Positions 1 to 64,000 of a DNA stretch of 64,000 nt are shown here, one piece after another. Location: positions 1-64,000 of the forward strand of contig DUZX01000018.1 in NCBI GenBank assembly GCA_013349325.1, written 5' to 3'. Within the stretch, counting starts at the first letter, position 1; each line of letters opens with the position of its first letter. A program made the translations under genes and the position numbers. The notes beneath the pieces are model-generated. The model saw only the letters and a list, made by a program, of their open reading frames with translations. It was not told the origin of the DNA and searched no databases. The DNA comes from Desulfuromonadales bacterium (GTDB lineage Bacteria; Desulfobacterota; Desulfuromonadia; Geobacterales; Pseudopelobacteraceae).

Positions 1-81
1 ATGTCCCATCCCGCAAAGCAGATCGATCAACTCCTCCCGGATAACTGGCTCGCCGCAAGGCAAATCTCATCACAATCATAA
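1..81 (+). pseudogene. C-terminal end of a probable IS66-family transposase (cut by window edge)
   Basis: The frame from base 1 to a TAA at 79-81 encodes a tail containing HPAKQIDQLLPDNW. This resembles the end of IS66 TnpC proteins, which commonly finish with an HPxxRIDELLPWNW-like sequence. The ATG at base 1 is probably internal and the gene continues left of the window. A sequence like an IS66 terminal repeat follows within 40 bases, which supports the call. The evidence is a short motif recognised by eye, so the family assignment is moderate. Confidence 0.5.
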
Positions 82-121
82 ATCCGAAACACATTCAAGA
101 TGGTCTGAGGTTGACGGTTAC
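1..121 (+). mobile_element. Right end of an IS66-like insertion sequence
   Basis: The end of the putative transposase is followed by CAAGATGGT, then GACGGTTAC ending at base 121. Read inward from the tip this is GTAACCGTC, and IS66-family elements typically begin GTAA(G/C)CG. The tip overlaps the last codons of the methyltransferase on the other strand, so the element appears to have inserted inside that gene. The left end and the target duplication (8 bp in this family) lie outside the window. Confidence 0.55.
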
Positions 122-2850
122 TTGGCAATGGACTTGAGGGTGACATGCGGAACGGTCTTGTAGATGAAGCCCCCCTTCAGACCTTCATGGGGATATTTTA
201 GAGCAAAGTAATCGTAGCTGGCCGTCACCAGCCGCTGTTTGGCCAGGGTCACCGCCACGCGGGAGGTATCGCAGGTGATCCAGCGGCGGCCCCACTTTTC
301 GGCTACATAGGCAGTGGTGCCGGAGCCGCAGTTATGAACAGCACATACTTCCGTTAGAAAGGAGTGAGCACCTTCTACTTCCAGATCAAAAACATCTTCA
401 CAAGTATCTTCAGTAACTATTTCTGATATTGATGCTGATTCAAGTAAGGAGCCTTGGTATACAACATCTCCAGTCCGCAGGTGTTCTACCGCTAACCAGA
501 AGGCATCATCCTTGAATTCTTCAGCAGCTTCTCCGACAATCGATAACAACCTTTCACACACACCTTCAAGATTTGTTGCAATGTCAAGATTAGTGAAGCG
601 AACAACCGAAATGCCGGAGGCTGTCAAAAATTGTGTGCGTTTTTCATCATAAACAATTGCTTTGTCGGTAAAATGTGAATCTCCGTCAACCTCAATGATC
701 AAGGCGCGTTCGGGGGAAAAGAAATCAACGATATATGGACCGATGGGATGTTGACGTCTGAACTTTACTCCAAACTGTTTGCCACGAAGTTTTTGCCAGA
801 GTAAATTTTCAGCGGCAGTGGTGTTATTTCGGAGTTTGCGAGCTTTCTCAAAGCTCTCATGGGGGTTGTGACTCCAGTTTCGTTCGCCGGAAAATATATA
901 TCGTCGACGCTTGACAAGTACGCGATGATCTTCTGTCAACCAAAGAGTTGCCGGAGATGCTGAATGACGAATACCAAACATGGTGCCTGTATAAGGTTTC
1001 CGGATGGTTCTTATGATTTTGTGTGGCTGTCCATCATGGGAGTAGACGTAATCGCCGGAGTTTAGGGATTCAATAGGGGTAAAAGCATCCCCCCCTGGCC
1101 CCCCCGTAAATGGGGGGGGACTAAAGGCAAATTCCCCCTCGTAAACGGGGGGACAATCAGAAGCGGGTGCAGGTACGCTTTTAAACTCCCCTCCGCTTGC
1201 TGTTTTGGCTCCCCCCCGTTTACGGGGGGGCTGGGGGGGGGTAACAACCATCGTTCCCTTACGTACGCAGGTGGGGTCGAGCACCAGGTCACCGGGATCG
1301 GTGGTCATGAGGAGACAACGTTCGATGACTTTTGAACCTGTTTGAACAACATAATTTCTCGCTTCAGTCTGCGTGCCTGTTCCTGTATCTGTCCATGTGT
1401 TTCCAAGATAGAATACGGGGAAGTCTTCGAAATACCTTCTATAACGTAATGTATCGCCAACGACAGCGAGTCTTAGGCTGCGGGAGAGTCGTTTAATACC
1501 AATTTCAGTTGTAGACCAGTAACGTGTTTTTGGAGTAAAAGTCCTTCCAACAAATTGAAAAGGTTCAGCGTAGGAGACATGTGACGACGTCATATCGCCC
1601 AACCCAAACAATTTACCTTCGCTTTCAATCTGTTTTGGGTTTGCTTTTTCATCAGTTTTAAGACGTCGCCAATCGCCATTCTTAAACTCAATACAACCGA
1701 AAGAATCTGTCGAAACGTTACTGAAGTCCTTTTCCATAAAATGCTGTCTATACTTCAATACTGTTTTTGTTTTTGCATACCAGAGAATATAATCGCATTC
1801 TGTCGGTAGATAATCAGCAGCAAGATTGCTTGTTTTCCTGAATGAAATTTGGCTGACAAAATTGTTTTCACCAAACACCTCATCCATCAACTCCCGCACA
1901 TGATGAACATTCTCATCCGAAATCTGCACAAAAACACTTCCCGACTCGCTCAGCAGGTCTTTCGCCAAGAGCAGCCGGTCGCGCAGATAGGTCAGATACG
2001 AGTGAATCCCCAGCTCCCAGGTATCACGAAAAGCCTTGATCATCTCCGGTTCCTGGGTCAGGTCGGCGTCGCTGCGGTCCTTGACATCCCGCTTCCCCAC
2101 AAACGGCTGAAAATTGGAGCCATACTTGATGCCGTAAGGAGGGTCCAGATAGATCATCTGCACCTGCCCGGCCATCCCCTCCTTCTGCAACAGCGAGTTC
2201 ATCACCAGCAGCGAATCGCCAGCCACCAGCCGGTTGGCCCAGCCGCGATCATGCTTGTAGAAGTCGATGGCGTCCCGAAGCGGCAGGCTCTCAAAGGGCG
2301 CCTCGAACAAATTTGGTTGCGATAAGCGGCTTCCCCGCCTCCCCAACCCTCCCCCGCCAGGGGGGAGGGAGCTGAGTTGTTTGCGCACGGCAGCCAGGAT
2401 GCTCATTGGGTCCATCCGCTCGTGAACGTGCAGCGAGACGGTATCTACCTCAAAACTGGTTCGCTCGGCCTTGCCGGTCCAGTTCAGATACGGGGATTGC
2501 AAACGCTTCAGCTCTTCCAGCGCCGCCCGCATTTCCGCTTCATCACCGGAGGCCAGGGCGTTATCTATCAGGGTTTCAATGCTTGAACGGCCGCTGTCAA
2601 ACTGAAGAGCAGGGTCCAGATGTGGATCATAGTTCCAGACGGTTTTGGGAGTGTCCGGATCAGTGGATGCGTTGACGACTCCGACTTCGGGGTTGTTTTT
2701 GCGACGGTCAAGATGCCGGTAAGAGATGATCTGCGCTTCCCCCCCGTTTACGGGGGGGCCAGGGGGGGAAGCGGCTTTCGGTTTGCGGACTTTCTTCTCC
2801 GTAGCAGCAGTTTCGGTGAATCCTTCAAGAGTCGTCTGCTGCTCGTCCAT
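118..2850 (-). CDS. Beta-class DNA methyltransferase (type III Mod-like), interrupted by an intein and truncated at its 3' end
   Basis: This is an N6-adenine/N4-cytosine DNA methyltransferase in which catalytic motif DPPYG (near residue 237) precedes SAM-binding motif I, the beta-class order. Motif I, DPT-CGSGTTA, is split by a 313-residue intein, leaving extein parts of about 527 and 70 residues. I chose the ATG at 2850 because GGGAGG lies just upstream; an in-frame ATG at 2868 lacks this. The protein ends abruptly after VTLKSIAK, with the stop lying in the IS66-like end, so it is probably shortened. In-frame GC-run palindromes add Gly/Pro-rich stretches near its N-terminus, near residue 170 and inside the intein. 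No restriction partner is visible here. Confidence 0.85.
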   Translation of the reverse strand: MDEQQTTLEGFTETAATEKKVRKPKAASPPGPPVNGGEAQIISYRHLDRRKNNPEVGVVNASTDPDTPKTVWNYDPHLDPALQFDSGRSSIETLIDNALASGDEAEMRAALEELKRLQSPYLNWTGKAERTSFEVDTVSLHVHERMDPMSILAAVRKQLSSLPPGGGGLGRRGSRLSQPNLFEAPFESLPLRDAIDFYKHDRGWANRLVAGDSLLVMNSLLQKEGMAGQVQMIYLDPPYGIKYGSNFQPFVGKRDVKDRSDADLTQEPEMIKAFRDTWELGIHSYLTYLRDRLLLAKDLLSESGSVFVQISDENVHHVRELMDEVFGENNFVSQISFRKTSNLAADYLPTECDYILWYAKTKTVLKYRQHFMEKDFSNVSTDSFGCIEFKNGDWRRLKTDEKANPKQIESEGKLFGLGDMTSSHVSYAEPFQFVGRTFTPKTRYWSTTEIGIKRLSRSLRLAVVGDTLRYRRYFEDFPVFYLGNTWTDTGTGTQTEARNYVVQTGSKVIERCLLMTTDPGDLVLDPTCVRKGTMVVTPPQPPRKRGGAKTASGGEFKSVPAPASDCPPVYEGEFAFSPPPFTGGPGGDAFTPIESLNSGDYVYSHDGQPHKIIRTIRKPYTGTMFGIRHSASPATLWLTEDHRVLVKRRRYIFSGERNWSHNPHESFEKARKLRNNTTAAENLLWQKLRGKQFGVKFRRQHPIGPYIVDFFSPERALIIEVDGDSHFTDKAIVYDEKRTQFLTASGISVVRFTNLDIATNLEGVCERLLSIVGEAAEEFKDDAFWLAVEHLRTGDVVYQGSLLESASISEIVTEDTCEDVFDLEVEGAHSFLTEVCAVHNCGSGTTAYVAEKWGRRWITCDTSRVAVTLAKQRLVTASYDYFALKYPHEGLKGGFIYKTVPHVTLKSIAK
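331..1269 (-). mobile_element. Intein with DUF559-type endonuclease domain, in methyltransferase motif I
   Basis: The 313-residue intein starts at Cys (CVRKGTMVV, block A) and ends with CAVHN followed by the +1 Cys of the host sequence CGSGTTA. Block B is WLTEDHRVLVK, with the TxxH pattern. Block F is VFDLEVEGAHSFL. All canonical splicing residues are present, so splicing should rebuild DPTCGSGTTA. Between blocks B and F lies a DUF559 domain (TAAENLLWQKLRGKQ, then IVDFFSPERALIIEVDGDSH), a PD-(D/E)XK/Vsr-related fold that can act as a homing nuclease. About 50 residues of repeat-derived sequence interrupt the loop after block A. Confidence 0.9.
1088..1242. repeat. Cluster of three GC-run palindromes inside the intein
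   Basis: Three palindromes of the form C(6-7)-GTAAA/TTTAC-G(6-7) lie at about 1099-1119, 1134-1152 and 1211-1230, with extra C or G runs beside them. They are translated in frame as Pro/Gly-rich sequence between VVTP and DAFTPIESL of the intein. The last copy has the same 20-base core as the copy at 2739-2758. Confidence 0.85.
2336..2370. repeat. GC-run palindrome within the methyltransferase gene
   Basis: A stem of CCCTCCCCC and GGGGGAGGG around a short loop (2348-2369) is read in frame as LPPGGGGLGRRG. It falls between the N-terminal region and the methyltransferase core, so it probably lies in a tolerant linker. It is related in style but not in exact sequence to the GTTTAC palindromes. 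Confidence 0.7.
2738..2769. repeat. GC-run palindrome near the methyltransferase N-terminus
   Basis: C7-GTTTAC-G7 at 2739-2758, followed by CCAGGGGGGG, is translated in frame as SPPGPPVNGGE. Its 20-base core is identical to 1211-1230 inside the intein, so one repeat family has entered this gene more than once. Confidence 0.8.
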
Positions 2851-3012
2851 CAGCCCTCCCAATGTCATTATTATTGAGGTAACACAACAAATTCAAAACA
2901 GCCATATAATCAAAAACACAATTTATTTCGCATATTTCAAGATTTGAGTCAAGGAAAGGATACGACATCATCAGCTAAGGTGACAGTAGACTCATAACAA
3001 AAATGTCCGTGA

Positions 3013-3041
3013 TTGTCTGCTCTCAACAATTCGGCTATACT
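3013..3041 (+). promoter_or_regulatory. Sigma-70-type promoter for ovoA
   Basis: TTGTCT (3013-3018) and TATACT (3036-3041) are separated by 17 bases and lie about 44 bases before the ovoA start. Confidence 0.55.
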
Positions 3042-3084
3042 CCCTGCGTACATTCACCGCTGATATGAGCAGAGGAGGCACTCG

Positions 3085-5199
3085 ATGGATCTGCGAAAAA
3101 CACACACCACCATCCTTAACCAGGGCGATCCGGAACAGAAGCGCGCTGAAATTCTGGAATATTTTCACGCTACCTTCGAAATCGACGAACGACTCTACGA
3201 CACCCTCCTCAATGACGATAGCTTTTATCTGCGCCCCGACCGGCTGCGCCATCCGTTGATCTTCTATTTCGGGCATACCGCAACCTTTTTTATCAACAAG
3301 CTGACCGTTGCCAAGGTCATTGACCAGCGTATCAACCCCCGTTTCGAATCGTTGTTTGCCGTGGGGGTGGACGAAATGTCCTGGGATGATCTCAACGAAG
3401 CCCATTATGACTGGCCGACACGCCACCAGGTAAAGGAGTACCGCGATCAGGTGCGTGTGCTGCTTGACCGGTTGATCCGCACTTTACCGCTCACGTTACC
3501 GGTCGGCTGGCAAGATCCGTTCTGGGGCATCATGATGGGGATCGAACACCAGCGTATTCATCTGGAAACCTCCTCGGTGCTGATCCGTCAGCTCCCGCTC
3601 GACCAGGTACAGCAGCTACCGCTGTGGGATATCTGCCACGAAACGGGTGAACCGCCGGTCAATCAGTTGTTGAACGTAGCGGGTGGAGCGGTGACGCTGG
3701 GTAAATCAAAAGAGCACCCGCTCTACGGCTGGGATAACGAGTATGGGCAGCACTGCGCTGAAGTACCCGGTTTTAAGGCCGCGCAGTATCTGACCTCCAA
3801 CCGTGAGTTTCTGAACTTTGTCGAGGCCGGCGGTTATCTGGAGCGGCAGTGGTGGACGCAGGAGGGGTGGCATTGGCGCGAGTTCAAGCAGGCTGAACAT
3901 CCACTCTTCTGGATTAAATCCGGTGATAGCTGGAAATTACGGACGATGGCGGCCGAGATCGACCTCCCCTGGAACTGGCCGGTCGAGGTCAATTATCTGG
4001 AGGCCAAAGCCTTTTGCAACTGGAAATCAACGGCAATGGGCAAGAGTATCCGGATGCCCAGCGAGGATGAGTGGAACCGTCTGCGTGACATCTGTGATAT
4101 CCCTGATTCTCCAGCCTGGGAGACCGCGCCCGGCAATATAAATCTGGAATGGTGGGCCTCCTCCTGCCCGGTCGACCGTTTCAAAAGCGGTGATTTCTTC
4201 GATGTGCTCGGTAACGTCTGGCAATGGACCGAAACCCCGATCTATCCGTTTCATGGTTTTGAGGTCCATCCCTGGTACGACGACTTCTCGACGCCGACCT
4301 TTGATACCCGCCATAATCTGATCAAAGGTGGCTCCTGGATTTCAACCGGCAATGAAGCCACGCGGGAAGCGCGCTATGCCTTCCGGCGGCACTTTTTCCA
4401 GCACGCCGGTTTCCGTTATGTGCAGAGCGATGCCGAGATCATCATCCACGATGGTCAGTACGAAAGCGATGCACTGGCGGCCCAGTACTGCGATGCCCAT
4501 TACGGACCGCACCACTTTGGCGTAGCAAATTTTCAGGCGGCCTGCGCAGAAATCTGTCTGGAGCAGATGCAGGGACGCAATCTGGGACATGCTCTCGATC
4601 TCGGCTGCGCCGTGGGACGGGCGTCGTTCGAACTGGCGCGCGGCGGCTTTGAACAGGTTACCGGGCTGGACTTCTCGACCCGCTTTTTCCGGCTGGCGGC
4701 CCGTATGCAACAGGAGGCCGCCCTGCGCTATGCGCTGCCGGAAGAGGGGGAAATCGTTTCATTTCATGAGATCGATCTGGCGGAATTCGGGCTGGCGGAG
4801 ACCCGCCAGCGGGTGCAGTTTTATCAGGGGGATGCCTGTAACCTGCCGGAAAAATTCAAGGGGTATGATTTGATACTGGCTGCCAACCTGATCGACCGGC
4901 TCTACTCGCCGCGAAAATTCCTCAGCTCGATTCACGAACGGCTCAATCCGGGCGGCCTATTGGTGCTGACGTCACCCTACACCTGGCTTGAGGAATATAC
5001 AAAAAAAACGGAGTGGCTGGGGGGCTACCGTGAGGCGGGTGAGCCGGTCTGGTCGCTGGATGGCGTGCAGAGCGCCCTGTCAGAGCACTTCCGCCTGCTG
5101 GGCGAGCCTCGCGACCTGCCGTTTGTAATTCGCGAGACCCACCGCAAGTTTCAGCATACCGTGGCACAGCTAACGGTGTGGGAGCTTACGTCGTCGTAA
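3085..5199 (+). CDS. ovoA: 5-histidylcysteine sulfoxide synthase / mercaptohistidine methyltransferase
   Basis: OvoA joins cysteine to histidine at C5 using non-heme iron and oxygen, then N-methylates the mercaptohistidine on the way to ovothiol. The 704 residues show the three expected modules: a DinB-like region with iron ligands H64 and the HQRIHLE (HxxxHxE) motif at 155-161, a formylglycine-enzyme-like middle with [11 protein letters not shown], and a C-terminal SAM methyltransferase with [12 protein letters not shown] near residue 503. GAGGAGG lies 7 bases before the ATG. It stands alone, and its end overlaps the convergent purT by 14 bases. The PLP lyase step (OvoB) is not in the window. 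Confidence 0.92.
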
Positions 5200-6367
5200 T
5201 CTGCACGGCATGAGCGCACTGTTCCGCTCTGCTTCTGGCTTCATCGGTTGTGGTTCCCAGAGTCAGGGCTACTCCCATGCGGCGGCCGGGGCGGGTGTCC
5301 GGTTTGCCGAACAGCCGCAGTTTGCTGGCAGGGATTGCCAGAGCTTCGGCAATTCCGCTAAAACCAACGACATCATGACTCTCCTTAGCCAGTATGACAT
5401 GGCTGGCCGCCGGCCCCAGATTGCTTATCTCCAACACCGGCAAGCCGAGAATCGCCCGCACATGCAGCTCAAATTGGGTGAGATTCTGTGAGATCATCGT
5501 GACCATACCGGTATCGTGTGGACGTGGTGAAACCTCACTGAACCAGACCTGCTCGCCTCGGATGAACAGCTCCACCCCGAAAATTCCGGTTCCCCCCAGG
5601 GCGGTCGTAACCGCTTCGGCCTGCCGTTTTGCTTCTGCCAGGGCCGTCGGCGTCATGGCCATCGGCTGCCATGATTCGTGATAATCGCCCTTGATCTGCA
5701 CATGGCCGATGGGGGGGCAAAATGAGGTGCCACCCTGATGGCGAACCGTCAGCAGTGTGATTTCGTAGTCGAAATTGATGAACTCCTCAATTATGGCCGT
5801 ATCCGAAACACCGCGCGCCCCATCCATGGCATAGCGCCAGGCCTGATCAAGCTGTGAGGCATCCTGCACGACGCTCTGCCCCTTGCCGGACGAGCTCATG
5901 ATCGGCTTGATTACGCAGGGAAAACCGATCTGTGCCGCATTGGTACGCAATTCATCGGCTGTTTTTGCAAAGGCGTAGCTGGCCGTCGGCAACCCCAGCT
6001 CTTCCGCTGCCAGACGCCGGATCCCCTCGCGGTTCATCGTCAGGTTAACCGCCCGGGCCGTCGGGATAACCCGCTGACCAGCCTGTTCAAGCTCCAACAG
6101 AAACTCTGTGTCGATGGCCTCGATTTCCGGAACAATCAGGTCGGGGCGCTCCCGTTCCACGATGCTGCGCAGCGCCTCACGATCCAGCATGCTGATGACG
6201 TGACTTCTATGTGCCACCTGCATGGCAGGTGCATCCGGGTAGCGATCAACGGCGATCACTTCAACTCCCAGGCGTTGCGCCTCAATGGCAACCTCTTTGC
6301 CCAGTTCTCCCGAACCGAGCAGCAGCAGTCTGGTGGCCCCCGTTTTTAGTGGTGTTCCCAGTTTCAT
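5186..6367 (-). CDS. purT: Formate-dependent phosphoribosylglycinamide formyltransferase
   Basis: PurT is an ATP-grasp enzyme that makes formyl-GAR from GAR, formate and ATP in purine synthesis, an alternative to folate-dependent PurN. The 393 residues match the usual length of about 390. The N-terminal [20 protein letters not shown] is the preATP-grasp Rossmann loop, and the ATP-grasp region includes [25 protein letters not shown] precedes the ATG. It is transcribed toward ovoA with overlapping 3' ends and seems monocistronic. Confidence 0.96.
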
Positions 6368-6409
6368 GATCCAAAACCTCCTTCACAGAGCTGTGCTGAT
6401 CTGAGCAGA

Positions 6410-6688
6410 TTAATCGTCGTGCTTCTTATGTTTCTTATGTTTTTTGTCGTGCCCCTTGTGCTTGCCACGGTCATGTCCCTCTTCTTTTTCCTGAACAATC
6501 ACCCGTTCTCTCTCAATAACCGTCACACGGGGTGCAGGAGGCGGTGGTGGAGGGGCAGGGTTACCGACCTGTACCCGCACGTTGGGAGTTGCCACATCAA
6601 CCGACACATTGGCGGCCACAGCCACGCCGGACAGAAACACAACGGCAACTGCACTGCCAAGGACTGTTTTCATAAGACATTTTTTCAT
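6410..6688 (-). CDS. Small exported protein with His/Lys-rich tail, under a riboswitch
   Basis: The 92-residue product has a Sec signal peptide (MKKCLMKTVLGSAVAVVFLSGVAVAA), a short mature segment, a run of seven prolines, the charged VIERERVIVQEKEE, and a tail alternating His, Lys and Asp (KHKGHDKKHKKHKKHDD). The ATG at 6688 was chosen because AGGAGA lies 9 bases upstream and the signal peptide starts there. An upstream extension of the frame runs through the riboswitch and is not coding. The function is unknown. The tail might bind metal ions or polyanions, which is speculation from composition. It is likely periplasmic or surface-associated. Confidence 0.75.
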   Translation of the reverse strand: MKKCLMKTVLGSAVAVVFLSGVAVAANVSVDVATPNVRVQVGNPAPPPPPPAPRVTVIERERVIVQEKEEGHDRGKHKGHDKKHKKHKKHDD

Positions 6689-6743
6689 ACGCTTTGTTTC
6701 TCCTTTAAAGTTTGATATGTTGCCATCATACAACGGGGTACAC

Positions 6744-6788
6744 AAAAAAACCGGGATGCCGAATTGAAGTGATAGTTCGGCATCCCGG
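6744..6788 (-). terminator. Riboswitch expression platform: intrinsic terminator
   Basis: On the minus strand CCGGGATGCCGAA pairs with TTCGGCATCCCGG around a loop of about 12 bases and is followed by seven T residues. The 5' arm overlaps the 3' part of the aptamer (GCCGGGATGCC), so ligand binding and terminator folding should compete. That is the arrangement of an ON switch. Confidence 0.85.
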
Positions 6789-6855
6789 CTGTCTCGATGA
6801 GATCCAATGGGCTTTCCGCCCCATCTTCGCAGATGGTTTAGTAGTGTCGTATATC
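6770..6855 (-). promoter_or_regulatory. GEMM-I riboswitch, probable cyclic AMP-GMP (3',3'-cGAMP) subtype
   Basis: Read on the minus strand, CTAAACC leads into the perfect hairpin CCATCT-GCGA-AGATGG with a GNRA loop, then GGGCGGAAAGCCC, a second arm GGATCTCATCGAGAC, and AGCCGGGATGCC. This is the GEMM-I layout, and the GGCGGAAAGCC core is typical of the Geobacter GEMM-Ib class reported to bind cAMP-GMP. By my alignment to the V. cholerae Vc2 aptamer, the base equivalent to G20 is A (position 6842), which fits that subtype. It controls the small exported protein. Confidence 0.85.
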
Positions 6856-6877
6856 CTGTGATGGTAAACTGGCGGGC

Positions 6878-6906
6878 AATGTAGCGATTTATAGGGGCAA
6901 AGTCAA
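6878..6906 (-). promoter_or_regulatory. Sigma-70-type promoter for the riboswitch transcript
   Basis: On the minus strand TTGACT (6906-6901) and TACATT (6883-6878) are 17 bases apart. Transcription would start near 6870, just before the aptamer. Confidence 0.6.
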
Positions 6907-7038
6907 TGACTACTGCAGCGCAACCTTTCAGAGACAAACCTTATACAGAGCGGTAACAGGGTGCCGTCTGATTTTAATTAAAGCTACGATCGACAGATAA
7001 TGCTATAATTCAAAAAAATCAAACAAGTGGAGGTCAAA

Positions 7039-7662
7039 ATGAAATTCAAACTTATTTCTTCATTACTGCTCGTTATGTTGATTCTTTCAGGGTGTGGTGG
7101 CGGGGAAGTTACTGTAACGGTCACTCAGCCAACGTTTATACAAAGTGATGCACTACTCGACGGCGATATTGAGGTCGCCTCAAACAGTACTATCGTCACA
7201 CAGGGAATTAGCAGGAGCGTTTTTGTAGGAATTGATCCGCTGACATTAACCGAAACGCGCGCATTTCTGGACTTTCCTCTGGCGGGAATACTGACATCAG
7301 CAAATATTTACTCCGCACACCTTGATATTGTGATTGATAGTCTGTCACCGGGACTTGCTACGGTACCTATCCTGATCGACCTTGTTTCCTATCCGCAACC
7401 CTTGCTGGCGGCAGATTTTAGTAGTGCATTTTTCAAAAGTACCACTATCGCCCCTCCCATAACTGTCGCTGATGTTGGTCAACATGTAACCGTAGACGTG
7501 ACCGCCTTGATGCAGGAGGCTCAGGTCCGTGGCCTCTCCCATTTCCAACTTCGCCTGCTCAGCGGTTCCGGCGGAACAGCTACCGGACTGGTTGAGATAA
7601 ACGATAGTACCGGAGTAAACCGAACCACAGACGCTCCGCAGCTGACTGTTGTCTATTACTGA
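7039..7662 (+). CDS. Putative lipoprotein with a DNRLRE-like beta domain
   Basis: The N-terminus MKFKLISSLLLVMLILSGCGGG is a lipoprotein signal with lipobox LSGC. The mature part (about 185 residues) resembles carbohydrate-binding/DNRLRE-type beta-sandwich domains: a repeated aliphatic core with FLDFPLAGI, SANIYSAHLDIVI, VDVTALMQEA and DAPQLTVVYY at the end. The function is unknown. The ATG at 7039 has GGAGG a few bases upstream; a GTG at 7027 lies inside that ribosome-binding site and is rejected. It is divergent from the riboswitch-controlled gene, about 170 bases from its promoter. Confidence 0.75.
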   Translation: MKFKLISSLLLVMLILSGCGGGEVTVTVTQPTFIQSDALLDGDIEVASNSTIVTQGISRSVFVGIDPLTLTETRAFLDFPLAGILTSANIYSAHLDIVIDSLSPGLATVPILIDLVSYPQPLLAADFSSAFFKSTTIAPPITVADVGQHVTVDVTALMQEAQVRGLSHFQLRLLSGSGGTATGLVEINDSTGVNRTTDAPQLTVVYY

Positions 7663-7790
7663 TTCAATTTTCGACCAAGTGGCCCGTTTCAATCGCCACG
7701 CGGATTTCATCAGCTATTCACTACTCGCGTGCTTTCTCAACATGGTATGTAAGGCGTTAGGGATAAAGAAATTGCCGATTTACCGTTTCA

Positions 7791-7885
7791 TATCAACATT
7801 TTCGTAGGGGCGCAATGCTTGCGCCCTCATTGCAATAACCGAAAATGTTGATATTTCCACCAGGGCGTATGCCATACGCCCCTAC
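7791..7885. repeat. Nested inverted repeats (dispersed palindromic element)
   Basis: A perfect 13-base inverted repeat, TATCAACATTTTC (7791-7803) and GAAAATGTTGATA (7841-7853), encloses a hairpin GGGCGCAATGCTTGCGCCC (7808-7826). A second hairpin, GGGCGTATGCCATACGCCC, follows at 7863-7881. GTAGGGGCG sits at the left and CGCCCCTAC at the right edge. No reading frame is supported, and the region between the flanking genes holds nothing else recognisable. Confidence 0.75.
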
Positions 7886-7949
7886 AAAAAAATGGTATTT
7901 CGGGATTTTCAACGTCCCTTATGTAGAACTGCGTGATGTTCTCTTCAGC

Positions 7950-8132
7950 TCAGATTATCGAATCCTCGCCGGCCTTGATCTCTTCGCGGACGACTTCCAG
8001 TAGTTCCGCACAGACTACAACCAATTCCTGCCGAAGTCCGTCGGCTTCGGATGAAAGCGCGATATGTACCGACTCTGCAAAAACCTTAAACTTGGTGAGA
8101 ACGCTCTCAAACTGTTCAATTGTGCACTCCAT
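7950..8132 (-). CDS. Small uncharacterised protein (60 aa)
   Basis: A short ORF with a good ribosome-binding site (GGAGGG a few bases before the ATG). The product is acidic and predicted helical (MECTIEQFESVLTKF, then LRQELVVVCAELLEVVREE), with heptad-like spacing of hydrophobic residues that may form a coiled coil. There is no signal peptide and I recognise no family. It lies 45 bases downstream of the radical SAM gene on the same strand and may be the last cistron of that unit. Confidence 0.6.
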   Translation of the reverse strand: MECTIEQFESVLTKFKVFAESVHIALSSEADGLRQELVVVCAELLEVVREEIKAGEDSII

Positions 8133-8176
8133 CTTATTTCCCTCCCTGTTTTAAAAATGCCACGCCAGCCGGTCGC

Positions 8177-9694
8177 TCACGGCCTTACGAAAAACGGCGC
8201 ATGATTGGAACTGAACTGTGGCGGATCGTTTCTGATAATTGCCGCCACCGCCGGGTGGCGCTTGAACTCATGCTCGAGAAAATGCCGCACCTGACGCCGA
8301 TCCCAGCCGTCCGGATGCTGAAACGCGGTGTACAGAGACAGATCACCATCGTAGAACAGCTCTGTCCCGTATTCAGCGGCCTCAGCACTGCAGAGCGGCA
8401 TATTGAAAACGGCCAGGTTGAGGAAGGTGATCGCCTGATAGTGGCGGGCAACAAACTCCAGCGTCCGGCGGGCCTCCGACAGCGTTTCACCGGGTGTGCC
8501 GAACAGCAGATAGCAGTAGACTGCGATTCCGGCCTGTTGCAGCGCCGTCAGTACCCTGGCAGCCGTTTCAAGATCGATGCCCTTCCCCATGCGGTTCAGA
8601 ACCCCCTGATCACCCGACTCCAGACCCAGCTTGAGCATGACGCAACCCGATCGGCGCAGCGCCCTGCAAAAATCGGGCTCAGCCAGATGCCGGTCGATGC
8701 GTGCAAAACCGTACCAGGGGGCGCCGGGCGGATTGTCTGCCAGCGCCTGCAGCAGGGCCGGACTGATGGCGTTATCCAGCAGGTGAATCAGGGCGGGAGC
8801 GGTCTGGGCCGTCAGCAGCTGCAGTTCCGACAGAACCTTTTTTGTCGGAATCGGGCGATAGCGGTTACCTTCGGCACGTTCCGGACAGAAACTGCAGCCG
8901 TTCCAGTAGCAACCATCGGCAGCACTGTAGGGAAGGATCAGGCCGGGTGACAGATACTCCGTCAGCGGTAGTCCCGAATAATCAGGCAGAGCAGGCAGCT
9001 GTCTCTCTTCCGTAATGCCGCAGAGCGCCAGCAGCGGCTTCTCTCCCGCACCGCACACCATCAGATCTATCAGATTGCCAAACGGATTGCTCCAGTCGGA
9101 GCACTGCATCCAGGAGGTCACCAGGCCACCGCCCAGCACGATCTTCGCCCCCGGAAATTCACGCCTGACGTAGCCGACCATGGCGAAGCTACAGAGCGCC
9201 TGACTGAGATAATTGAGCGAGAAACCGACCGTGCCGATCCCCTGTAGCAGTTCCGGCAGACGCCGTGAAAAATACGGGTAAAACGGATTCTGCTCCGGAC
9301 AGGAGGCCGCCGTCAGCAGATCTGAACACCGTAGCGGTGACAGCTGCGTGTGCTGGTAATCCGACAGGTTGACAACCGCAGACGCTCCCGATGCAGCGGC
9401 TGCCGAACGGTTCAAGATCCGGTTCAGATCACTGACCGCCCGACGATAGCGGTCCGGGGTCCGGTAGGTCGAACTATCGCGCAGCGCGACCAGATTGCCT
9501 GCCCGCCCTTTGATGGCCCGGCGACTCCAGGTGTCATCGGCTGTCAGGGACTGTTCCAGTAACCAGAGCTGCCCCTCCAGATTGGCATCCAGCAGACGAC
9601 AGTTGAGGCCGTGCCGCCGCAGCGCTCCGGCCAGGCGGGCGATGCCGGCCGGCGGCTCACAGGCCTTGGCAACGGGGGGAAATATCAGCAGCAT
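8177..9694 (-). CDS. B12-binding-type radical SAM protein
   Basis: The 505 residues begin with MLLIFPPVAKACEPPAGIARLAGAL, typical of the N-terminal cobalamin-binding-like domain of these enzymes. The 4Fe-4S ligands are in GCYWNGCSFCPE (CxxxxCxxC spacing, seen in this branch instead of CxxxCxxC), followed by a TIM-barrel radical SAM domain with LKLGLESGDQGVLNRM. The substrate cannot be deduced. It starts 21 bases after the preceding lipoprotein gene ends, so the two are probably cotranscribed. Confidence 0.85.
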   Translation of the reverse strand: MLLIFPPVAKACEPPAGIARLAGALRRHGLNCRLLDANLEGQLWLLEQSLTADDTWSRRAIKGRAGNLVALRDSSTYRTPDRYRRAVSDLNRILNRSAAAASGASAVVNLSDYQHTQLSPLRCSDLLTAASCPEQNPFYPYFSRRLPELLQGIGTVGFSLNYLSQALCSFAMVGYVRREFPGAKIVLGGGLVTSWMQCSDWSNPFGNLIDLMVCGAGEKPLLALCGITEERQLPALPDYSGLPLTEYLSPGLILPYSAADGCYWNGCSFCPERAEGNRYRPIPTKKVLSELQLLTAQTAPALIHLLDNAISPALLQALADNPPGAPWYGFARIDRHLAEPDFCRALRRSGCVMLKLGLESGDQGVLNRMGKGIDLETAARVLTALQQAGIAVYCYLLFGTPGETLSEARRTLEFVARHYQAITFLNLAVFNMPLCSAEAAEYGTELFYDGDLSLYTAFQHPDGWDRRQVRHFLEHEFKRHPAVAAIIRNDPPQFSSNHAPFFVRP

Positions 9695-9714
9695 GGCGGC
9701 AGAAATGTTGGCGG

Positions 9715-10821
9715 TTACTGATACTGGATATAGACCGGCTTGGGATTCAGCTTGAGGACCTCTTCCGGTGTCAGCAGCAAGTCACCCTTCTTGGTGTCGT
9801 TGTGATAGAAGAGTTTGAAGCCGGTGTACTGTACCGGTTCGGAAACCACGTAATCCTTGTACGAGCCCCGTTTCAGCCAGGGAGCGCCCCAGCCATCCAT
9901 GTGCATGACGATCTGGACTTCAGGTTGCAGTACGATGTTTTTGTAATTCGTGACGCCGTTACGCGTGAAGCGATGCACGGTAAATACTTTGGGTGGCAGA
10001 TTGTATTTTTTGACCACCCCTTTCAGGTATCCGGACGCGTAATTGATATCGGCGGCATCGTAGGTGCCGATCTTCTTGCCCGGTTTTTTGCCGCTTTTGA
10101 TCAGATTGAATTCCGGATCGATCCCCAGATGGACATCCGGATTTTTCAGGATCCACTCGAAACGGGGCAGAATAGCGCGGATATCGTCATGCCCGGTCTG
10201 GATATCGATAAACATGATCGCACCCGCTTCTTTGGCCCAGCCGTAAACCTGCTCGATCACCTTGTCCGGCATGATCATGCGATATTTGTTGGCTTTTCCC
10301 GGTTCTCCCTGTGCCACAACAGCAATCATATGCAGCGCCGGCTGGACCGGTGTCGCCGGATCGGCGGCCTGCCATTTGGCAGCTTCGCCCTTCAGGCGCC
10401 GCAGCATATCGTCTTTTTGGTATTCTCCCAGCGCCCCCATTTTTTTGGAAAGCGGATTACCGTAATAGGCAACAATACGCTTGGCCGGCAGAAGAGAGCC
10501 GGGCAGCGGAGTCGGGCAAGGTACCGGCCAGCCGCATTTTTTTGCGAAGTTCGGGTCTTCACCGGCGTTATATTTAACCGCCGGTACTGTCGTGCGTGAT
10601 GCGCTGCTCGTGGCGGCCAAAACAGCAGCCTTGCGAGTGGCACTGCTGGTGGCGGTCAGAACCGCTGCTGTGCGATCGGCACTGCTGGTAGCTGAAAAAG
10701 CCGGGGTGGCTGCTGCGGAGACACCGGCTGTGGCCGATGGTTTTTCCTGATAAGAACAGGCGCCAAGCAGGGACAACATAACGGCGCAAGAAGCGGTACG
10801 AATACGATTGTTCGGGTGCAT
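9715..10821 (-). CDS. Putative lipoprotein with Ala/Ser/Thr repeats and an uncharacterised C-terminal domain
   Basis: The start at 10821 was chosen for AGGAG 9 bases upstream and for the signal MHPNNRIRTASCAVMLSLLGAC with lipobox LLGAC. Three imperfect 13-residue repeats (ATSSADRTAAVLT-like) form a linker. The remaining roughly 270 residues contain IVAYYGNPLSKKMG, IMFIDIQTGHDDI, HLGIDPEFNL and FTVHRF, suggesting a TIM-barrel fold. I know this as a conserved hypothetical type without an assigned reaction. It lies upstream of the radical SAM gene. Confidence 0.75.
   Translation of the reverse strand: MHPNNRIRTASCAVMLSLLGACSYQEKPSATAGVSAAATPAFSATSSADRTAAVLTATSSATRKAAVLAATSSASRTTVPAVKYNAGEDPNFAKKCGWPVPCPTPLPGSLLPAKRIVAYYGNPLSKKMGALGEYQKDDMLRRLKGEAAKWQAADPATPVQPALHMIAVVAQGEPGKANKYRMIMPDKVIEQVYGWAKEAGAIMFIDIQTGHDDIRAILPRFEWILKNPDVHLGIDPEFNLIKSGKKPGKKIGTYDAADINYASGYLKGVVKKYNLPPKVFTVHRFTRNGVTNYKNIVLQPEVQIVMHMDGWGAPWLKRGSYKDYVVSEPVQYTGFKLFYHNDTKKGDLLLTPEEVLKLNPKPVYIQYQ
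10583..10703. repeat. Three imperfect 39-bp tandem repeats in the lipoprotein linker
   Basis: The DNA repeats in units of about 39 bases and encodes three copies of an ATSSA(D/T/S)R(T/K)-type 13-residue unit. The length is a multiple of three, so changes in copy number would alter linker length but not the frame. Confidence 0.7.
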
Positions 10822-10867
10822 CAAAAAAATCTCCTGAATATATTTATGGTGGGGCGGTTTCAGGTGG

Positions 10868-11104
10868 TTAATCTTCGGGATCGTCAACCAGAAAGTCTTC
10901 AACATCAATGACATCTTTGACCTTGTGCAGCAGATCGTCCGGCCACTCTCTGATGGAGAGACGCGTGAGGATTTTTGACTCCTCAAAGGTCAGATCGACA
11001 TCGTCCGGAAGTTTATCGGCCAGTTCACCGGCCCATCGGGTTTCTTGCGCAGAAAGCGGCGCCTGGAGTAGTTGCTTGCTGGCTTCATTCATCGTAGTAC
11101 TCAT
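10868..11104 (-). CDS. Small acidic uncharacterised protein
   Basis: About 78 residues from the ATG at 11104 (MSTTMNEASKQ); 93 if the ATG at 11149 is used. Neither start has a convincing ribosome-binding site. The protein is acidic (ending VEDFLVDDPED), has no signal peptide and appears helical. It lies 47 bases upstream of the lipoprotein gene on the same strand. I do not recognise a family. Confidence 0.55.
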   Translation of the reverse strand: MSTTMNEASKQLLQAPLSAQETRWAGELADKLPDDVDLTFEESKILTRLSIREWPDDLLHKVKDVIDVEDFLVDDPED

Positions 11105-11203
11105 TTCTTGTTCATAGTAAAAATCAGGCTCAGCAGGAGAAGATAGCATATTGTTCAGAAGGTTTCAGGTTAAAAAAATCGCCAAAGAGCATATATGCGC
11201 CGT

Positions 11204-12190
11204 TCACAAGATCTCCAGGGCCGGTTCGCGCAGGGCGGCCAGCTGTTCGCGCAATTCCAGAATATGTTCCCCCCAGTAGCGGGTCGTGTTGAACCAGAAG
11301 AAGGTGTGCGGAAAGAGCGGGTCCTGCCAGCGTCGGGCCAGCCAGGCGCTGTAATGCAGCATGCGCAGCGTTCGCAGCGGTTCGATCAGGCGCAGCTCCC
11401 GCGCATCGAAATCATAAAACTCCCGGTACCCCTCCAACAGGGAATCCAGCTGAGCCAGCTGTCTCGGGCGTTCGCCGGAAAACATCATCCAGAAGTCCTG
11501 AACCGCCGGCGCCATGCGGGCGTCATCAAAGTCAACAAAATGCGGAGCGTTGTCGCGCCAGAGGATATTTCCGGCATGACAATCGCCATGCGTCCGGAGG
11601 ATACGAACCGGGCCGACCTCAGCCAGAATGTCATCGATACTATCCAGCAGCTGTCCGGTTACGGAGCTGTAGCTGGCGCGGTACTCAGGCGGGATAAAGC
11701 GTTCCTCGATCAGACGCACGCTGTTGCTGCCGAAACTCTGGCGATCCAGCGTCGGTCGATGCTTAAACGGTCTGACCGCGCCGATGCCATGAATGCGCCC
11801 CAGCATACGCCCCAGAATTTTCAGGTTATCGAGATTATCGAACTCCGGCGCGTGCCCCCCTTGGCGTGGATAGAGAGCGAACTGAAAGTCGTCATACTTC
11901 ATCAGGCTTGTTCCGTCGGGGTTTCTGAGCGGCGCGACAATCGGAAGTTCCTGTTCGACCAGCTCATAGCAATAGGTATGCTCCTCCAGAATCTGTGCTT
12001 CACTCCAGCGTTCGGGGCGATAAAATTTTGCGATTAATGGCAGAGCCTCATCGATCCCGACCTGGTACACGCGGTTTTCATAGCTGTTAAGCGCAAAGAT
12101 GCGACCGTCGCAGATGAAACCCCGACTTTCAATTGCATCCATGACCAGCGATGGAGTCAGTCGTTGAAACGGATGGTTGCTTTCAGTCAT
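11204..12190 (-). CDS. srkA: Stress-response serine/threonine protein kinase (YihE/RdoA type)
   Basis: This is a small eukaryotic-like kinase that in E. coli counters stress-induced death. The 328 residues match the family length. The nucleotide-binding region includes ENRVYQVGID and LIAKFYRPERWS, the catalytic loop is THGDCHAGNILW, and the metal-binding segment is FVDFDDA. A good match throughout makes this family more likely than a generic aminoglycoside-phosphotransferase-like protein. It is divergent from the ychJ-like gene with about 180 bases between them. Confidence 0.93.
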   Translation of the reverse strand: MTESNHPFQRLTPSLVMDAIESRGFICDGRIFALNSYENRVYQVGIDEALPLIAKFYRPERWSEAQILEEHTYCYELVEQELPIVAPLRNPDGTSLMKYDDFQFALYPRQGGHAPEFDNLDNLKILGRMLGRIHGIGAVRPFKHRPTLDRQSFGSNSVRLIEERFIPPEYRASYSSVTGQLLDSIDDILAEVGPVRILRTHGDCHAGNILWRDNAPHFVDFDDARMAPAVQDFWMMFSGERPRQLAQLDSLLEGYREFYDFDARELRLIEPLRTLRMLHYSAWLARRWQDPLFPHTFFWFNTTRYWGEHILELREQLAALREPALEIL

Positions 12191-12303
12191 GAGCGTATCC
12201 TGTCCGGCAGATTTGAATAAAATGTTATCGTGAACCTTGTATGCTGGATTTATGTTCCGCTGTCAACCTGCCTGCCCCGGTGTACCTGACAGTGTATCAC
12301 GAC

Positions 12304-12331
12304 TTGACTTTATACTCCGGTTCAGTACTAT
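12304..12331 (+). promoter_or_regulatory. Sigma-70-type promoter for the YchJ-like gene
   Basis: TTGACT (12304-12309) and TACTAT (12326-12331) with a 16-base spacer, about 43 bases before the start codon. Confidence 0.5.
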
Positions 12332-12373
12332 TGCCGCAACCTGAGTGACGTTCATACCGTGGAGGAAAGAACC

Positions 12374-12859
12374 ATGAACAATTATTGTCCGTGCGGAAGC
12401 GACAAACCGTATGCCGAATGCTGTGAGCCGATCATAACCGGTGTGCTACCGGCTCAAACCGCAGAACAGCTGATGAGGGCCCGCTATTCCGCATATGTCG
12501 GGGCACAGATGGAATTCATCTTTGAGAGCACACATGCCGATCATCGCAAAGGCTATGATCATGCCGGAACGAAGCAGTGGGCTGAAGAGTCGGAATGGCA
12601 GGGGCTGGAGATTATCAGCACGAAAAACGGGGGGGCGGGGGATACCACCGGCGAAGTTGAATTCATCGCCCGCTTCAGTGATAAAGACCAGACCACGGAA
12701 CACCACGAGATCGGCCAATTTATCAAGGAAAACGAGCGCTGGTATTTTGCCGACGGGCGTATGGTGCGGCCGAAACCGATGGCTGTTGCCAAGATCGGCA
12801 GAAACGAACCCTGTAGCTGCGGAAGCGGGCTTAAATACAAGAAATGCTGCGGTAAATAG
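12374..12859 (+). CDS. YchJ-family protein with N- and C-terminal SEC-C metal-binding motifs
   Basis: The 161 residues have a [13 protein letters not shown] motif at the N-terminus and [13 protein letters not shown] at the C-terminus, both SEC-C type zinc-binding sites, around an NTF2-like core with [20 protein letters not shown] motifs occur in SecA and in many small proteins of unclear role. GGAGG precedes the ATG at 12374; an in-frame start at 12359 precedes it and is rejected. The glycosylase gene follows on the same strand. Confidence 0.88.
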
Positions 12860-12923
12860 TTTCGGTGATGGAGCAGATACGTCCTCACCGTCCGGGGCAA
12901 TGTTCCGGGACAAGAGCATTTCA

Positions 12924-13460
12924 ATGATACGCGGCTTCGACCCGATAGCAGCGGTCGATGCCCGCGTACTTGTGCTCGGTTCGGTGCCGGGACAGCGTTC
13001 GCTCGATGCCGGCCAGTACTACGCCCATCCCTATAACGCATTCTGGTATATTGTAGAGAGCCTGTTCGCAGGGCGAAGCGGGCTGGATTATCAGGAACGC
13101 TGCAGTGTGCTGAAAAAGTCACGGGTTGCTGTCTGGGATGTGCTGCAGGCGGCTGACCGGACCGGCAGCCTTGACTCCGCGATTGTAGCCGGGTCAGAAG
13201 TGGTAAACGACTTTGCCGGTTTTCTGCAACGCCATGCGGAAATCGGTACGCTCTTTTTTAACGGTCGGACGGCACATGCCCTTTTCAAACGCTACGTACT
13301 CCCTGGTCTGTCTCCTGCGACCACGCTGCAGTTCGTCTGCCTCCCCTCGACCAGTCCGGCTCACGCCAGTCTGTCCCGAGACGCCAAGCTGGAGCAGTGG
13401 CGAGCGATAACGGCAGCGCTTGCGGCGCCCCATCTTGCACCTCTATGTGACGACAGGTAA
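12924..13460 (+). CDS. DNA-deoxyinosine (hypoxanthine-DNA) glycosylase, UDG superfamily
   Basis: The product (178 residues) starts MIRGFDPIAAVDARVLVLGSVPG and has the family-6 UDG signature GQYYAHPYNAFW, with the later motif LPSTSPAH. Family members remove hypoxanthine formed by adenine deamination, starting base excision repair. The frame is open far upstream through the YchJ-like gene, but homologs begin close to this ATG. The ribosome-binding site is weak. The 3' end overlaps the convergent tapT-like gene by 18 bases. Confidence 0.85.
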   Translation: MIRGFDPIAAVDARVLVLGSVPGQRSLDAGQYYAHPYNAFWYIVESLFAGRSGLDYQERCSVLKKSRVAVWDVLQAADRTGSLDSAIVAGSEVVNDFAGFLQRHAEIGTLFFNGRTAHALFKRYVLPGLSPATTLQFVCLPSTSPAHASLSRDAKLEQWRAITAALAAPHLAPLCDDR

Positions 13461-13940
13461 GCTGTCTGCCATTACAACTTCCGGTTTGATAAATGCCAGA
13501 AAACGCTCTTCCAGCTGATCTGCTGCACCAGTTTTACCGGTATTTCGCAGGACCTCGATCACACATTCTGCCGTACAGAGACAACCCTTTTTCTGATTTT
13601 TCCTCAAGTTGTAGCGTGACGTGCCGCCGGGAACCAGGTTGATCCGGCGCACCTTCTGTAGATACGGGCTGCGCTGATGGATCTTGCGCGCCTCATGCCA
13701 GGTGCCATCGATCAGGATGACGCGGGTTATGCCCGAAAGACCGGCGTCATTTTCGTCAGTAGCGCCCGGATAGACCAGCGCCACCTGCCCCGCCTCAATC
13801 TCCTCCAGCAGCCCGGCAGGCGGGTTCAGCCTGTCCCAGCGGATCTGTTCAGCGTCCCTGCCCAGAACATCCAGCACCAGACGACCGGTATTGGAACGTT
13901 TTACAATCTCCTTGCTATGTGTCAACAGGGTAAATTTCAT
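13443..13940 (-). CDS. tapT: DTW-domain tRNA-uridine aminocarboxypropyltransferase
   Basis: The family transfers the 3-amino-3-carboxypropyl group of SAM to a uridine in tRNA (acp3U). The 165 residues contain the defining DGTWHEARKI motif and a conserved Cys-rich stretch KKGCLCTAECVIEVL. Full-length members are usually 190-230 residues, so this is a short form beginning at MKFTLLTHSKEIVKRSNTG, which aligns after the usual zinc-binding N-terminus. It is convergent with the glycosylase gene. Confidence 0.82.
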   Translation of the reverse strand: MKFTLLTHSKEIVKRSNTGRLVLDVLGRDAEQIRWDRLNPPAGLLEEIEAGQVALVYPGATDENDAGLSGITRVILIDGTWHEARKIHQRSPYLQKVRRINLVPGGTSRYNLRKNQKKGCLCTAECVIEVLRNTGKTGAADQLEERFLAFIKPEVVMADSLPVVT

Positions 13941-14040
13941 TGATGTGATTTCCGGTGGCAGCAGATACTACTCAAAATATACGTATTGCCTTGATGTTCC
14001 GCGCATTCGGGCTCGTAGAGCAAAGCTGACAGTCTGTAGA

Positions 14041-14056
14041 AGTTGTACGTACAACT
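14041..14056. promoter_or_regulatory. Perfect 16-bp palindrome, possible operator
   Basis: AGTTGTACGTACAACT lies about 100 bases upstream of the tapT start and about 210 bases upstream of the next rightward gene. The rest of the 13941-14266 gap is AT-rich around 14060-14110 with no other clear signal. Confidence 0.3.
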
Positions 14057-14266
14057 AACCAATTTTACAATACATATAATTGATTATGGAAATCGGCAGA
14101 AATCAAATATGACGGTAAAAACCGGCACGCTGTGACATAACTGCCTTATATAGTGCCGTTTCTGCTAGAAGATGGGTGGGCCCTAGACGGCTCGTTTTCG
14201 TCATTTATTCGTTTAATGCTCTGCCACCATATTCCTGTAGTGACAATATCTGCCGCAGATGGCAAA

Positions 14267-14857
14267 ATGGCCGGCATGAAACGCGAGCATTCTCACCAGG
14301 AAATCTCCTGTCAGCAGGTTTTAATCGAAGACTCTTCCGTGTTTTCAGTTCAATGGACGGTTTTATCGGTCAGTATCGCCGCTGTACTTACTCCCGAGTT
14401 TGTTCTGCAGCGCTATCTGGCCTATATTCGCAGCTGCACGTTTTCGCTGATCCGCCCTCTTATACGTGAAACCGGCATCGAGTTCCGCCTGTGTGGCAGC
14501 CGCTTCAGCCTGATCAACTTTTACCCGGCCTCACTTGTTGGAGACAGCGCAACATTACGCATCTGCGGTGGACTTCTGGTTCAACCGCGTCAATGCGATC
14601 GTGGTGAATTCCGTTTCACCGTTGAGCGTGTTCCCGATGGCGTTCGCGTTGCCCTGCAACTCAGTGAATTCTGCCCGCTGATTCTGGGCAGCTCTTCTCC
14701 GAGCCTGATCCGTTACTGGCTCTATCGCCTGACCCAGGCAGCCATCCACCAACTGGTCACGGTCCGCTTTCTCACATTGCTCTACCGGGAGCTTGCCGGA
14801 TCTTCTGTCACCGTAAAGCTCGTGCCGGTTGACGTACGAACCGGACGACCGGTCTGA
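14267..14857 (+). CDS. Uncharacterised protein (about 196 aa)
   Basis: The frame is open from a GTG at 14153 but no start has a convincing ribosome-binding site. I use the ATG at 14267, with 14276 also possible. The protein has a hydrophobic, mixed alpha/beta character (SLINFYPASLVGDSATLRI, then FCPLILGSSSPSLIRYWLY) and no signal peptide or motif I know. It lies 72 bases before lon on the same strand. Coding is supported by length and continuity only. Confidence 0.5.
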   Translation: MAGMKREHSHQEISCQQVLIEDSSVFSVQWTVLSVSIAAVLTPEFVLQRYLAYIRSCTFSLIRPLIRETGIEFRLCGSRFSLINFYPASLVGDSATLRICGGLLVQPRQCDRGEFRFTVERVPDGVRVALQLSEFCPLILGSSSPSLIRYWLYRLTQAAIHQLVTVRFLTLLYRELAGSSVTVKLVPVDVRTGRPV

Positions 14858-14929
14858 AACTTTGATTGTTCGCAAAACTATGATACCATCTGCCGCGCTA
14901 TCGTAATCCACACGACAAGGATTCTCTCC

Positions 14930-17239
14930 ATGCCGCACACAAATATCGAAATCCCTGAAAAGCTGCCGCTCCATACTCAGCATGAAATCGTTGCTTTCCC
15001 CTATATGCTCTTTCCGCTGTACGTAACCTCACGTGAGGTAAAAACCTTTCAGGCTGCCGAAGAATTTGAAACCTTCATCGCTCTTCTTTTCGAAAATCCC
15101 GACGCCGTAAATGCTGCTCCGTCAGATCCGCAAATTGGTACACTCTGTAAGGTCGGACAGATAAAACTTCTCGGGGACAGCCGCTATAAGGTGTCACTGG
15201 AGGGCATCAGCCGTCTGCACATTCTGGAAACTGAACCGGCAGGAGGCATAACCCTGGCCCACTGCGAGGTTGTGCATGAATTTGTTGAAAAAAATTTAGT
15301 TTCCGAGGCGTTGGTACAGAGTTTAAACGCCCTCTTGAAGATTGCACTCTCACACGGCAAACCGCTGCCGGATGACGTCATGAAGATGATCGATTATATT
15401 GACAACCCGGCCCGTCTCTCGGATCTGGTGGCATTGTATGTCAACCTCCCTAACGGTGATCTTCAGGGGTTACTGGAAACGCTCGATCCGCTGGATCGCC
15501 TTAAAAAAGTCTATCTGCATCTGACCAATGAAGTTCAACGCATACAGGTTAAAAATGAGGTAGCCGGAGAGGTTACCAAGCGGGTCGGCAAGAATCAGAA
15601 AGAATACATCCTGCGCGAGCAGATGAAGCATATTCAGGAAGAACTGGGGGACGAAGATCCACGCAGCGCCGATATCAACGAACTGCGCCGGAAAATCGAG
15701 GATGCCGGTCTGCCGGAAGAGGTCAAAAAGATCGCCGATAAAGAGCTTAAGCGACTGGAACGCATCAATCAGGCTTCTCCGGAATATAATGTCTCGCGCA
15801 CCTATCTTGACTATCTGGCCGGGATGCCCTGGAAAACGAGCAGTACCGACAGCCTCGATATGGTCAGGGCTGAAGAGATTCTCAACGAAGATCACTACAA
15901 CCTGAAAAAGGTCAAGGAGCGCATCTTGGAATTCTTGGCGGTCCGTTCATTAAAGGAGAACATGAAAGGACCGGTGCTCTGTTTTGTCGGCCCGCCCGGC
16001 GTCGGCAAAACATCTCTGGGGAAGTCGATCGCCCGTGCCATGGGACGAAAATTCGTGCGCATCTCGCTGGGAGGCGTTCGGGATGAAGCGGAAATTCGTG
16101 GCCATCGCCGCACCTATATCGGCGCCCTGCCAGGGCGCATCATCAAGGAGCTTTACCGGACCGGCGTCAATAACCCGATTTTCATGCTGGACGAAATCGA
16201 TAAACTGGGCAACGATTTCCGTGGCGACCCCGCCTCGGCACTGCTGGAAGTCCTTGATCCAGAACAGAATTTTTCCTTTAATGATCATTATCTGGATGTC
16301 CCTTTCGACCTCTCCAGGGTGATGTTCATTACCACCGCCAACCAACTTGATCCGATTCCGGGACCGCTCAAAGACCGCATGGAAGTGATCCGTCTGGCCG
16401 GTTACAGCAGTGAGGAAAAACTCCAGATAGCAAAGAATTTTATCATCCGGCGTGAAATCGAGGAGAACGGACTGGCGGATCGGAACCTGACCTTCAGTGA
16501 TGCGGCACTCAAGAAAACCATCAGCGAATATACCCGTGAAGCCGGCGTGCGTGGCCTTCAACGCACGGTTTCCTCAATCTGTCGTAAAGTAGCCAAGGAG
16601 ATCACCCAGAACAAGCCGGCCCGTATCCTGATCAACCCCGATGCCGTTACGGAACTGCTCGGACCAAAGAAATTTTATAACGAAGTAGCCGCCGAGAAGG
16701 ATCGTATCGGCGTTGTTACCGGCATGGCCTGGACGGAGACCGGTGGCGACATCCTCTTTGTAGAGGTGACCAGTATGCCGGGCAAAGCCGAACTGATCCT
16801 GACCGGATCGCTGGGCGACGTCATGAAGGAATCAGCCCGGGCAGCGCTCTCCTATATTGAAGCTCATGCCACCGAGTTCGGTATTCAGTCGGATGCCTTC
16901 GAGAACCGCACTATTCATATCCACGTCCCCTCCGGAGCAATCCCCAAGGACGGCCCCTCGGCCGGTGTCACGATGGTCACAGCGCTGGTTTCGATGCTGA
17001 CCGGAAAGGCTGCCCGGCGCGGCGTTGCCATGACCGGCGAAATCACATTGACCGGACGTGTACTGGCAATCGGCGGTCTGAAGGAAAAGGTTCTGGCCGC
17101 TCACCGGGCCGGTGTCCGGACAATTGTAGCACCTGAGCGTAATCGTGATGATCTGGAGGATATTCCTGACAACGTACGTGGCGACTTGCAGTTTATTTTC
17201 GTCACTGAAGCAGCCGAAGCGTTGGCTGTCGTGCTGTAA
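14930..17239 (+). CDS. lon: ATP-dependent Lon protease
   Basis: Lon degrades misfolded and regulatory proteins in the cytosol as a hexamer. The 769 residues show the N-terminal substrate-binding domain, an AAA+ domain with Walker [14 protein letters not shown] and Walker [10 protein letters not shown], and the C-terminal serine-lysine protease domain with [11 protein letters not shown] containing the catalytic Ser. The length is typical. AAGGATT precedes the ATG. Six bases after its stop begins the permease gene, so they may be cotranscribed. I saw no CIRCE or clear sigma-32 element upstream. Confidence 0.97.
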
Positions 17240-17244
17240 AATAG

Positions 17245-18018
17245 ATGAATATCGCCATCGTCGATAGAATCCTGCTCCGTTTTTTCCACGAACTGCAGAG
17301 CTTCTTCATACTGACAGGTCGCACCCTGCTGCGCCTGCCGCGCCGTCCCTTCTACTATCGTGAATGTGCCCTCCAGTTTGACAAGCTGGGCTTCTCTTCA
17401 CTCTTTATCTGCCTGCTGACCGGCCTGTTCACCGGCATGGTTATGGCCCTGCAGTCGCTGATCCAGTTGAAACCGTTTGCCGCCACCAGCTATGTCGGCG
17501 GTATGATTGCGGCAACGATGGTCAAGGAGCTGGGACCGGTTTTAGCTTCGCTGATGGTAGCCGGCCGGGTCGGATCGGCGATCACGGCTGAATTGGGCAC
17601 CATGGTCGTGACCGAGCAGGTCGACGCCATGCGCGTAGAAGGAACCGACATAATCAAACGCCTGGTGGCACCGCGCCTGCTGGCCATGCTGCTGGCCCTG
17701 CCACTCCTGACGGCGGTGGCTGATGCTATTTCGCTGCTAGGAGGCTACATCATGGCCGCCGGCTACGGTATCAATCCAACCATGTATATTACCGGCATCC
17801 CACAGTTCATGGTTTTTCAGGATCTGATTGAAGGGCTCGTAAAGCCTGCCTTCTTCGGGCTTATCATCGCGATGACCGGCTGTTACGTGGGTTTGAATAC
17901 CGAGCGGGGAGCCGAAGGAGTCGGAGCGGCAGCAAAACAGGCTGTCGTTCTCTCGTCGGTCATGATCCTGGTCTCCGATTTTTTCATCACCAAAATTTTT
18001 GTGGTTTTTCGGGGATAA
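17245..18018 (+). CDS. MlaE-type ABC transporter permease
   Basis: A 257-residue inner-membrane permease of the MlaE family (phospholipid trafficking between membranes). It shows several hydrophobic segments and conserved stretches SYVGGMIAATMVKELGPVL and AELGTMVVTEQVDAM. MlaE normally works with an ATPase (MlaF) and an MCE protein (MlaD), but neither is next to it: upstream is lon and downstream a sensor kinase. The partner genes must be elsewhere. Confidence 0.88.
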   Translation: MNIAIVDRILLRFFHELQSFFILTGRTLLRLPRRPFYYRECALQFDKLGFSSLFICLLTGLFTGMVMALQSLIQLKPFAATSYVGGMIAATMVKELGPVLASLMVAGRVGSAITAELGTMVVTEQVDAMRVEGTDIIKRLVAPRLLAMLLALPLLTAVADAISLLGGYIMAAGYGINPTMYITGIPQFMVFQDLIEGLVKPAFFGLIIAMTGCYVGLNTERGAEGVGAAAKQAVVLSSVMILVSDFFITKIFVVFRG

Positions 18019-18063
18019 TAAAAATTGACCCTTGCGGATAAAAGCCCTTTAAACAGGGAAACC

Positions 18064-19824
18064 ATGAAAATAGTGGCAATTTACTCTCTTGCCAGCGGGC
18101 TCTGGATTTTTCTGTCGGACTCTTTTCTGGCCCTTGTTTTCAGCGATCCAATCATAATTTCACGTCTCTCCATGTATAAGGGCTTCCTGTTTGTTATTCT
18201 CACCGCCACACTCCTCTATTTTCTTATTTCCCGCTATATCAAGAGAATTAGTGCCCAGATAACTGAAATACACCGGGCACAACAGAAGATGGCGTATCAG
18301 AAAATGTTGCTGGATGTCGTCATAGAAGGGACGACGGATGCAATCTATGTCAAAGATATCGCCGGCCGCTATCTGCTGGCTAATTCTGCGGTAGCACACT
18401 TTGTCAAAAAACCGCTTGAAGAGATCATCGGTCAGGATGACAGGTCGCTTTTCTCCGCTGATGACGCTCGTAGTCTCATGCAAAAAGATCAGTGGGTCAT
18501 GACACAATTAACCCCGCAAACGTTTGAAGAATACCTCACGACTCCTGAGGGACAAAAGTTCTTTTCGTCAACCAAAGGCCCTGTTCGTAACAGCAGCGGT
18601 GAAGTCATAGGGCTCTTTGGCATCGCGCGGGATACTTCGAAGATTAAACAGGCTGAAGATGAAAAAAACAAGCTGGAGATACAGCTTCTGCAGGCTCAGA
18701 AGATGGAATCTGTCGGACGTTTGGCGGGCGGCATTGCTCATGACTTTAACAATATGCTGGGAGTCATACTTGGCCATGCCGAACTTGCGCTCATGCATAG
18801 TGAACCTGTCAGCCGGATAACATCGGATCTCAAGGAAATTTGCAAGGCGGCTGAGCGATCAGCTGACCTCACCAGACAACTGCTCGCTTTTGCCCGCAAA
18901 CAGACCATTGTCCCCAAAGTTCTTGACCTCAATGAAACTTTAACCGGAATGTTCAAAATGTTGCAGCGTCTGATTGGTGAGGATATCCAGCTCACCTGGC
19001 AACCGGCAGCACATCTCTGGCCGATAAGGATGGACTCTTCCCAGCTTGACCAGATCATGGCGAACCTCTGCGTAAATGCCAGAGATGCCATTGTTGATAT
19101 CGGTAAAATTTCGATCGAAACAAAGAACTGCAGTATTGATGCGGTTTACTGTCTGGAGCATGCCGATGCCGTACCGGGAGATTATGTACAGCTGTCCGTC
19201 AGTGATACCGGGCGGGGTATGGACAAAGCAACGCTTGCAAAAATATTTGAACCGTTCTTTACCACCAAAGAACGGGGCCAGGGAACCGGTTTGGGTCTGG
19301 CCACAATCTATGGAGCTGTCAAGCAGAACAACGGATTCATTCATGTATACAGTGAGCCTGACAGCGGCTCAACATTCTCTATCTATCTGCCCAGGTATGC
19401 TGGCGCTACCGCACAGGAAGCTGGCGAAAACGTTCAGATTCCGGCGCCACAGGGGGGGCGTGAAACAGTCCTGGTTGTGGAGGATGAACCTGATATTTTA
19501 GACATGACCACGATAATACTGGAACGGCTCGGTTATTCCGTTTTGGCTGCACATTCGCCGGGCGAAGCCTTGACAATGGCACATGAACATGGAGATGCTG
19601 TAGATCTGCTCATAACGGACGTGATCATGCCGGAGATGAACGGCAAGGACCTGTCTGATCGTGTGAAAGAATGTTGCTCACACATCGAATGTCTCTACAT
19701 GTCTGGATATACCGCCGACATTATTTCGCATCACGGGGTACTGGATGAAGGGGTCCACTTCATTCAAAAGCCATTCACCATCGGTACGATCGCTTCTTCA
19801 ATCCGGAAAGTGCTTGATAAATAG
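18064..19824 (+). CDS. PAS-domain hybrid sensor histidine kinase with C-terminal receiver
   Basis: Two N-terminal membrane segments (near residues 4-30 and 40-60) lead to a PAS domain (about 95-210, with DAIYVKDIAGRYLLAN), a HisKA domain with phospho-acceptor in GGIAHDFNNML, an HATPase_c domain (NLCVNARDAI, DTGRGMD, GTGLGLATIYG), and a receiver ending the protein with LLITDVIMPEMNG, where the Asp is the likely acceptor. The ATG at 18064 has AGGGA upstream; a TTG at 18025 is an alternative. No DNA-binding response regulator is adjacent, so the output is unknown. Confidence 0.92.
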   Translation: MKIVAIYSLASGLWIFLSDSFLALVFSDPIIISRLSMYKGFLFVILTATLLYFLISRYIKRISAQITEIHRAQQKMAYQKMLLDVVIEGTTDAIYVKDIAGRYLLANSAVAHFVKKPLEEIIGQDDRSLFSADDARSLMQKDQWVMTQLTPQTFEEYLTTPEGQKFFSSTKGPVRNSSGEVIGLFGIARDTSKIKQAEDEKNKLEIQLLQAQKMESVGRLAGGIAHDFNNMLGVILGHAELALMHSEPVSRITSDLKEICKAAERSADLTRQLLAFARKQTIVPKVLDLNETLTGMFKMLQRLIGEDIQLTWQPAAHLWPIRMDSSQLDQIMANLCVNARDAIVDIGKISIETKNCSIDAVYCLEHADAVPGDYVQLSVSDTGRGMDKATLAKIFEPFFTTKERGQGTGLGLATIYGAVKQNNGFIHVYSEPDSGSTFSIYLPRYAGATAQEAGENVQIPAPQGGRETVLVVEDEPDILDMTTIILERLGYSVLAAHSPGEALTMAHEHGDAVDLLITDVIMPEMNGKDLSDRVKECCSHIECLYMSGYTADIISHHGVLDEGVHFIQKPFTIGTIASSIRKVLDK

Positions 19825-19885
19825 CAGACAAGGGTGGAATACAACGTATGACAAAAGGTTGCTTAAGGGAAAACGAGGTACGTGC

Positions 19886-21343
19886 CTATGCGGGTACCGG
19901 AAGAGTGAGACGGCGTTTTTGGTTTCCTTCTCTGTCATTACCGGCTCCGCTCGCTCCCGATAGGGGAAAAGTGTTGCCTTCAGCCAGAGGAAATGTGACC
20001 CTAAACACGGCACCCTGCCCGCTGTTCGAAGCCTCTATAATACCGTAATGATTCAATACGATACGGTTCGCTATTGCCAACCCCAAACCGGTGCCATGCT
20101 GTTTGGTTGTAAAAAACGGGCTGAAGATATGTGCCAGCATATCCTTGGGAACTCCTCCCCCAGAATCCTCGATATTTACCCGCACCGAACTGGGTGGTCC
20201 CGGTAATTTGTCAAGCGATACGCTGAGGTGTCCGCCATCCGGCATGGCATCGCAGGCATTCAGGATCAGGTTCAGAAACACCTGTTTCAGTTGATACGGA
20301 TCCCCCAGAATCGGCCACGATCCAGTTACGTTGGCCAGTTTGACAACAATATTGCCATCCTCCAGAGCCGTGGCACAGCTTGAAAGAGAGTCCTGAATGA
20401 TTTCTCCGGCATCGCACTCGGAGAAACAGATGGTCGGCTTACGTGAAAACGCCAGCGTGTCAGCCAGCATCTTTTCCAAGCGCTGCACTTCTGTAACAAT
20501 CGTGTCGGCGTAGCGGTGTTCCCTGGTCTCTTCAGGCAGGGCTTTCAGCAGCCGACCGGCAAAACCGCCGATGGTGATAATCGGATTTTTGAGCTCATGC
20601 GCCAGATTGGCGGTCATTTCTCCGATTGCCGCCATACGCTCTCCATGCAGCAACCGTTCACGGGCGTCCCTCAGATTAGCATTCGCGTCTTCAATGCGGT
20701 TGTAGAGCATTGAATTTTCTATTGCCATACCTGCCTGGCTGGTAAACAACTGTAAAAAATGTAGCTGCGAGCGGGAAATTTCATTACCGGATTCGGGGTT
20801 GTCAACAATGATAATACCGATCGTGCTGTTTCTGGCTATGAGCGGTACCGCAGCAAAATAGCTGTCACAGAGTCGGCGAATGAAATGACAGGTGCTGCAG
20901 TGCCGACAGACCAGATCATCCAGATAACAGAGCGTCCGCTCATTCATAACACGCTTGATCAGCGGGCAGCCGCAATCGATTTCTATTCGCGTCGCACGGA
21001 TTTGTGCACAAAAATCTGATGAGCGCTGCAGGGCAATAACCTCGTCGCTGATCTCCCACCGGCTGCCGAGTCCGTCCTGATCGCCGACTATTTGAAGCTC
21101 TTCAGAAAACAGGCGTGTCACCCCGAGCATTCCCTGCAGCATAGCGGATTTCTCATTGCGCAAAAACAGCATGGATCGTTCAAACAGTCCGGATGATCGT
21201 GCCGTCAGAGCCGAAAGGCTGAGATGAATGAGCTTGTTGAGGCGGATAGTTGAAAGGAGTGTATTACTGAACTGATACAGAAGCGTAAGTTCCGATATCC
21301 GTTCATCGGCACCAGCGTGATGTGGGGTGGACCAGTCAGTCAT
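19886..21343 (-). CDS. GAF-domain sensor histidine kinase with a cysteine cluster
   Basis: The 485 residues hold a GAF-like sensor region (about 30-210), a coiled linker, a HisKA domain with NLAHELKNPI, and an HATPase_c domain (NLILNACDAMPDGG, DSGGGVP, GTGLGLAIANR). There is no membrane segment, so it is cytosolic. Within the sensor, eight cysteines fall between residues 112 and 159, including CGC and CRHCSTC. This could hold an iron-sulfur cluster or another redox-active centre (inference). It converges on the preceding hybrid kinase and no response regulator is adjacent. Confidence 0.9.
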   Translation of the reverse strand: MTDWSTPHHAGADERISELTLLYQFSNTLLSTIRLNKLIHLSLSALTARSSGLFERSMLFLRNEKSAMLQGMLGVTRLFSEELQIVGDQDGLGSRWEISDEVIALQRSSDFCAQIRATRIEIDCGCPLIKRVMNERTLCYLDDLVCRHCSTCHFIRRLCDSYFAAVPLIARNSTIGIIIVDNPESGNEISRSQLHFLQLFTSQAGMAIENSMLYNRIEDANANLRDARERLLHGERMAAIGEMTANLAHELKNPIITIGGFAGRLLKALPEETREHRYADTIVTEVQRLEKMLADTLAFSRKPTICFSECDAGEIIQDSLSSCATALEDGNIVVKLANVTGSWPILGDPYQLKQVFLNLILNACDAMPDGGHLSVSLDKLPGPPSSVRVNIEDSGGGVPKDMLAHIFSPFFTTKQHGTGLGLAIANRIVLNHYGIIEASNSGQGAVFRVTFPLAEGNTFPLSGASGAGNDREGNQKRRLTLPVPA

Positions 21344-21378
21344 GATGGCACCTGCCTGCGGCTACGTAGACGGAAAAA

Positions 21379-21735
21379 TTAACTATGTCGTTCCTTCGCT
21401 TCAGCCGCCATCTTGCAATTGATGCATTGGGTGGTTACCGGCCTGGCTTTCAGGCGCGCCTCACTGATCTCCTCACCACAATCTTCACAGATACCGAAGT
21501 CGCCGGCTTCGAGTCGGTCAAGAGCATCCTTGATCTTGTTGATCAGTTTACGCTCACGATCACGAATGCGAAGCTCAAAGTTCCGGTCTGACTCCTGTGT
21601 CGCGCGGTCGGTCGGATCGGGAAAGTTGGAGGCGTCCGAATTCATCTCGGTTACCGTCTTACCAGCTTCACCCTGCAGTGTGCGCATCTCTTCGTTCAGT
21701 ATGTTTTTGAAATATTCCTGTTTCTCCGAGTCCAT
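21379..21735 (-). CDS. dksA: DksA/TraR-type zinc-finger RNA polymerase regulator
   Basis: DksA binds the secondary channel of RNA polymerase and works with ppGpp. The 118 residues have the coiled-coil arms and a C-terminal zinc finger with CEDC, 17 residues, then CINC. The ATG at 21735 follows GGGAG and begins MDSEKQEYFKN as in relatives; the frame extends to 21885 but that extension overlaps the divergent gene. It lies just upstream of the GAF kinase, with 35 bases between them. Confidence 0.92.
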   Translation of the reverse strand: MDSEKQEYFKNILNEEMRTLQGEAGKTVTEMNSDASNFPDPTDRATQESDRNFELRIRDRERKLINKIKDALDRLEAGDFGICEDCGEEISEARLKARPVTTQCINCKMAAEAKERHS

Positions 21736-21883
21736 GGTCAGCTCCCTGATTTCAAATAAACTGGTAGATTTTAGTGAGTATAGGCACACAAGTCCAGCAA
21801 AAAAATGCTCCATATGGCGGTCGGGCTTGCCTTGCAAACGGTGCTCTGTTATAACACGGTCCGTTGTATGAAGGAGCTGCCCC

Positions 21884-22207
21884 ATGAATCGTAAAATTTC
21901 TGCTCTTCTCCTGTCTGCTCTGGTTGTGCCTGGCCTCGGACAGCTCTACCTTGGCCGCAAGGTATGTGGAGTAATTCTGATTGCACTCGTTAACCTGATT
22001 CTGTTGATGGCACTGTTCGTTATTCTGCGGGGACTCTCTCCGGTGATTGCATCGCAGGTTAGCGGCGGAGCGCTGCAAATTTCATCTGCCGAAATCATCA
22101 AAGCCCTGGATGGCGCCAGCACTTTCGGGAAATCCGTACTGGCTGCATTTGTGGCCGTGTGGCTATTTGCAGTTATCGATATTCTCAAATCTCGTACTGA
22201 TGAGTAA
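21884..22207 (+). CDS. Small membrane protein (107 aa)
   Basis: Two or three hydrophobic segments follow MNRKISALLLSALVVPGLG, with QLYLGRK resembling the start of TM2-domain and related small membrane proteins. The C-terminus (AVIDILKSRTDE) is polar. AAGGAG precedes the ATG. The function is unknown. It is divergent from dksA and upstream of fabH. Confidence 0.75.
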   Translation: MNRKISALLLSALVVPGLGQLYLGRKVCGVILIALVNLILLMALFVILRGLSPVIASQVSGGALQISSAEIIKALDGASTFGKSVLAAFVAVWLFAVIDILKSRTDE

Positions 22208-22244
22208 GCATCACACGGCAACCATCTGCTACCAATGAATCTGT

Positions 22245-22274
22245 TTGACGAAGAGATCATTTTTGTGAGATAGT
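22245..22274 (+). promoter_or_regulatory. Possible promoter for fabH
   Basis: TTGACG (22245-22250) with GATAGT (22269-22274) 18 bases further on. The -10 match is weak. Confidence 0.35.
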
Positions 22275-22333
22275 AAATAAATTTATTCATAATAAAACGC
22301 GCACGTCTGAGATGGGCGGAATCGGGGAGAAAA

Positions 22334-23317
22334 ATGATTATTTCAAAAATCATCGGCAGCGGTTCATGTCTGCCGGACCGTGTAATTCCTAACAGCCATT
22401 TTGATTATCTGGTAGAGAATGCAGATGAGTGGATCTTTTCACGAACCGGCATTCGCGAGCGACATTTTGCCCATGCAGATCAGGCCACGTCTGATCTTGC
22501 GACCGTTGCGGCAAAAAAAGCCCTGGAAACTGCCGGTATCGAAGCTGGCGACCTTGACTGTATAATTGTCGGTACATCCACCCCTGACATGAGCCTTCCC
22601 GCCACTGCCTGCATCGTACAGAAAAATATCGGTGCCAAAAACGCCTTCGCGTTCGACGTTAACGCCGTCTGTTCCAGTTTTGTCTATGCACTTGAAATCG
22701 CCGACAACTTCATAAAATGCGGCAAGCACAAAACCGTCATGGCAATCGGTGCCGACATCTATTCGCGGATACTCGACTTCAACGACAAAGGGAGCTGTCC
22801 GCTCTTCGGCGACGGCGCCGGCGCTGCCATCCTGACCGACGGCGGCGACAAGAGCTGCGGCATACAACACACCTACATGCGCAGCGACGGCAAAGGGTGG
22901 CCGTTGATTCAGGTGCCTTCATCAGGCTCCCGCAAGCCGGTCACGCCCGACTCGATAGACGATGGTGAGGTCTATTTCCAGATGGCGGGCAAGCAGGTCT
23001 ACGTCTTTGCAACCGAAGTTATTCCCGATATCATTAATTCGCTTTGCGCAAAAGCCGGTATCACTCCGGCCGACCTTGATTATATTATTCCGCACCAGGC
23101 CAATATACGTATGATCGATTTCATTTCCAAAAAGAGCGGTTTTCCCAGAGATCGATTCCTGATCAATCTGGACCGCTGCGGTAACACCAGCGCCGCCTCG
23201 GTTGCACTGGTACTCGACGAAAACCTGCGGAACGGCACCATCAAGCCGGGTCAACTTATTTTGACCATGGCCTTCGGCGGCGGTCTGACCTGGGGCGGTT
23301 TACTGATCCAGTTTTGA
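22334..23317 (+). CDS. fabH: 3-oxoacyl-ACP synthase III (KAS III)
   Basis: FabH condenses an acyl-CoA with malonyl-ACP to start fatty-acid synthesis. The 327 residues carry the Cys-His-Asn triad in VNAVCSSFVYALE, IIPHQANIRMID and NLDRCGNTSAAS, and the family start IIGSGSCLPDRVIPN. GGGGAGAA precedes the ATG. No other fab genes are adjacent, so this may be a stand-alone or additional copy. A CBS-domain gene follows after 39 bases. Confidence 0.95.
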   Translation: MIISKIIGSGSCLPDRVIPNSHFDYLVENADEWIFSRTGIRERHFAHADQATSDLATVAAKKALETAGIEAGDLDCIIVGTSTPDMSLPATACIVQKNIGAKNAFAFDVNAVCSSFVYALEIADNFIKCGKHKTVMAIGADIYSRILDFNDKGSCPLFGDGAGAAILTDGGDKSCGIQHTYMRSDGKGWPLIQVPSSGSRKPVTPDSIDDGEVYFQMAGKQVYVFATEVIPDIINSLCAKAGITPADLDYIIPHQANIRMIDFISKKSGFPRDRFLINLDRCGNTSAASVALVLDENLRNGTIKPGQLILTMAFGGGLTWGGLLIQF

Positions 23318-23356
23318 TTTCAAAACAGATACCACATCAACGCAAGGGAGTAAAAT

Positions 23357-23956
23357 ATGGTCAGAGAATTTGAGGTGTTGAAATCATCACGCTTGAAAAC
23401 CGGTTCTACGATCGTACGACCGGTACAGAATCTTCCGGGGCATGTCAGTCTCAGCGATCCGGCGCTGTCAGTTATGACAGATTTAAGAAAAATTTCCGTC
23501 GTTGTTGCACGTTCGAACGCTTCGATGGATAGTGCCAATGCCAAGATGATCCGATACGGAGTCCGGATGCTTTTGGTGCTGGATGGTAACGATCAGGTGG
23601 CAGGACTGCTGACGGCATCTGATGTCCTCGGCGAAAAACCGATGCGCTACCTGCAGAATATGGGTGGCACGCATGCCGACATTCTGGTCCGTGACATCAT
23701 GACCACACAGCGTGAACTGGAAATATTGAAAATTGAAGATGTACAAAGCGCCGAAGTCGGCCAAATTGTCGCAACACTCAAAAAATCAGGCCGTCAGCAT
23801 GCACTCGTCGCAGCTGATGGTGCCGATGGCAAGCAGACCGTCTGCGGTATTTTCTCTATCACCCAGATCGCTCGCCAGTTGGGCGCCGAGGTGCAGGGCT
23901 TTCAGCTGGCACACACATTGGCAGAAATCGACGCCGTAATTTCACGCGGCAACTAA
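23357..23956 (+). CDS. CBS-domain protein
   Basis: The 199 residues contain a pair of CBS motifs (about 50-120 and 125-195), including MLLVLDGNDQVAGLLTASDVLG and VRDIMTTQRELEILK. CBS pairs usually bind adenine nucleotides and regulate a partner. No catalytic domain is attached and the partner is not evident. It is 39 bases downstream of fabH and is followed by a strong terminator. Confidence 0.85.
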   Translation: MVREFEVLKSSRLKTGSTIVRPVQNLPGHVSLSDPALSVMTDLRKISVVVARSNASMDSANAKMIRYGVRMLLVLDGNDQVAGLLTASDVLGEKPMRYLQNMGGTHADILVRDIMTTQRELEILKIEDVQSAEVGQIVATLKKSGRQHALVAADGADGKQTVCGIFSITQIARQLGAEVQGFQLAHTLAEIDAVISRGN

Positions 23957-23985
23957 TTCCAGGTTTCAAACAAGCTGAATCAATC

Positions 23986-24022
23986 AGTCCTCCGAGGTTT
24001 TCAAAACCTCGGAGGACTTTTC
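23986..24022 (+). terminator. Strong intrinsic terminator, member of a repeated hairpin family
   Basis: AGTCCTCCGAGGTTT pairs with the matching AAACCTCGGAGGACT around a short A/T loop, then TTTT. Nearly the same hairpin occurs in frame inside the mod gene at 29695-29729, so it belongs to a dispersed family and is not simply a local terminator. Confidence 0.85.
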
Positions 24023-24045
24023 GTTACGATTGCACAAGGGAATAA

Positions 24046-24096
24046 AAAAGAGTCCCCCTGCTTCGTAGCCGAAACGGGGGGACTCTTCAAACGCAC
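24046..24096 (-). terminator. Intrinsic terminator for gpmI
   Basis: On the minus strand AAGAGTCCCCC pairs with GGGGGACTCTT across a roughly 15-base loop and is followed by a T run. It sits just after the gpmI stop and may also act on rightward transcripts. Confidence 0.75.
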
Positions 24097-24112
24097 CTCT
24101 TTTTCCTCTCCG

Positions 24113-25648
24113 TTACAAAAGACTCTCCCCGGTCATTTCTTCAGGTTGCTGCAGCCCTAGCATCTTCAGCATGGTCGGTGCCACATCAGCCAGTCGCCCC
24201 CCTTCACGCAGAACGGCACCCACGCGGCTCTGATCAACCACCACAAACCAGACCGGGTTAGTCGTATGAGCCGTTAACGGTTCGCCATTTTCATCCTGCA
24301 TCTGTTCGGCGTTACCATGATCGGCTGTGATCAGCACTGCCCCCCCCAACTCCTGCACGCGGGCTACAACCCTGCCGACACACGCATCCACCGTTTCTAC
24401 CGCCCTGATAGCCGCCGCCTCGACGCCGGTATGGCCGACCATATCGCAGTTGGCGAAATTGAGAACGACTACGTCATACTGATCCTGACCAAGCAGTTGG
24501 AGGAGTTTTTCCGTCACCTGTTCGGCGCTCATCTCCGGTTTCAGATCGTAGGTGGCAACCTCTTTTGGCGACGGAATCAGCGCCCGGTCTTCACCCGCAA
24601 AGGGAATTTCTGACCCGCCGTTGAAGAAAAAGGTTACATGGGCATATTTCTCGGTTTCGGCTATGCGTAACTGTTTTAATCCCGCTTCAGCAAGTACGCC
24701 GCCAAACAGGTTTTTCAATTCCGTTGACTCAAACGCAATCGGCAACCCGAAGGTGGCGTCGTACTCGGTTAAACAAACGTAGTCAGCCAGTTGCGGTCGG
24801 TTCTTGCGCACAAAGCCGTCGAAGTCATCCAGGGCAAGAGCGCGGGTGATTTCACGAGCCCGATCTGAGCGGAAGTTGAAGAAGATGAAGCCGTCACCGT
24901 CCAGCAGTTGGCCAACCGGCGCACCCTGTTCACAGATCACGGCGGGTACGACAAACTCGTCGTAGATCTTGGAGGCGTAGCTCTGCGCGATGGCATCCTG
25001 AGATGAGACGCACAATTCACCCAGGCCATGCACCATGGCGTTATAGGCCTTTTCCACGCGGTCCCAGCGTGTGTCGCGATCCATGGCGTAGTAGCGCCCC
25101 ATGACCGTAGCTATTTTTCCGACACCGATCCGCGCGATCTCTGCTTCCAGTTCTGCCAGGTAGTCGGCTCCGCTCTGAGGTGGCGTATCACGGCCATCCA
25201 GCAGTGCATGGACAAAAACATCCCTTAACCCCTCGCGTTGTGCCAGTTCCAGCAGCGCGTAGAGGTGGGTGTTATGCGAATGCACGCCGCCATCCGAGAG
25301 CAGGCCGGAGAGGTGCAATCTGCCCCCGGACGCTTTGACTTTGGCGATGCAGTCGAGCAGCGTCGGATTCGTAAAGAAGTCGCCGTCAAGGATTGACTTG
25401 GTGACCCGCGTCAGTTCCTGATAAACGATGCGGCCGGCGCCCAGGTTGAGGTGGCCGACTTCCGAGTTGCCCATCTGGCCGTCCGGCAGCCCGACCGCCA
25501 TCCCGGAAGTTTTGATCGCTGTGCGCGGGTATTCCGCTAAGAATTTTGACAGGTTGGGGGTTTTTGCCAACGCGACAGCATTGTGGACAGCGCTCGGGTT
25601 GATGCCCCAGCCGTCAAGAATCATCAGTACAAGTGGTTTTTTTGACAT
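24113..25648 (-). CDS. gpmI: 2,3-bisphosphoglycerate-independent phosphoglycerate mutase
   Basis: GpmI interconverts 3- and 2-phosphoglycerate in glycolysis and gluconeogenesis using two manganese ions. The 511 residues match the family, with [12 protein letters not shown] at the start, the phospho-serine site [17 protein letters not shown], and metal ligands in CDMVGHTG and [12 protein letters not shown] chose the ATG at 25648, which has GGAG six bases upstream, over the one at 25660. It reads alone and has its own terminator. Confidence 0.97.
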
Positions 25649-25693
25649 GTTAGTCTCCATGTGAAACCTTAGTTAATCAGATTTTCCATTCAA

Positions 25694-26212
25694 TTACGCC
25701 AAGTAGTCAACAATAATATTTCTTAGCTGCCAGATGCTAATCTGCCGCTGCAAACCTCCACCAAGTGACGCATGCGCAACCACAATCCGGGCGGCATGTT
25801 CGGCGACCCAGTCGTTGCGTCGAACAGCTGATTCTGCGGTAAGGCGCCGTGTCGTGTCATCCATGCTGACAATTGCCGCCGTCCTTTTCTGCACTGCCAA
25901 TAACCGGGCTGGTGGCAAAGGAGCCTGTTCCAGTCTCCGGGCTATAACGATAACGCACGGCGTACCCGCCGTAAGCAGTACTTCCAACACCGATTGTTCG
26001 AGCGGTGAGTGGAAACCGCTTATGATCGGATTTTTGCTGCGCGTCTGTTCGACCGCCCAGTTCATAGCCGCACGGATTGCCACTCCCGGACATTGGCGGG
26101 ATGAGAAAAAAGCGGTCAGGCGTTGATCGAGTAAGGATGCGTTCCCGACGCCTTGTGCACTACCCTCCAGTGGCCAACAAGATAATAACGATTCTTCTAT
26201 CATACTGATCAT
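25694..26212 (-). CDS. DprA/SLOG-like Rossmann protein
   Basis: The 172 residues resemble small DprA-related proteins with a SLOG/Rossmann core: PGVAIRAAMNWAVEQ, NPIISGFHSPLEQSVLEVLL and CVIVIARRLEQ. It lacks the length of true DprA. SLOG proteins include nucleotide sensors and processing enzymes in conflict systems. It lies 242 bases downstream of the AlbA_2 gene on the same strand, so membership of the restriction cassette is possible but unproven. Start codon choice (26212 or 26203) is open. The 26213-26454 gap is AT-rich with no recognisable feature. Confidence 0.65.
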   Translation of the reverse strand: MISMIEESLLSCWPLEGSAQGVGNASLLDQRLTAFFSSRQCPGVAIRAAMNWAVEQTRSKNPIISGFHSPLEQSVLEVLLTAGTPCVIVIARRLEQAPLPPARLLAVQKRTAAIVSMDDTTRRLTAESAVRRNDWVAEHAARIVVAHASLGGGLQRQISIWQLRNIIVDYLA

Positions 26213-26454
26213 TTTGAGTTATTTACCGTTTTAACGTTTATTATCCAGCGTGATAAATAATAAAATCGCCGTAAAAGATTTCAGAAGATGGATGATTTCA
26301 GCATGCTAAGCTGGTTTAGCTAAAATCCGGATTGCCCACGACCCATAGCCTCCTCCAGTATAATTTGGCCTGGCGCAAATCATTTTCAAGACGCTTTAGA
26401 TAATTAGATTTTATGTATGATACTGATATTAATCGTTTTATTTGACTTATTATT

Positions 26455-27942
26455 TTAATTATCTTGTGCCTCAGATAATAAAACGCCTTGCGCAGGGGGC
26501 TGTGCAGGTTTTACGTAAGAGGTGTAGCGCTTGGCAAGAGCCGGAGGCTGCACCAGAATCCCCTGCTCTACCCAAGCTTTAAGCATTTTGGAGGCCTTCA
26601 ACGTATCAACTCCGGCAATCCGACACAGATCGGCATTGGCAAGCGCTCCGTTGCGGTCGATCCAATCGCTCACCTCGTCCCACACCGTAGGGCGCTCAAG
26701 GTTCAGGAGAGTTACCGTCACGCTCTCGGTGGCAGTTTCCATGTTTTGTCGGTATTGCGGGGGATAGAGATGGGCGGCAGACATCTCGGCAAACATCATC
26801 GGCACCCCCTCGTTGAGGTCGAAGTTCGGGGGGAGCGGGAAATCCCGCCGTGTCTTGGCGATGAACGGATTGCGCGCCTTGGAGCCTGCCTTGGCAATGT
26901 TGGCCGGTGTAATAGCGCCGGGGAAGACACCAGGGCTGTCTACCTCAAGCCGGTCGTCGAAAATGCGGATCAGGATATCGCGATTCAAGCGGTAGTCGCG
27001 ATGAATCACTGCATTGACAATCGCCTCTTTCACTACCCGTTCCGGATAACGGTGCTGGGCCTTGAAACCACTGGAGGCTAGTTCAACTCCGGCAGAAAGT
27101 TCATCCAGAACGACACGAACCGTGTCATCGATCAAACGGATCAGCGGCCCGCGCAGAGTGCGCGGCGGTTTCTTCATATTCGGCTTGGCTCCGGCTTCGG
27201 CGGCCTTGCCCTGGTACACCATCAGCCGTATTTCGGCACGTGTGCCCTGGGCTGCCAAAAGTCCTCCAGGTTCTTCTGCAAACAGGAGTGCTGCCGCCCG
27301 GCGCGGCACCCATTCTCCCGCTACCTTCTCGGCCAACCCCAACTGCGCCATCTGCTCCGGCAAGGGGCGTACCCGGCCGAAGCCGCGTTCTTTCGCGAAC
27401 TCAGCCCAGACCGGTGTATCCAGTAATGCCCAATCAACAGGTACCGGCTCGCTCTCGGCACTGCGAACGCCGCGCCGGTAGGAAAGCTCTGCAATCTCCG
27501 CCGCCGTCATCTCGCGGTTGCCTGCGGTGAGACGGGTCCAAGTGCCGTCATCCACGATGGAATGCACCTTGTCGCTCAGGGGTATTTGCACCAGTACCAC
27601 AGCGCCGAAGCTGCCGTCGCGCAAGGTGCAGGGAAGACGCACAAAGCGGATGGTCTCGATGGGGGGATGGTACTGAGTCCGCACCTTGCGCGTCAGCTCG
27701 TCGAGCGCTTCGGGGTTTTCCTGGATGCCGAAGAGTCTGGCTGCGCCCTTCCCCTGTTTCTCGTCCGCCACCCCCAACGCCAGAACCCCACCCTCGGTAT
27801 TGGCAAAGGCGCAGATCGCCTCCAGCAGTTTCCGGACGACCTTGTTATCGCCCATGCGTTTAAACTCCAGGGTACGGCTTTCGTGGGCGGCCAGCATGTT
27901 GGAAATGCGCGGTGCGGCCTGTTCAGGGGTGAAGTCAATCAT
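26455..27942 (-). CDS. AlbA_2 (Schlafen-type) domain ATP-binding protein
   Basis: The 495 residues begin with an AlbA_2/Schlafen domain (ESRTLEFKRMGDNK, then ICAFANTEGGVLALGV), followed by a RecG-like ATP-binding C-terminal domain with VVKEAIVNAVIHRDY, and end with a winged-helix-like region. The reaction is unknown. The start overlaps the 21-codon ORF, which itself begins three bases after the mod stop, so it belongs to the res-mod transcription unit and translation is probably coupled. Such proteins recur in restriction and defence islands. Confidence 0.85.
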   Translation of the reverse strand: MIDFTPEQAAPRISNMLAAHESRTLEFKRMGDNKVVRKLLEAICAFANTEGGVLALGVADEKQGKGAARLFGIQENPEALDELTRKVRTQYHPPIETIRFVRLPCTLRDGSFGAVVLVQIPLSDKVHSIVDDGTWTRLTAGNREMTAAEIAELSYRRGVRSAESEPVPVDWALLDTPVWAEFAKERGFGRVRPLPEQMAQLGLAEKVAGEWVPRRAAALLFAEEPGGLLAAQGTRAEIRLMVYQGKAAEAGAKPNMKKPPRTLRGPLIRLIDDTVRVVLDELSAGVELASSGFKAQHRYPERVVKEAIVNAVIHRDYRLNRDILIRIFDDRLEVDSPGVFPGAITPANIAKAGSKARNPFIAKTRRDFPLPPNFDLNEGVPMMFAEMSAAHLYPPQYRQNMETATESVTVTLLNLERPTVWDEVSDWIDRNGALANADLCRIAGVDTLKASKMLKAWVEQGILVQPPALAKRYTSYVKPAQPPAQGVLLSEAQDN

Positions 27943-28000
27943 CGGCGTCTGCCTCCTCGCCGTTCAGGCCCATGCGGTATTTGATGTCGTAGTTGATCAT
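27935..28000 (-). CDS. 21-codon ORF linking mod and the AlbA_2 gene
   Basis: The ATG at 28000 lies three bases after the mod stop, and the stop overlaps the AlbA_2 start region by eight bases. The peptide is MINYDIKYRMGLNGEEADAD plus one Asp. Position and tight overlaps favour translation, either as a microprotein or only as a coupling ORF. It could also be the remnant of a longer gene lost by deletion. No homolog is known to me. Confidence 0.45.
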   Translation of the reverse strand: MINYDIKYRMGLNGEEADADD

Positions 28001-28003
28001 AAG

Positions 28004-29860
28004 TCAAACCTTCTCCACAACCAGTACTTCCTCACCCAGCATATCGATGATCTTCGCAGCAACCGTGGTTTTGCCGGTTGGTGCGGGCAGAGAGTATAAG
28101 CCATCAATCAGGTCGTTCTTCTTCTCCGGCACATCGGAAAGGGTCACATTGAACACTTCTCCGTTGTAGGCCGTGTCGATCATCACGCAATCCACCTGAC
28201 TGCGCCAGTCGGTGATCTTGGCTTTGAAAAGCGGCAGATCCATGTCGAGACGTTTGAGAATAGTCGGGCTGATGAAGTCCTCAATCCGCACCTTGATCTT
28301 GTCACCATCCCGCATAATCGAGACCTTGGCCGTTGCAGGTTCGTGTTTGATGAAGTTTCCGTATTTGGCGTCGGTGCGCAGTTCGATAACCTCAATCTTG
28401 TTGACGGTGTGTTCGCCCTTGCGCAGGCGGTTCCAATCCTCAATCCAGGTACGGGCGGCCAGTTCGATCCCCAGACAGACGAAGACGATGGTGTTTTCCA
28501 CCTCCAACCGCGCGTCAAGTTCCTTTTTCAGTTCTTCCAGGTCAAGGGGTGAGAGAGGATGTTCAAAGGGGATGATCTTGACCAGTTTCTTGCCCAGCTT
28601 GCCGTCAAACCAGCCTTCAGACGCGATGCGCTCCACGCCGATATGTTCGCAGGCCAGTTTGATGGCTTCATTGCGCTGGATTTTCAAATCGTAGTCGTTG
28701 ACGCGCCAGACGCCGAAAGATAGCTGGGCAGGTTCCGGTGAGGATTCTTCTGTTGTGATGAGGTCAATCTGTTCTGCCGCCTTTATCTGGTCTTGAATGA
28801 TCGCCTGTAACCGCTTTGCAGTAGTTTGAATTGCTCCTTTATTTATGTCACAACTAATCCATCTACGACCGAGTTTCTGTGCCGCAACAGAGGTAGTTCC
28901 TGATCCAACAAATGCATCGAGTACAATATCTCCTTCGTTAGAAAGTGCGGTTACTATTCTCTCAATTAGTTCTATTGGCTTTTGAGTCGGATAATCTGTG
29001 TGTTCGTGGCTACGAGTATGCTCTCTACGAATCTCCCAAACATCCCTCATTGGAACGCCTAAAGAATCTTCTTCAGTCTCACGTTTTATCTGAGTGCCTT
29101 CTTCAGACGTGATTGTTGTCAGTCTTTTCCCGCCGTAATCGCTCAGCGTCCGTTCTGAAGCAACTTCGTACAACTTATTGAATACATGACTATTGTCATT
29201 CCCCTTAGTGTACCAATATAAATTATCGTGCATTGATTGAAATGATTTTGAATTTGTTGGCCAACGCCTATAAAACCAAATCAATTCATTTTTGAACTGC
29301 TTATCACTACCAAATACTTCATCAAGGAGGCATCGAATATGATGTGATCTACTACAATCGCAATGAAGAACAAAACTTCCATTTTCATGCAATAGTTCTT
29401 TAAATAAAAGCAACCGCTCATACATGAACTGCAGATAGTTATCATTCGCCCAGATGTCGGTGTACTGAATCTGCTCCCCCAGATTGTAACTCTCCCCCTC
29501 AATCTTGGCCGTTGCCGCGCCGCCACGCAGTTGCACCTTGCGTACATAATCCGCGCCTGAATCAAATGGAGGATCGATGTAGATCAGTTTAACCTTGCCG
29601 CGAAAACCGTTGGCCAGCAGGTGGGCCAGAACTTCTTTATTGTCGCCGTGGAAAAGCAGTCCGCCGTGCGGATAGGATGCGGGCCACCCGTTCCAGACCT
29701 CCGAGGTTTTTGAAACCTCGGAGGTCTTTTCAACCGGCGCAAAGGTTTCCATATGTTGGGCCGGAAAGGCCGTTACATGCCGCAAAGGGCGCTTCCCCAC
29801 CCAGGAAAGCATCGGTCGCCCCTTGGCAGCGCTGATCTTGATCTCTTTCTTCTCGCTCAT
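28004..29860 (-). CDS. mod: Type III-like DNA methyltransferase (Mod)
   Basis: The 618 residues carry the beta-class order: catalytic IDPPFDSGADYV, then SAM motif DAFVGSGTTSVAA and RRWISCDINKGA. The region between them should hold the target-recognition domain. About 250 C-terminal residues follow, of a kind seen in Mod proteins but without clear motifs. An in-frame palindrome near residues 45-57 encodes KTSEVSKTSEV and probably lies in a linker. The start overlaps the res stop by ATGA. With Res it should methylate adenines and recognise an asymmetric site. Confidence 0.88.
   Translation of the reverse strand: MSEKKEIKISAAKGRPMLSWVGKRPLRHVTAFPAQHMETFAPVEKTSEVSKTSEVWNGWPASYPHGGLLFHGDNKEVLAHLLANGFRGKVKLIYIDPPFDSGADYVRKVQLRGGAATAKIEGESYNLGEQIQYTDIWANDNYLQFMYERLLLFKELLHENGSFVLHCDCSRSHHIRCLLDEVFGSDKQFKNELIWFYRRWPTNSKSFQSMHDNLYWYTKGNDNSHVFNKLYEVASERTLSDYGGKRLTTITSEEGTQIKRETEEDSLGVPMRDVWEIRREHTRSHEHTDYPTQKPIELIERIVTALSNEGDIVLDAFVGSGTTSVAAQKLGRRWISCDINKGAIQTTAKRLQAIIQDQIKAAEQIDLITTEESSPEPAQLSFGVWRVNDYDLKIQRNEAIKLACEHIGVERIASEGWFDGKLGKKLVKIIPFEHPLSPLDLEELKKELDARLEVENTIVFVCLGIELAARTWIEDWNRLRKGEHTVNKIEVIELRTDAKYGNFIKHEPATAKVSIMRDGDKIKVRIEDFISPTILKRLDMDLPLFKAKITDWRSQVDCVMIDTAYNGEVFNVTLSDVPEKKNDLIDGLYSLPAPTGKTTVAAKIIDMLGEEVLVVEKV
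29695..29729. repeat. Palindrome inserted in frame in mod
   Basis: AGACCTCCGAGGTTT and AAACCTCGGAGGTCT form a near-perfect inverted repeat with a T run at its right end. It matches the terminator at 23986-24022 except for two paired bases in the stem and the loop. The T run is on the strand opposite to mod transcription, so it should not stop mod mRNA. Confidence 0.85.
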
Positions 29861-32535
29861 TGATTCCCCTCTATGACAAATGCCTTGGCTTCTGCAACCT
29901 CGTTGGCTGAAGGCGCGGTATCGGCAAAAATGATCTGATATTTTAAACGGTCAGAGTTGAGGCCAGTCCATCGGGTAAGGGCCATGGCCTTGCGCCCCTC
30001 CTTGCTGACCGCTTTACCACCATCTAATTCGCCCTTGATGGTCGTCTCCCACTGGGCGCTTTTGATCTCAACGATCAGGCACTTGCCCGGCCTGCTCCCC
30101 TTGCCTTTCAGACGGATGATAAAGTCAGGGAAGTAGTTGCGCCAGTTCCCCTTGTCGTCCTTGTATTCCACGAAAAAATCGGTCTTGGCAGCATCGGTCA
30201 TCCCGCCGGTAAAGTAGATGTCTTCCACCTCGTCGGGGTTCTGGTCGATATGGGGCAGTAGATGGTCAATGAAGAAACTCTTTTCAGCGTTGGAGTCGAA
30301 ATTGTAAGGATCGTAATGATAGCCAAACAGGGTGTCCTTGACCGGCGCATCCTTCAAATACGTCACCAGATTTTTCCTGTCCTTTGGAATACGTATCTCG
30401 GCGGTATATACCGCTTCTCCGTTTTCATCCTCCTCCCTGGTAAACCCTTCCGGTTTTACCAGGGCCAGCGCCTTGTCCACCATGGTTTCTTTTACTTCAT
30501 ACTGGCAGAACTGTTGCTCGATCTGACGGGATAACTCAGCAAAATGGGTCAGCGGCACTTCGCCTGATCCCTCATAGAGCCGCTTCAGTTCTGCATATAC
30601 CGCCCACAGCTCAAGTCGATACCATTCAGACAGCTTTACAGCCGCAGAATAGATATCCTCACTTTCCATCTCGGTCTTGATTTCAAGACTGCTGCCCAGT
30701 TGCTGCAAAATACTGGCTGTGGCCTGCTGTTTGGTGATTGCAAAGCGTTGCAGGGTCATGGCGTTGCCCTCGGCACTGGTCGGCTTGGCGAGAGACAATG
30801 GTGCATCGTCGTGCGCCTCGATACGGGTGACTGTGCGAAGGATTTGCTGAATGACCAGCGGCGGCGGATTGACCTTGCGTACCCGCAGCTTGATCGTGAT
30901 TGTTTCAGCACCGGCATGGTTGAGGTTTTCAAGGGTTTCGCCGTAAGTTTCCTGTAGCTGTTTATCAAGGACGGCCCGGTTATCCATGGAAAGATAAATG
31001 CGGGCCTTGGTGTTGTTACCGGTAACTTCCCGCAAACAGCGGGTTGCTGCCTGTAACACGAAGTTGTTGGAGTTCTTCAGCTTACGCGCAAGTGCACATG
31101 CAAACAGACTGGGGCAGTTCCACCCCTCGGTGCCCTTGTTGACCAGCAGGATGACTCGGTGCGGGCTGTGCGGGTCATTGAGGCGGTTGAAGGCGTCAAT
31201 CTCCTGCTTGCTGGATTCGGAGGTATTTCTCAGTACCATGGCAGGTGAATGGCCGGCCAGCGTCAATGCCGCCTCGATTGACGGACGCAGCTCTTCCAGG
31301 TCATCGGTTTGGGGGAAATAAATTGCCAGCTTGGCAGGTGCGCCGTTGGGGAGTGCGACATCCGCATATTCCGAGAAGAAATCCTTTACAACCTCGGCAA
31401 TGAACCTGTCGGAACTGGCCGCATCAAAGCTGTAAGCGTTGATATTGCCTGATACATCCTTAAGTATCCGGTCTTTGATCCCTTCGGAAAGTCCGTACCA
31501 GGTGACAACATCCTTGAGCGGCTGCTTCTCGTAATACGGCGTGCCGGTGGTGTTGACGACACAGATCAAGTTGGGGCTGTTATGATGCAGGTAATCGACG
31601 GTCTGGCGGACTTTTTTCAATTCCTTGCCCATGGCCTGGCCGTAGGTATGGTGGGCCTCGTCGGAGAACACCGCCAGATGCGGCAGGCTGGCGATGGTCT
31701 GCAGGCGGAGGTTCGCCTCTTCGCTCAGTTGCTTCTCTTTTTCTTCAATTTGCAACTGCGTCCAGCTGGAGTTGGCACGGACCGTCGGTTTCTGAATTCT
31801 GATCTTCTCCGTGTTGGTCACAATGACGTTAAAAGAGGAGTTGCGGATGACCGGAATATCCTTGGCTCCATCCGGGGTAAACGTGAGTTTGACGGCGGCT
31901 GCAAAAGCCTTGTAAAGGCGGGCAGGCAGTATTTTATCAAACGGCACCTCGGCCAGTTCGCGCAACGACTCAATGATGGTCTTGCCTGGGGCGAAGACCA
32001 GGGCATTTTCCACAAAGGCGTCTTTCAGGTTGTCGTCGGTCGTCGGATATTCCAGGGCCATGGCAAATTCAGTGGCAATGATGGCCCCGATCAGGATGGT
32101 TTTACCGGCCCCCATGGCAAGGGCGAGGATATAGCTGGAATAATCGAGGGTCAGGGTCTCGCGCAGCGATTCCAGCTTGAAATCCTTGACGAACTGGTCG
32201 TCTGTTGAAATCCGCTTCAGGAGCGCTTCAATATCGTAATCAGCTTCTTCAAAGGCTTTTGTGGGGATACCCAGCGCCTTGATGAGGTCCGCTTTTTTCG
32301 GATAACTTTTCTTGTAGAGATCAAGGATGTGCGGTGTCTTTTCCACGAGCCGCAGATACCAGTAAACCTCCAGTGCCCGAAACTGCGGCGAGCGGAGAAA
32401 ACGCAGATTCTGTCCAGCGTCGTCAAGTCGCTGGAACTGGAGAATTTCGCTGATGGCTGGAAATTGTTCACAGAGGTAATCGTTCTCACGCCATAGGCGG
32501 GTGCGGTCGGCGAGTAGCTGGTAGAGGTGATTCAT
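29857..32535 (-). CDS. res: Type III-like restriction endonuclease / DEAD-box helicase (Res)
   Basis: The 892 residues hold an SF2 helicase with Walker A ALAMGAGKTILIG and Walker B SDEAHHTYGQ, a second RecA-like domain (NKGTEGWNCPS, AATRCLRE), and a C-terminal PD-(D/E)XK nuclease with YFPDFIIRL and CLIVEIKSA. These are the parts of a type III Res subunit, which translocates or slides on DNA and cuts away from its site. The ATG at 32535 follows AAGGAAA; the frame starts with a TTG at 32553. In this cassette res precedes mod, whereas classical type III loci are mod then res. Confidence 0.87.
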   Translation of the reverse strand: MNHLYQLLADRTRLWRENDYLCEQFPAISEILQFQRLDDAGQNLRFLRSPQFRALEVYWYLRLVEKTPHILDLYKKSYPKKADLIKALGIPTKAFEEADYDIEALLKRISTDDQFVKDFKLESLRETLTLDYSSYILALAMGAGKTILIGAIIATEFAMALEYPTTDDNLKDAFVENALVFAPGKTIIESLRELAEVPFDKILPARLYKAFAAAVKLTFTPDGAKDIPVIRNSSFNVIVTNTEKIRIQKPTVRANSSWTQLQIEEKEKQLSEEANLRLQTIASLPHLAVFSDEAHHTYGQAMGKELKKVRQTVDYLHHNSPNLICVVNTTGTPYYEKQPLKDVVTWYGLSEGIKDRILKDVSGNINAYSFDAASSDRFIAEVVKDFFSEYADVALPNGAPAKLAIYFPQTDDLEELRPSIEAALTLAGHSPAMVLRNTSESSKQEIDAFNRLNDPHSPHRVILLVNKGTEGWNCPSLFACALARKLKNSNNFVLQAATRCLREVTGNNTKARIYLSMDNRAVLDKQLQETYGETLENLNHAGAETITIKLRVRKVNPPPLVIQQILRTVTRIEAHDDAPLSLAKPTSAEGNAMTLQRFAITKQQATASILQQLGSSLEIKTEMESEDIYSAAVKLSEWYRLELWAVYAELKRLYEGSGEVPLTHFAELSRQIEQQFCQYEVKETMVDKALALVKPEGFTREEDENGEAVYTAEIRIPKDRKNLVTYLKDAPVKDTLFGYHYDPYNFDSNAEKSFFIDHLLPHIDQNPDEVEDIYFTGGMTDAAKTDFFVEYKDDKGNWRNYFPDFIIRLKGKGSRPGKCLIVEIKSAQWETTIKGELDGGKAVSKEGRKAMALTRWTGLNSDRLKYQIIFADTAPSANEVAEAKAFVIEGNQ

Positions 32536-32689
32536 GATTTTCCTTTTAAACAACCGGCACAGAAATCGGCATGGCTGACCGGCTCAAGGGAAACACGCAT
32601 GGTCGGAGGAATTTGAAGTACAATTTTGTCAAAAATACGAGGCATGAGGTACCAAACAAGTCACTTTAAATTGTGATAATACATCATCG

Positions 32690-33148
32690 TCAATGATGAT
32701 ACGGCTCGTTATTCAAAATCGTAAACGCCCGGTAAACCTGCTCCAACAAAAAAACCCTCACCATCTGGTGGGTGAAGGTCATTTTTGAGAGCGCCAGCAA
32801 TTTTCCCCGTCGGCGAAATTCTTCGGAAAAGCCATAGGCACCGCCGATTACAAAGATCAGTTCGCCGGTTCCGCAGTCGCGCTGCTTGCCGACAAAAGCC
32901 GCTAATCCGGGTGAATCCAGCTGTTCACCCCGTTCATCCAGCAGAATCAATGACGCGGCAGGTGAAATATGCTTCTCCAGCCGTTCACACTCCCGGCGGC
33001 GCATCTCTTCGGCTTCGGCACCCTTCTCGTCACGGATATCAATCAGATCCAGCGGCATGTAGCGCCGGATGCGACCGGCATATTCATCGATAGCATCCTT
33101 GACCCACGTGTCACGACTTTTACCGACCCAAAGTATCTTCAGTTTCAA
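32690..33148 (-). CDS. rlmH: 23S rRNA pseudouridine-1915 N3-methyltransferase
   Basis: RlmH is a SPOUT methyltransferase acting on helix 69 of 23S rRNA in assembled 70S ribosomes. The product is 152 residues (family about 155), with ASLILLDERGEQLDS, FVIGGAYGFSEE and the C-terminal FTHQMVRVFLLEQVYRAF. It starts at a TTG that overlaps the rsfS stop (TTGA); the frame is open to 33295 but that part overlaps rsfS. It is the last gene of the long gsp-nadD-rsfS unit. Confidence 0.95.
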   Translation of the reverse strand: MKLKILWVGKSRDTWVKDAIDEYAGRIRRYMPLDLIDIRDEKGAEAEEMRRRECERLEKHISPAASLILLDERGEQLDSPGLAAFVGKQRDCGTGELIFVIGGAYGFSEEFRRRGKLLALSKMTFTHQMVRVFLLEQVYRAFTILNNEPYHH

Positions 33149-33579
33149 AAATCGGATTCCTTGCGGGCGGCTTTGATTTCCGGCGGAAGTTCCAGCTCGG
33201 GCGCCATGCCCCAGACACCATCCAGATCGTAGTAGCGACGAATCTGGTCGTGGAAAATATGTACCAACACATCGCCATAATCCATGACAATCCACTTGCC
33301 ATCTTTGGCGCCTTCGATGTCGTTGACTTTACCGAACTTTTTCAAGCTGGTGCGGATATTATCTGAAATGGCCTGGTTCTGTTTGTCGGATGATCCGGAG
33401 ATGATCACCAAATAGTCGGCAATCGACGATACCCGCGCAATATCGCGCACACAAATATCATAACCCTTCTTATCATAGGCCAGTTCAGCGCATTTCAGTG
33501 CGCGTTCGATAGCAGTCAGCGTCGTTTTTTCGACTGGTTTACTCTTTTTTACGGTTTTAACGGCGGTTTTAACGGTCAT
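33145..33579 (-). CDS. rsfS: Ribosomal silencing factor RsfS (Iojap family)
   Basis: RsfS binds uL14 and blocks joining of the ribosomal subunits when nutrients are short. The 144 residues have a basic N-terminus, then the conserved YDICVRDIARVSSIADYLVIISG, and WIVMDYGDVLVHIFHD near the C-terminus. The start overlaps nadD by ATGA and the end overlaps rlmH. The nadD-rsfS-rlmH order is common in Desulfuromonadales. Confidence 0.95.
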   Translation of the reverse strand: MTVKTAVKTVKKSKPVEKTTLTAIERALKCAELAYDKKGYDICVRDIARVSSIADYLVIISGSSDKQNQAISDNIRTSLKKFGKVNDIEGAKDGKWIVMDYGDVLVHIFHDQIRRYYDLDGVWGMAPELELPPEIKAARKESDF

Positions 33580-34220
33580 GAGTGGTAGATCCTTTGCTTC
33601 AAGATATATGCTGCTACGTCAGATGGAACAAGCTGTTCGATGCTGCTGCTTTCGGCAGCCAGGTTGCGGATTTCGGTTGAAGAGACATCCTGCGGACAGC
33701 CCCGTACAAAACAGACCTGTGTTCCGGACCGATGCTGCAGACGGTCTGTTGCGCTCTGATAGCTGAATTCATCCCGGATGTCAGCCGGCACTGCAGCCAA
33801 TCGATCAGGGATCAGACAGCCGGGGCGCTCGACAACAATCAGATTGCAGGCACAAAATATATCTGCATAACGAGACCAACTGCTGATCTCCAGAAACGAA
33901 TCCCCTCCGATGATAAAAAACAGATCATCCTGCGGATACAGCTCCCGAAAAATCCGAATCGTATCAATCGAATAAGATTTACCGAGCCGCTCTCCTTCAA
34001 TGGTGGAAATTTCAAAGCCCGCTTTTCCGGAAATGGCCAGCTGAACCATCCGACAGCGCTGATCAAAGGGTATATTTCCGGCCAGCACTTTGTGGGGTGG
34101 ATCCGCTGCCGGAATAAAGATCACGCGCTCAAGTCGGCAGGCGCTCTGAGCCTGCTCTGCAATCAGCAGGTGAGCGCGGTGTACCGGGTTAAAGCTGCCC
34201 CCCAGCAGACCGATTCTCAT
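33576..34220 (-). CDS. nadD: Nicotinate-mononucleotide adenylyltransferase
   Basis: NadD makes deamido-NAD from nicotinate mononucleotide and ATP. The 214 residues begin MRIGLLGGSFNPVHRAHLLIAEQA, the nucleotidyltransferase GGxFxPxHxGH motif, with IPAADPPHK downstream and FVRGCPQDVSSTEIR as the C-terminal SSTxIR signature. The start overlaps the end of the MshEN gene by ATGA. Confidence 0.96.
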   Translation of the reverse strand: MRIGLLGGSFNPVHRAHLLIAEQAQSACRLERVIFIPAADPPHKVLAGNIPFDQRCRMVQLAISGKAGFEISTIEGERLGKSYSIDTIRIFRELYPQDDLFFIIGGDSFLEISSWSRYADIFCACNLIVVERPGCLIPDRLAAVPADIRDEFSYQSATDRLQHRSGTQVCFVRGCPQDVSSTEIRNLAAESSSIEQLVPSDVAAYILKQRIYHS

Positions 34221-35350
34221 ATTGCCAGGATCTTGTTCTTGAGGATCAGCATTTCAAATGCCAGCGAAGCCTTATGTACCAAGGCCTGAAGTTCGGCCTC
34301 ACCCTTTGCAAGCTGATCCATCTCTGCGGAAACAACCACTGCTGCCACGACTTTTTTCAGCATGACAATCGGTACGATCAGGAGCGGTGTGTTGAAACCT
34401 ACACCCAGAACTTTGAGCAGCTGGAGATTTTCGGCGGTCAGCGCCAGCGTGCCTCTGAACAACTTTACGCTCTCAAAAACATCCTTCAGTACGGACGGTT
34501 TACCGAGGGGAAGATTCAGCTCTGCAATATCAGCGATATGGTTGCCGGCAATAGCTCCGCACCACCCCACGGCAACATTCTTGCGAAAAATAATGAGAGC
34601 CACCACCGAAAATTTCAGACCGAGATATTCAATGAACGCAGCTGCAATCTGATCCCGGTTTCTGGCTGAAGAAAGTCTGGCCGAAAGTCGGTCACTCGCC
34701 TGCTGCTCGGGACTTCCTGCTTCATCTGCAAGATCCTCTTCATAGCCGGGCAGCGCGGCAAAGCCCTCAAATTCAAGCGGGATTTCAACGTTAACCGTCT
34801 CTCCGCTCTCGTTCATTGTCGAAATGACGATTTTTTCAGCTTTCGGATCAGTACTCGCTTTCGGTGCGACTTTGCGCTTACTTTCAAGCACACCCTCAAC
34901 CATCATGTAGCGGATATCACCCCGCACGTGGTAGTAGCGGGAAAGAGCCGAGGTAATCCTGACGTCCGGTGCAATATGCGGAAGAACGATGAAGCCGGTC
35001 ACGAAGGCAACCTCATCTGTCGCCTTAAAATCCGTCGGATCAGACATTGCCAGAGCCAGCTTTTTCCCTTCAATCCTGATCGGAACAACGCGGTATTTTC
35101 CGGCTAATTCAGCCGGAACATGAGCCAGCACGTTGTGCGGTATCGCCGCCAGGGCGCGCGATGACACCGCAGGAACACCCAGTTTTTCACTCAATAAGCG
35201 GCACAACTGTTCGTCGGTAATGAAGCCGAGTTCAATCAGACTGCTCCCCAGCTTGATGCCAAAGATAACCTGATTCTTCAGCGCTTCATCAAGCTGCTCC
35301 GGGGTAATCAGATTTTCCTGTAGCAGCAACTCTCCAAGCTTGACTGACAT
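34217..35350 (-). CDS. Stand-alone MshEN (GspE N-terminal) domain protein
   Basis: The 377 residues begin with a GspE_N/MshEN domain showing two related motifs, KLGELLLQENLITPEQLDEA and KLGSSLIELGFITDEQL. MshEN domains in MshE and some GspE proteins bind cyclic di-GMP. The rest lacks the ATPase Walker motifs of GspE and has a mixed fold I do not recognise (IIFRKNVAVGWCGAI resembles a GAF-like region). Its place between gspN and nadD suggests it regulates secretion or pilus assembly. That is inference. Confidence 0.78.
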   Translation of the reverse strand: MSVKLGELLLQENLITPEQLDEALKNQVIFGIKLGSSLIELGFITDEQLCRLLSEKLGVPAVSSRALAAIPHNVLAHVPAELAGKYRVVPIRIEGKKLALAMSDPTDFKATDEVAFVTGFIVLPHIAPDVRITSALSRYYHVRGDIRYMMVEGVLESKRKVAPKASTDPKAEKIVISTMNESGETVNVEIPLEFEGFAALPGYEEDLADEAGSPEQQASDRLSARLSSARNRDQIAAAFIEYLGLKFSVVALIIFRKNVAVGWCGAIAGNHIADIAELNLPLGKPSVLKDVFESVKLFRGTLALTAENLQLLKVLGVGFNTPLLIVPIVMLKKVVAAVVVSAEMDQLAKGEAELQALVHKASLAFEMLILKNKILAI

Positions 35351-35376
35351 CTCTTTTCCCTCGTGGAAAGGTAACC

Positions 35377-36219
35377 CTACAAAATTTGAGGTTTTAGCAA
35401 CGTCCCTTTGATCGGTACCTTGTAGACACCCGGAGAAACCATGAATTTGGCTAACAGCATAAATACAAGTTTCTGCTTCTCCAGAAATTCCGGTTTCGGC
35501 ATAATCTCGAGTGTCAAGGAGAGCGGCGCGATACCTGCACTGGCTCCAACGGGGAGATCACCTGACAGGCGCATATAGATTCCTTCGCCAGCCAGCGTAA
35601 TACTTTCCAGGCGGGACGTTCCATTGGTGACCCTGACCATTCCCTGCGCTTTCAGACCGGTCACATCCGGCAGCGGAAACGCCCCCAGCTTGACGCCGGA
35701 AAATTGGAGCTGTTTTATTTCCAGTTTCAGGTCACCATTCAGTCCCGTGGCACTGCGCAGCAGCGTGCCCCGGCTCCAGAGTTCACCCGCCACCGTAGCA
35801 CCCAGGATCGTTTTAAAAAAAGGTATCTCTGACAGATTGACGCCATCTGTCGAAAGCGTAACGGCTTCTTTACCGTTCAAAGCATAGACAAGATCGAGCT
35901 CTCCTCTGCCGATAGCTGCGCCGCTGGAAATAACGGCTTTCCCCATCAGGAGCGGCAGCAGTAAGGGGCGTAACTGCAGCCGACGACAGTGGAGCAGCTC
36001 ACCCCGACTATCTGCAAGGGAAAGATCATCCCAAGCCAGGCCGGGCAGCAGCGTCTTGTGCACTGCCGGTAATAACGTCAGCCCTTGCGAAGCCAGCGCT
36101 GCGCTGATAACCCTGTCAATCTGGGCGGTCGGAAACGACAGATACATGAAAACGATAAACAGCAGTACTGCCCCGCTGACAAAAGCTGCCACACGGGCTA
36201 TACCGGCGAATTTCTTCAC
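35377..36219 (-). CDS. gspN: Type II secretion system protein N
   Basis: The 280 residues have one N-terminal membrane segment (VAAFVSGAVLLFIVFMYLSF) and a long periplasmic part typical of GspN, with ISAALASQGLTLLPAVHKTLLPG and LTLEIMPKPEFLEKQKLV. GspN is an accessory inner-membrane component found in some T2SS loci. It overlaps gspM by ATGA. Confidence 0.85.
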   Translation of the reverse strand: MKKFAGIARVAAFVSGAVLLFIVFMYLSFPTAQIDRVISAALASQGLTLLPAVHKTLLPGLAWDDLSLADSRGELLHCRRLQLRPLLLPLLMGKAVISSGAAIGRGELDLVYALNGKEAVTLSTDGVNLSEIPFFKTILGATVAGELWSRGTLLRSATGLNGDLKLEIKQLQFSGVKLGAFPLPDVTGLKAQGMVRVTNGTSRLESITLAGEGIYMRLSGDLPVGASAGIAPLSLTLEIMPKPEFLEKQKLVFMLLAKFMVSPGVYKVPIKGTLLKPQIL

Positions 36220-36764
36220 CGCGCCGCTTCCGGCGCCGGTTTGAGCAGAGCCACCGATATGATCAGATCGCAGCGTGACGGATCATCAAAACGGGTGCGC
36301 AGATTGCATTTTTTGATGGCAACCGGTCGCCCCCCCTTTTCCAGACGATAGATCAGGTTAACCGCTTCATTAAGTGTAATGCCATCGATGCGTACTTCAG
36401 CTGCGTCCTCCGTCATCCCACGCCGCTCTTCGCCCTTGAGCGGAGCTATTTTAATTCCTTTGCCCTTGATGCCGATCTCTTCGATAATTTTAGCCGGAGA
36501 GTCATCAGGCCTCACAGAAGCCATACGACCTGTCATTATATCGGATGATTGCCGGGCCGCCTGATATGCCACCTTGAGCGGCAGGATCTCTTTGAGGGTC
36601 ATTTCACGGGCCGCTCGCTTCTTCTCCAGCGAAGTCACCTTGCCGGCCAGCGCCGACCATCCCACCGACAGTGCCAACAGCACAATCAGGGCATATCCCG
36701 TGTAGAGACGCATGCGGCTGTCCAGACCACCCCAGAATTCACGTGCATTTTCAAGAAGTCTCAT
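36216..36764 (-). CDS. gspM: Type II secretion system protein M
   Basis: The 182 residues contain a membrane segment (YTGYALIVLLALSVGWSALA, about residues 21-40) and a periplasmic ferredoxin-like domain, the GspM pattern. GspM pairs with GspL on the inner-membrane platform. The assignment relies on topology and position between gspL and gspN, with overlaps of four bases on both sides. Confidence 0.82.
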   Translation of the reverse strand: MRLLENAREFWGGLDSRMRLYTGYALIVLLALSVGWSALAGKVTSLEKKRAAREMTLKEILPLKVAYQAARQSSDIMTGRMASVRPDDSPAKIIEEIGIKGKGIKIAPLKGEERRGMTEDAAEVRIDGITLNEAVNLIYRLEKGGRPVAIKKCNLRTRFDDPSRCDLIISVALLKPAPEAAR

Positions 36765-38074
36765 TTCTGTCCCTCCTTGATCGTTCCGGTCAGACTGAAG
36801 GCCACGGTCCCATCCGAGCGGGTTTTTATCTCACCCAACTGGGCTGAGGTCAGCACTCCGGAAAGCGACGCTTTAAACTCGTTCACCGCCTGAGCGGAAC
36901 GGGCATCACCTTTCAGACGCAGCGTACGCCCGTCAAGCTCGGCTTCATACAGCCCGTTGATCGTGGCACCTTTGGCGTCAGCCACCCGCTTGAGCGTATC
37001 AAGATAATCGCCCGAGGCCTCGCCGACTGCCAGTTTTTTCAGCTCACCCCTGATTTCCGACAATTCATCGACCGCCTTGGGGCGAGTAGGAAACACTTCG
37101 CGATAGATGGCGGCAATTGAGCGGTTCAGCGAGACAATGTCTGTCGTAACCGCCCGATATTTCATAACCTGCGAGGCGAACAGAATTGCAGTCGCCGCGC
37201 ACACGAGGATGCCGGTAAGCTGCAGTTTCCTGCGGACTTTGGCATCGCCGACGGTCCAGGCCAGCTCTCCCTGCCGAAAATCGGGCAGCACTCCGGTACA
37301 GCAGGCCTGCGCTACGGCATACAGACCGACCAGCTGCTGAAACGTAGCTTCGTTTTTAAAAAGGTGTCCAAGCTCAGGCGGAACATTCAGGCGCTCCACC
37401 TCATAAGGAACTCCTTGCCACTCCTCAACAGCGCGGCTTTCACCGCTGATCAGACAAAGCCTGCCCGGCACTTTCGTACCGGACAGCTCCAGGGCCGATA
37501 GTGTTGCAAAGACCGTCGCAGGTGCTCCGGCAGCATCCAGGGCACGGACATAGCTTACCTGTCCGGCGGACAGCAGCGCAACTGTAGAACCGTCACACAC
37601 TGCGCAATCCTTCGGGATTCCCGGTAACCGGCTCCAGGCAAACGGCGTAGAGCTGATCATCTGGGGTTCGAGTCCGGCCTCGCTGAAGAGTGCTATCGCG
37701 TGACTGATGTCAGACTTTTTTGCCCACAGCGCCAGAAAGCGACCGTCACCGACCGGCACGGCATCCAGCACAAGCTCTTCAACCGACAGCGGAATCTCCC
37801 CTTGCAACTGCGCCGGTAACACATCACGAATCTTGCGCAGATCCTTAAAAGGGAGCGGTAACGTACGGTGCCCGAACAGGTCCGGCGGAAGACAGAGTAC
37901 CACCCGGGGCGATCCGGTTGTTCCGGCGACAATCTGCCGGACCGCTTCCGAAAGTGTCTGCTCTTCATCCAGCTCAAAGGCGGCCGCACCGCTCATCTCC
38001 ACCGAGCGTCGTGTTATGCCGAATCGAGCTACCGTCAGCCGTTTTTCTTCGACCTGCAGTATTAGATAATCCAT
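36761..38074 (-). CDS. gspL: Type II secretion system protein L
   Basis: The 437 residues have an actin-like cytosolic N-terminal part (VVLCLPPDLFGHRTLPLPF, GCAVCDGSTVALLSAG-type segments), one membrane segment near residue 285 (LTGILVCAATAILFASQV), and a periplasmic C-terminus. GspL links the GspE ATPase to GspM. A repeat element separates it from gspK upstream. Confidence 0.85.
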   Translation of the reverse strand: MDYLILQVEEKRLTVARFGITRRSVEMSGAAAFELDEEQTLSEAVRQIVAGTTGSPRVVLCLPPDLFGHRTLPLPFKDLRKIRDVLPAQLQGEIPLSVEELVLDAVPVGDGRFLALWAKKSDISHAIALFSEAGLEPQMISSTPFAWSRLPGIPKDCAVCDGSTVALLSAGQVSYVRALDAAGAPATVFATLSALELSGTKVPGRLCLISGESRAVEEWQGVPYEVERLNVPPELGHLFKNEATFQQLVGLYAVAQACCTGVLPDFRQGELAWTVGDAKVRRKLQLTGILVCAATAILFASQVMKYRAVTTDIVSLNRSIAAIYREVFPTRPKAVDELSEIRGELKKLAVGEASGDYLDTLKRVADAKGATINGLYEAELDGRTLRLKGDARSAQAVNEFKASLSGVLTSAQLGEIKTRSDGTVAFSLTGTIKEGQK

Positions 38075-38101
38075 TGGTTACTACCGCCTTACCTGCTTAT
38101 A

Positions 38102-38220
38102 CCAATTCCATATCAAGGCCCTATCTTCGTTGGCTCGTCTTCGGCTGCTCAGCGTACGGATATGTACGCCTCGCCGCCTCAATCCTTGCCGCCTTGATAT
38201 CATCCTTGATCTGAAATTGG
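38102..38220. repeat. 119-bp repeat element with imperfect terminal inverted repeats, between gspK and gspL
   Basis: Its ends are CCAATTCCATATCAAGG (38102-38118) and CCTTGATCTGAAATTGG (38204-38220); the reverse complement of one matches 15 of 17 bases of the other. The inside is GC-rich with smaller palindromes around CGTACGGATATGTACG. It starts 27 bases upstream of the gspL ATG and ends two bases before the gspK stop, the only sizeable gap in the gsp run. It resembles a MITE. Confidence 0.75.
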
Positions 38221-38222
38221 AA

Positions 38223-39161
38223 TTAATGCTCCTGCCACGTCAGAAACTCGGCCGCACCACTGCTCATACGAACCACGGCTTCGACGGTCCGCACGGCATC
38301 TTTAGACCTGGCCACACAGTTGATATGAAAAAGATTCCCTTTGACACTGATGCGACCAACCAAACCGATGGCAATCGTATCGAGACCGGGAACACGCGCC
38401 AGCTCTGCCGTTGATTTGAACGGCTGCAGACGTCGTTCCGCGACGATCCGCTCGGCCATACGCTCATCAATCCGGTCGTCGAGTGCCGTCAAAACCTCTT
38501 TAGGAGCCGTATTGATATTGATCGTCGCCACCGGCGCACCGGCCTGATCCGAATAGATCGTGATGAACGGCAGCAAGTCACCATAACGCTTGGTAGTGAA
38601 GCCGTTTACCAGCGTCAGTTCTTTGATGGTTGACAGCTTATCGTTGCGAGCTGAATATCCCGGTCTCAAACTGCGATAGAACGCGTTTTCAACACCACCG
38701 GAACGGGGTAAATCGTCACTATCGATCCAGTCTGCCAGAGAACCCCAGATATCCTCAGGCATCTGAAAACGTTTGCCCACCCTTTTCAACATATTCAAAG
38801 TGACATCGTCATAGACCCCGTTCGGTTGCACAAGGCCATTGATGTTTATCTTTCCGCTCTCTTCAGAAAGCTGGATTTCGATCGATCCGGCTTCATCCTG
38901 CAGCTTGATCGGTGCCGCCCACGGGTCAGACAGTGACGTGTAACTGCGACCTGAAAGCCCGGTCTGGAGTAGTTTGGCAGCGCCTGTCACCCCCGACTCC
39001 GCCAGAATCGAGGCCTGCTGTCCATCACGAAAACCACGACTCAGCGACGTATCGACGTAGACCTGGTGAATCATTTCAACCGCCACCGCCACCATCAGGG
39101 CGGTTACCACCAATGTCAGCACCAGCGCAAAACCTGACTCACCTTTGACGCACGACTTCAT
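38223..39161 (-). CDS. gspK: Type II secretion system minor pseudopilin GspK
   Basis: The 312 residues start with a prepilin-like hydrophobic segment (SGFALVLTLVVTALMVAVAV) and carry the long GspK-specific insert with LADWIDSDDLPRSGG and later ATININTAPKEVL. GspK sits at the pseudopilus tip with I and J. It overlaps gspJ by four bases. The downstream end touches the 119-bp repeat. Confidence 0.92.
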   Translation of the reverse strand: MKSCVKGESGFALVLTLVVTALMVAVAVEMIHQVYVDTSLSRGFRDGQQASILAESGVTGAAKLLQTGLSGRSYTSLSDPWAAPIKLQDEAGSIEIQLSEESGKININGLVQPNGVYDDVTLNMLKRVGKRFQMPEDIWGSLADWIDSDDLPRSGGVENAFYRSLRPGYSARNDKLSTIKELTLVNGFTTKRYGDLLPFITIYSDQAGAPVATININTAPKEVLTALDDRIDERMAERIVAERRLQPFKSTAELARVPGLDTIAIGLVGRISVKGNLFHINCVARSKDAVRTVEAVVRMSSGAAEFLTWQEH

Positions 39162-39781
39162 AACCCAGACACCCGTGGTGCGCTGATGGTCGTAAATTCG
39201 ACCGGTTTGCCCTCTTCTTCAATCTGAATCGTAATCCGTATGCTCTTCGGCAAACTACCGTTAATAGCGGTGTCCCAGGTTTTGACCCACTTCGAGCCGT
39301 CGTAGCACTCCACCAGAAATGATTTTATCTGCTCCATCTGGGGATAATACGCAGCCACATCAGTCGCTCGCACAAAAGCCAGATCTCGCTCCTGGCGTTC
39401 CAGGATTCGGGCGGTTTTCTTTTCCGCCAGCCGGTACTGGACCGATACGATACCGGATTCCGCCCGCTGGTAGACGGACGGTGGCGCGATGGTTGTCAGA
39501 TCCAGCGTGGAAGACGCGACACCAAAGGCATCGCGGTCTTCTACAATAAAGTGCAGCTGTTTATCGTTGCGGGTAAAGCGTGCCGAAGATATTTCACGGC
39601 GCAGCAGATCCAGTGTAGCACCCAGTTCCCGGCGGGCTTCCATGCCGGATGAAGCCCGGTCGCGAGCTCGAATTACCGTAAAATAACTGCCGTACAGTGC
39701 CGAGGAAAGAATGCCGAGCAATACGACTGCAATCAGAATCTCCAGCAGCGTGAAGCCCTTATTTTGGCAGATAGCGGACAA
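39158..39781 (-). CDS. gspJ: Type II secretion system minor pseudopilin GspJ
   Basis: The prepilin signature is GFTLLEILIAVVLLGILSSALY. I chose a TTG start at 39781 because GGGAGG lies six bases upstream and it gives a short leader (MSAICQNK) before the cleavage site; a start at 39823 would put an unusually long leader on it. This makes 207 residues and a 23-base overlap with gspI. Confidence 0.9.
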   Translation of the reverse strand: MSAICQNKGFTLLEILIAVVLLGILSSALYGSYFTVIRARDRASSGMEARRELGATLDLLRREISSARFTRNDKQLHFIVEDRDAFGVASSTLDLTTIAPPSVYQRAESGIVSVQYRLAEKKTARILERQERDLAFVRATDVAAYYPQMEQIKSFLVECYDGSKWVKTWDTAINGSLPKSIRITIQIEEEGKPVEFTTISAPRVSGL

Positions 39782-40091
39782 GTGCCACCTCCCGACCATC
39801 GGATGCACGCCGCACGCTGACAACCAGTTTCTGCAACCTCGGCAGTTCTGCCGGTAGCAGGTCCGCCTTCCAGGTCAGTTCGGGATGTAACGGCGCCAGA
39901 CTCCCCTCTCCTTTGGCCGGTGACTGCTCCAATTCCGTCATCCGCAGCCGTGCCAGAAGCGTTAATGCGGTACTGTCCCGCTCATGGGCGATGATGGAGA
40001 GATGGTAGGAAACGGAACCAAGAATGGTCAGGGTCACAGCCGCCATAATTGCCAGCGCTATCACGACTTCGAGTAACGTAAATCCCTTCAC
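39759..40091 (-). CDS. gspI: Type II secretion system minor pseudopilin GspI
   Basis: The 110 residues begin MKGFTLLEVVIALAIMAAVT, a prepilin peptidase site with the conserved Glu at +5, and end with a short beta domain. Length and order H-I-J-K identify it as GspI. The start overlaps gspH by ATGA. Confidence 0.92.
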   Translation of the reverse strand: MKGFTLLEVVIALAIMAAVTLTILGSVSYHLSIIAHERDSTALTLLARLRMTELEQSPAKGEGSLAPLHPELTWKADLLPAELPRLQKLVVSVRRASDGREVALVRYLPK

Positions 40092-40588
40092 AACGCTTCC
40101 TCTTGATAGCCTTCGTAGACCTTGACCTTGCCGCCGGACGGGAAGGCCATCACGGTGCTGAACTGACCATCGCCAGCCCGCAGGTGGATGATAACAACAT
40201 CCCGCAGCCCGCCTGAACCTATGTCCAACCGCACCTGACCATCTTGCACCTTACCGAGGCGCGGGATGAAAACATCGGTAACTTCGATGCCTTCCTTGAT
40301 CGGCGATTTCTGCAACAGCGGGTCTACAGGTTCTTTGTTGCTCTCGATGTCGCTGTATTCATAGGTATGTATGGTTCCGGTTCCAGGTACCACGTTGATG
40401 TAATATCCGGTGCGTACTGCTGTTGCCCGTTCCTGCACGTAGCGCAGTGTGGCAGCCAGCGTCCGGGCAGATATACGCAGATTTTCACGATCGGATGACG
40501 GTAGTCGCGGGATGACCAGCAGCAGTACCATGCCGACGATGGCCAGTACCACGGCAATTTCGATCAGCGTAAAGCCGGCCGTTTTCAT
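40088..40588 (-). CDS. gspH: Type II secretion system pseudopilin GspH
   Basis: The ATG at 40588 gives MKTAGFTLIEIAVVLAIVGM, a short prepilin leader; the frame extends to 40648 but overlaps rnd. The 166 residues have the N-methylation site and a beta-rich C-terminus. The ribosome-binding site is weak and rnd ends six bases upstream, so translation may depend on rnd. The major pseudopilin GspG and the C, D, E and F components are not in the window. Confidence 0.85.
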   Translation of the reverse strand: MKTAGFTLIEIAVVLAIVGMVLLLVIPRLPSSDRENLRISARTLAATLRYVQERATAVRTGYYINVVPGTGTIHTYEYSDIESNKEPVDPLLQKSPIKEGIEVTDVFIPRLGKVQDGQVRLDIGSGGLRDVVIIHLRAGDGQFSTVMAFPSGGKVKVYEGYQEEAL

Positions 40589-40593
40589 AGCAC

Positions 40594-41742
40594 TCAGTTC
40601 TGTGCAAGCACGTTGATCAGATCGCCGCCAAAGAGCTGCTTCTGCCACTGCCGCATATCAGTGATCGTATCAAGCTCCGTAATCTCGGCGCCGGAAAGTT
40701 CCGCCACCTCTTCCAGCAGCCAGTTGGGCGCCAGTACACCCGGATCAAGAGCGTACGTGCCACTGAAGTGCTGACGCCAGCTTTTAAGGTTCTTGATGCG
40801 CTCCTTGGTTCTCTCGGTTACTTCAGATCTGCGGGTCTGCGGAAAGTGCGGCAGCTTATCTTCCGGCAGCTCCAGGCCACGCATGACAGCAGCCAGCAGC
40901 CCCGCACCATGTCGGCCGGTCTGTCCAGGCGTCATCCCTTTGATTCCGCTCAAATCGTGTATCGATCGTGGACGTACTTCGGCAATTTCCATCAGCGTTT
41001 CAGCAGATAAAACCTTGAACGGAGGTCGGTCCAGTTCACGCGAAAGAGCATCGCGCAACTGCAGCAGCTCTTCCAGAATCGCCAGGCTGCGCCCTTTCAA
41101 CTTGCCGGCACCTTTGCAATAGAGATACAGCGGACCCTCTTTTTCGTTTACCCTGGCCTGGCAGACAAGCCGGCACTCTTCCAGACACCACTCCAGCCGG
41201 TTCTTATGCAGCAGTTCGCCCTGTAGCTGGTCATACAACGGCAACAGGTCAGACGTGTCTGCGACGGCATAGGCGGACATTTCACGGCTTAAGGGGCGCT
41301 TGCTCCAATCAGCTTTCTGATATTTTTTGTCCAATTCGATGCCAAAGCGTGCATTCAGGAGTGCTGCCAGGCCGAATTCCGTTATCCCCAAAAACCGCGA
41401 AGCGATCATGGTGTCAAAGAGGTTTGAAACGACAATCCCAAAATCACGGTGCAGTGAGCGAATGTCGTAATCGGATCCATGCATGACAACCAGCAACGCA
41501 GGGTCGCCCAAAGGAGCGGCTAACGGGCTTAAATCCCGGCAGGCCAGCGGATCGATCAGCCAGTTTTGTGAACGCGTGGAGACCTGAATCAGGCATACTT
41601 TTTCCTGGTAGTGGTGAAGTGAATCCATTTCCAGATCAACCGCAATCTCTTTCTGCTGCAAAAGTATATCTGCCAGTTCTGCAACCTGCTGGTTTGTTGT
41701 AATCATGGTAAAACTACTGGCTTGTAAAGTACGCCCGCTCAC
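40594..41742 (-). CDS. rnd: Ribonuclease D
   Basis: The 382 residues carry the DEDDy exonuclease motifs (AVDLEMDS, HGSDYDIRSL, YAVADTSDLLPLYD) followed by HRDC-like regions with LAILEELLQLRDALSRELDRP. RNase D trims tRNA 3' ends. I use the GTG at 41742, which overlaps the mqnC stop (GTGA) and suggests coupling; an ATG at 41706 lacks a ribosome-binding site. It precedes gspH. Confidence 0.92.
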   Translation of the reverse strand: MSGRTLQASSFTMITTNQQVAELADILLQQKEIAVDLEMDSLHHYQEKVCLIQVSTRSQNWLIDPLACRDLSPLAAPLGDPALLVVMHGSDYDIRSLHRDFGIVVSNLFDTMIASRFLGITEFGLAALLNARFGIELDKKYQKADWSKRPLSREMSAYAVADTSDLLPLYDQLQGELLHKNRLEWCLEECRLVCQARVNEKEGPLYLYCKGAGKLKGRSLAILEELLQLRDALSRELDRPPFKVLSAETLMEIAEVRPRSIHDLSGIKGMTPGQTGRHGAGLLAAVMRGLELPEDKLPHFPQTRRSEVTERTKERIKNLKSWRQHFSGTYALDPGVLAPNWLLEEVAELSGAEITELDTITDMRQWQKQLFGGDLINVLAQN

Positions 41743-42785
41743 TGTGTAAACTCCCGCACAATAGAATATGTGGTACTGCGCTGGGCTGCTCTGAACCCGG
41801 CCGCCTGTATCAGTGCAATCATCTCATCCTGCGACATCCGAAAACTACATCCTGCTGCTGCAACGACATTCTCTTCCAACATAGTGCCCCCGAGATCATT
41901 GGCACCGAAAAAAAGTGCGACCTGGGCCATTTTGGCCCCCTGCGTAACCCAACTGGCCTGAATGTTTGGGATTGTATCAAGTACGATTCGTGAGAGTGCC
42001 AGTATCCGCAGATACTCGACACCACTGGCGGTCTGCCCACCCAGTTCCGTGTTGCCCGGCTGATAGCTCCAGGGAATAAACGCGGTAAATGAGCCACCCT
42101 GGTCCTGCAGTTCACGTACGCGAAAGAGATGCTCGATAATATCTTCCGGCTGCTCGCCACTACCGAACATCATGGTAGCTGTCGTCGGCATGCCTAAACG
42201 GGCGGCCTGTAGCATGACGTCACCCCACTCCTGCCAGCCGATTTTGCGGGGCGAAATGCGTCTGCGCACCTCATCAACCAGTATTTCGGCGCCCCCTCCC
42301 GGAATAGAATCGAGCCCCGCCGCTTTGAGTCGTGTGAGTACCTCTACAACCGAAAGTGATTCGGTTTTCGCAATGGCAGTAACTTCAGCCGGAGAGAGTG
42401 AATGTACCTGGAGAGTTGGATAACGATTTTTTATCTCACGGAAGAGCGCTTCAAAATATTCGATCCCCAGATCGGCGTTGAGCCCACCCTGCATCAGCAG
42501 TTGAGTACCGCCACGGACTACCAGTTCGTCGATTTTTGTATGGATCTGGTCGTGCGGCAGGATATAGGCGTCATCTGCACCCTTATCCCGGTAAAAAGCG
42601 CAGAATGAACACTTCGACTCACAAATATTGGTATAGTTGACATTACGATCAACAACAAAAGTTACCATCCCTTCCGGGTGTAGTCGGCGACAGATGCTCT
42701 CGGCAGTTTTTCCCAGTGTCAGCAGCTCTTCCTCCTGAAGCAACTGCAAAGCCTGTTTTCGATTAATTCTCGTATCAGCCTTCAT
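41739..42785 (-). CDS. mqnC: Cyclic dehypoxanthinyl futalosine synthase
   Basis: MqnC is a radical SAM enzyme of the futalosine route to menaquinone, cyclising dehypoxanthine futalosine. The 348 residues have the cluster motif CESKCSFC in NYTNICESKCSFCAFY, then GGTQLLMQGGLNADLG and IPGGGAEILVDEVRRRISP. The related MqnE is distinguished by other residues, so the call leans on overall pattern. It lies 26 bases downstream of ybgC and overlaps rnd. Confidence 0.9.
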   Translation of the reverse strand: MKADTRINRKQALQLLQEEELLTLGKTAESICRRLHPEGMVTFVVDRNVNYTNICESKCSFCAFYRDKGADDAYILPHDQIHTKIDELVVRGGTQLLMQGGLNADLGIEYFEALFREIKNRYPTLQVHSLSPAEVTAIAKTESLSVVEVLTRLKAAGLDSIPGGGAEILVDEVRRRISPRKIGWQEWGDVMLQAARLGMPTTATMMFGSGEQPEDIIEHLFRVRELQDQGGSFTAFIPWSYQPGNTELGGQTASGVEYLRILALSRIVLDTIPNIQASWVTQGAKMAQVALFFGANDLGGTMLEENVVAAAGCSFRMSQDEMIALIQAAGFRAAQRSTTYSIVREFTQ

Positions 42786-42811
42786 AGCAAACGTCTCTTC
42801 TCCATTTCATT

Positions 42812-43213
42812 TCACTCGTGCGGCGCCGGGACAGATTCGAGCAGCGTACGCAGAGTTGCCGGTATCCGCACCGGTTTCAGTTCCGGATTGACGCACACCA
42901 GGGTGATCACCGCTTCTGCCATTACGGTGCCATCGGATTTTCTGATTACGGAATGGCTGATGGTAAATGATGACCCTCCCGTACGAACCGGCAGGGTGGT
43001 TATCGTGAGAAGGTCGTCAAGACGAGCCGGCGATTTATATTCGATTTCTACACGGATGACGGGAAAAACAAACCCGTCTTCGGCGAACTGTGCGACCGTC
43101 AGCCCATTGTCACGCAGGTATTCCGTCCGGGCCCGTTCAAAATATTTGATGTAATTCGAGTGATAGACAACTCCGGCGGCATCGGTATCTTCATAATAGA
43201 TTCGTATATCCAT
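42812..43213 (-). CDS. ybgC: YbgC-type acyl-CoA thioesterase
   Basis: The 133 residues show the hot-dog fold motif YYEDTDAAGVVYHSNYIKYFERAR, with the catalytic Asp, and FVFPVIRVEIEYKSPARL. YbgC proteins hydrolyse acyl-CoA or act near the Tol-Pal system, though no tol genes are adjacent here. It begins three bases after the stop of the lipoprotein gene upstream. Confidence 0.92.
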   Translation of the reverse strand: MDIRIYYEDTDAAGVVYHSNYIKYFERARTEYLRDNGLTVAQFAEDGFVFPVIRVEIEYKSPARLDDLLTITTLPVRTGGSSFTISHSVIRKSDGTVMAEAVITLVCVNPELKPVRIPATLRTLLESVPAPHE

Positions 43214-43216
43214 CTT

Positions 43217-43942
43217 TTAACGCAGCCTCAGGTTGATATTTTTAACGACACCGCTATTTCTGAATCTGAGCTGTAGCCGCAACTCCTTGACGCTTTGTGC
43301 TTCTGCAGGGAAGAATATAAATCCGTTGGCCAGTGCGTTAGCCTGCATGATCTTCCCTTCAACCCCTTTTTCTCGGACATCGTTGGCGATTTTATTTTCC
43401 TGCTGGCGGTTATCACCAGCTTTGCCAGCTCCTCCGATAACTGCCCCACCTGCTCCGCCAATGACGCCACCCTTGACCATCGACTCAGCGGCGTTGCGAC
43501 CAGATACGATTCCGAGCGCCAAGCCCAAAAGGGCACCGGCCGCAGCACCGAAAGCAGCGCCCTTACCAGCGCCGCTCCCGATCGCTCCGGATTCTGTCGC
43601 TTTTTGAACCCGCTCAATGGCTTCCTCATTAGCGAGGATTTTCCAGTAGCGATTTGAGCCATCGATCAAAAACGTCTGACCGGAGACTACTTCAATTCCC
43701 TGACCACTGGCGTTATCCAGAACAATCTGAATCGGCAGCAATCCGGCTCCACGAATATCAAATCCGAACGCATCCTCTGCAGTCTGTTTGTCTGAAAATG
43801 ATTCCGCGCCGATCATTAAACCATCAGCATTCTGAAAGTTCGTATAATCCTGAGGCGGTCTGAAAGATATCGCCCGGTTTTCATACGTCGCACAGGCGCT
43901 GAGGTGTGATGCAATAATAAGCATACAAATAAATCTTTTCAT
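43217..43942 (-). CDS. Putative lipoprotein with a glycine-zipper segment
   Basis: The 241 residues start with MKRFICMLIIASHLSACATY, a lipoprotein signal with lipobox LSAC. A central Gly/Ala-rich stretch (GSGAGKGAAFGAAAGALLG, then GGVIGGAGGAVIGGAGK) looks like a glycine zipper that inserts into a membrane. Flanking beta-rich parts include IQIVLDNASGQGIEVV. The function is unknown. It starts the leftward run that includes ybgC and mqnC. The 226 bases between it and rsmG hold no recognisable gene. Confidence 0.8.
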   Translation of the reverse strand: MKRFICMLIIASHLSACATYENRAISFRPPQDYTNFQNADGLMIGAESFSDKQTAEDAFGFDIRGAGLLPIQIVLDNASGQGIEVVSGQTFLIDGSNRYWKILANEEAIERVQKATESGAIGSGAGKGAAFGAAAGALLGLALGIVSGRNAAESMVKGGVIGGAGGAVIGGAGKAGDNRQQENKIANDVREKGVEGKIMQANALANGFIFFPAEAQSVKELRLQLRFRNSGVVKNINLRLR

Positions 43943-44167
43943 AACATCCTCCCACTATGCTTGGTGCTATCGCCGCTACACTGTAGTGCAGTTCATTCGC
44001 ATCCGCAACTTTTTCTCTGACGGATTGATCTCAAACAGGCAAAAACGGCTATAACGCTCAAATATCAGCCAGAGGCAACGAACGTCATTTTTGAACCCGA
44101 CTATATCAGTCAGCCGCTAAAAACGCTGTAGAGAGGCGTTTTCGAGGTCAACCCTTGAGCCCTTATT

Positions 44168-44839
44168 CTATGCGGCTTCACGAGGAGTGAGCACGGTGAT
44201 TGCCCGCTTTCCCATAGTATACGGCAGACAGTACCGTTGTGTCGATGCCACACAGAATCCCAAAGCTGAAATAGCCGAGTCACTGACTCCAATTTCATCT
44301 TCGACGTCGTCACCTTTCATCGCTATGAGTCTTCCACCTTCTGATAAGAGCGGAGCAGCCAGAGAGACAAAATGATCAAGCCGGGTAAAGGCACGCGATA
44401 CGATGACGGTAAATGTCTGATCGTATTTTTTTTGAAGCTCTTCTACACGAGCGTGGACAGCTTCAATTTTTGTCAAGCGAAGCGTTCGAATAATATGACG
44501 CTGAAAATTAATCTTCTTTGCGACGCAGTCTACGGACATCATTTCTGTGGCTGGCTTGACAATTTTCAACGGCAGCACCGGAAAGCCGGCCCCGGAACCG
44601 ATATCAAGCAGGCGATCTTCAGATGTAATGAGCGTACTCAGATGTAGCGAGTCCACAAAATGTTTAACTGCGATTTCCTTCTCACTTCTAATAGCGGTCA
44701 GGTTGATCTTGTTATTCCATTTTTTCAGCTCATCAGCCAGCACCGTAAATGAGTTAATTTCATCCTGCGTTATCGACAATCCGCAATCGATAGATTCGTC
44801 GGCTAAAATTGTTGCAACCAGAGAACTGCGTACCGTCAT
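44168..44839 (-). CDS. rsmG: 16S rRNA guanine-527 N7-methyltransferase
   Basis: RsmG (GidB) methylates G527 of 16S rRNA. The 223 residues have SAM motif RLLDIGSGAGFPVLPLKI, the substrate-side KKINFQRHIIRTL, and VSRAFTRLDHFVSLA. Its start overlaps mnmG by four bases, the usual gidA-gidB pairing near the origin. Confidence 0.96.
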   Translation of the reverse strand: MTVRSSLVATILADESIDCGLSITQDEINSFTVLADELKKWNNKINLTAIRSEKEIAVKHFVDSLHLSTLITSEDRLLDIGSGAGFPVLPLKIVKPATEMMSVDCVAKKINFQRHIIRTLRLTKIEAVHARVEELQKKYDQTFTVIVSRAFTRLDHFVSLAAPLLSEGGRLIAMKGDDVEDEIGVSDSAISALGFCVASTQRYCLPYTMGKRAITVLTPREAA

Positions 44840-46725
44840 GAGTGAGCGGCTCCCTTCCAGACGGATGCTTTCAATGCAATCGTTAATAGCGACATGGCCG
44901 CCGGTGTCACACCCGGAATCCGTGAAGCCTGTCCGAGAGTATCCGGGCGATTCCTGGCTAATTTTTCGCGAACTTCGGTGGTTAAACCCTGTAGAGTGTT
45001 GTAGTCCAGTTCATCTGGAATACGAACTGATTCCATTTTTTTGGAACGCTCGACCTGCTCCATTTGACGATCAATATATCCGCGATACTTGGTCTGGATT
45101 TCAACTTGCTCAGCTACTTTGGCATCTGTTTCACGTGAAACAGTGTCGAATTCGGCCAGATCCGCATAACTGATTTCTGTCCGCTTCAGCAGCTGTTCCA
45201 TGGTTATACCTTTCGGAACGTCCTCAAGACCGCAGTGCGAAAGCACCTCTGTTTCATGATCTGTCATCGCAAGTCTCGTCACAGATATGCGCTGCAGTTC
45301 AGCGGTTATCTTGGCGCGTTTTGCATCAAACAACTGGTACTCTTCATCGGAAACAATACCCAGTCTGTAGCCGATTTCACGCAAACGCATGTCTGCATTG
45401 TCCTCACGAAGCAACAACCGATACTCTGCCCGCGACGTAAACATACGATACGGTTCCTTGGTACCGAGCGTAACAAGATCGTCAATCATGACACCGATAT
45501 ATGACTGGCTGCGCCCGAGAACTAATGGCTCTTGACCGGCTACTCGCAGAGCGGCATTTATACCGGCCATAAGACCTTGGGCAGCCGCCTCTTCATACCC
45601 GGAAGTTCCGTTGATCTGACCGGCATGATACAGGTTTGGGATATGTTTCGTTTCGAGTGACGAGTGCAGTTGGATCGGATCAACGTAGTCATACTCAATA
45701 GCATAGGCAGGACGCATAATTTCTACCCGTTCCAAGCCGACTATCGAGCGATAAAAAGCGATCTGTACATCAACCGGAAGCGATGTCGACATACCACTGG
45801 GATAGACCTCAATAGTGTCGATCCCTTCAGGCTCAATGAATGTCTGATGGCGGTCTTTCTCCGGAAAGCGCACCACCTTGTCTTCAATTGAGGGACAATA
45901 GCGGGGACCGATTCCCTCGATAATTCCCGAGTAGAGCGGAGAACGATCCAGACCGGAGCGAATTATATCGTGAGAGTGGTGGTTGGTATAGGCGATATGG
46001 CAGGGAATCTGTGGCATCGTTATCGCGCTGGCAGAGAATGAAAACGGCTGCGGTGGATCGTCACCGCGCTGCTCTTCCAGTACGGAAAAATCGATACTGC
46101 GGCTGTCAAGACGCGCAGGAGTTCCCGTTTTTAGACGGCCAACGAGAAATCCAAGCGACTTTAAATGATCAGAAAGACCGATTGACGGTTGATCGCCGGC
46201 GCGTCCACCCGGATAATGATTAAGGCCGATATGAATCAGCCCGCGCATAAACGTCCCGGTGGTCACAATCACGGTTTTTGAAAGATAGCGCATTCCTGAG
46301 CGCAACTCTACGCCGCGTAGTTCGCAACCTTCAAGATACAGAGCAGTGACCTCACCCTGCTTCAGATCAAGATTTAGCTGTCGTTCAAGAACACTCTTCA
46401 TCCGCAGACGGTAGAGCTGTTTGTCCGCCTGAGCTCGTGATGCTCGTACAGCGGGCCCTTTTCTGGTGTTGAGAATCCGAAACTGAATGCCGGTTGCGTC
46501 GATGTTTTTAGCCATCTCGCCACCCAGAGCATCGATCTCCTTTACCAGATGTCCTTTCGCAAGCCCACCGATGGATGGGTTACATGACATCAAGGCAATT
46601 GCATCCAGATTGATTGTCAGCAGCATCGTGCTGCACCCCATCCTGGCGGACGCCAGCGCTGCTTCGCACCCGGCATGCCCTGCTCCGACAACAATTACAT
46701 CATAGAGCCGTTCGTACGTCACCAT
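44836..46725 (-). CDS. mnmG: tRNA uridine-5-carboxymethylaminomethyl synthesis enzyme MnmG
   Basis: With MnmE, MnmG installs the cmnm5 group at tRNA wobble uridine 34 using FAD. The 629 residues have the N-terminal FAD motif DVIVVGAGHAGCEAALASARMG-like Rossmann loop, SCNPSIGGLAKGHLVKEIDALG, and the C-terminal RPDTLGQASRIPGVTPA. It lies 43 bases downstream of mnmE and upstream of rsmG. Confidence 0.97.
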   Translation of the reverse strand: MVTYERLYDVIVVGAGHAGCEAALASARMGCSTMLLTINLDAIALMSCNPSIGGLAKGHLVKEIDALGGEMAKNIDATGIQFRILNTRKGPAVRASRAQADKQLYRLRMKSVLERQLNLDLKQGEVTALYLEGCELRGVELRSGMRYLSKTVIVTTGTFMRGLIHIGLNHYPGGRAGDQPSIGLSDHLKSLGFLVGRLKTGTPARLDSRSIDFSVLEEQRGDDPPQPFSFSASAITMPQIPCHIAYTNHHSHDIIRSGLDRSPLYSGIIEGIGPRYCPSIEDKVVRFPEKDRHQTFIEPEGIDTIEVYPSGMSTSLPVDVQIAFYRSIVGLERVEIMRPAYAIEYDYVDPIQLHSSLETKHIPNLYHAGQINGTSGYEEAAAQGLMAGINAALRVAGQEPLVLGRSQSYIGVMIDDLVTLGTKEPYRMFTSRAEYRLLLREDNADMRLREIGYRLGIVSDEEYQLFDAKRAKITAELQRISVTRLAMTDHETEVLSHCGLEDVPKGITMEQLLKRTEISYADLAEFDTVSRETDAKVAEQVEIQTKYRGYIDRQMEQVERSKKMESVRIPDELDYNTLQGLTTEVREKLARNRPDTLGQASRIPGVTPAAMSLLTIALKASVWKGAAHS

Positions 46726-46768
46726 ACTTCAATCCTGACTGGTCTACGTTTCACGTGGAACATAATGG

Positions 46769-48136
46769 TTATTTACCGATACAAAAAGATGAGAAGATTG
46801 CATCAAGAATGTCATCCGGGGTGGTCTGGCCGGTCACGGATCCAACCGCTGCAAGTGCATCACGCAACTCAACTGCCATAAGCTCAAGGTGTCCGTCTGT
46901 GAGCAGATCGTCGGTACGCAGCAGGGATTGCTCTGTAGAAACAAGGGCATCACGATGGCGGGCACGCGATAGTGCGACAATGTCACGCGTGTCACGCTCT
47001 GCGTCGACCATAAAATAGCCACTCACGGCATTTTTGAGTGCGGCGATACCATCACCGGATAAAGCGGTAATAGAAACCTGTGCATTAAATGAAGATCCAT
47101 CCGGTACAACAAGCGTGCGTGGCAGGTCACACTTATTGAAGACCGCCATAACAGCGAAACCGGCAACTGCGTCGAGAATAAGCTGATCCTCTGCGCTGAA
47201 CGGACTGGAAGTATCCATAACAAACAGAACCAGATCAGCTGACGGAATTTTTTCCAGAGTTCGTTTTATCCCCTCAGTCTCAACAACATCGTGTGTCTGA
47301 CGAATACCGGCCGAATCGAGCAGGCGTACCGCCAGCCCATTGAACAGAACTGTCTCCTCAATTATATCTCTGGTTGTGCCCGGAATATGAGTGACGATGG
47401 CCCGGTTTTCATTCAGCAGACAATTCAGAAGACTTGACTTGCCAACATTGGGCTTACCGATAATAAGGACCGAGACACCATCCCGCACGACCCTTCCCTG
47501 ATCAAAACTGGCCAGTAAGGTTCCGGTGTCAGACAACGATTCATGGACACTCTTGCGAATGGCAGCGAGATCCGTATCTCCGATATCATCATCAGGGAAA
47601 TCGATATACGCCTCTACCAGGGCAAGCGACTGTATCAGGTAGCTGCGGATTTTTTCGATACTGCGCGAAAGGAGTCCCTCACGCTGTTGCTGTGCCAGCT
47701 TGAGAGCCGCTTCGGACCGGGATGCAATTATATCCATAACCGCTTCAGCCTGAATAAGATCAATGCGCCCATTCAGGAAAGCCCGGCGCGTAAACTCACC
47801 CGGATCAGCCAAACGTGCGCCACAGAGCAGGGCCAGCGACAGAACACGTTCTACCACGAGCCAACCACCATGACAATGAAGCTCCAGAACATCCTCACGA
47901 GTATATGAACGTGGAGCGCACATCAGGACAGCCATAGCCTCATCGATAATGTCGCCCGAATTCTGATCAAAGATGCGTCCAAAAGCAAAACGGTGGCTCA
48001 CAAGGCCACCGTCATGTATTGGTTTAAAAACTGCTTTTCCTATAGCAGCGGCCTGAGCACCACTTATCCTTACAATGCCGATTCCTCCACTACCTGGAGG
48101 AGTGCTCACCGCCGCTATCGTGTCCCGGACATACAT
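46769..48136 (-). CDS. mnmE: tRNA modification GTPase MnmE
   Basis: The 455 residues have an N-terminal tetrahydrofolate-binding domain ([22 protein letters not shown]), an inserted G domain with [18 protein letters not shown] and DTSS motifs, and the invariant C-terminal CIGK with the catalytic Cys. It forms the MnmEG complex. It begins 11 bases after yidC ends. Confidence 0.97.
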
Positions 48137-48147
48137 AAATTTCAGCT

Positions 48148-49752
48148 CTAATCTGTAACCAGTTTATTGATATACATCTGCTGACCTATGGTAAGAACAT
48201 TGTTGACCAACCAGTACAATACGAGACCGGAAGGGAAGCTGAGAAACATGAAGGTAAATACAACCGGCAGAGCCAGCATCATTTTCTGCTGCATCGGATC
48301 CATCTGCGACGGTGTCATTTTTTGCTGAATAAACATGGTTACGCCCATTATAACCGGAGTCACGTAGTAGGGGTCTTTATCGGCCAGATCCGTAATCCAG
48401 AAGAAGAATGGGGCATGCCGCAATTCAATAGAGAACATCAGTGATTTGTAGAGGGCAAAGAAGACCGGGATCTGTACAACCATCGGGAGACAGCCACCCA
48501 TCGGATTGACCTTGTGCTCTTTATACAGTTCCATAACCGCCTTGTTCATTGCATCGCGGTCATCCTTGTATTTTTCGCGCAGTTTGGCCATCTCGGGCTG
48601 TATCTTCTGCATCCCTTTCATCGACTTGTAGCTTTTATGTGTCAGCGGGAAAAAGAGCCCTTTGAGAATAATGGTGATGATAATAATAGCGAGTCCGTAG
48701 TTGCCAACGTAGCTGTAGAAGAATTTGAGCGTATAGAGGAACGGCTTGGCGATGACCGTGAACCATCCCAGATCCAGCGATTGCTCGAGCATGTTACCCT
48801 GCGCCTTAAGAATATCGATGTCTTTCGGTCCGACAAAAAGACGATTGGTAACCGTCACAGACTGCCCGGGATTGACCGTAAACTGGGGAGATGATGTAAT
48901 TGATTCGAAAAAACCGGCCGTGTTTTTCTTAACTTCTACGGACGCTATGCTCCCCTTTTCAGCAAGCACGGCGCTCATGAAATACTTGTCGGCAAATCCT
49001 GACCACTGGATAGTCTTGTCATACCGTTTTGACGCTGTAGCGACATCCTTGATCTTGTTGGATTGCAGGCTGTTGTCTGAGAAAAGATACGAACCAGCTG
49101 TGTCGAAACGGTTATCTTTAACTTTCGGTTCAGCCGGATACGTCATAACGAGCTGCAGTGCGCCGCTTAACGGAGCTGATGAATTATTGAATACTTGAGT
49201 ATCAAGTTTGATACCGTACGAACCTGGTGTGAACGTATATATTTTTCTGATCGTAAAGCCCTGACCGGAAATGTAATTAAAGGTAAGCTGTCGGGGAGTA
49301 GCATCAGCCAGCGTAATCTTATCGCTGTCAGCCAGATAGATTAAACCATCGGGTACATTTATACCGGTCGCTCTGCTTGAAAAAGCAAGCACGTTCGGAT
49401 CGGCATCGTTGCCAAGCAGAACCTGTTGGGCCTGCGGGCTGTTCTGCTCACGGTATTTTTTAAGTTTCAGACTTTTAAGGCTCGCTGAGCGTGATGAAAA
49501 AACGGCCGTATAAAGATCCGTATCAACGACGACCTCTTTTTGGAGAGCGACCGTTGGTAGAGATTGGGCAGGATTTGAGGCCGTGCTCGGAGAAAGTGAA
49601 GGAGCAACATTTGGAGAACTGATGCCGGCAGCTGCAACCGTACTCTTGGATGGAACCGGCTCAGGCAGTTTCTTCTCAGGACCAAAAAACATCGAAAACA
49701 GATAGAATACTGCGATTGAAAGACCTACAGCTATAAACGCACGCTTTTCCAT
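48148..49752 (-). CDS. yidC: Membrane protein insertase YidC
   Basis: YidC inserts membrane proteins with or without SecYEG. The 534 residues have a first membrane segment at the N-terminus ([19 protein letters not shown]), a large periplasmic beta domain, and a cluster of membrane segments with [19 protein letters not shown] and the conserved cytoplasmic loop ([20 protein letters not shown]). It is encoded between yidD and mnmE; the jag (khpB) gene often found next in relatives is absent. Confidence 0.97.
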
Positions 49753-49779
49753 GAAGGCTCCTGATTAGTGCTCTTGCAG

Positions 49780-49992
49780 TTAGGGTACCGGGTCATGACC
49801 GCCCGGATGAAACGGATGACATTTCGCAAGCCGTACAAGACTTAACGCCATCCCTCTTACTACACCATACCGGGTTATTGATTCGCGGGAGTACTCGGAA
49901 CAGGATGGATAAAAACGGCAGGTCTGCGGAAGAAGTGGAGAAAGTATCTCCTGATACGCCTTGACTACGAGGAGCATGAAGCTCTTCAACAT
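49780..49992 (-). CDS. yidD: Membrane protein insertion efficiency factor YidD
   Basis: The 70 residues contain the family signature CRFYPSCSEYSRESI and end with CHPFHPGGHDPVP. YidD helps membrane protein insertion at the inner face of the membrane. It overlaps the end of rnpA by seven bases, the usual arrangement. Confidence 0.95.
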   Translation of the reverse strand: MLKSFMLLVVKAYQEILSPLLPQTCRFYPSCSEYSRESITRYGVVRGMALSLVRLAKCHPFHPGGHDPVP

Positions 49993-50348
49993 GGTAAGAT
50001 GCCTATGAGCCGAAAGGCCTTAGTAAGTTCCCGCTGAACAGCAGAATAGTCCATAAGTGCAGATTCCCGGCGGGCGATAACATTCACATCAACAGCTTCA
50101 AGTGTCAGGCGGTTGTGCCTGAAAATCTCCCGTAGGTATCGCTTGACCCTGTTTCGAACAACGGCGCACCCTATCTTCTTGCTCGCCGTTATCCCCAGTC
50201 GTGCCACCTGCCGGTTATTCGGCTGCCATACAATAAGAAAACCTTGTACAGATTTTTTATGCTGAGCATGCGAAAGCTGTAAAAATTCGGCTCGTTTTCG
50301 CAAACGCGCCGATTTAGGAAATGTTACAGCAGCATGCTCATGACACAC
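49986..50348 (-). CDS. rnpA: Ribonuclease P protein component
   Basis: The 120 residues carry the RNR motif region CAVVRNRVKRYLREIFR that contacts the catalytic RNA, and FPKSARLRKRAEFLQL at the N-terminus. It uses a GTG start at 50348, nine bases after the rpmH stop. It completes 5' maturation of tRNAs together with RNase P RNA, which is not in the window. Confidence 0.95.
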   Translation of the reverse strand: MCHEHAAVTFPKSARLRKRAEFLQLSHAQHKKSVQGFLIVWQPNNRQVARLGITASKKIGCAVVRNRVKRYLREIFRHNRLTLEAVDVNVIARRESALMDYSAVQRELTKAFRLIGILPC

Positions 50349-50357
50349 GACGGATGA

Positions 50358-50507
50358 CTATTTCGTTGCAATACGTACGGAAAGGTTCTTGCGGCCTTTT
50401 GCTCTTCTCCGTTTAATCACGAGACGACCATTTTTGGTAGCCATACGTACCAAAAAACCATGCGTGCGTTTACGTGATGTGTTGCTCGGCTGAAATGTAC
50501 GTTTCAT
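50358..50507 (-). CDS. rpmH: 50S ribosomal protein L34
   Basis: A 49-residue protein starting [20 protein letters not shown] and ending [10 protein letters not shown], matching bL34, which is usually 44-50 residues. A GAGG motif lies about ten bases before the ATG. It heads the rpmH-rnpA-yidD-yidC run. Confidence 0.97.
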
Positions 50508-50861
50508 TGTTGTTTACCTCATCAATATAATTTTATAGGAAATGAGTTATTAAACATAACAGCCCACCTGTGTCAAGTTTATTCTTGTATGATCACATTC
50601 AGTGCATATATTTGATTTGCCTTGAAAAACGGAGGCAGCTCTGGTACCCTGCTGCTGAAATAAACCTTATATTGTCCAGAATTACTTCCAAGATACTGTT
50701 TTTAATAAATAAAAAAGTTATCAACATCTGTTGAAAATAATGTTGATAACTTTTTGAAAACGTACCTATTATCTGTAAAAAATAATTGCAATAAAACCGG
50801 TTACACCTGCATAGGTGATGTTGATAACCGTACTACGAATGTGAATGTGATATCCGACCAA
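50508..50861. other. rpmH-dnaA intergenic region with DnaA boxes (part of oriC)
   Basis: DnaA boxes TTATCAACA (50718-50726), TGTTGATAA (50741-50749) and TGTTGATAA (50819-50827) lie just upstream of dnaA. All three match the TTATNCACA family with C-to-A change at one position. The region is AT-rich around 50695-50760. Together with the dnaA-dnaN gap it forms a likely bipartite origin or an autoregulatory site. Confidence 0.75.
50549..50576 (-). promoter_or_regulatory. Promoter of the rpmH operon
   Basis: On the minus strand a perfect -35 TTGACA (50576-50571) and a -10 TTTAAT (50554-50549) are 16 bases apart. Transcription would start about 35 bases before the rpmH ATG. Confidence 0.65.
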
Positions 50862-52211
50862 ATGCTCGAAGCGTGGCAACAAGCAACTGAAAATATCGAA
50901 AAAGTCCTCTCAAATGACGATTATACTACCTGGATAAAACCGGTCAGTTACAGTCACCACGATGAATCATCTGTCTATTTATCGGTTCCGAACTCATTTG
51001 TTAAGGAATGGCTTGAAGACCATTACCTCAAAGTGTTGACTGAAACCCTGTCAGTTACCTATGGGCAAACGGTATCACTGCATTTTGTGGTCAGAGATGA
51101 AGTTGAGTTGCAACCTCAGCTGTCGGAAGTTACCATCCAAAAATCCGGCCAGGAGATCGTTCCTCAACAGACTGTTTCCGTTGAACCGATTTTCACACCA
51201 CTCAATGCCAAATATACATTCGATCTGTTTGTCAGCGGTACTGGCAACCAGTTTGCACATGCCGCCGCCATGGCGGTTGCCAATAATCCCGCTGATACCT
51301 ACAACCCTCTCTTTATATACGGAGGTGTAGGACTCGGAAAAAGCCATCTGCTGAATTCAATCGGCCATACGATTCGAAAAAATTCCCCTGAAATGAATGT
51401 ATGTTATTTTTCAGCAGAAAAATTTATGAACGAGATGGTTAACCATATAAAGTTTAAAAAAATGGATATATTCAGAAACCGCTTTAGGACTGTGGATGTA
51501 CTCCTGGTAGACGACATCCAGTTTATTACCGGTAAATACGGTACGCAGGAAGAATTTTTTCATACTTTCAATTCACTGCACGACTCCCATAAACAAATTG
51601 TAATTACTTCTGATAAATTTCCACGCGAAATATCTGATCTTGAAGAACGTTTGCGTTCCAGATTTGAATGGGGCTTGATAGCTGACATTCAACCACCTGA
51701 TCTTGAAACTAAAATAGCTATTCTTAAGAAAAAATCTGAAATTTCTCATGTTACACTGCCGGAAGATGTGTACTACTTCCTTGCCTCCAGCGACACGAGA
51801 AATATTCGTGAGCTTGAAGGTATGCTTATCAGATTAGGGGCCTTCAGCAGCCTTCAGAACATACCCATAACACTGGATATGGCAAAAGAAAACCTCAAAG
51901 ATATCCTTGGCGATCGACACAAGGAAGTCACCGTTGAACTGATTCAAAAAACTGTCGCTGACTATTTTGATATGAAAATAGTTGATTTGAAATCTGATAA
52001 ACGACTGAAGAACATTGTCCATGCGCGTCAATTGGCAATCTGGCTCTGCCGGGACATGACAAAAGTATCCTATCCGGATATAGGATTAAAATTCGGTGGC
52101 AAAGACCATTCTACAATCATCCACTCGTTCAAAAAAATAGATAAATCACTACCAAGTAATATGAAAACAGTTAAGTTACTTGAAGAAATACGACGTCTCA
52201 TTCTCAAGTAG
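50862..52211 (+). CDS. dnaA: Chromosomal replication initiator DnaA
   Basis: DnaA binds DnaA boxes and opens the origin. The 449 residues start MLEAWQQATENIEKVL, with AAA+ Walker A GGVGLGKSHLLNS and Walker B LLVDDIQFI, and the DNA-binding signature FGGKDHSTIIHS near the C-terminus. The frame is open from 50754, but a DnaA box lies in that extension and homologs begin near this Met; a GTG at 50847 is an alternative. No strong ribosome-binding site is visible. Confidence 0.96.
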   Translation: MLEAWQQATENIEKVLSNDDYTTWIKPVSYSHHDESSVYLSVPNSFVKEWLEDHYLKVLTETLSVTYGQTVSLHFVVRDEVELQPQLSEVTIQKSGQEIVPQQTVSVEPIFTPLNAKYTFDLFVSGTGNQFAHAAAMAVANNPADTYNPLFIYGGVGLGKSHLLNSIGHTIRKNSPEMNVCYFSAEKFMNEMVNHIKFKKMDIFRNRFRTVDVLLVDDIQFITGKYGTQEEFFHTFNSLHDSHKQIVITSDKFPREISDLEERLRSRFEWGLIADIQPPDLETKIAILKKKSEISHVTLPEDVYYFLASSDTRNIRELEGMLIRLGAFSSLQNIPITLDMAKENLKDILGDRHKEVTVELIQKTVADYFDMKIVDLKSDKRLKNIVHARQLAIWLCRDMTKVSYPDIGLKFGGKDHSTIIHSFKKIDKSLPSNMKTVKLLEEIRRLILK

Positions 52212-52428
52212 GTAAAAGTTGTTAACTGCCTGTGGAAAGCTGTGAATATCTTGAACGCCTGTGTATAAGATTTAAAATGACCGTAATGAATCAACAGCTT
52301 TTATTACTCAGAAAAACTCTGAAATCCGACATGTTACAGAGTTGTTATACTTTTCAACAGTACCTACTATCTACTACTTGGTTTTACATATTTTAAAAGA
52401 ATATATTACTAGTCATAAGGGGTGACGC
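52212..52428. other. dnaA-dnaN intergenic region: probable origin unwinding site
   Basis: It contains a consensus DnaA box TGTGTATAA (52260-52268), a near-match TTTTCAACA (52351-52359), and directly next to it TACCTACTATCTACTACTTG (52361-52380), whose other strand is a run of TAG/GAT-like triplets resembling DnaA-trios. AT-rich sequence then runs to about 52415. Box, trios and AT-rich unwinding region are in the order described for bacterial origins. Confidence 0.65.
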
Positions 52429-53550
52429 ATGGAATTCAGAATTGAAAAAGAGTTATTTCTCAAAGCCCTTCAAAAAATTCAGGGTATTGTGGAAAAGCGG
52501 ACATCCATGCCGATTCTTTCGAATGTCCTCTTGGAAGCGACAGAAAATAATCTGCTCGTGACGGCAACTGATCTGGAAGTCGGCATGAAGAGCAGTTATC
52601 CGGCTGAGATAACATCGACGGGAAAAATTACGGTTTCTGCAAAAAAGCTCTATGAAATTGTGAAAGAATTACCAAACCAGCCCATTCAGTTTGTGACAAA
52701 GGATAACGATTGGGTCGAAATAAAGTGTGGTAAGGTCCAGTTTAACATTGTGGGTCTTTCATCAGACGAATTCCCCTATTTTCCGGATGTAAAAGAAGAA
52801 AATCTCTTTGAAATAGAGGGTCCACTGCTGCGGGGAATGCTGGAACGAACCGCCTATGCCATCTGTACCGACGAAACGAAATACAACCTGAACGGGATTT
52901 TTGCCAAAGTTGAAATCGGCCCTGATAATGATAACCGGCTTAAAATGGTTTCCACCGATGGGCATCGCCTGTCGATTGCATCCGGGTTTTTTAAAGGAAC
53001 TGCCGGTCCGGAACTTTTGAAGGGGGTAATTTTACCTAAAAAGGGCGTTTTCGAGATGAAGAAAATCACCGATGAAGAAGGGGGCACGCTGTTATTCGGT
53101 TTTATGGACAACAGTGCCGTCATTAAACGTGGTGATACCTACATGATTATGCGTCTTGTCGATGGTGAATTTCCTGATTACAACCGCGTCATACCGGTTG
53201 CCAACGAGCGGATAGTAACGGTAAATAAGGAAAATTTCAGCCACTCGGTACGCCGTATGGCGATCCTTTCCAGCGAGAAATTCAAGGGCATCATGCTTGA
53301 AATCACGTCAGGGGGAATCAGAATTTCGTCAAGCAATCCGGAATTGGGTGACGCCATGGAAGAGCTGGACGTCAGCTACGAAGGCGAACCAATTTCGGTC
53401 AGATTTAACGCCCGTTATCTCCTGGATGTGCTTTCGGTAACTGAAACCGAACAGGTAAATATGAAATTCAAGGACGAGCTGTCTCCATCGATTATCGTTC
53501 CTGAAAACTCCGCCAGTTTTCTGGCAGTCATCATGCCGATGAGGCTCTAA
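52429..53550 (+). CDS. dnaN: DNA polymerase III beta sliding clamp
   Basis: The 373 residues fold as three clamp domains and end in the characteristic SASFLAVIMPMRL. The start MEFRIEKELFLKALQKIQGIVEKR is typical. AGGGGTGACGC precedes the ATG. It lies between the origin region and recF, the standard order. Confidence 0.97.
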   Translation: MEFRIEKELFLKALQKIQGIVEKRTSMPILSNVLLEATENNLLVTATDLEVGMKSSYPAEITSTGKITVSAKKLYEIVKELPNQPIQFVTKDNDWVEIKCGKVQFNIVGLSSDEFPYFPDVKEENLFEIEGPLLRGMLERTAYAICTDETKYNLNGIFAKVEIGPDNDNRLKMVSTDGHRLSIASGFFKGTAGPELLKGVILPKKGVFEMKKITDEEGGTLLFGFMDNSAVIKRGDTYMIMRLVDGEFPDYNRVIPVANERIVTVNKENFSHSVRRMAILSSEKFKGIMLEITSGGIRISSSNPELGDAMEELDVSYEGEPISVRFNARYLLDVLSVTETEQVNMKFKDELSPSIIVPENSASFLAVIMPMRL

Positions 53551-53558
53551 AACGGCTG

Positions 53559-57066
<3,508 letters not shown>

Positions 57067-57172
57067 GAACAACATTTGTACGGGTGCCCATAATGTGATT
57101 TTTTGGCCCCATAAAGCGAGTTTTTCATACAAAAAGGGAGTTATTAGCGTCAGTAAGTGATAGTCTTGATTA

Positions 57173-57206
57173 GGGGGGAATACCGTAGGTTTCCCCCCTT
57201 TTTTTT
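57173..57206 (+). terminator. Terminator after gyrB
   Basis: AGGGGGGAA pairs with TTTCCCCCCT around a loop of about nine bases, followed by T8. It marks the end of the dnaN-gyrB unit and lies just before the decayed restriction locus. Confidence 0.85.
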
Positions 57207-57276
57207 TATATATTCGCATCATAGAAGCATCTGAGGTTATGTGTGAAATGATATTTCTTTCTGCACTCGAAATCCG

Positions 57277-58014
57277 GTGTTTGTCGAGGGGGATCGCCTC
57301 AAGCAATTCAATGTGTTGCTGGCAAATCCGCCATACTCCATAAAGCAGTGGGATCGTGATGCTTGGTCCTCTGATCCATGGGGCAGAAACATCTATGGTA
57401 CGCCACCCCAGGGGCGAGCCGATTATGCCTTCTGGCAGCACATCATCAATAGCATGGACCCGCAATCAGGACGCTGCGCGATCCTTTTCCCTCATGGAGT
57501 TCTCTTCCGTAACGAAGAACTTGCCATGCGTGAAAAGCTCATTGCTCATGATGTGGTTGAATGTGTACTGGGGCTTGGGCCGAATCTATTCTACAACTCG
57601 CCCATGGAAGCCTGCGTTGTCATCTGTCGGATGAACAAGCCAAAAGAGCGGCGTAACAAGATTCTGTTTATCAATGCCATCAATGAAGTCACCCGTGAAC
57701 GAGCACAGAGCTTTCTGACCGATGACCATATCCAGAGAATCGTTGACGCCTACCTGAAGTTTGCAGATGAGGATGGTTTTGCCAAAGTAGCCGGTAATGA
57801 TGAGGTTCGGGAAAAAGGGAATAACCTGAGTATACCGATGTATGTGCGGGCACAAACGGCAGGATCGGGTATTGTTGCCGAACATCAGGCGATATATGGA
57901 AAAAACAGCCTGACGCAGACCATCACCAGCTGGCAGGAAAGTTCGCTGAACTTGCGGGAATCCATGCATGATCTGTTTGCCATGCTTGAACAGCAGAAAG
58001 GCGGTTACAGGTGA
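57277..58014 (+). pseudogene. hsdM': Type I restriction methyltransferase hsdM, 5' part missing
   Basis: The frame begins abruptly with VFVEGDRLKQF, followed by the catalytic motif VLLANPPYSIKQ and continuing to a normal-looking C-terminus (MHDLFAMLEQQ). The SAM-binding motif I and the N-terminal helical part, which should precede NPPY, are missing, so the gene is a 245-codon remnant of a normal protein of about 500 residues. The breakpoint lies near 57270. The end overlaps the DUF4062 gene by GTGA. Confidence 0.88.
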
Positions 58015-58667
58015 AAGAAAGAAAACAAAAGTTGAAGATTATGGTCTCTTCAACCGTATATGGCATCGAAGAATTACTGGAACGCATCTATACGCTGCTG
58101 ACCTCTTTCGGATATGAAGTATGGATGTCCCATAAGGGAACGGTTCCGGTTTTTTCCAGCCGGACAGCGTTTGATAATTGTCTGCAAGCCGTTGAAAATT
58201 GTGACCTGTTTCTTGGCATCATAACCACATCCTATGGGAGCGGTCAGGACCCCGACGATCCGTTGAGTCGCTCGATAACCCATCATGAAATCCTGAAAGC
58301 TATTGAACTAAAAAAGCCGCGCTGGTTATTGGCTCACGAAAACGTCGTGTTTGCCAGGACGCTGCTGAACAATCTTGGCTACAGCGGCAAAAACGGAAGA
58401 AAAAAGCTTAAATTAAAGAAAACCCCGGTTTTTACGGACCTGCGTATTCTTGATCTCTACGAAGAAGCAACCATTGATCACGAAGCGCCAAAGACTGTCC
58501 CGCTGGCAGAAAGACGTGGCAATTGGGTCCAGAAATTCCGGTCGGATATTGATGGCTCCATTTTTGTGAGTTCCCAGTTTTTTCGCTACCAGGAAGTTGA
58601 AGAGTTCATCAGGGATAATTTCCAGAGCGGGAATCCTCTTCCGAAGAAAAACGGAGGAAACAAATGA
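58011..58667 (+). CDS. DUF4062 domain protein
   Basis: The 218 residues begin with KLKIMVSSTVYGIEELLERI, and FLGIITTSYGSG follows near residue 70, as in DUF4062 proteins, which have a TIR/SLOG-like Rossmann fold and are found in conflict systems. The rest is charged, with no other domain recognised. It starts at a GTG overlapping the hsdM' stop and overlaps the next gene by ATGA, so it was part of the hsd operon. It looks intact. Confidence 0.8.
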   Translation: MKERKQKLKIMVSSTVYGIEELLERIYTLLTSFGYEVWMSHKGTVPVFSSRTAFDNCLQAVENCDLFLGIITTSYGSGQDPDDPLSRSITHHEILKAIELKKPRWLLAHENVVFARTLLNNLGYSGKNGRKKLKLKKTPVFTDLRILDLYEEATIDHEAPKTVPLAERRGNWVQKFRSDIDGSIFVSSQFFRYQEVEEFIRDNFQSGNPLPKKNGGNK

Positions 58668-60115
58668 CCCCAGAACAGATCACGACATTACTATCTCTCG
58701 GTGAGGGGCAGCGCATCGAATTGAAATCCTCTGCTCGCAATCTGGATGCTTTGGGCAAGGTCGTTTGTGGATTCCTTAACGCCTCAGGCGGTTATCTGAT
58801 TTGCGGGGTTAATGACAAGGGAGAGGTAGTCGGTATTGATGCATCTCCCGATGCCATCAAACGGATTGAACAGCTGTTCATCGAAAGGATTTCACCCAGG
58901 GCTTTTGTTGCGGTGCAAATCGAACAATTGGAAAATAAGCCGGTAATTGTTATCGAGGTGCCATCAGGGAAGGATGTGCCTTACGCCTTCAAGGATGTAA
59001 TTTATATTCGCGACGGAGAAGAGACTCAAAAAGCAGATGCGGAAACCATACGCGATATCGTCATGCGCTACCAGATTGAACCGGAACGGTGGGAGCGCCG
59101 ATTCTCCTTCGCAGATATCGATGAAGATATTGATATGACAGAAGTGCGGGCAGCTGTGTCGGATGCTGGAAAGGTGCAGCGGGCTTTTTTTCGCAATGCA
59201 ACCAGGCCGTCAATGGTATTGGAAGACTTCTCGGTTGCACGCTACGGACGCGTGACAAACGGCGGTGACGTTCTTTTTTCCGCCAATCCTGCCATTAGGC
59301 TTCCTCAAACTCGCATCCGAGCTATGCGATACAGTTCGGACAAAGCCGGTGATACCTTCAGTGACATGAAATCCTTTGAAGGTCCGCTTCACCGTGTATT
59401 TGAAGAAGCCTATTCATTTATTATTCGCAATACGCCCAGTATATCTCGCTTTGTCAAGGGAAGCCCCAAACGGCAGGACTCGTCTCTTTACCCGGAAGAG
59501 GCGATACGTGAAGCTTTGATTAATGCGTTGGCACATCGTGACTACAGTGCGGCATCCGGTGGAGCCAGCATCCATGTCTATCCGCGGCGTTTGGAAATCT
59601 GGAACTCAGGCGCTTTGCCAGATGGGGTTACAAAAGAGAACCTGTTAAAAGGGCATATTTCCGTGCTCCGTAACCCGGATGTAGCTCATGTGTTGTACCT
59701 GCGGGGGTTGATGGAAAAAGCCGGCCGTGGCAGCGTGCTCATGGTGCAAAAGTGCCAGGAAAACGGGTTGCTTGCTCCGGTATGGGAATCGGATTCCAAG
59801 TTGGGGGTAACGGTAACTTTTTTAGCCCCGGAAGTTACCCCGGAAGTTACCCCGGAAGTCACCCCGGAAGTCACCCCGGAAGTCACCCCGGAAGTAAAAA
59901 GTCTGCTGCACCATCTTGAAGGGATGATGAATCGTCAGACTCTGCAGGATGCAATGGGATTGAAGGACGCAGAACACTTCCGGAAGTCGTATCTGCTGCC
60001 GGCACTGGAGTTTGGTGTTGTAGAAATGACAATTCCCGACAAGCCCAAAAGCAGCAAGCAACAGTACAGACTTAGCGTAAAGGGGAAAGAGTTGGCAAAG
60101 AAGGGTAATTACTAA
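58664..60115 (+). CDS. AlbA_2 (Schlafen-type) domain ATP-binding protein, second copy
   Basis: The 483 residues begin with the AlbA_2 domain (EGQRIELKSSARNLDALGK, FLNASGGYLICGVNDKGEV), then a RecG-like ATP-binding region (EEAIREALINALAHRDYS, EKAGRGSVLMVQ), five EVTP repeats, and a winged-helix-like end. It resembles the 26.5-kb gene in layout only. It overlaps DUF4062 (ATGA) and hsdS' (TAATG). In many type I loci such a gene sits between hsdM and hsdS. It appears intact though its neighbours are broken. Confidence 0.85.
   Translation: MTPEQITTLLSLGEGQRIELKSSARNLDALGKVVCGFLNASGGYLICGVNDKGEVVGIDASPDAIKRIEQLFIERISPRAFVAVQIEQLENKPVIVIEVPSGKDVPYAFKDVIYIRDGEETQKADAETIRDIVMRYQIEPERWERRFSFADIDEDIDMTEVRAAVSDAGKVQRAFFRNATRPSMVLEDFSVARYGRVTNGGDVLFSANPAIRLPQTRIRAMRYSSDKAGDTFSDMKSFEGPLHRVFEEAYSFIIRNTPSISRFVKGSPKRQDSSLYPEEAIREALINALAHRDYSAASGGASIHVYPRRLEIWNSGALPDGVTKENLLKGHISVLRNPDVAHVLYLRGLMEKAGRGSVLMVQKCQENGLLAPVWESDSKLGVTVTFLAPEVTPEVTPEVTPEVTPEVTPEVKSLLHHLEGMMNRQTLQDAMGLKDAEHFRKSYLLPALEFGVVEMTIPDKPKSSKQQYRLSVKGKELAKKGNY
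59831..59890. repeat. Five 12-bp tandem repeats in the AlbA_2 gene
   Basis: GAAGTTACCCCG occurs twice and GAAGTCACCCCG three times, followed by a partial copy. Each unit encodes Glu-Val-Thr-Pro, so changes of copy number keep the frame. It forms a flexible or extended linker before the C-terminal domain. Confidence 0.9.
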
Positions 60116-60456
60116 TGAGTGTGACTACCCTCAAACCTGGCTGGCAGATCCTCAAGTTCGAGGATTTTGCAGAAAATATAGCTGTCCGCGTCTCCCCCTC
60201 GAAAGCTGACACCGATATTTATGTTGGTCTTGAACATCTTGATCCGGAAACTATCCATCTACGAACATGGGGCCATCCGTCTGATGTAGATGGTGACAAG
60301 CTTCGTTTTCAAAAAGGCGATGTAATTTTTGGTCGCAGGCGGGCATATCAGCGGAAGTTGGCGGTAGCTGAATTCGATGGAATTTGTTCTGCACATGCCA
60401 TGGTAGTCCGCACGAAACCAAAGAAAATGCTTCCTGAAACCCATGCGGGATCATAA
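60115..60456 (+). pseudogene. hsdS': Type I restriction specificity subunit hsdS, 5' fragment
   Basis: The first roughly 105 residues match an HsdS target-recognition domain (GWQILKFEDFAENIAVRV, GVIFGRRRAYQRKLAVAE-like segment). After KKMLPE the frame runs into sequence that in another frame is HsdR, and stops. Normal HsdS is about 400 residues, so three quarters is missing. The junction is near 60435-60445. Confidence 0.82.
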
Positions 60457-60667
60457 CCTGCTTCAGGCAATCTGCCGCACTAATCGTCTCTACACCGGCA
60501 AAACCCATGGATTGATTGTTGACTACCTTGGAATCTTTGATGACGTCGCCACTGCGCTCGACTTTGATGAAAAAGCCGTGCAGCGGGTGATTACCAATCT
60601 TGACGAGCTTAAAAAAGACCTTCCGAACCGCATGACTGATAAAGAATACTGTTTGAATGGCAGATAG
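60443..60667 (+). pseudogene. 'hsdR': Type I restriction subunit hsdR, internal fragment
   Basis: MRDHNLLQAICRTNRLYTG is the conserved motif VI region of HsdR, followed by GLIVDYLGIFDDVATALDFD and DELKKDLPN. Only about 65 codons remain of a protein normally around 1,000 residues. It is joined upstream to hsdS' in a different frame and runs downstream into a parE remnant. Confidence 0.85.
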
Positions 60668-60810
60668 AGGACATCACTTCCTGCCGGCATATCATCTACG
60701 GGCACTATCGCACCATCTTCCGTATCTCCGCTCAGACAGTCAAAATCCTGCGAATCATTCATGTAGATGTAGCGCGGCGGCTGGATAGCCGGCTTGTTGG
60801 GGTTGGTTAG
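60664..60810 (+). pseudogene. ParE/RelE-type toxin, 3' fragment
   Basis: In the frame ending with the TAG at 60808-60810 the sequence reads IIYGHYRTIFRISAQTVK and then ILRIIHVDVARRLD, the usual C-terminal part of ParE-family toxins. No start or upstream half is present, so it is a remnant. Its stop overlaps the convergent DUF805 gene's stop. Confidence 0.75.
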
Positions 60811-61169
60811 CCTTTTGGGCAGCGGCCATAGCGATTATCAACAGGGTCGCTGTCCTGTACCAGATAGACCAGAAGAATGACGGTGCCGATGATTGGAATC
60901 AGGCTGAGTAGTGTCCACCAGCCTGTGCGGTTGGTATCATGAAGTCGTCGTACCGAAGCGGCAATTGTCGGTATAAGGACCGCAACGTTGTAGATGCTGC
61001 CGAACAGACCCATGCGCGCTTCCGCGCCGAGATTTCCGGTTTTACTGTCGACCATGGCAAGAACAAGGTTAATGAGAATAGTGAACAGGACAAAGCACCA
61101 ATACTCCTTAAGACCGGCTCTTCCCCGAAATACGGCATAATTTTTCAGAACTTTGATATACCAGCGCAT
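60807..61169 (-). CDS. DUF805 membrane protein
   Basis: The 120 residues have the family features: MRWYIKVLKNYAVFRGRAG at the start, several membrane segments, SVRRLHDTNRTGWW between them, and a polar C-terminus with DPVDNRYG. DUF805 proteins are inner-membrane proteins of unknown role. Its end meets the parE remnant, marking the right edge of the decayed island. Confidence 0.9.
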   Translation of the reverse strand: MRWYIKVLKNYAVFRGRAGLKEYWCFVLFTILINLVLAMVDSKTGNLGAEARMGLFGSIYNVAVLIPTIAASVRRLHDTNRTGWWTLLSLIPIIGTVILLVYLVQDSDPVDNRYGRCPKG

Positions 61170-61247
61170 ATTGTCCCCCGCTCTACGAGAAAATATGGAG
61201 AATGACGTGAGATTATTTAAAGTATTGTTACCGGAGAATCAAGGGAA

Positions 61248-62081
61248 TTAGTGATTCTCTATCCTCGCCAGCGCTTCTTGAGTTTTCTGCAGACCTTCCA
61301 ACGCTCCGCACGGCATGGCAAGATGTGGCGGACGTATCTCCGCTTCACGCGGATTTATTCGAATGACCGTGGCATGTTCCAAATCCCATCCGATACGTTC
61401 GGATGTTGCTCTGATGGTCGGGATCGCGCTGCCGGCACCTATCTCTATTACCGCTATGCGGCGCTCTTTGTTGTCACTCAGAAACCGTTCAAAACGCTCT
61501 TCCTGAGCTCGTGTTCGTTCTGCCAGCCAGTTCCAGTCGCCGAACATCAGTATATTCGGCCGTGTGACTTTTCCGCATTCCGGGCAGTGCGGTAAAGGGC
61601 TGATGGCGCGCATGCCGGCACCGTCAATTTCGATACTCGCATTATTGGGCCAGATGCGGCCATTACAAGCTGTCTGGCACTGCAGATAGTGAATCGAGCC
61701 GTGCACCTCGCATATGTGCTCTTCAGCATAGCCGGCTTTTTGAAATTGACCATCCACGTTAGACGTTACGACAAAATAATCTGCTCCGTTGTGCTCAATC
61801 CACCGGCGAATAATATGAAAGCCTGCATGTGGAACCGTCGCACGGTAGAGGTTGGTGCGATGGCCATAAAAGCCCCAGCCAAAGCGGGGATCGCTGGCGA
61901 AATGCTGCGGGTTGGCGCACTCCGCAAATGAGAGCCCCAGACGAGCATAGGCCGGATAGGCGTTCCAGAAACCCTGGTCGCCACGAAAGTCCGGCAATCC
62001 GGAATCGACCCCCATGCCGGCGCCGGCCGTAATGACGAACGCTTCAGCATCTCTGATGATTGCAGCGGCTTGTGTAAACAT
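61248..62081 (-). CDS. Sir2-family NAD-dependent protein deacetylase
   Basis: The 277 residues have the NAD-binding GAGMGVDSGLPDFRG, the catalytic His in CEVHGSIHYLQC, and zinc-binding Cys pairs CQTAC and CPEC. Gly replaces the Ser common after GAGM/I, which some Sir2 proteins share. It probably deacetylates proteins, but Sir2 domains also act as NADases in defence systems. No partner for such a system is adjacent, so a housekeeping deacetylase is more likely. Confidence 0.9.
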   Translation of the reverse strand: MFTQAAAIIRDAEAFVITAGAGMGVDSGLPDFRGDQGFWNAYPAYARLGLSFAECANPQHFASDPRFGWGFYGHRTNLYRATVPHAGFHIIRRWIEHNGADYFVVTSNVDGQFQKAGYAEEHICEVHGSIHYLQCQTACNGRIWPNNASIEIDGAGMRAISPLPHCPECGKVTRPNILMFGDWNWLAERTRAQEERFERFLSDNKERRIAVIEIGAGSAIPTIRATSERIGWDLEHATVIRINPREAEIRPPHLAMPCGALEGLQKTQEALARIENH

Positions 62082-62142
62082 CTGATCCTCCGTAAATGCG
62101 AATTTAATCAGCGTGTCTCAGCTCCGTTCAGGATGAATCCGA

Positions 62143-62172
62143 TTGACAATAAATACTTCGCATAGCTATGTT
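62143..62172 (+). promoter_or_regulatory. Promoter for the YihY-family gene
   Basis: TTGACA (62143-62148) and TATGTT (62167-62172) with an 18-base spacer, about 33 bases before the ATG. Confidence 0.55.
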
Positions 62173-62204
62173 GACATAATTTTGGCCGGAAGCGGGGCAC
62201 ACAC

Positions 62205-63500
62205 ATGCAGAATCCTACAATTCCCGATTTGTTACACAGAAATTCCCCCGGCGATTCGGGCGACCTGAAAGGTCGTTTTGTCTCGTTTTTCCAGTTTTCC
62301 TATTCAATCTGGAGCAATTTTCTTCTGCACCAGGGGCCCCTGCGTGCATCGGCGCTCACCTATACTACCGTACTTTCTCTGGTGCCTTTTCTGGCGATCG
62401 CTTTTTCCGTATTAAAAGGGCTTGGTGCGCAAAACGCTCTTGAGCCGATGCTGCATCAATTTGCCGGCGATTCCGAAGAAACGATTACCCGAATTATCGC
62501 CTATGTCAATAATACCAACGTAAAATCAATGGGGGCCATTGGCCTTGTGATGTTGATTGTAACGGTAACTTCATTGATGGGGAGCATCGATGAAGCCTTC
62601 AATGCGGTCTGGGGGGTAACTGAAACACGCTCTCTTCAGAGGCGCTTCAGCGATTACTTGAGCGTTATCATTGTCGGTCCGATCCTGCTGCTCGCCGCTA
62701 CCAGTATGACATCATCTCTGCAGAGTCAATGGCTCGTACAGTGGCTGATTCAGAATACGTATCTTGGCGACGCAATACTGATGCTATTCCGCTTGCTGCC
62801 GTACCTCAGCGTCTGGATCGCCATGGTTTTTCTGTATATTTTCATACCGAATACACGGGTGCGCTTTTCATCTGCCGTGACGGGTGGGATCATTGCCGGT
62901 ACGGCCTGGGAGCTGGCACAGTGGGGCTACTTTCATTTTCAGGTCGGTGTTGCCAACTATAACGCCATTTATGGCACTCTGGCGGCGCTTCCGGTTTTTC
63001 TGGTCTGGATCTATACAAGCTGGATAATCGTGCTGTTCGGGCTTGAAATTGTGCGTGCTCATCAACATCGCAGGCAGCACAACAGCACAGAATGTGCTGC
63101 CTTTCAGATGACCACGACTATTCGGGAAGAGTTAGCGTTGGCGCTGCTTGTGCAGGTGAGTTGCCACTTTCAATCCGGAACACAGCCGACTGCCCAACTT
63201 CTGGCTGATGAACTGAGTGTGCCGCACCTGCAGCTTGAGCCTCTTCTCGATGAACTGGAACATCTGGGGTTTCTGGTGGCTATCGCCGGAAGTACTTCTG
63301 GCTGGTTACCGGCGCGTGACCCATCTGAACTCCTCGTGAGCGACATACTGGCTGCACTGCGCGGAGTTTCTCCCTTGCCGACAACCGTCCCCGCTCTTCA
63401 GATTGCCAACGCTATTGTACAACAGGGGTGGAATAACGGCGTAATAACCCTGGAAGATTTGTCACTGCGTGATCTGCTCGATAAAATGGCGATGAAGTGA
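62205..63500 (+). CDS. YihY/BrkB-family inner-membrane protein
   Basis: The first roughly 290 residues match the YihY (formerly RNase BN) family, with about six membrane segments and FLLHQGPLRASALTYTTVLS and FNAVWGVTETRSLQRRFSDY. The last 140 residues are soluble and look like a winged-helix regulator-type domain (QPTAQLLADELSVPHLQLEP). The membrane part was once called RNase BN but is not a nuclease. It stands alone. Confidence 0.88.
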   Translation: MQNPTIPDLLHRNSPGDSGDLKGRFVSFFQFSYSIWSNFLLHQGPLRASALTYTTVLSLVPFLAIAFSVLKGLGAQNALEPMLHQFAGDSEETITRIIAYVNNTNVKSMGAIGLVMLIVTVTSLMGSIDEAFNAVWGVTETRSLQRRFSDYLSVIIVGPILLLAATSMTSSLQSQWLVQWLIQNTYLGDAILMLFRLLPYLSVWIAMVFLYIFIPNTRVRFSSAVTGGIIAGTAWELAQWGYFHFQVGVANYNAIYGTLAALPVFLVWIYTSWIIVLFGLEIVRAHQHRRQHNSTECAAFQMTTTIREELALALLVQVSCHFQSGTQPTAQLLADELSVPHLQLEPLLDELEHLGFLVAIAGSTSGWLPARDPSELLVSDILAALRGVSPLPTTVPALQIANAIVQQGWNNGVITLEDLSLRDLLDKMAMK

Positions 63501-63519
63501 CGTTGCCGTAAAAATAACC

Positions 63520-64000
63520 CTACCGCGCCTCACACCGGCATCCCTGCCAACTGCCGCGTCTCGTCAATTCGTTAATGACGGCGTACCACATCTGATTGTT
63601 CTTCAGCCCCCAGCGCGGGGCGACACAAATATCCAGCGGGGCCGAGCCGTACAGACGCTGGATACTGATGTCGGGCGGCAAATGCTCAAGAAAGTCGGCG
63701 GCCGTCGTTACGTACTCTTCCAGCGTGGGGGGCACAAACTCGCCGCGCCGGTACATGTCGGCCAGTTCGGTCCCTTCAACGGCGTGCAACTGGTGCAGTT
63801 TGAGCGAATTGATCGGTAACGACGCCATCAATGTGGCGGTTTGCAGGAAGCTGCTGCCGGTCTCACCCGGGAAACCGTAGATCAGGTGGGCCGCAATGTC
63901 GAAGTTTCTGCCGGCGGCCCGTCCTACGGCCGCAACGAAATCATCCAGAGTATGTCCCCGATTGATCCGTACAAGTGTGGCATCATCCATCGATTGCAGC
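63520..64000 (-). CDS. TIGR01212-family (YhcC-like) radical SAM protein, C-terminal part
   Basis: The visible 160 or so residues include LVRINRGHTLDDFVAAVGR, IAAHLIYGFPGETG, LKLHQLHAVEGTELAD and LYGSAPLDICVAPRWGLKN, the C-terminal half of this family. The frame is open through the window edge (the Met at 63990 is internal, since LQS precedes it), so the N-terminus with the iron-sulfur motif lies beyond 64000. It converges on the YihY gene. Confidence 0.85.
   Translation of the reverse strand, partial: LQSMDDATLVRINRGHTLDDFVAAVGRAAGRNFDIAAHLIYGFPGETGSSFLQTATLMASLPINSLKLHQLHAVEGTELADMYRRGEFVPPTLEEYVTTAADFLEHLPPDISIQRLYGSAPLDICVAPRWGLKNNQMWYAVINELTRRGSWQGCRCEAR

Follow-up and report, generated by a model that had tools for sequence, protein, structure and literature searches.

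Our analysis indicates that the leader of a small exported-protein gene in the window, a 64,000-nucleotide stretch of DNA from a Desulfuromonadales bacterium, is very probably a GEMM-Ib (cyclic AMP-GMP-selective) riboswitch that turns transcription on. The features of the leader and of the genes behind it, all on the minus strand, are as follows.

6878–6906: sigma-70-type promoter, TTGACT (6906–6901) and TACATT (6883–6878) with 17 nt between, 9 of 12 matches
6776–6852: GEMM-I aptamer of the A20 type (Rfam span), RF01051, 37.4 bits
6855–6852 with 6774–6771 (outer strand) and CG 6849–6848 with 6779–6778 (inner): aptamer P1
6842: A equivalent to G20 of Vc2, RF01051 position 11 by alignment
6836–6831 with 6826–6821: aptamer P2, closed by the GCGA loop 6830–6827
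6820–6810: aptamer core GGCGGAAAGCC
6813–6782: stretch within which aptamer P3 lies
6780: C92 equivalent by alignment to RF01051, also within the terminator stem
6744–6788: intrinsic terminator, CCGGGATGCCGAA (6788–6776) and TTCGGCATCCCGG (6763–6751) followed by T7 (6750–6744), from a direct stem search
6700–6706: ribosome-binding site AAAGGAG
6410–6688: small exported protein of 92 aa, with signal peptide, Pro-rich linker and basic His/Lys-rich tail
5186–6367: purT (formate-dependent phosphoribosylglycinamide formyltransferase), TIGR01142, 605.9 bits, probable second gene of the transcript

A search of the entire window with 4227 Rfam families found one GEMM-I aptamer. The match runs from 6852 to 6776 and covers model positions 1–87 completely, with E = 0.001 and a margin of only 2.4 bits over the gathering cut-off of 35 bits. 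A search for the A20 core pattern gives one hit in the window and none in 100 shuffles. The initial annotation had read the element as a GEMM-I aptamer with a GCGA loop, the core and an A in place of G20, and had named a poor covariance score as grounds for rejecting it; the score passes the threshold and each of these parts is present, confirming that the element is a genuine GEMM-I RNA switch. Paired changes across the A20 aptamers support the predicted P1–P2–P3 fold. In an alignment of 17 such aptamers (16 distinct), 94% of the cells in the distinct sequences are paired, compared with 34–47% when the partners are slid, and 11 cells carry changes on both sides of a pair. A20, A47 and C92 are invariant in all 17. 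P3 is the least supported helix, with columns 49 and 78 unpaired in 9 of 16 rows, and the copy in the window has two mismatches there, G49-A78 and A58-C70 (alignment columns).

As a pattern alone the promoter is weak: two such sites were found against 1.1 expected in shuffles, which does not exceed chance. However, all nine other orthologous leaders have TTGACT (TTGACG once), a 17-nt spacer and TATATT, TATAGT, TAGATT or TATAAT at a near-equal distance before the aptamer, and this similarity, together with the match count, bears out the promoter first read by eye. The terminator is a perfect 13-bp stem with a 12-nt loop and U7, at about −26 kcal/mol. A generic terminator scan passed over it, because the loop is above the limit of that scan. 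Its 5′ arm is the 3′ arm of the aptamer, C92 included, as the initial annotation had proposed for the shared arm. The terminators of the orthologous leaders also start within the aptamer 3′ arm and take in C92 every time; aptamer and terminator are therefore mutually exclusive. Compensating changes are seen in the terminator stems, namely GGATGCC/GGCATCC, GGTTGCC/GGCAACC and GGTCGCC/GGTGACC, the last two belonging to further A20 leaders in the genome of the window or to the leader of Pelotalea chapellei.

In the 92-aa protein, the signal peptide is accompanied by a valine-rich stretch, a run of prolines and the tail GKHKGHDKKHKKHKKHDD; the mature part has a pI of about 9.7. No Pfam family scores above its cut-off, and NCBIfam gives no match. 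Weak Pfam matches (PRIMA1, Auts2 and others) lie far under their cut-offs and are due to the Pro-rich composition. The AlphaFold model is disordered past the signal helix, with a mean pLDDT of 57. Orthologues were found in 25 of the 38 related genomes searched and in additional named ones. In ten distinct Geobacterales genomes, that of the window included, the orthologous gene follows the same set of promoter, A20 aptamer and terminator; the nine others, with GEMM-I directly upstream, are represented by loci L016, L017, L018, L020, L071, L075, L081 (Oryzomonas japonica), L083 (P. chapellei) and L085. Judged by identical flanks, L016 is the same sequence as L078 (Pelobacter sp. GS8), L017 the same as L077, and L018 the same as L073 (Geobacteraceae bacterium GWC2_55_20). 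The remaining orthologues have no GEMM-I above cut-off upstream, and the 350 bases upstream of the switch-less orthologues from the 38-genome search contain no complete core. Most orthologues outside these ten genomes lack the switch, and the gene is therefore separable from it and not dependent on it; only part of the group shows the link between switch and gene. The description of the protein as an uncharacterised output still holds, now for a conserved, switch-linked family. We speculate that the protein most likely acts outside the cytoplasm, through electrostatic or metal contact with a surface polymer or mineral.

The switch was initially said to control one small exported protein. Its position before the small gene stands, but "one" is too narrow. 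The start of purT lies 42 bp past the stop codon of the small gene on the same strand and has a GGAGG site. In the gap, the scan found no terminator-like site and folding is no better than in shuffles (z = 0.76); a scan for sigma-70-type promoters found no promoter-like site on the purT strand in either the small gene or the gap. With neither a terminator nor an obvious promoter in these 42 bp, read-through should reach purT. None of the 15 same-genus genomes searched has purT, whereas five of seven outgroup genomes do, and the gene shares 83% identity with one of these outgroup copies, from another family. This distribution suggests that purT was gained horizontally, and it makes an acquired purT lying under this switch plausible. 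A transcript of both genes, by which cyclic AMP-GMP would also raise a purine-synthesis enzyme, would extend the riboswitch reading and not compete with it, and we rate its chance at somewhat less than even. Against it, purT is not near the small gene in any other switch-bearing genome, and in most of these a terminator directly follows the small gene (at L075, a different exported-protein gene lies 14 bp behind it). No GEMM-I lies upstream of the other purT genes checked, purN is present in the genome as well, so that purT may be dispensable, and weak or non-sigma-70 promoters are outside the scope of the promoter scan. The string ACTAAACC before purT of L112 was considered as an aptamer and rejected, because the rest of the core is missing. 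Among the 15 matches listed in a literature search on cyclic AMP-GMP riboswitches or purT, none linked the two. More doubtful, though worth stating, is the full reading that a purT absent from genus-mates now sits behind a cyclic AMP-GMP riboswitch and the small gene, with a purine-synthesis step rising with a cyclic purine-dinucleotide signal.

Position 20 is a ligand contact that sets the preference between cyclic AMP-GMP and c-di-GMP, and A20G alone shifts the selectivity of the Gmet_0970 aptamer from the former to the latter (PMC6456294). The A at this position in the window, taken with that published result, supports cyclic AMP-GMP as the ligand. The pgcA switch prefers cyclic AMP-GMP by about 1200-fold (PMC6456294). 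A similar pocket change marks c-AMP-GMP variants elsewhere, and where it was tried it made c-AMP-GMP bind better (PMC9481103). In the genome (72 contigs, 3.58 Mb), ten GEMM-I aptamers score above cut-off, nine with A20 and one with G20. The genome also encodes a putative REC-GGDEF synthase (L105, 1474–2850), whose GGDEF domain best matches 6d9m, the structure of GacA from G. metallireducens (216.6 bits against 145.4 for PleD), and which has a Ser aligned where PleD carries Asp, the Hypr diagnostic in the substrate pocket. The host is thus putatively able to make cyclic AMP-GMP with a Hypr GGDEF enzyme. Because of the nine-to-one ratio and this GacA-like enzyme with its diagnostic Ser, cyclic AMP-GMP is the likely ligand, in agreement with the first reading of the leader as a cyclic AMP-GMP riboswitch.

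The same ON switch might instead answer c-di-GMP, or both dinucleotides, in the cell. In favour of this, the c-di-GMP-I model gives the best full match, canonical GGDEF proteins are numerous in the genome, and the omcST switch reportedly responds to both ligands (PMC6456294). The A20 here, with the genome's G20 aptamer at a different site, the presence of a GacA-type Hypr enzyme and the A20G conversion all count against this possibility, which we regard as improbable. The leader might also be a relic, in which a decayed aptamer is followed by a plain terminator that acts constitutively. This would fit the RF01051 score, the lowest but one among the genome's ten copies, and the two P3 mismatches, but it deserves hardly any credence beside intact ligand-contact positions throughout, a perfect 13-bp terminator, a conserved promoter, a good ribosome-binding site and an intact, conserved open frame.

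The cyclic AMP-GMP ON switch would work as follows. RNA polymerase would start just downstream of 6878 and transcribe the aptamer first. When a GacA-type enzyme raises 3′,3′-cGAMP, the ligand would dock on A20, A47 and C92 and hold P1 and the 3′ arm. The held arm could not pair with TTCGGCATCCCGG, no terminator would form, and transcription would continue into the gene for the small exported protein and probably on into purT. Without ligand, the 3′ arm including C92 would enter the terminator and transcription would stop at U7. Both this anatomy and the pilM switch predict the ON direction: pilM has the same layout, is turned on by its ligand, and has ligand and terminator competing for a single C; C75 of pilM, the counterpart of C92, is the Watson-Crick partner of the ligand (PMC9262584).

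Several of the other aptamers in the genome have arrangements of their own. Three consecutive A20 aptamers, 145 bases apart, precede a DUF5666 lipoprotein gene (L003, 1501–1867; G000:C10:17164-17530), with a clear terminator at the first and similar but weaker stems at the other two; triplets of the c-di-GMP-I class are already known (PMC9481103). Two A20 aptamers precede exported RCC1-repeat proteins (L007 and L010; G000:C11:31731 and G000:C38:22374). The same stem search found no terminator at either, and they may act on translation instead. The sole G20 (c-di-GMP type) aptamer lies before a Pvc16_N gene (PF14065) (L001, 1501–1589; G000:C3:171707-171795, minus strand). Pvc16_N is a marker of extracellular contractile injection systems, and the arrangement suggests control of such a system by c-di-GMP. 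Within the window, a DNA-methylase-like open frame at 118–2868 (minus strand), read by eye, appears to carry an intein (CVRKGTMVV ... VCAVHNCGSGTT) that encloses a DUF559-like nuclease segment. A divergent lipoprotein gene at 7039–7662 (plus strand) matches the DNRLRE domain below threshold, at 25.7 bits (cut-off 34).

Cyclic AMP-GMP riboswitches are established before many exported, cytochrome, pilus and hypothetical genes, so that an uncharacterised output is no surprise. Growth on metal oxides is linked to the cyclic AMP-GMP regulon of Geobacter relatives. Published work already covers the architecture, ligand class and type of output described here; what may be new is the gene family and the arrangement with purT. 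The regulon gains a family of small, basic exported proteins that is conserved and linked to the switch. Since the gene is short and easily deleted or tagged, its role in surface life or metal respiration can be tested directly. Cotranscription would make purT, to our knowledge, an unusual metabolic gene for this regulon. Among known RNAs, c-di-GMP-I-GGC (RF03167) belongs to the same clan and gives a full-length match of 36.7 bits, but this is 22 bits under the cut-off of 59 and membership was rejected; the other A20 copies tested score 42–53 bits, likewise under it. The c-di-GMP-I aptamers (GEMM-Ia, for example Vc2) share the fold and the Rfam model RF01051 with the aptamer in the window, but Vc2 has G20 and the pairs G-C and C-G at 21–22/45–46, whereas the aptamer in the window has A20 with C-G and U-G. 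The closest likeness is to the GEMM-Ib switches of Geobacter, pgcA (GSU1761), Gmet_0970 and pilM of G. metallireducens, in the A20 aptamer, the predicted ON direction, the terminator that draws on the 3′ arm of the aptamer and captures the ligand-pairing C, the GacA-type synthase in the genome and the exported or surface target. Unlike these, the switch in the window, with its ligand predicted from sequence features, precedes neither a cytochrome nor a pilus gene but a small basic exported protein with purT behind it.
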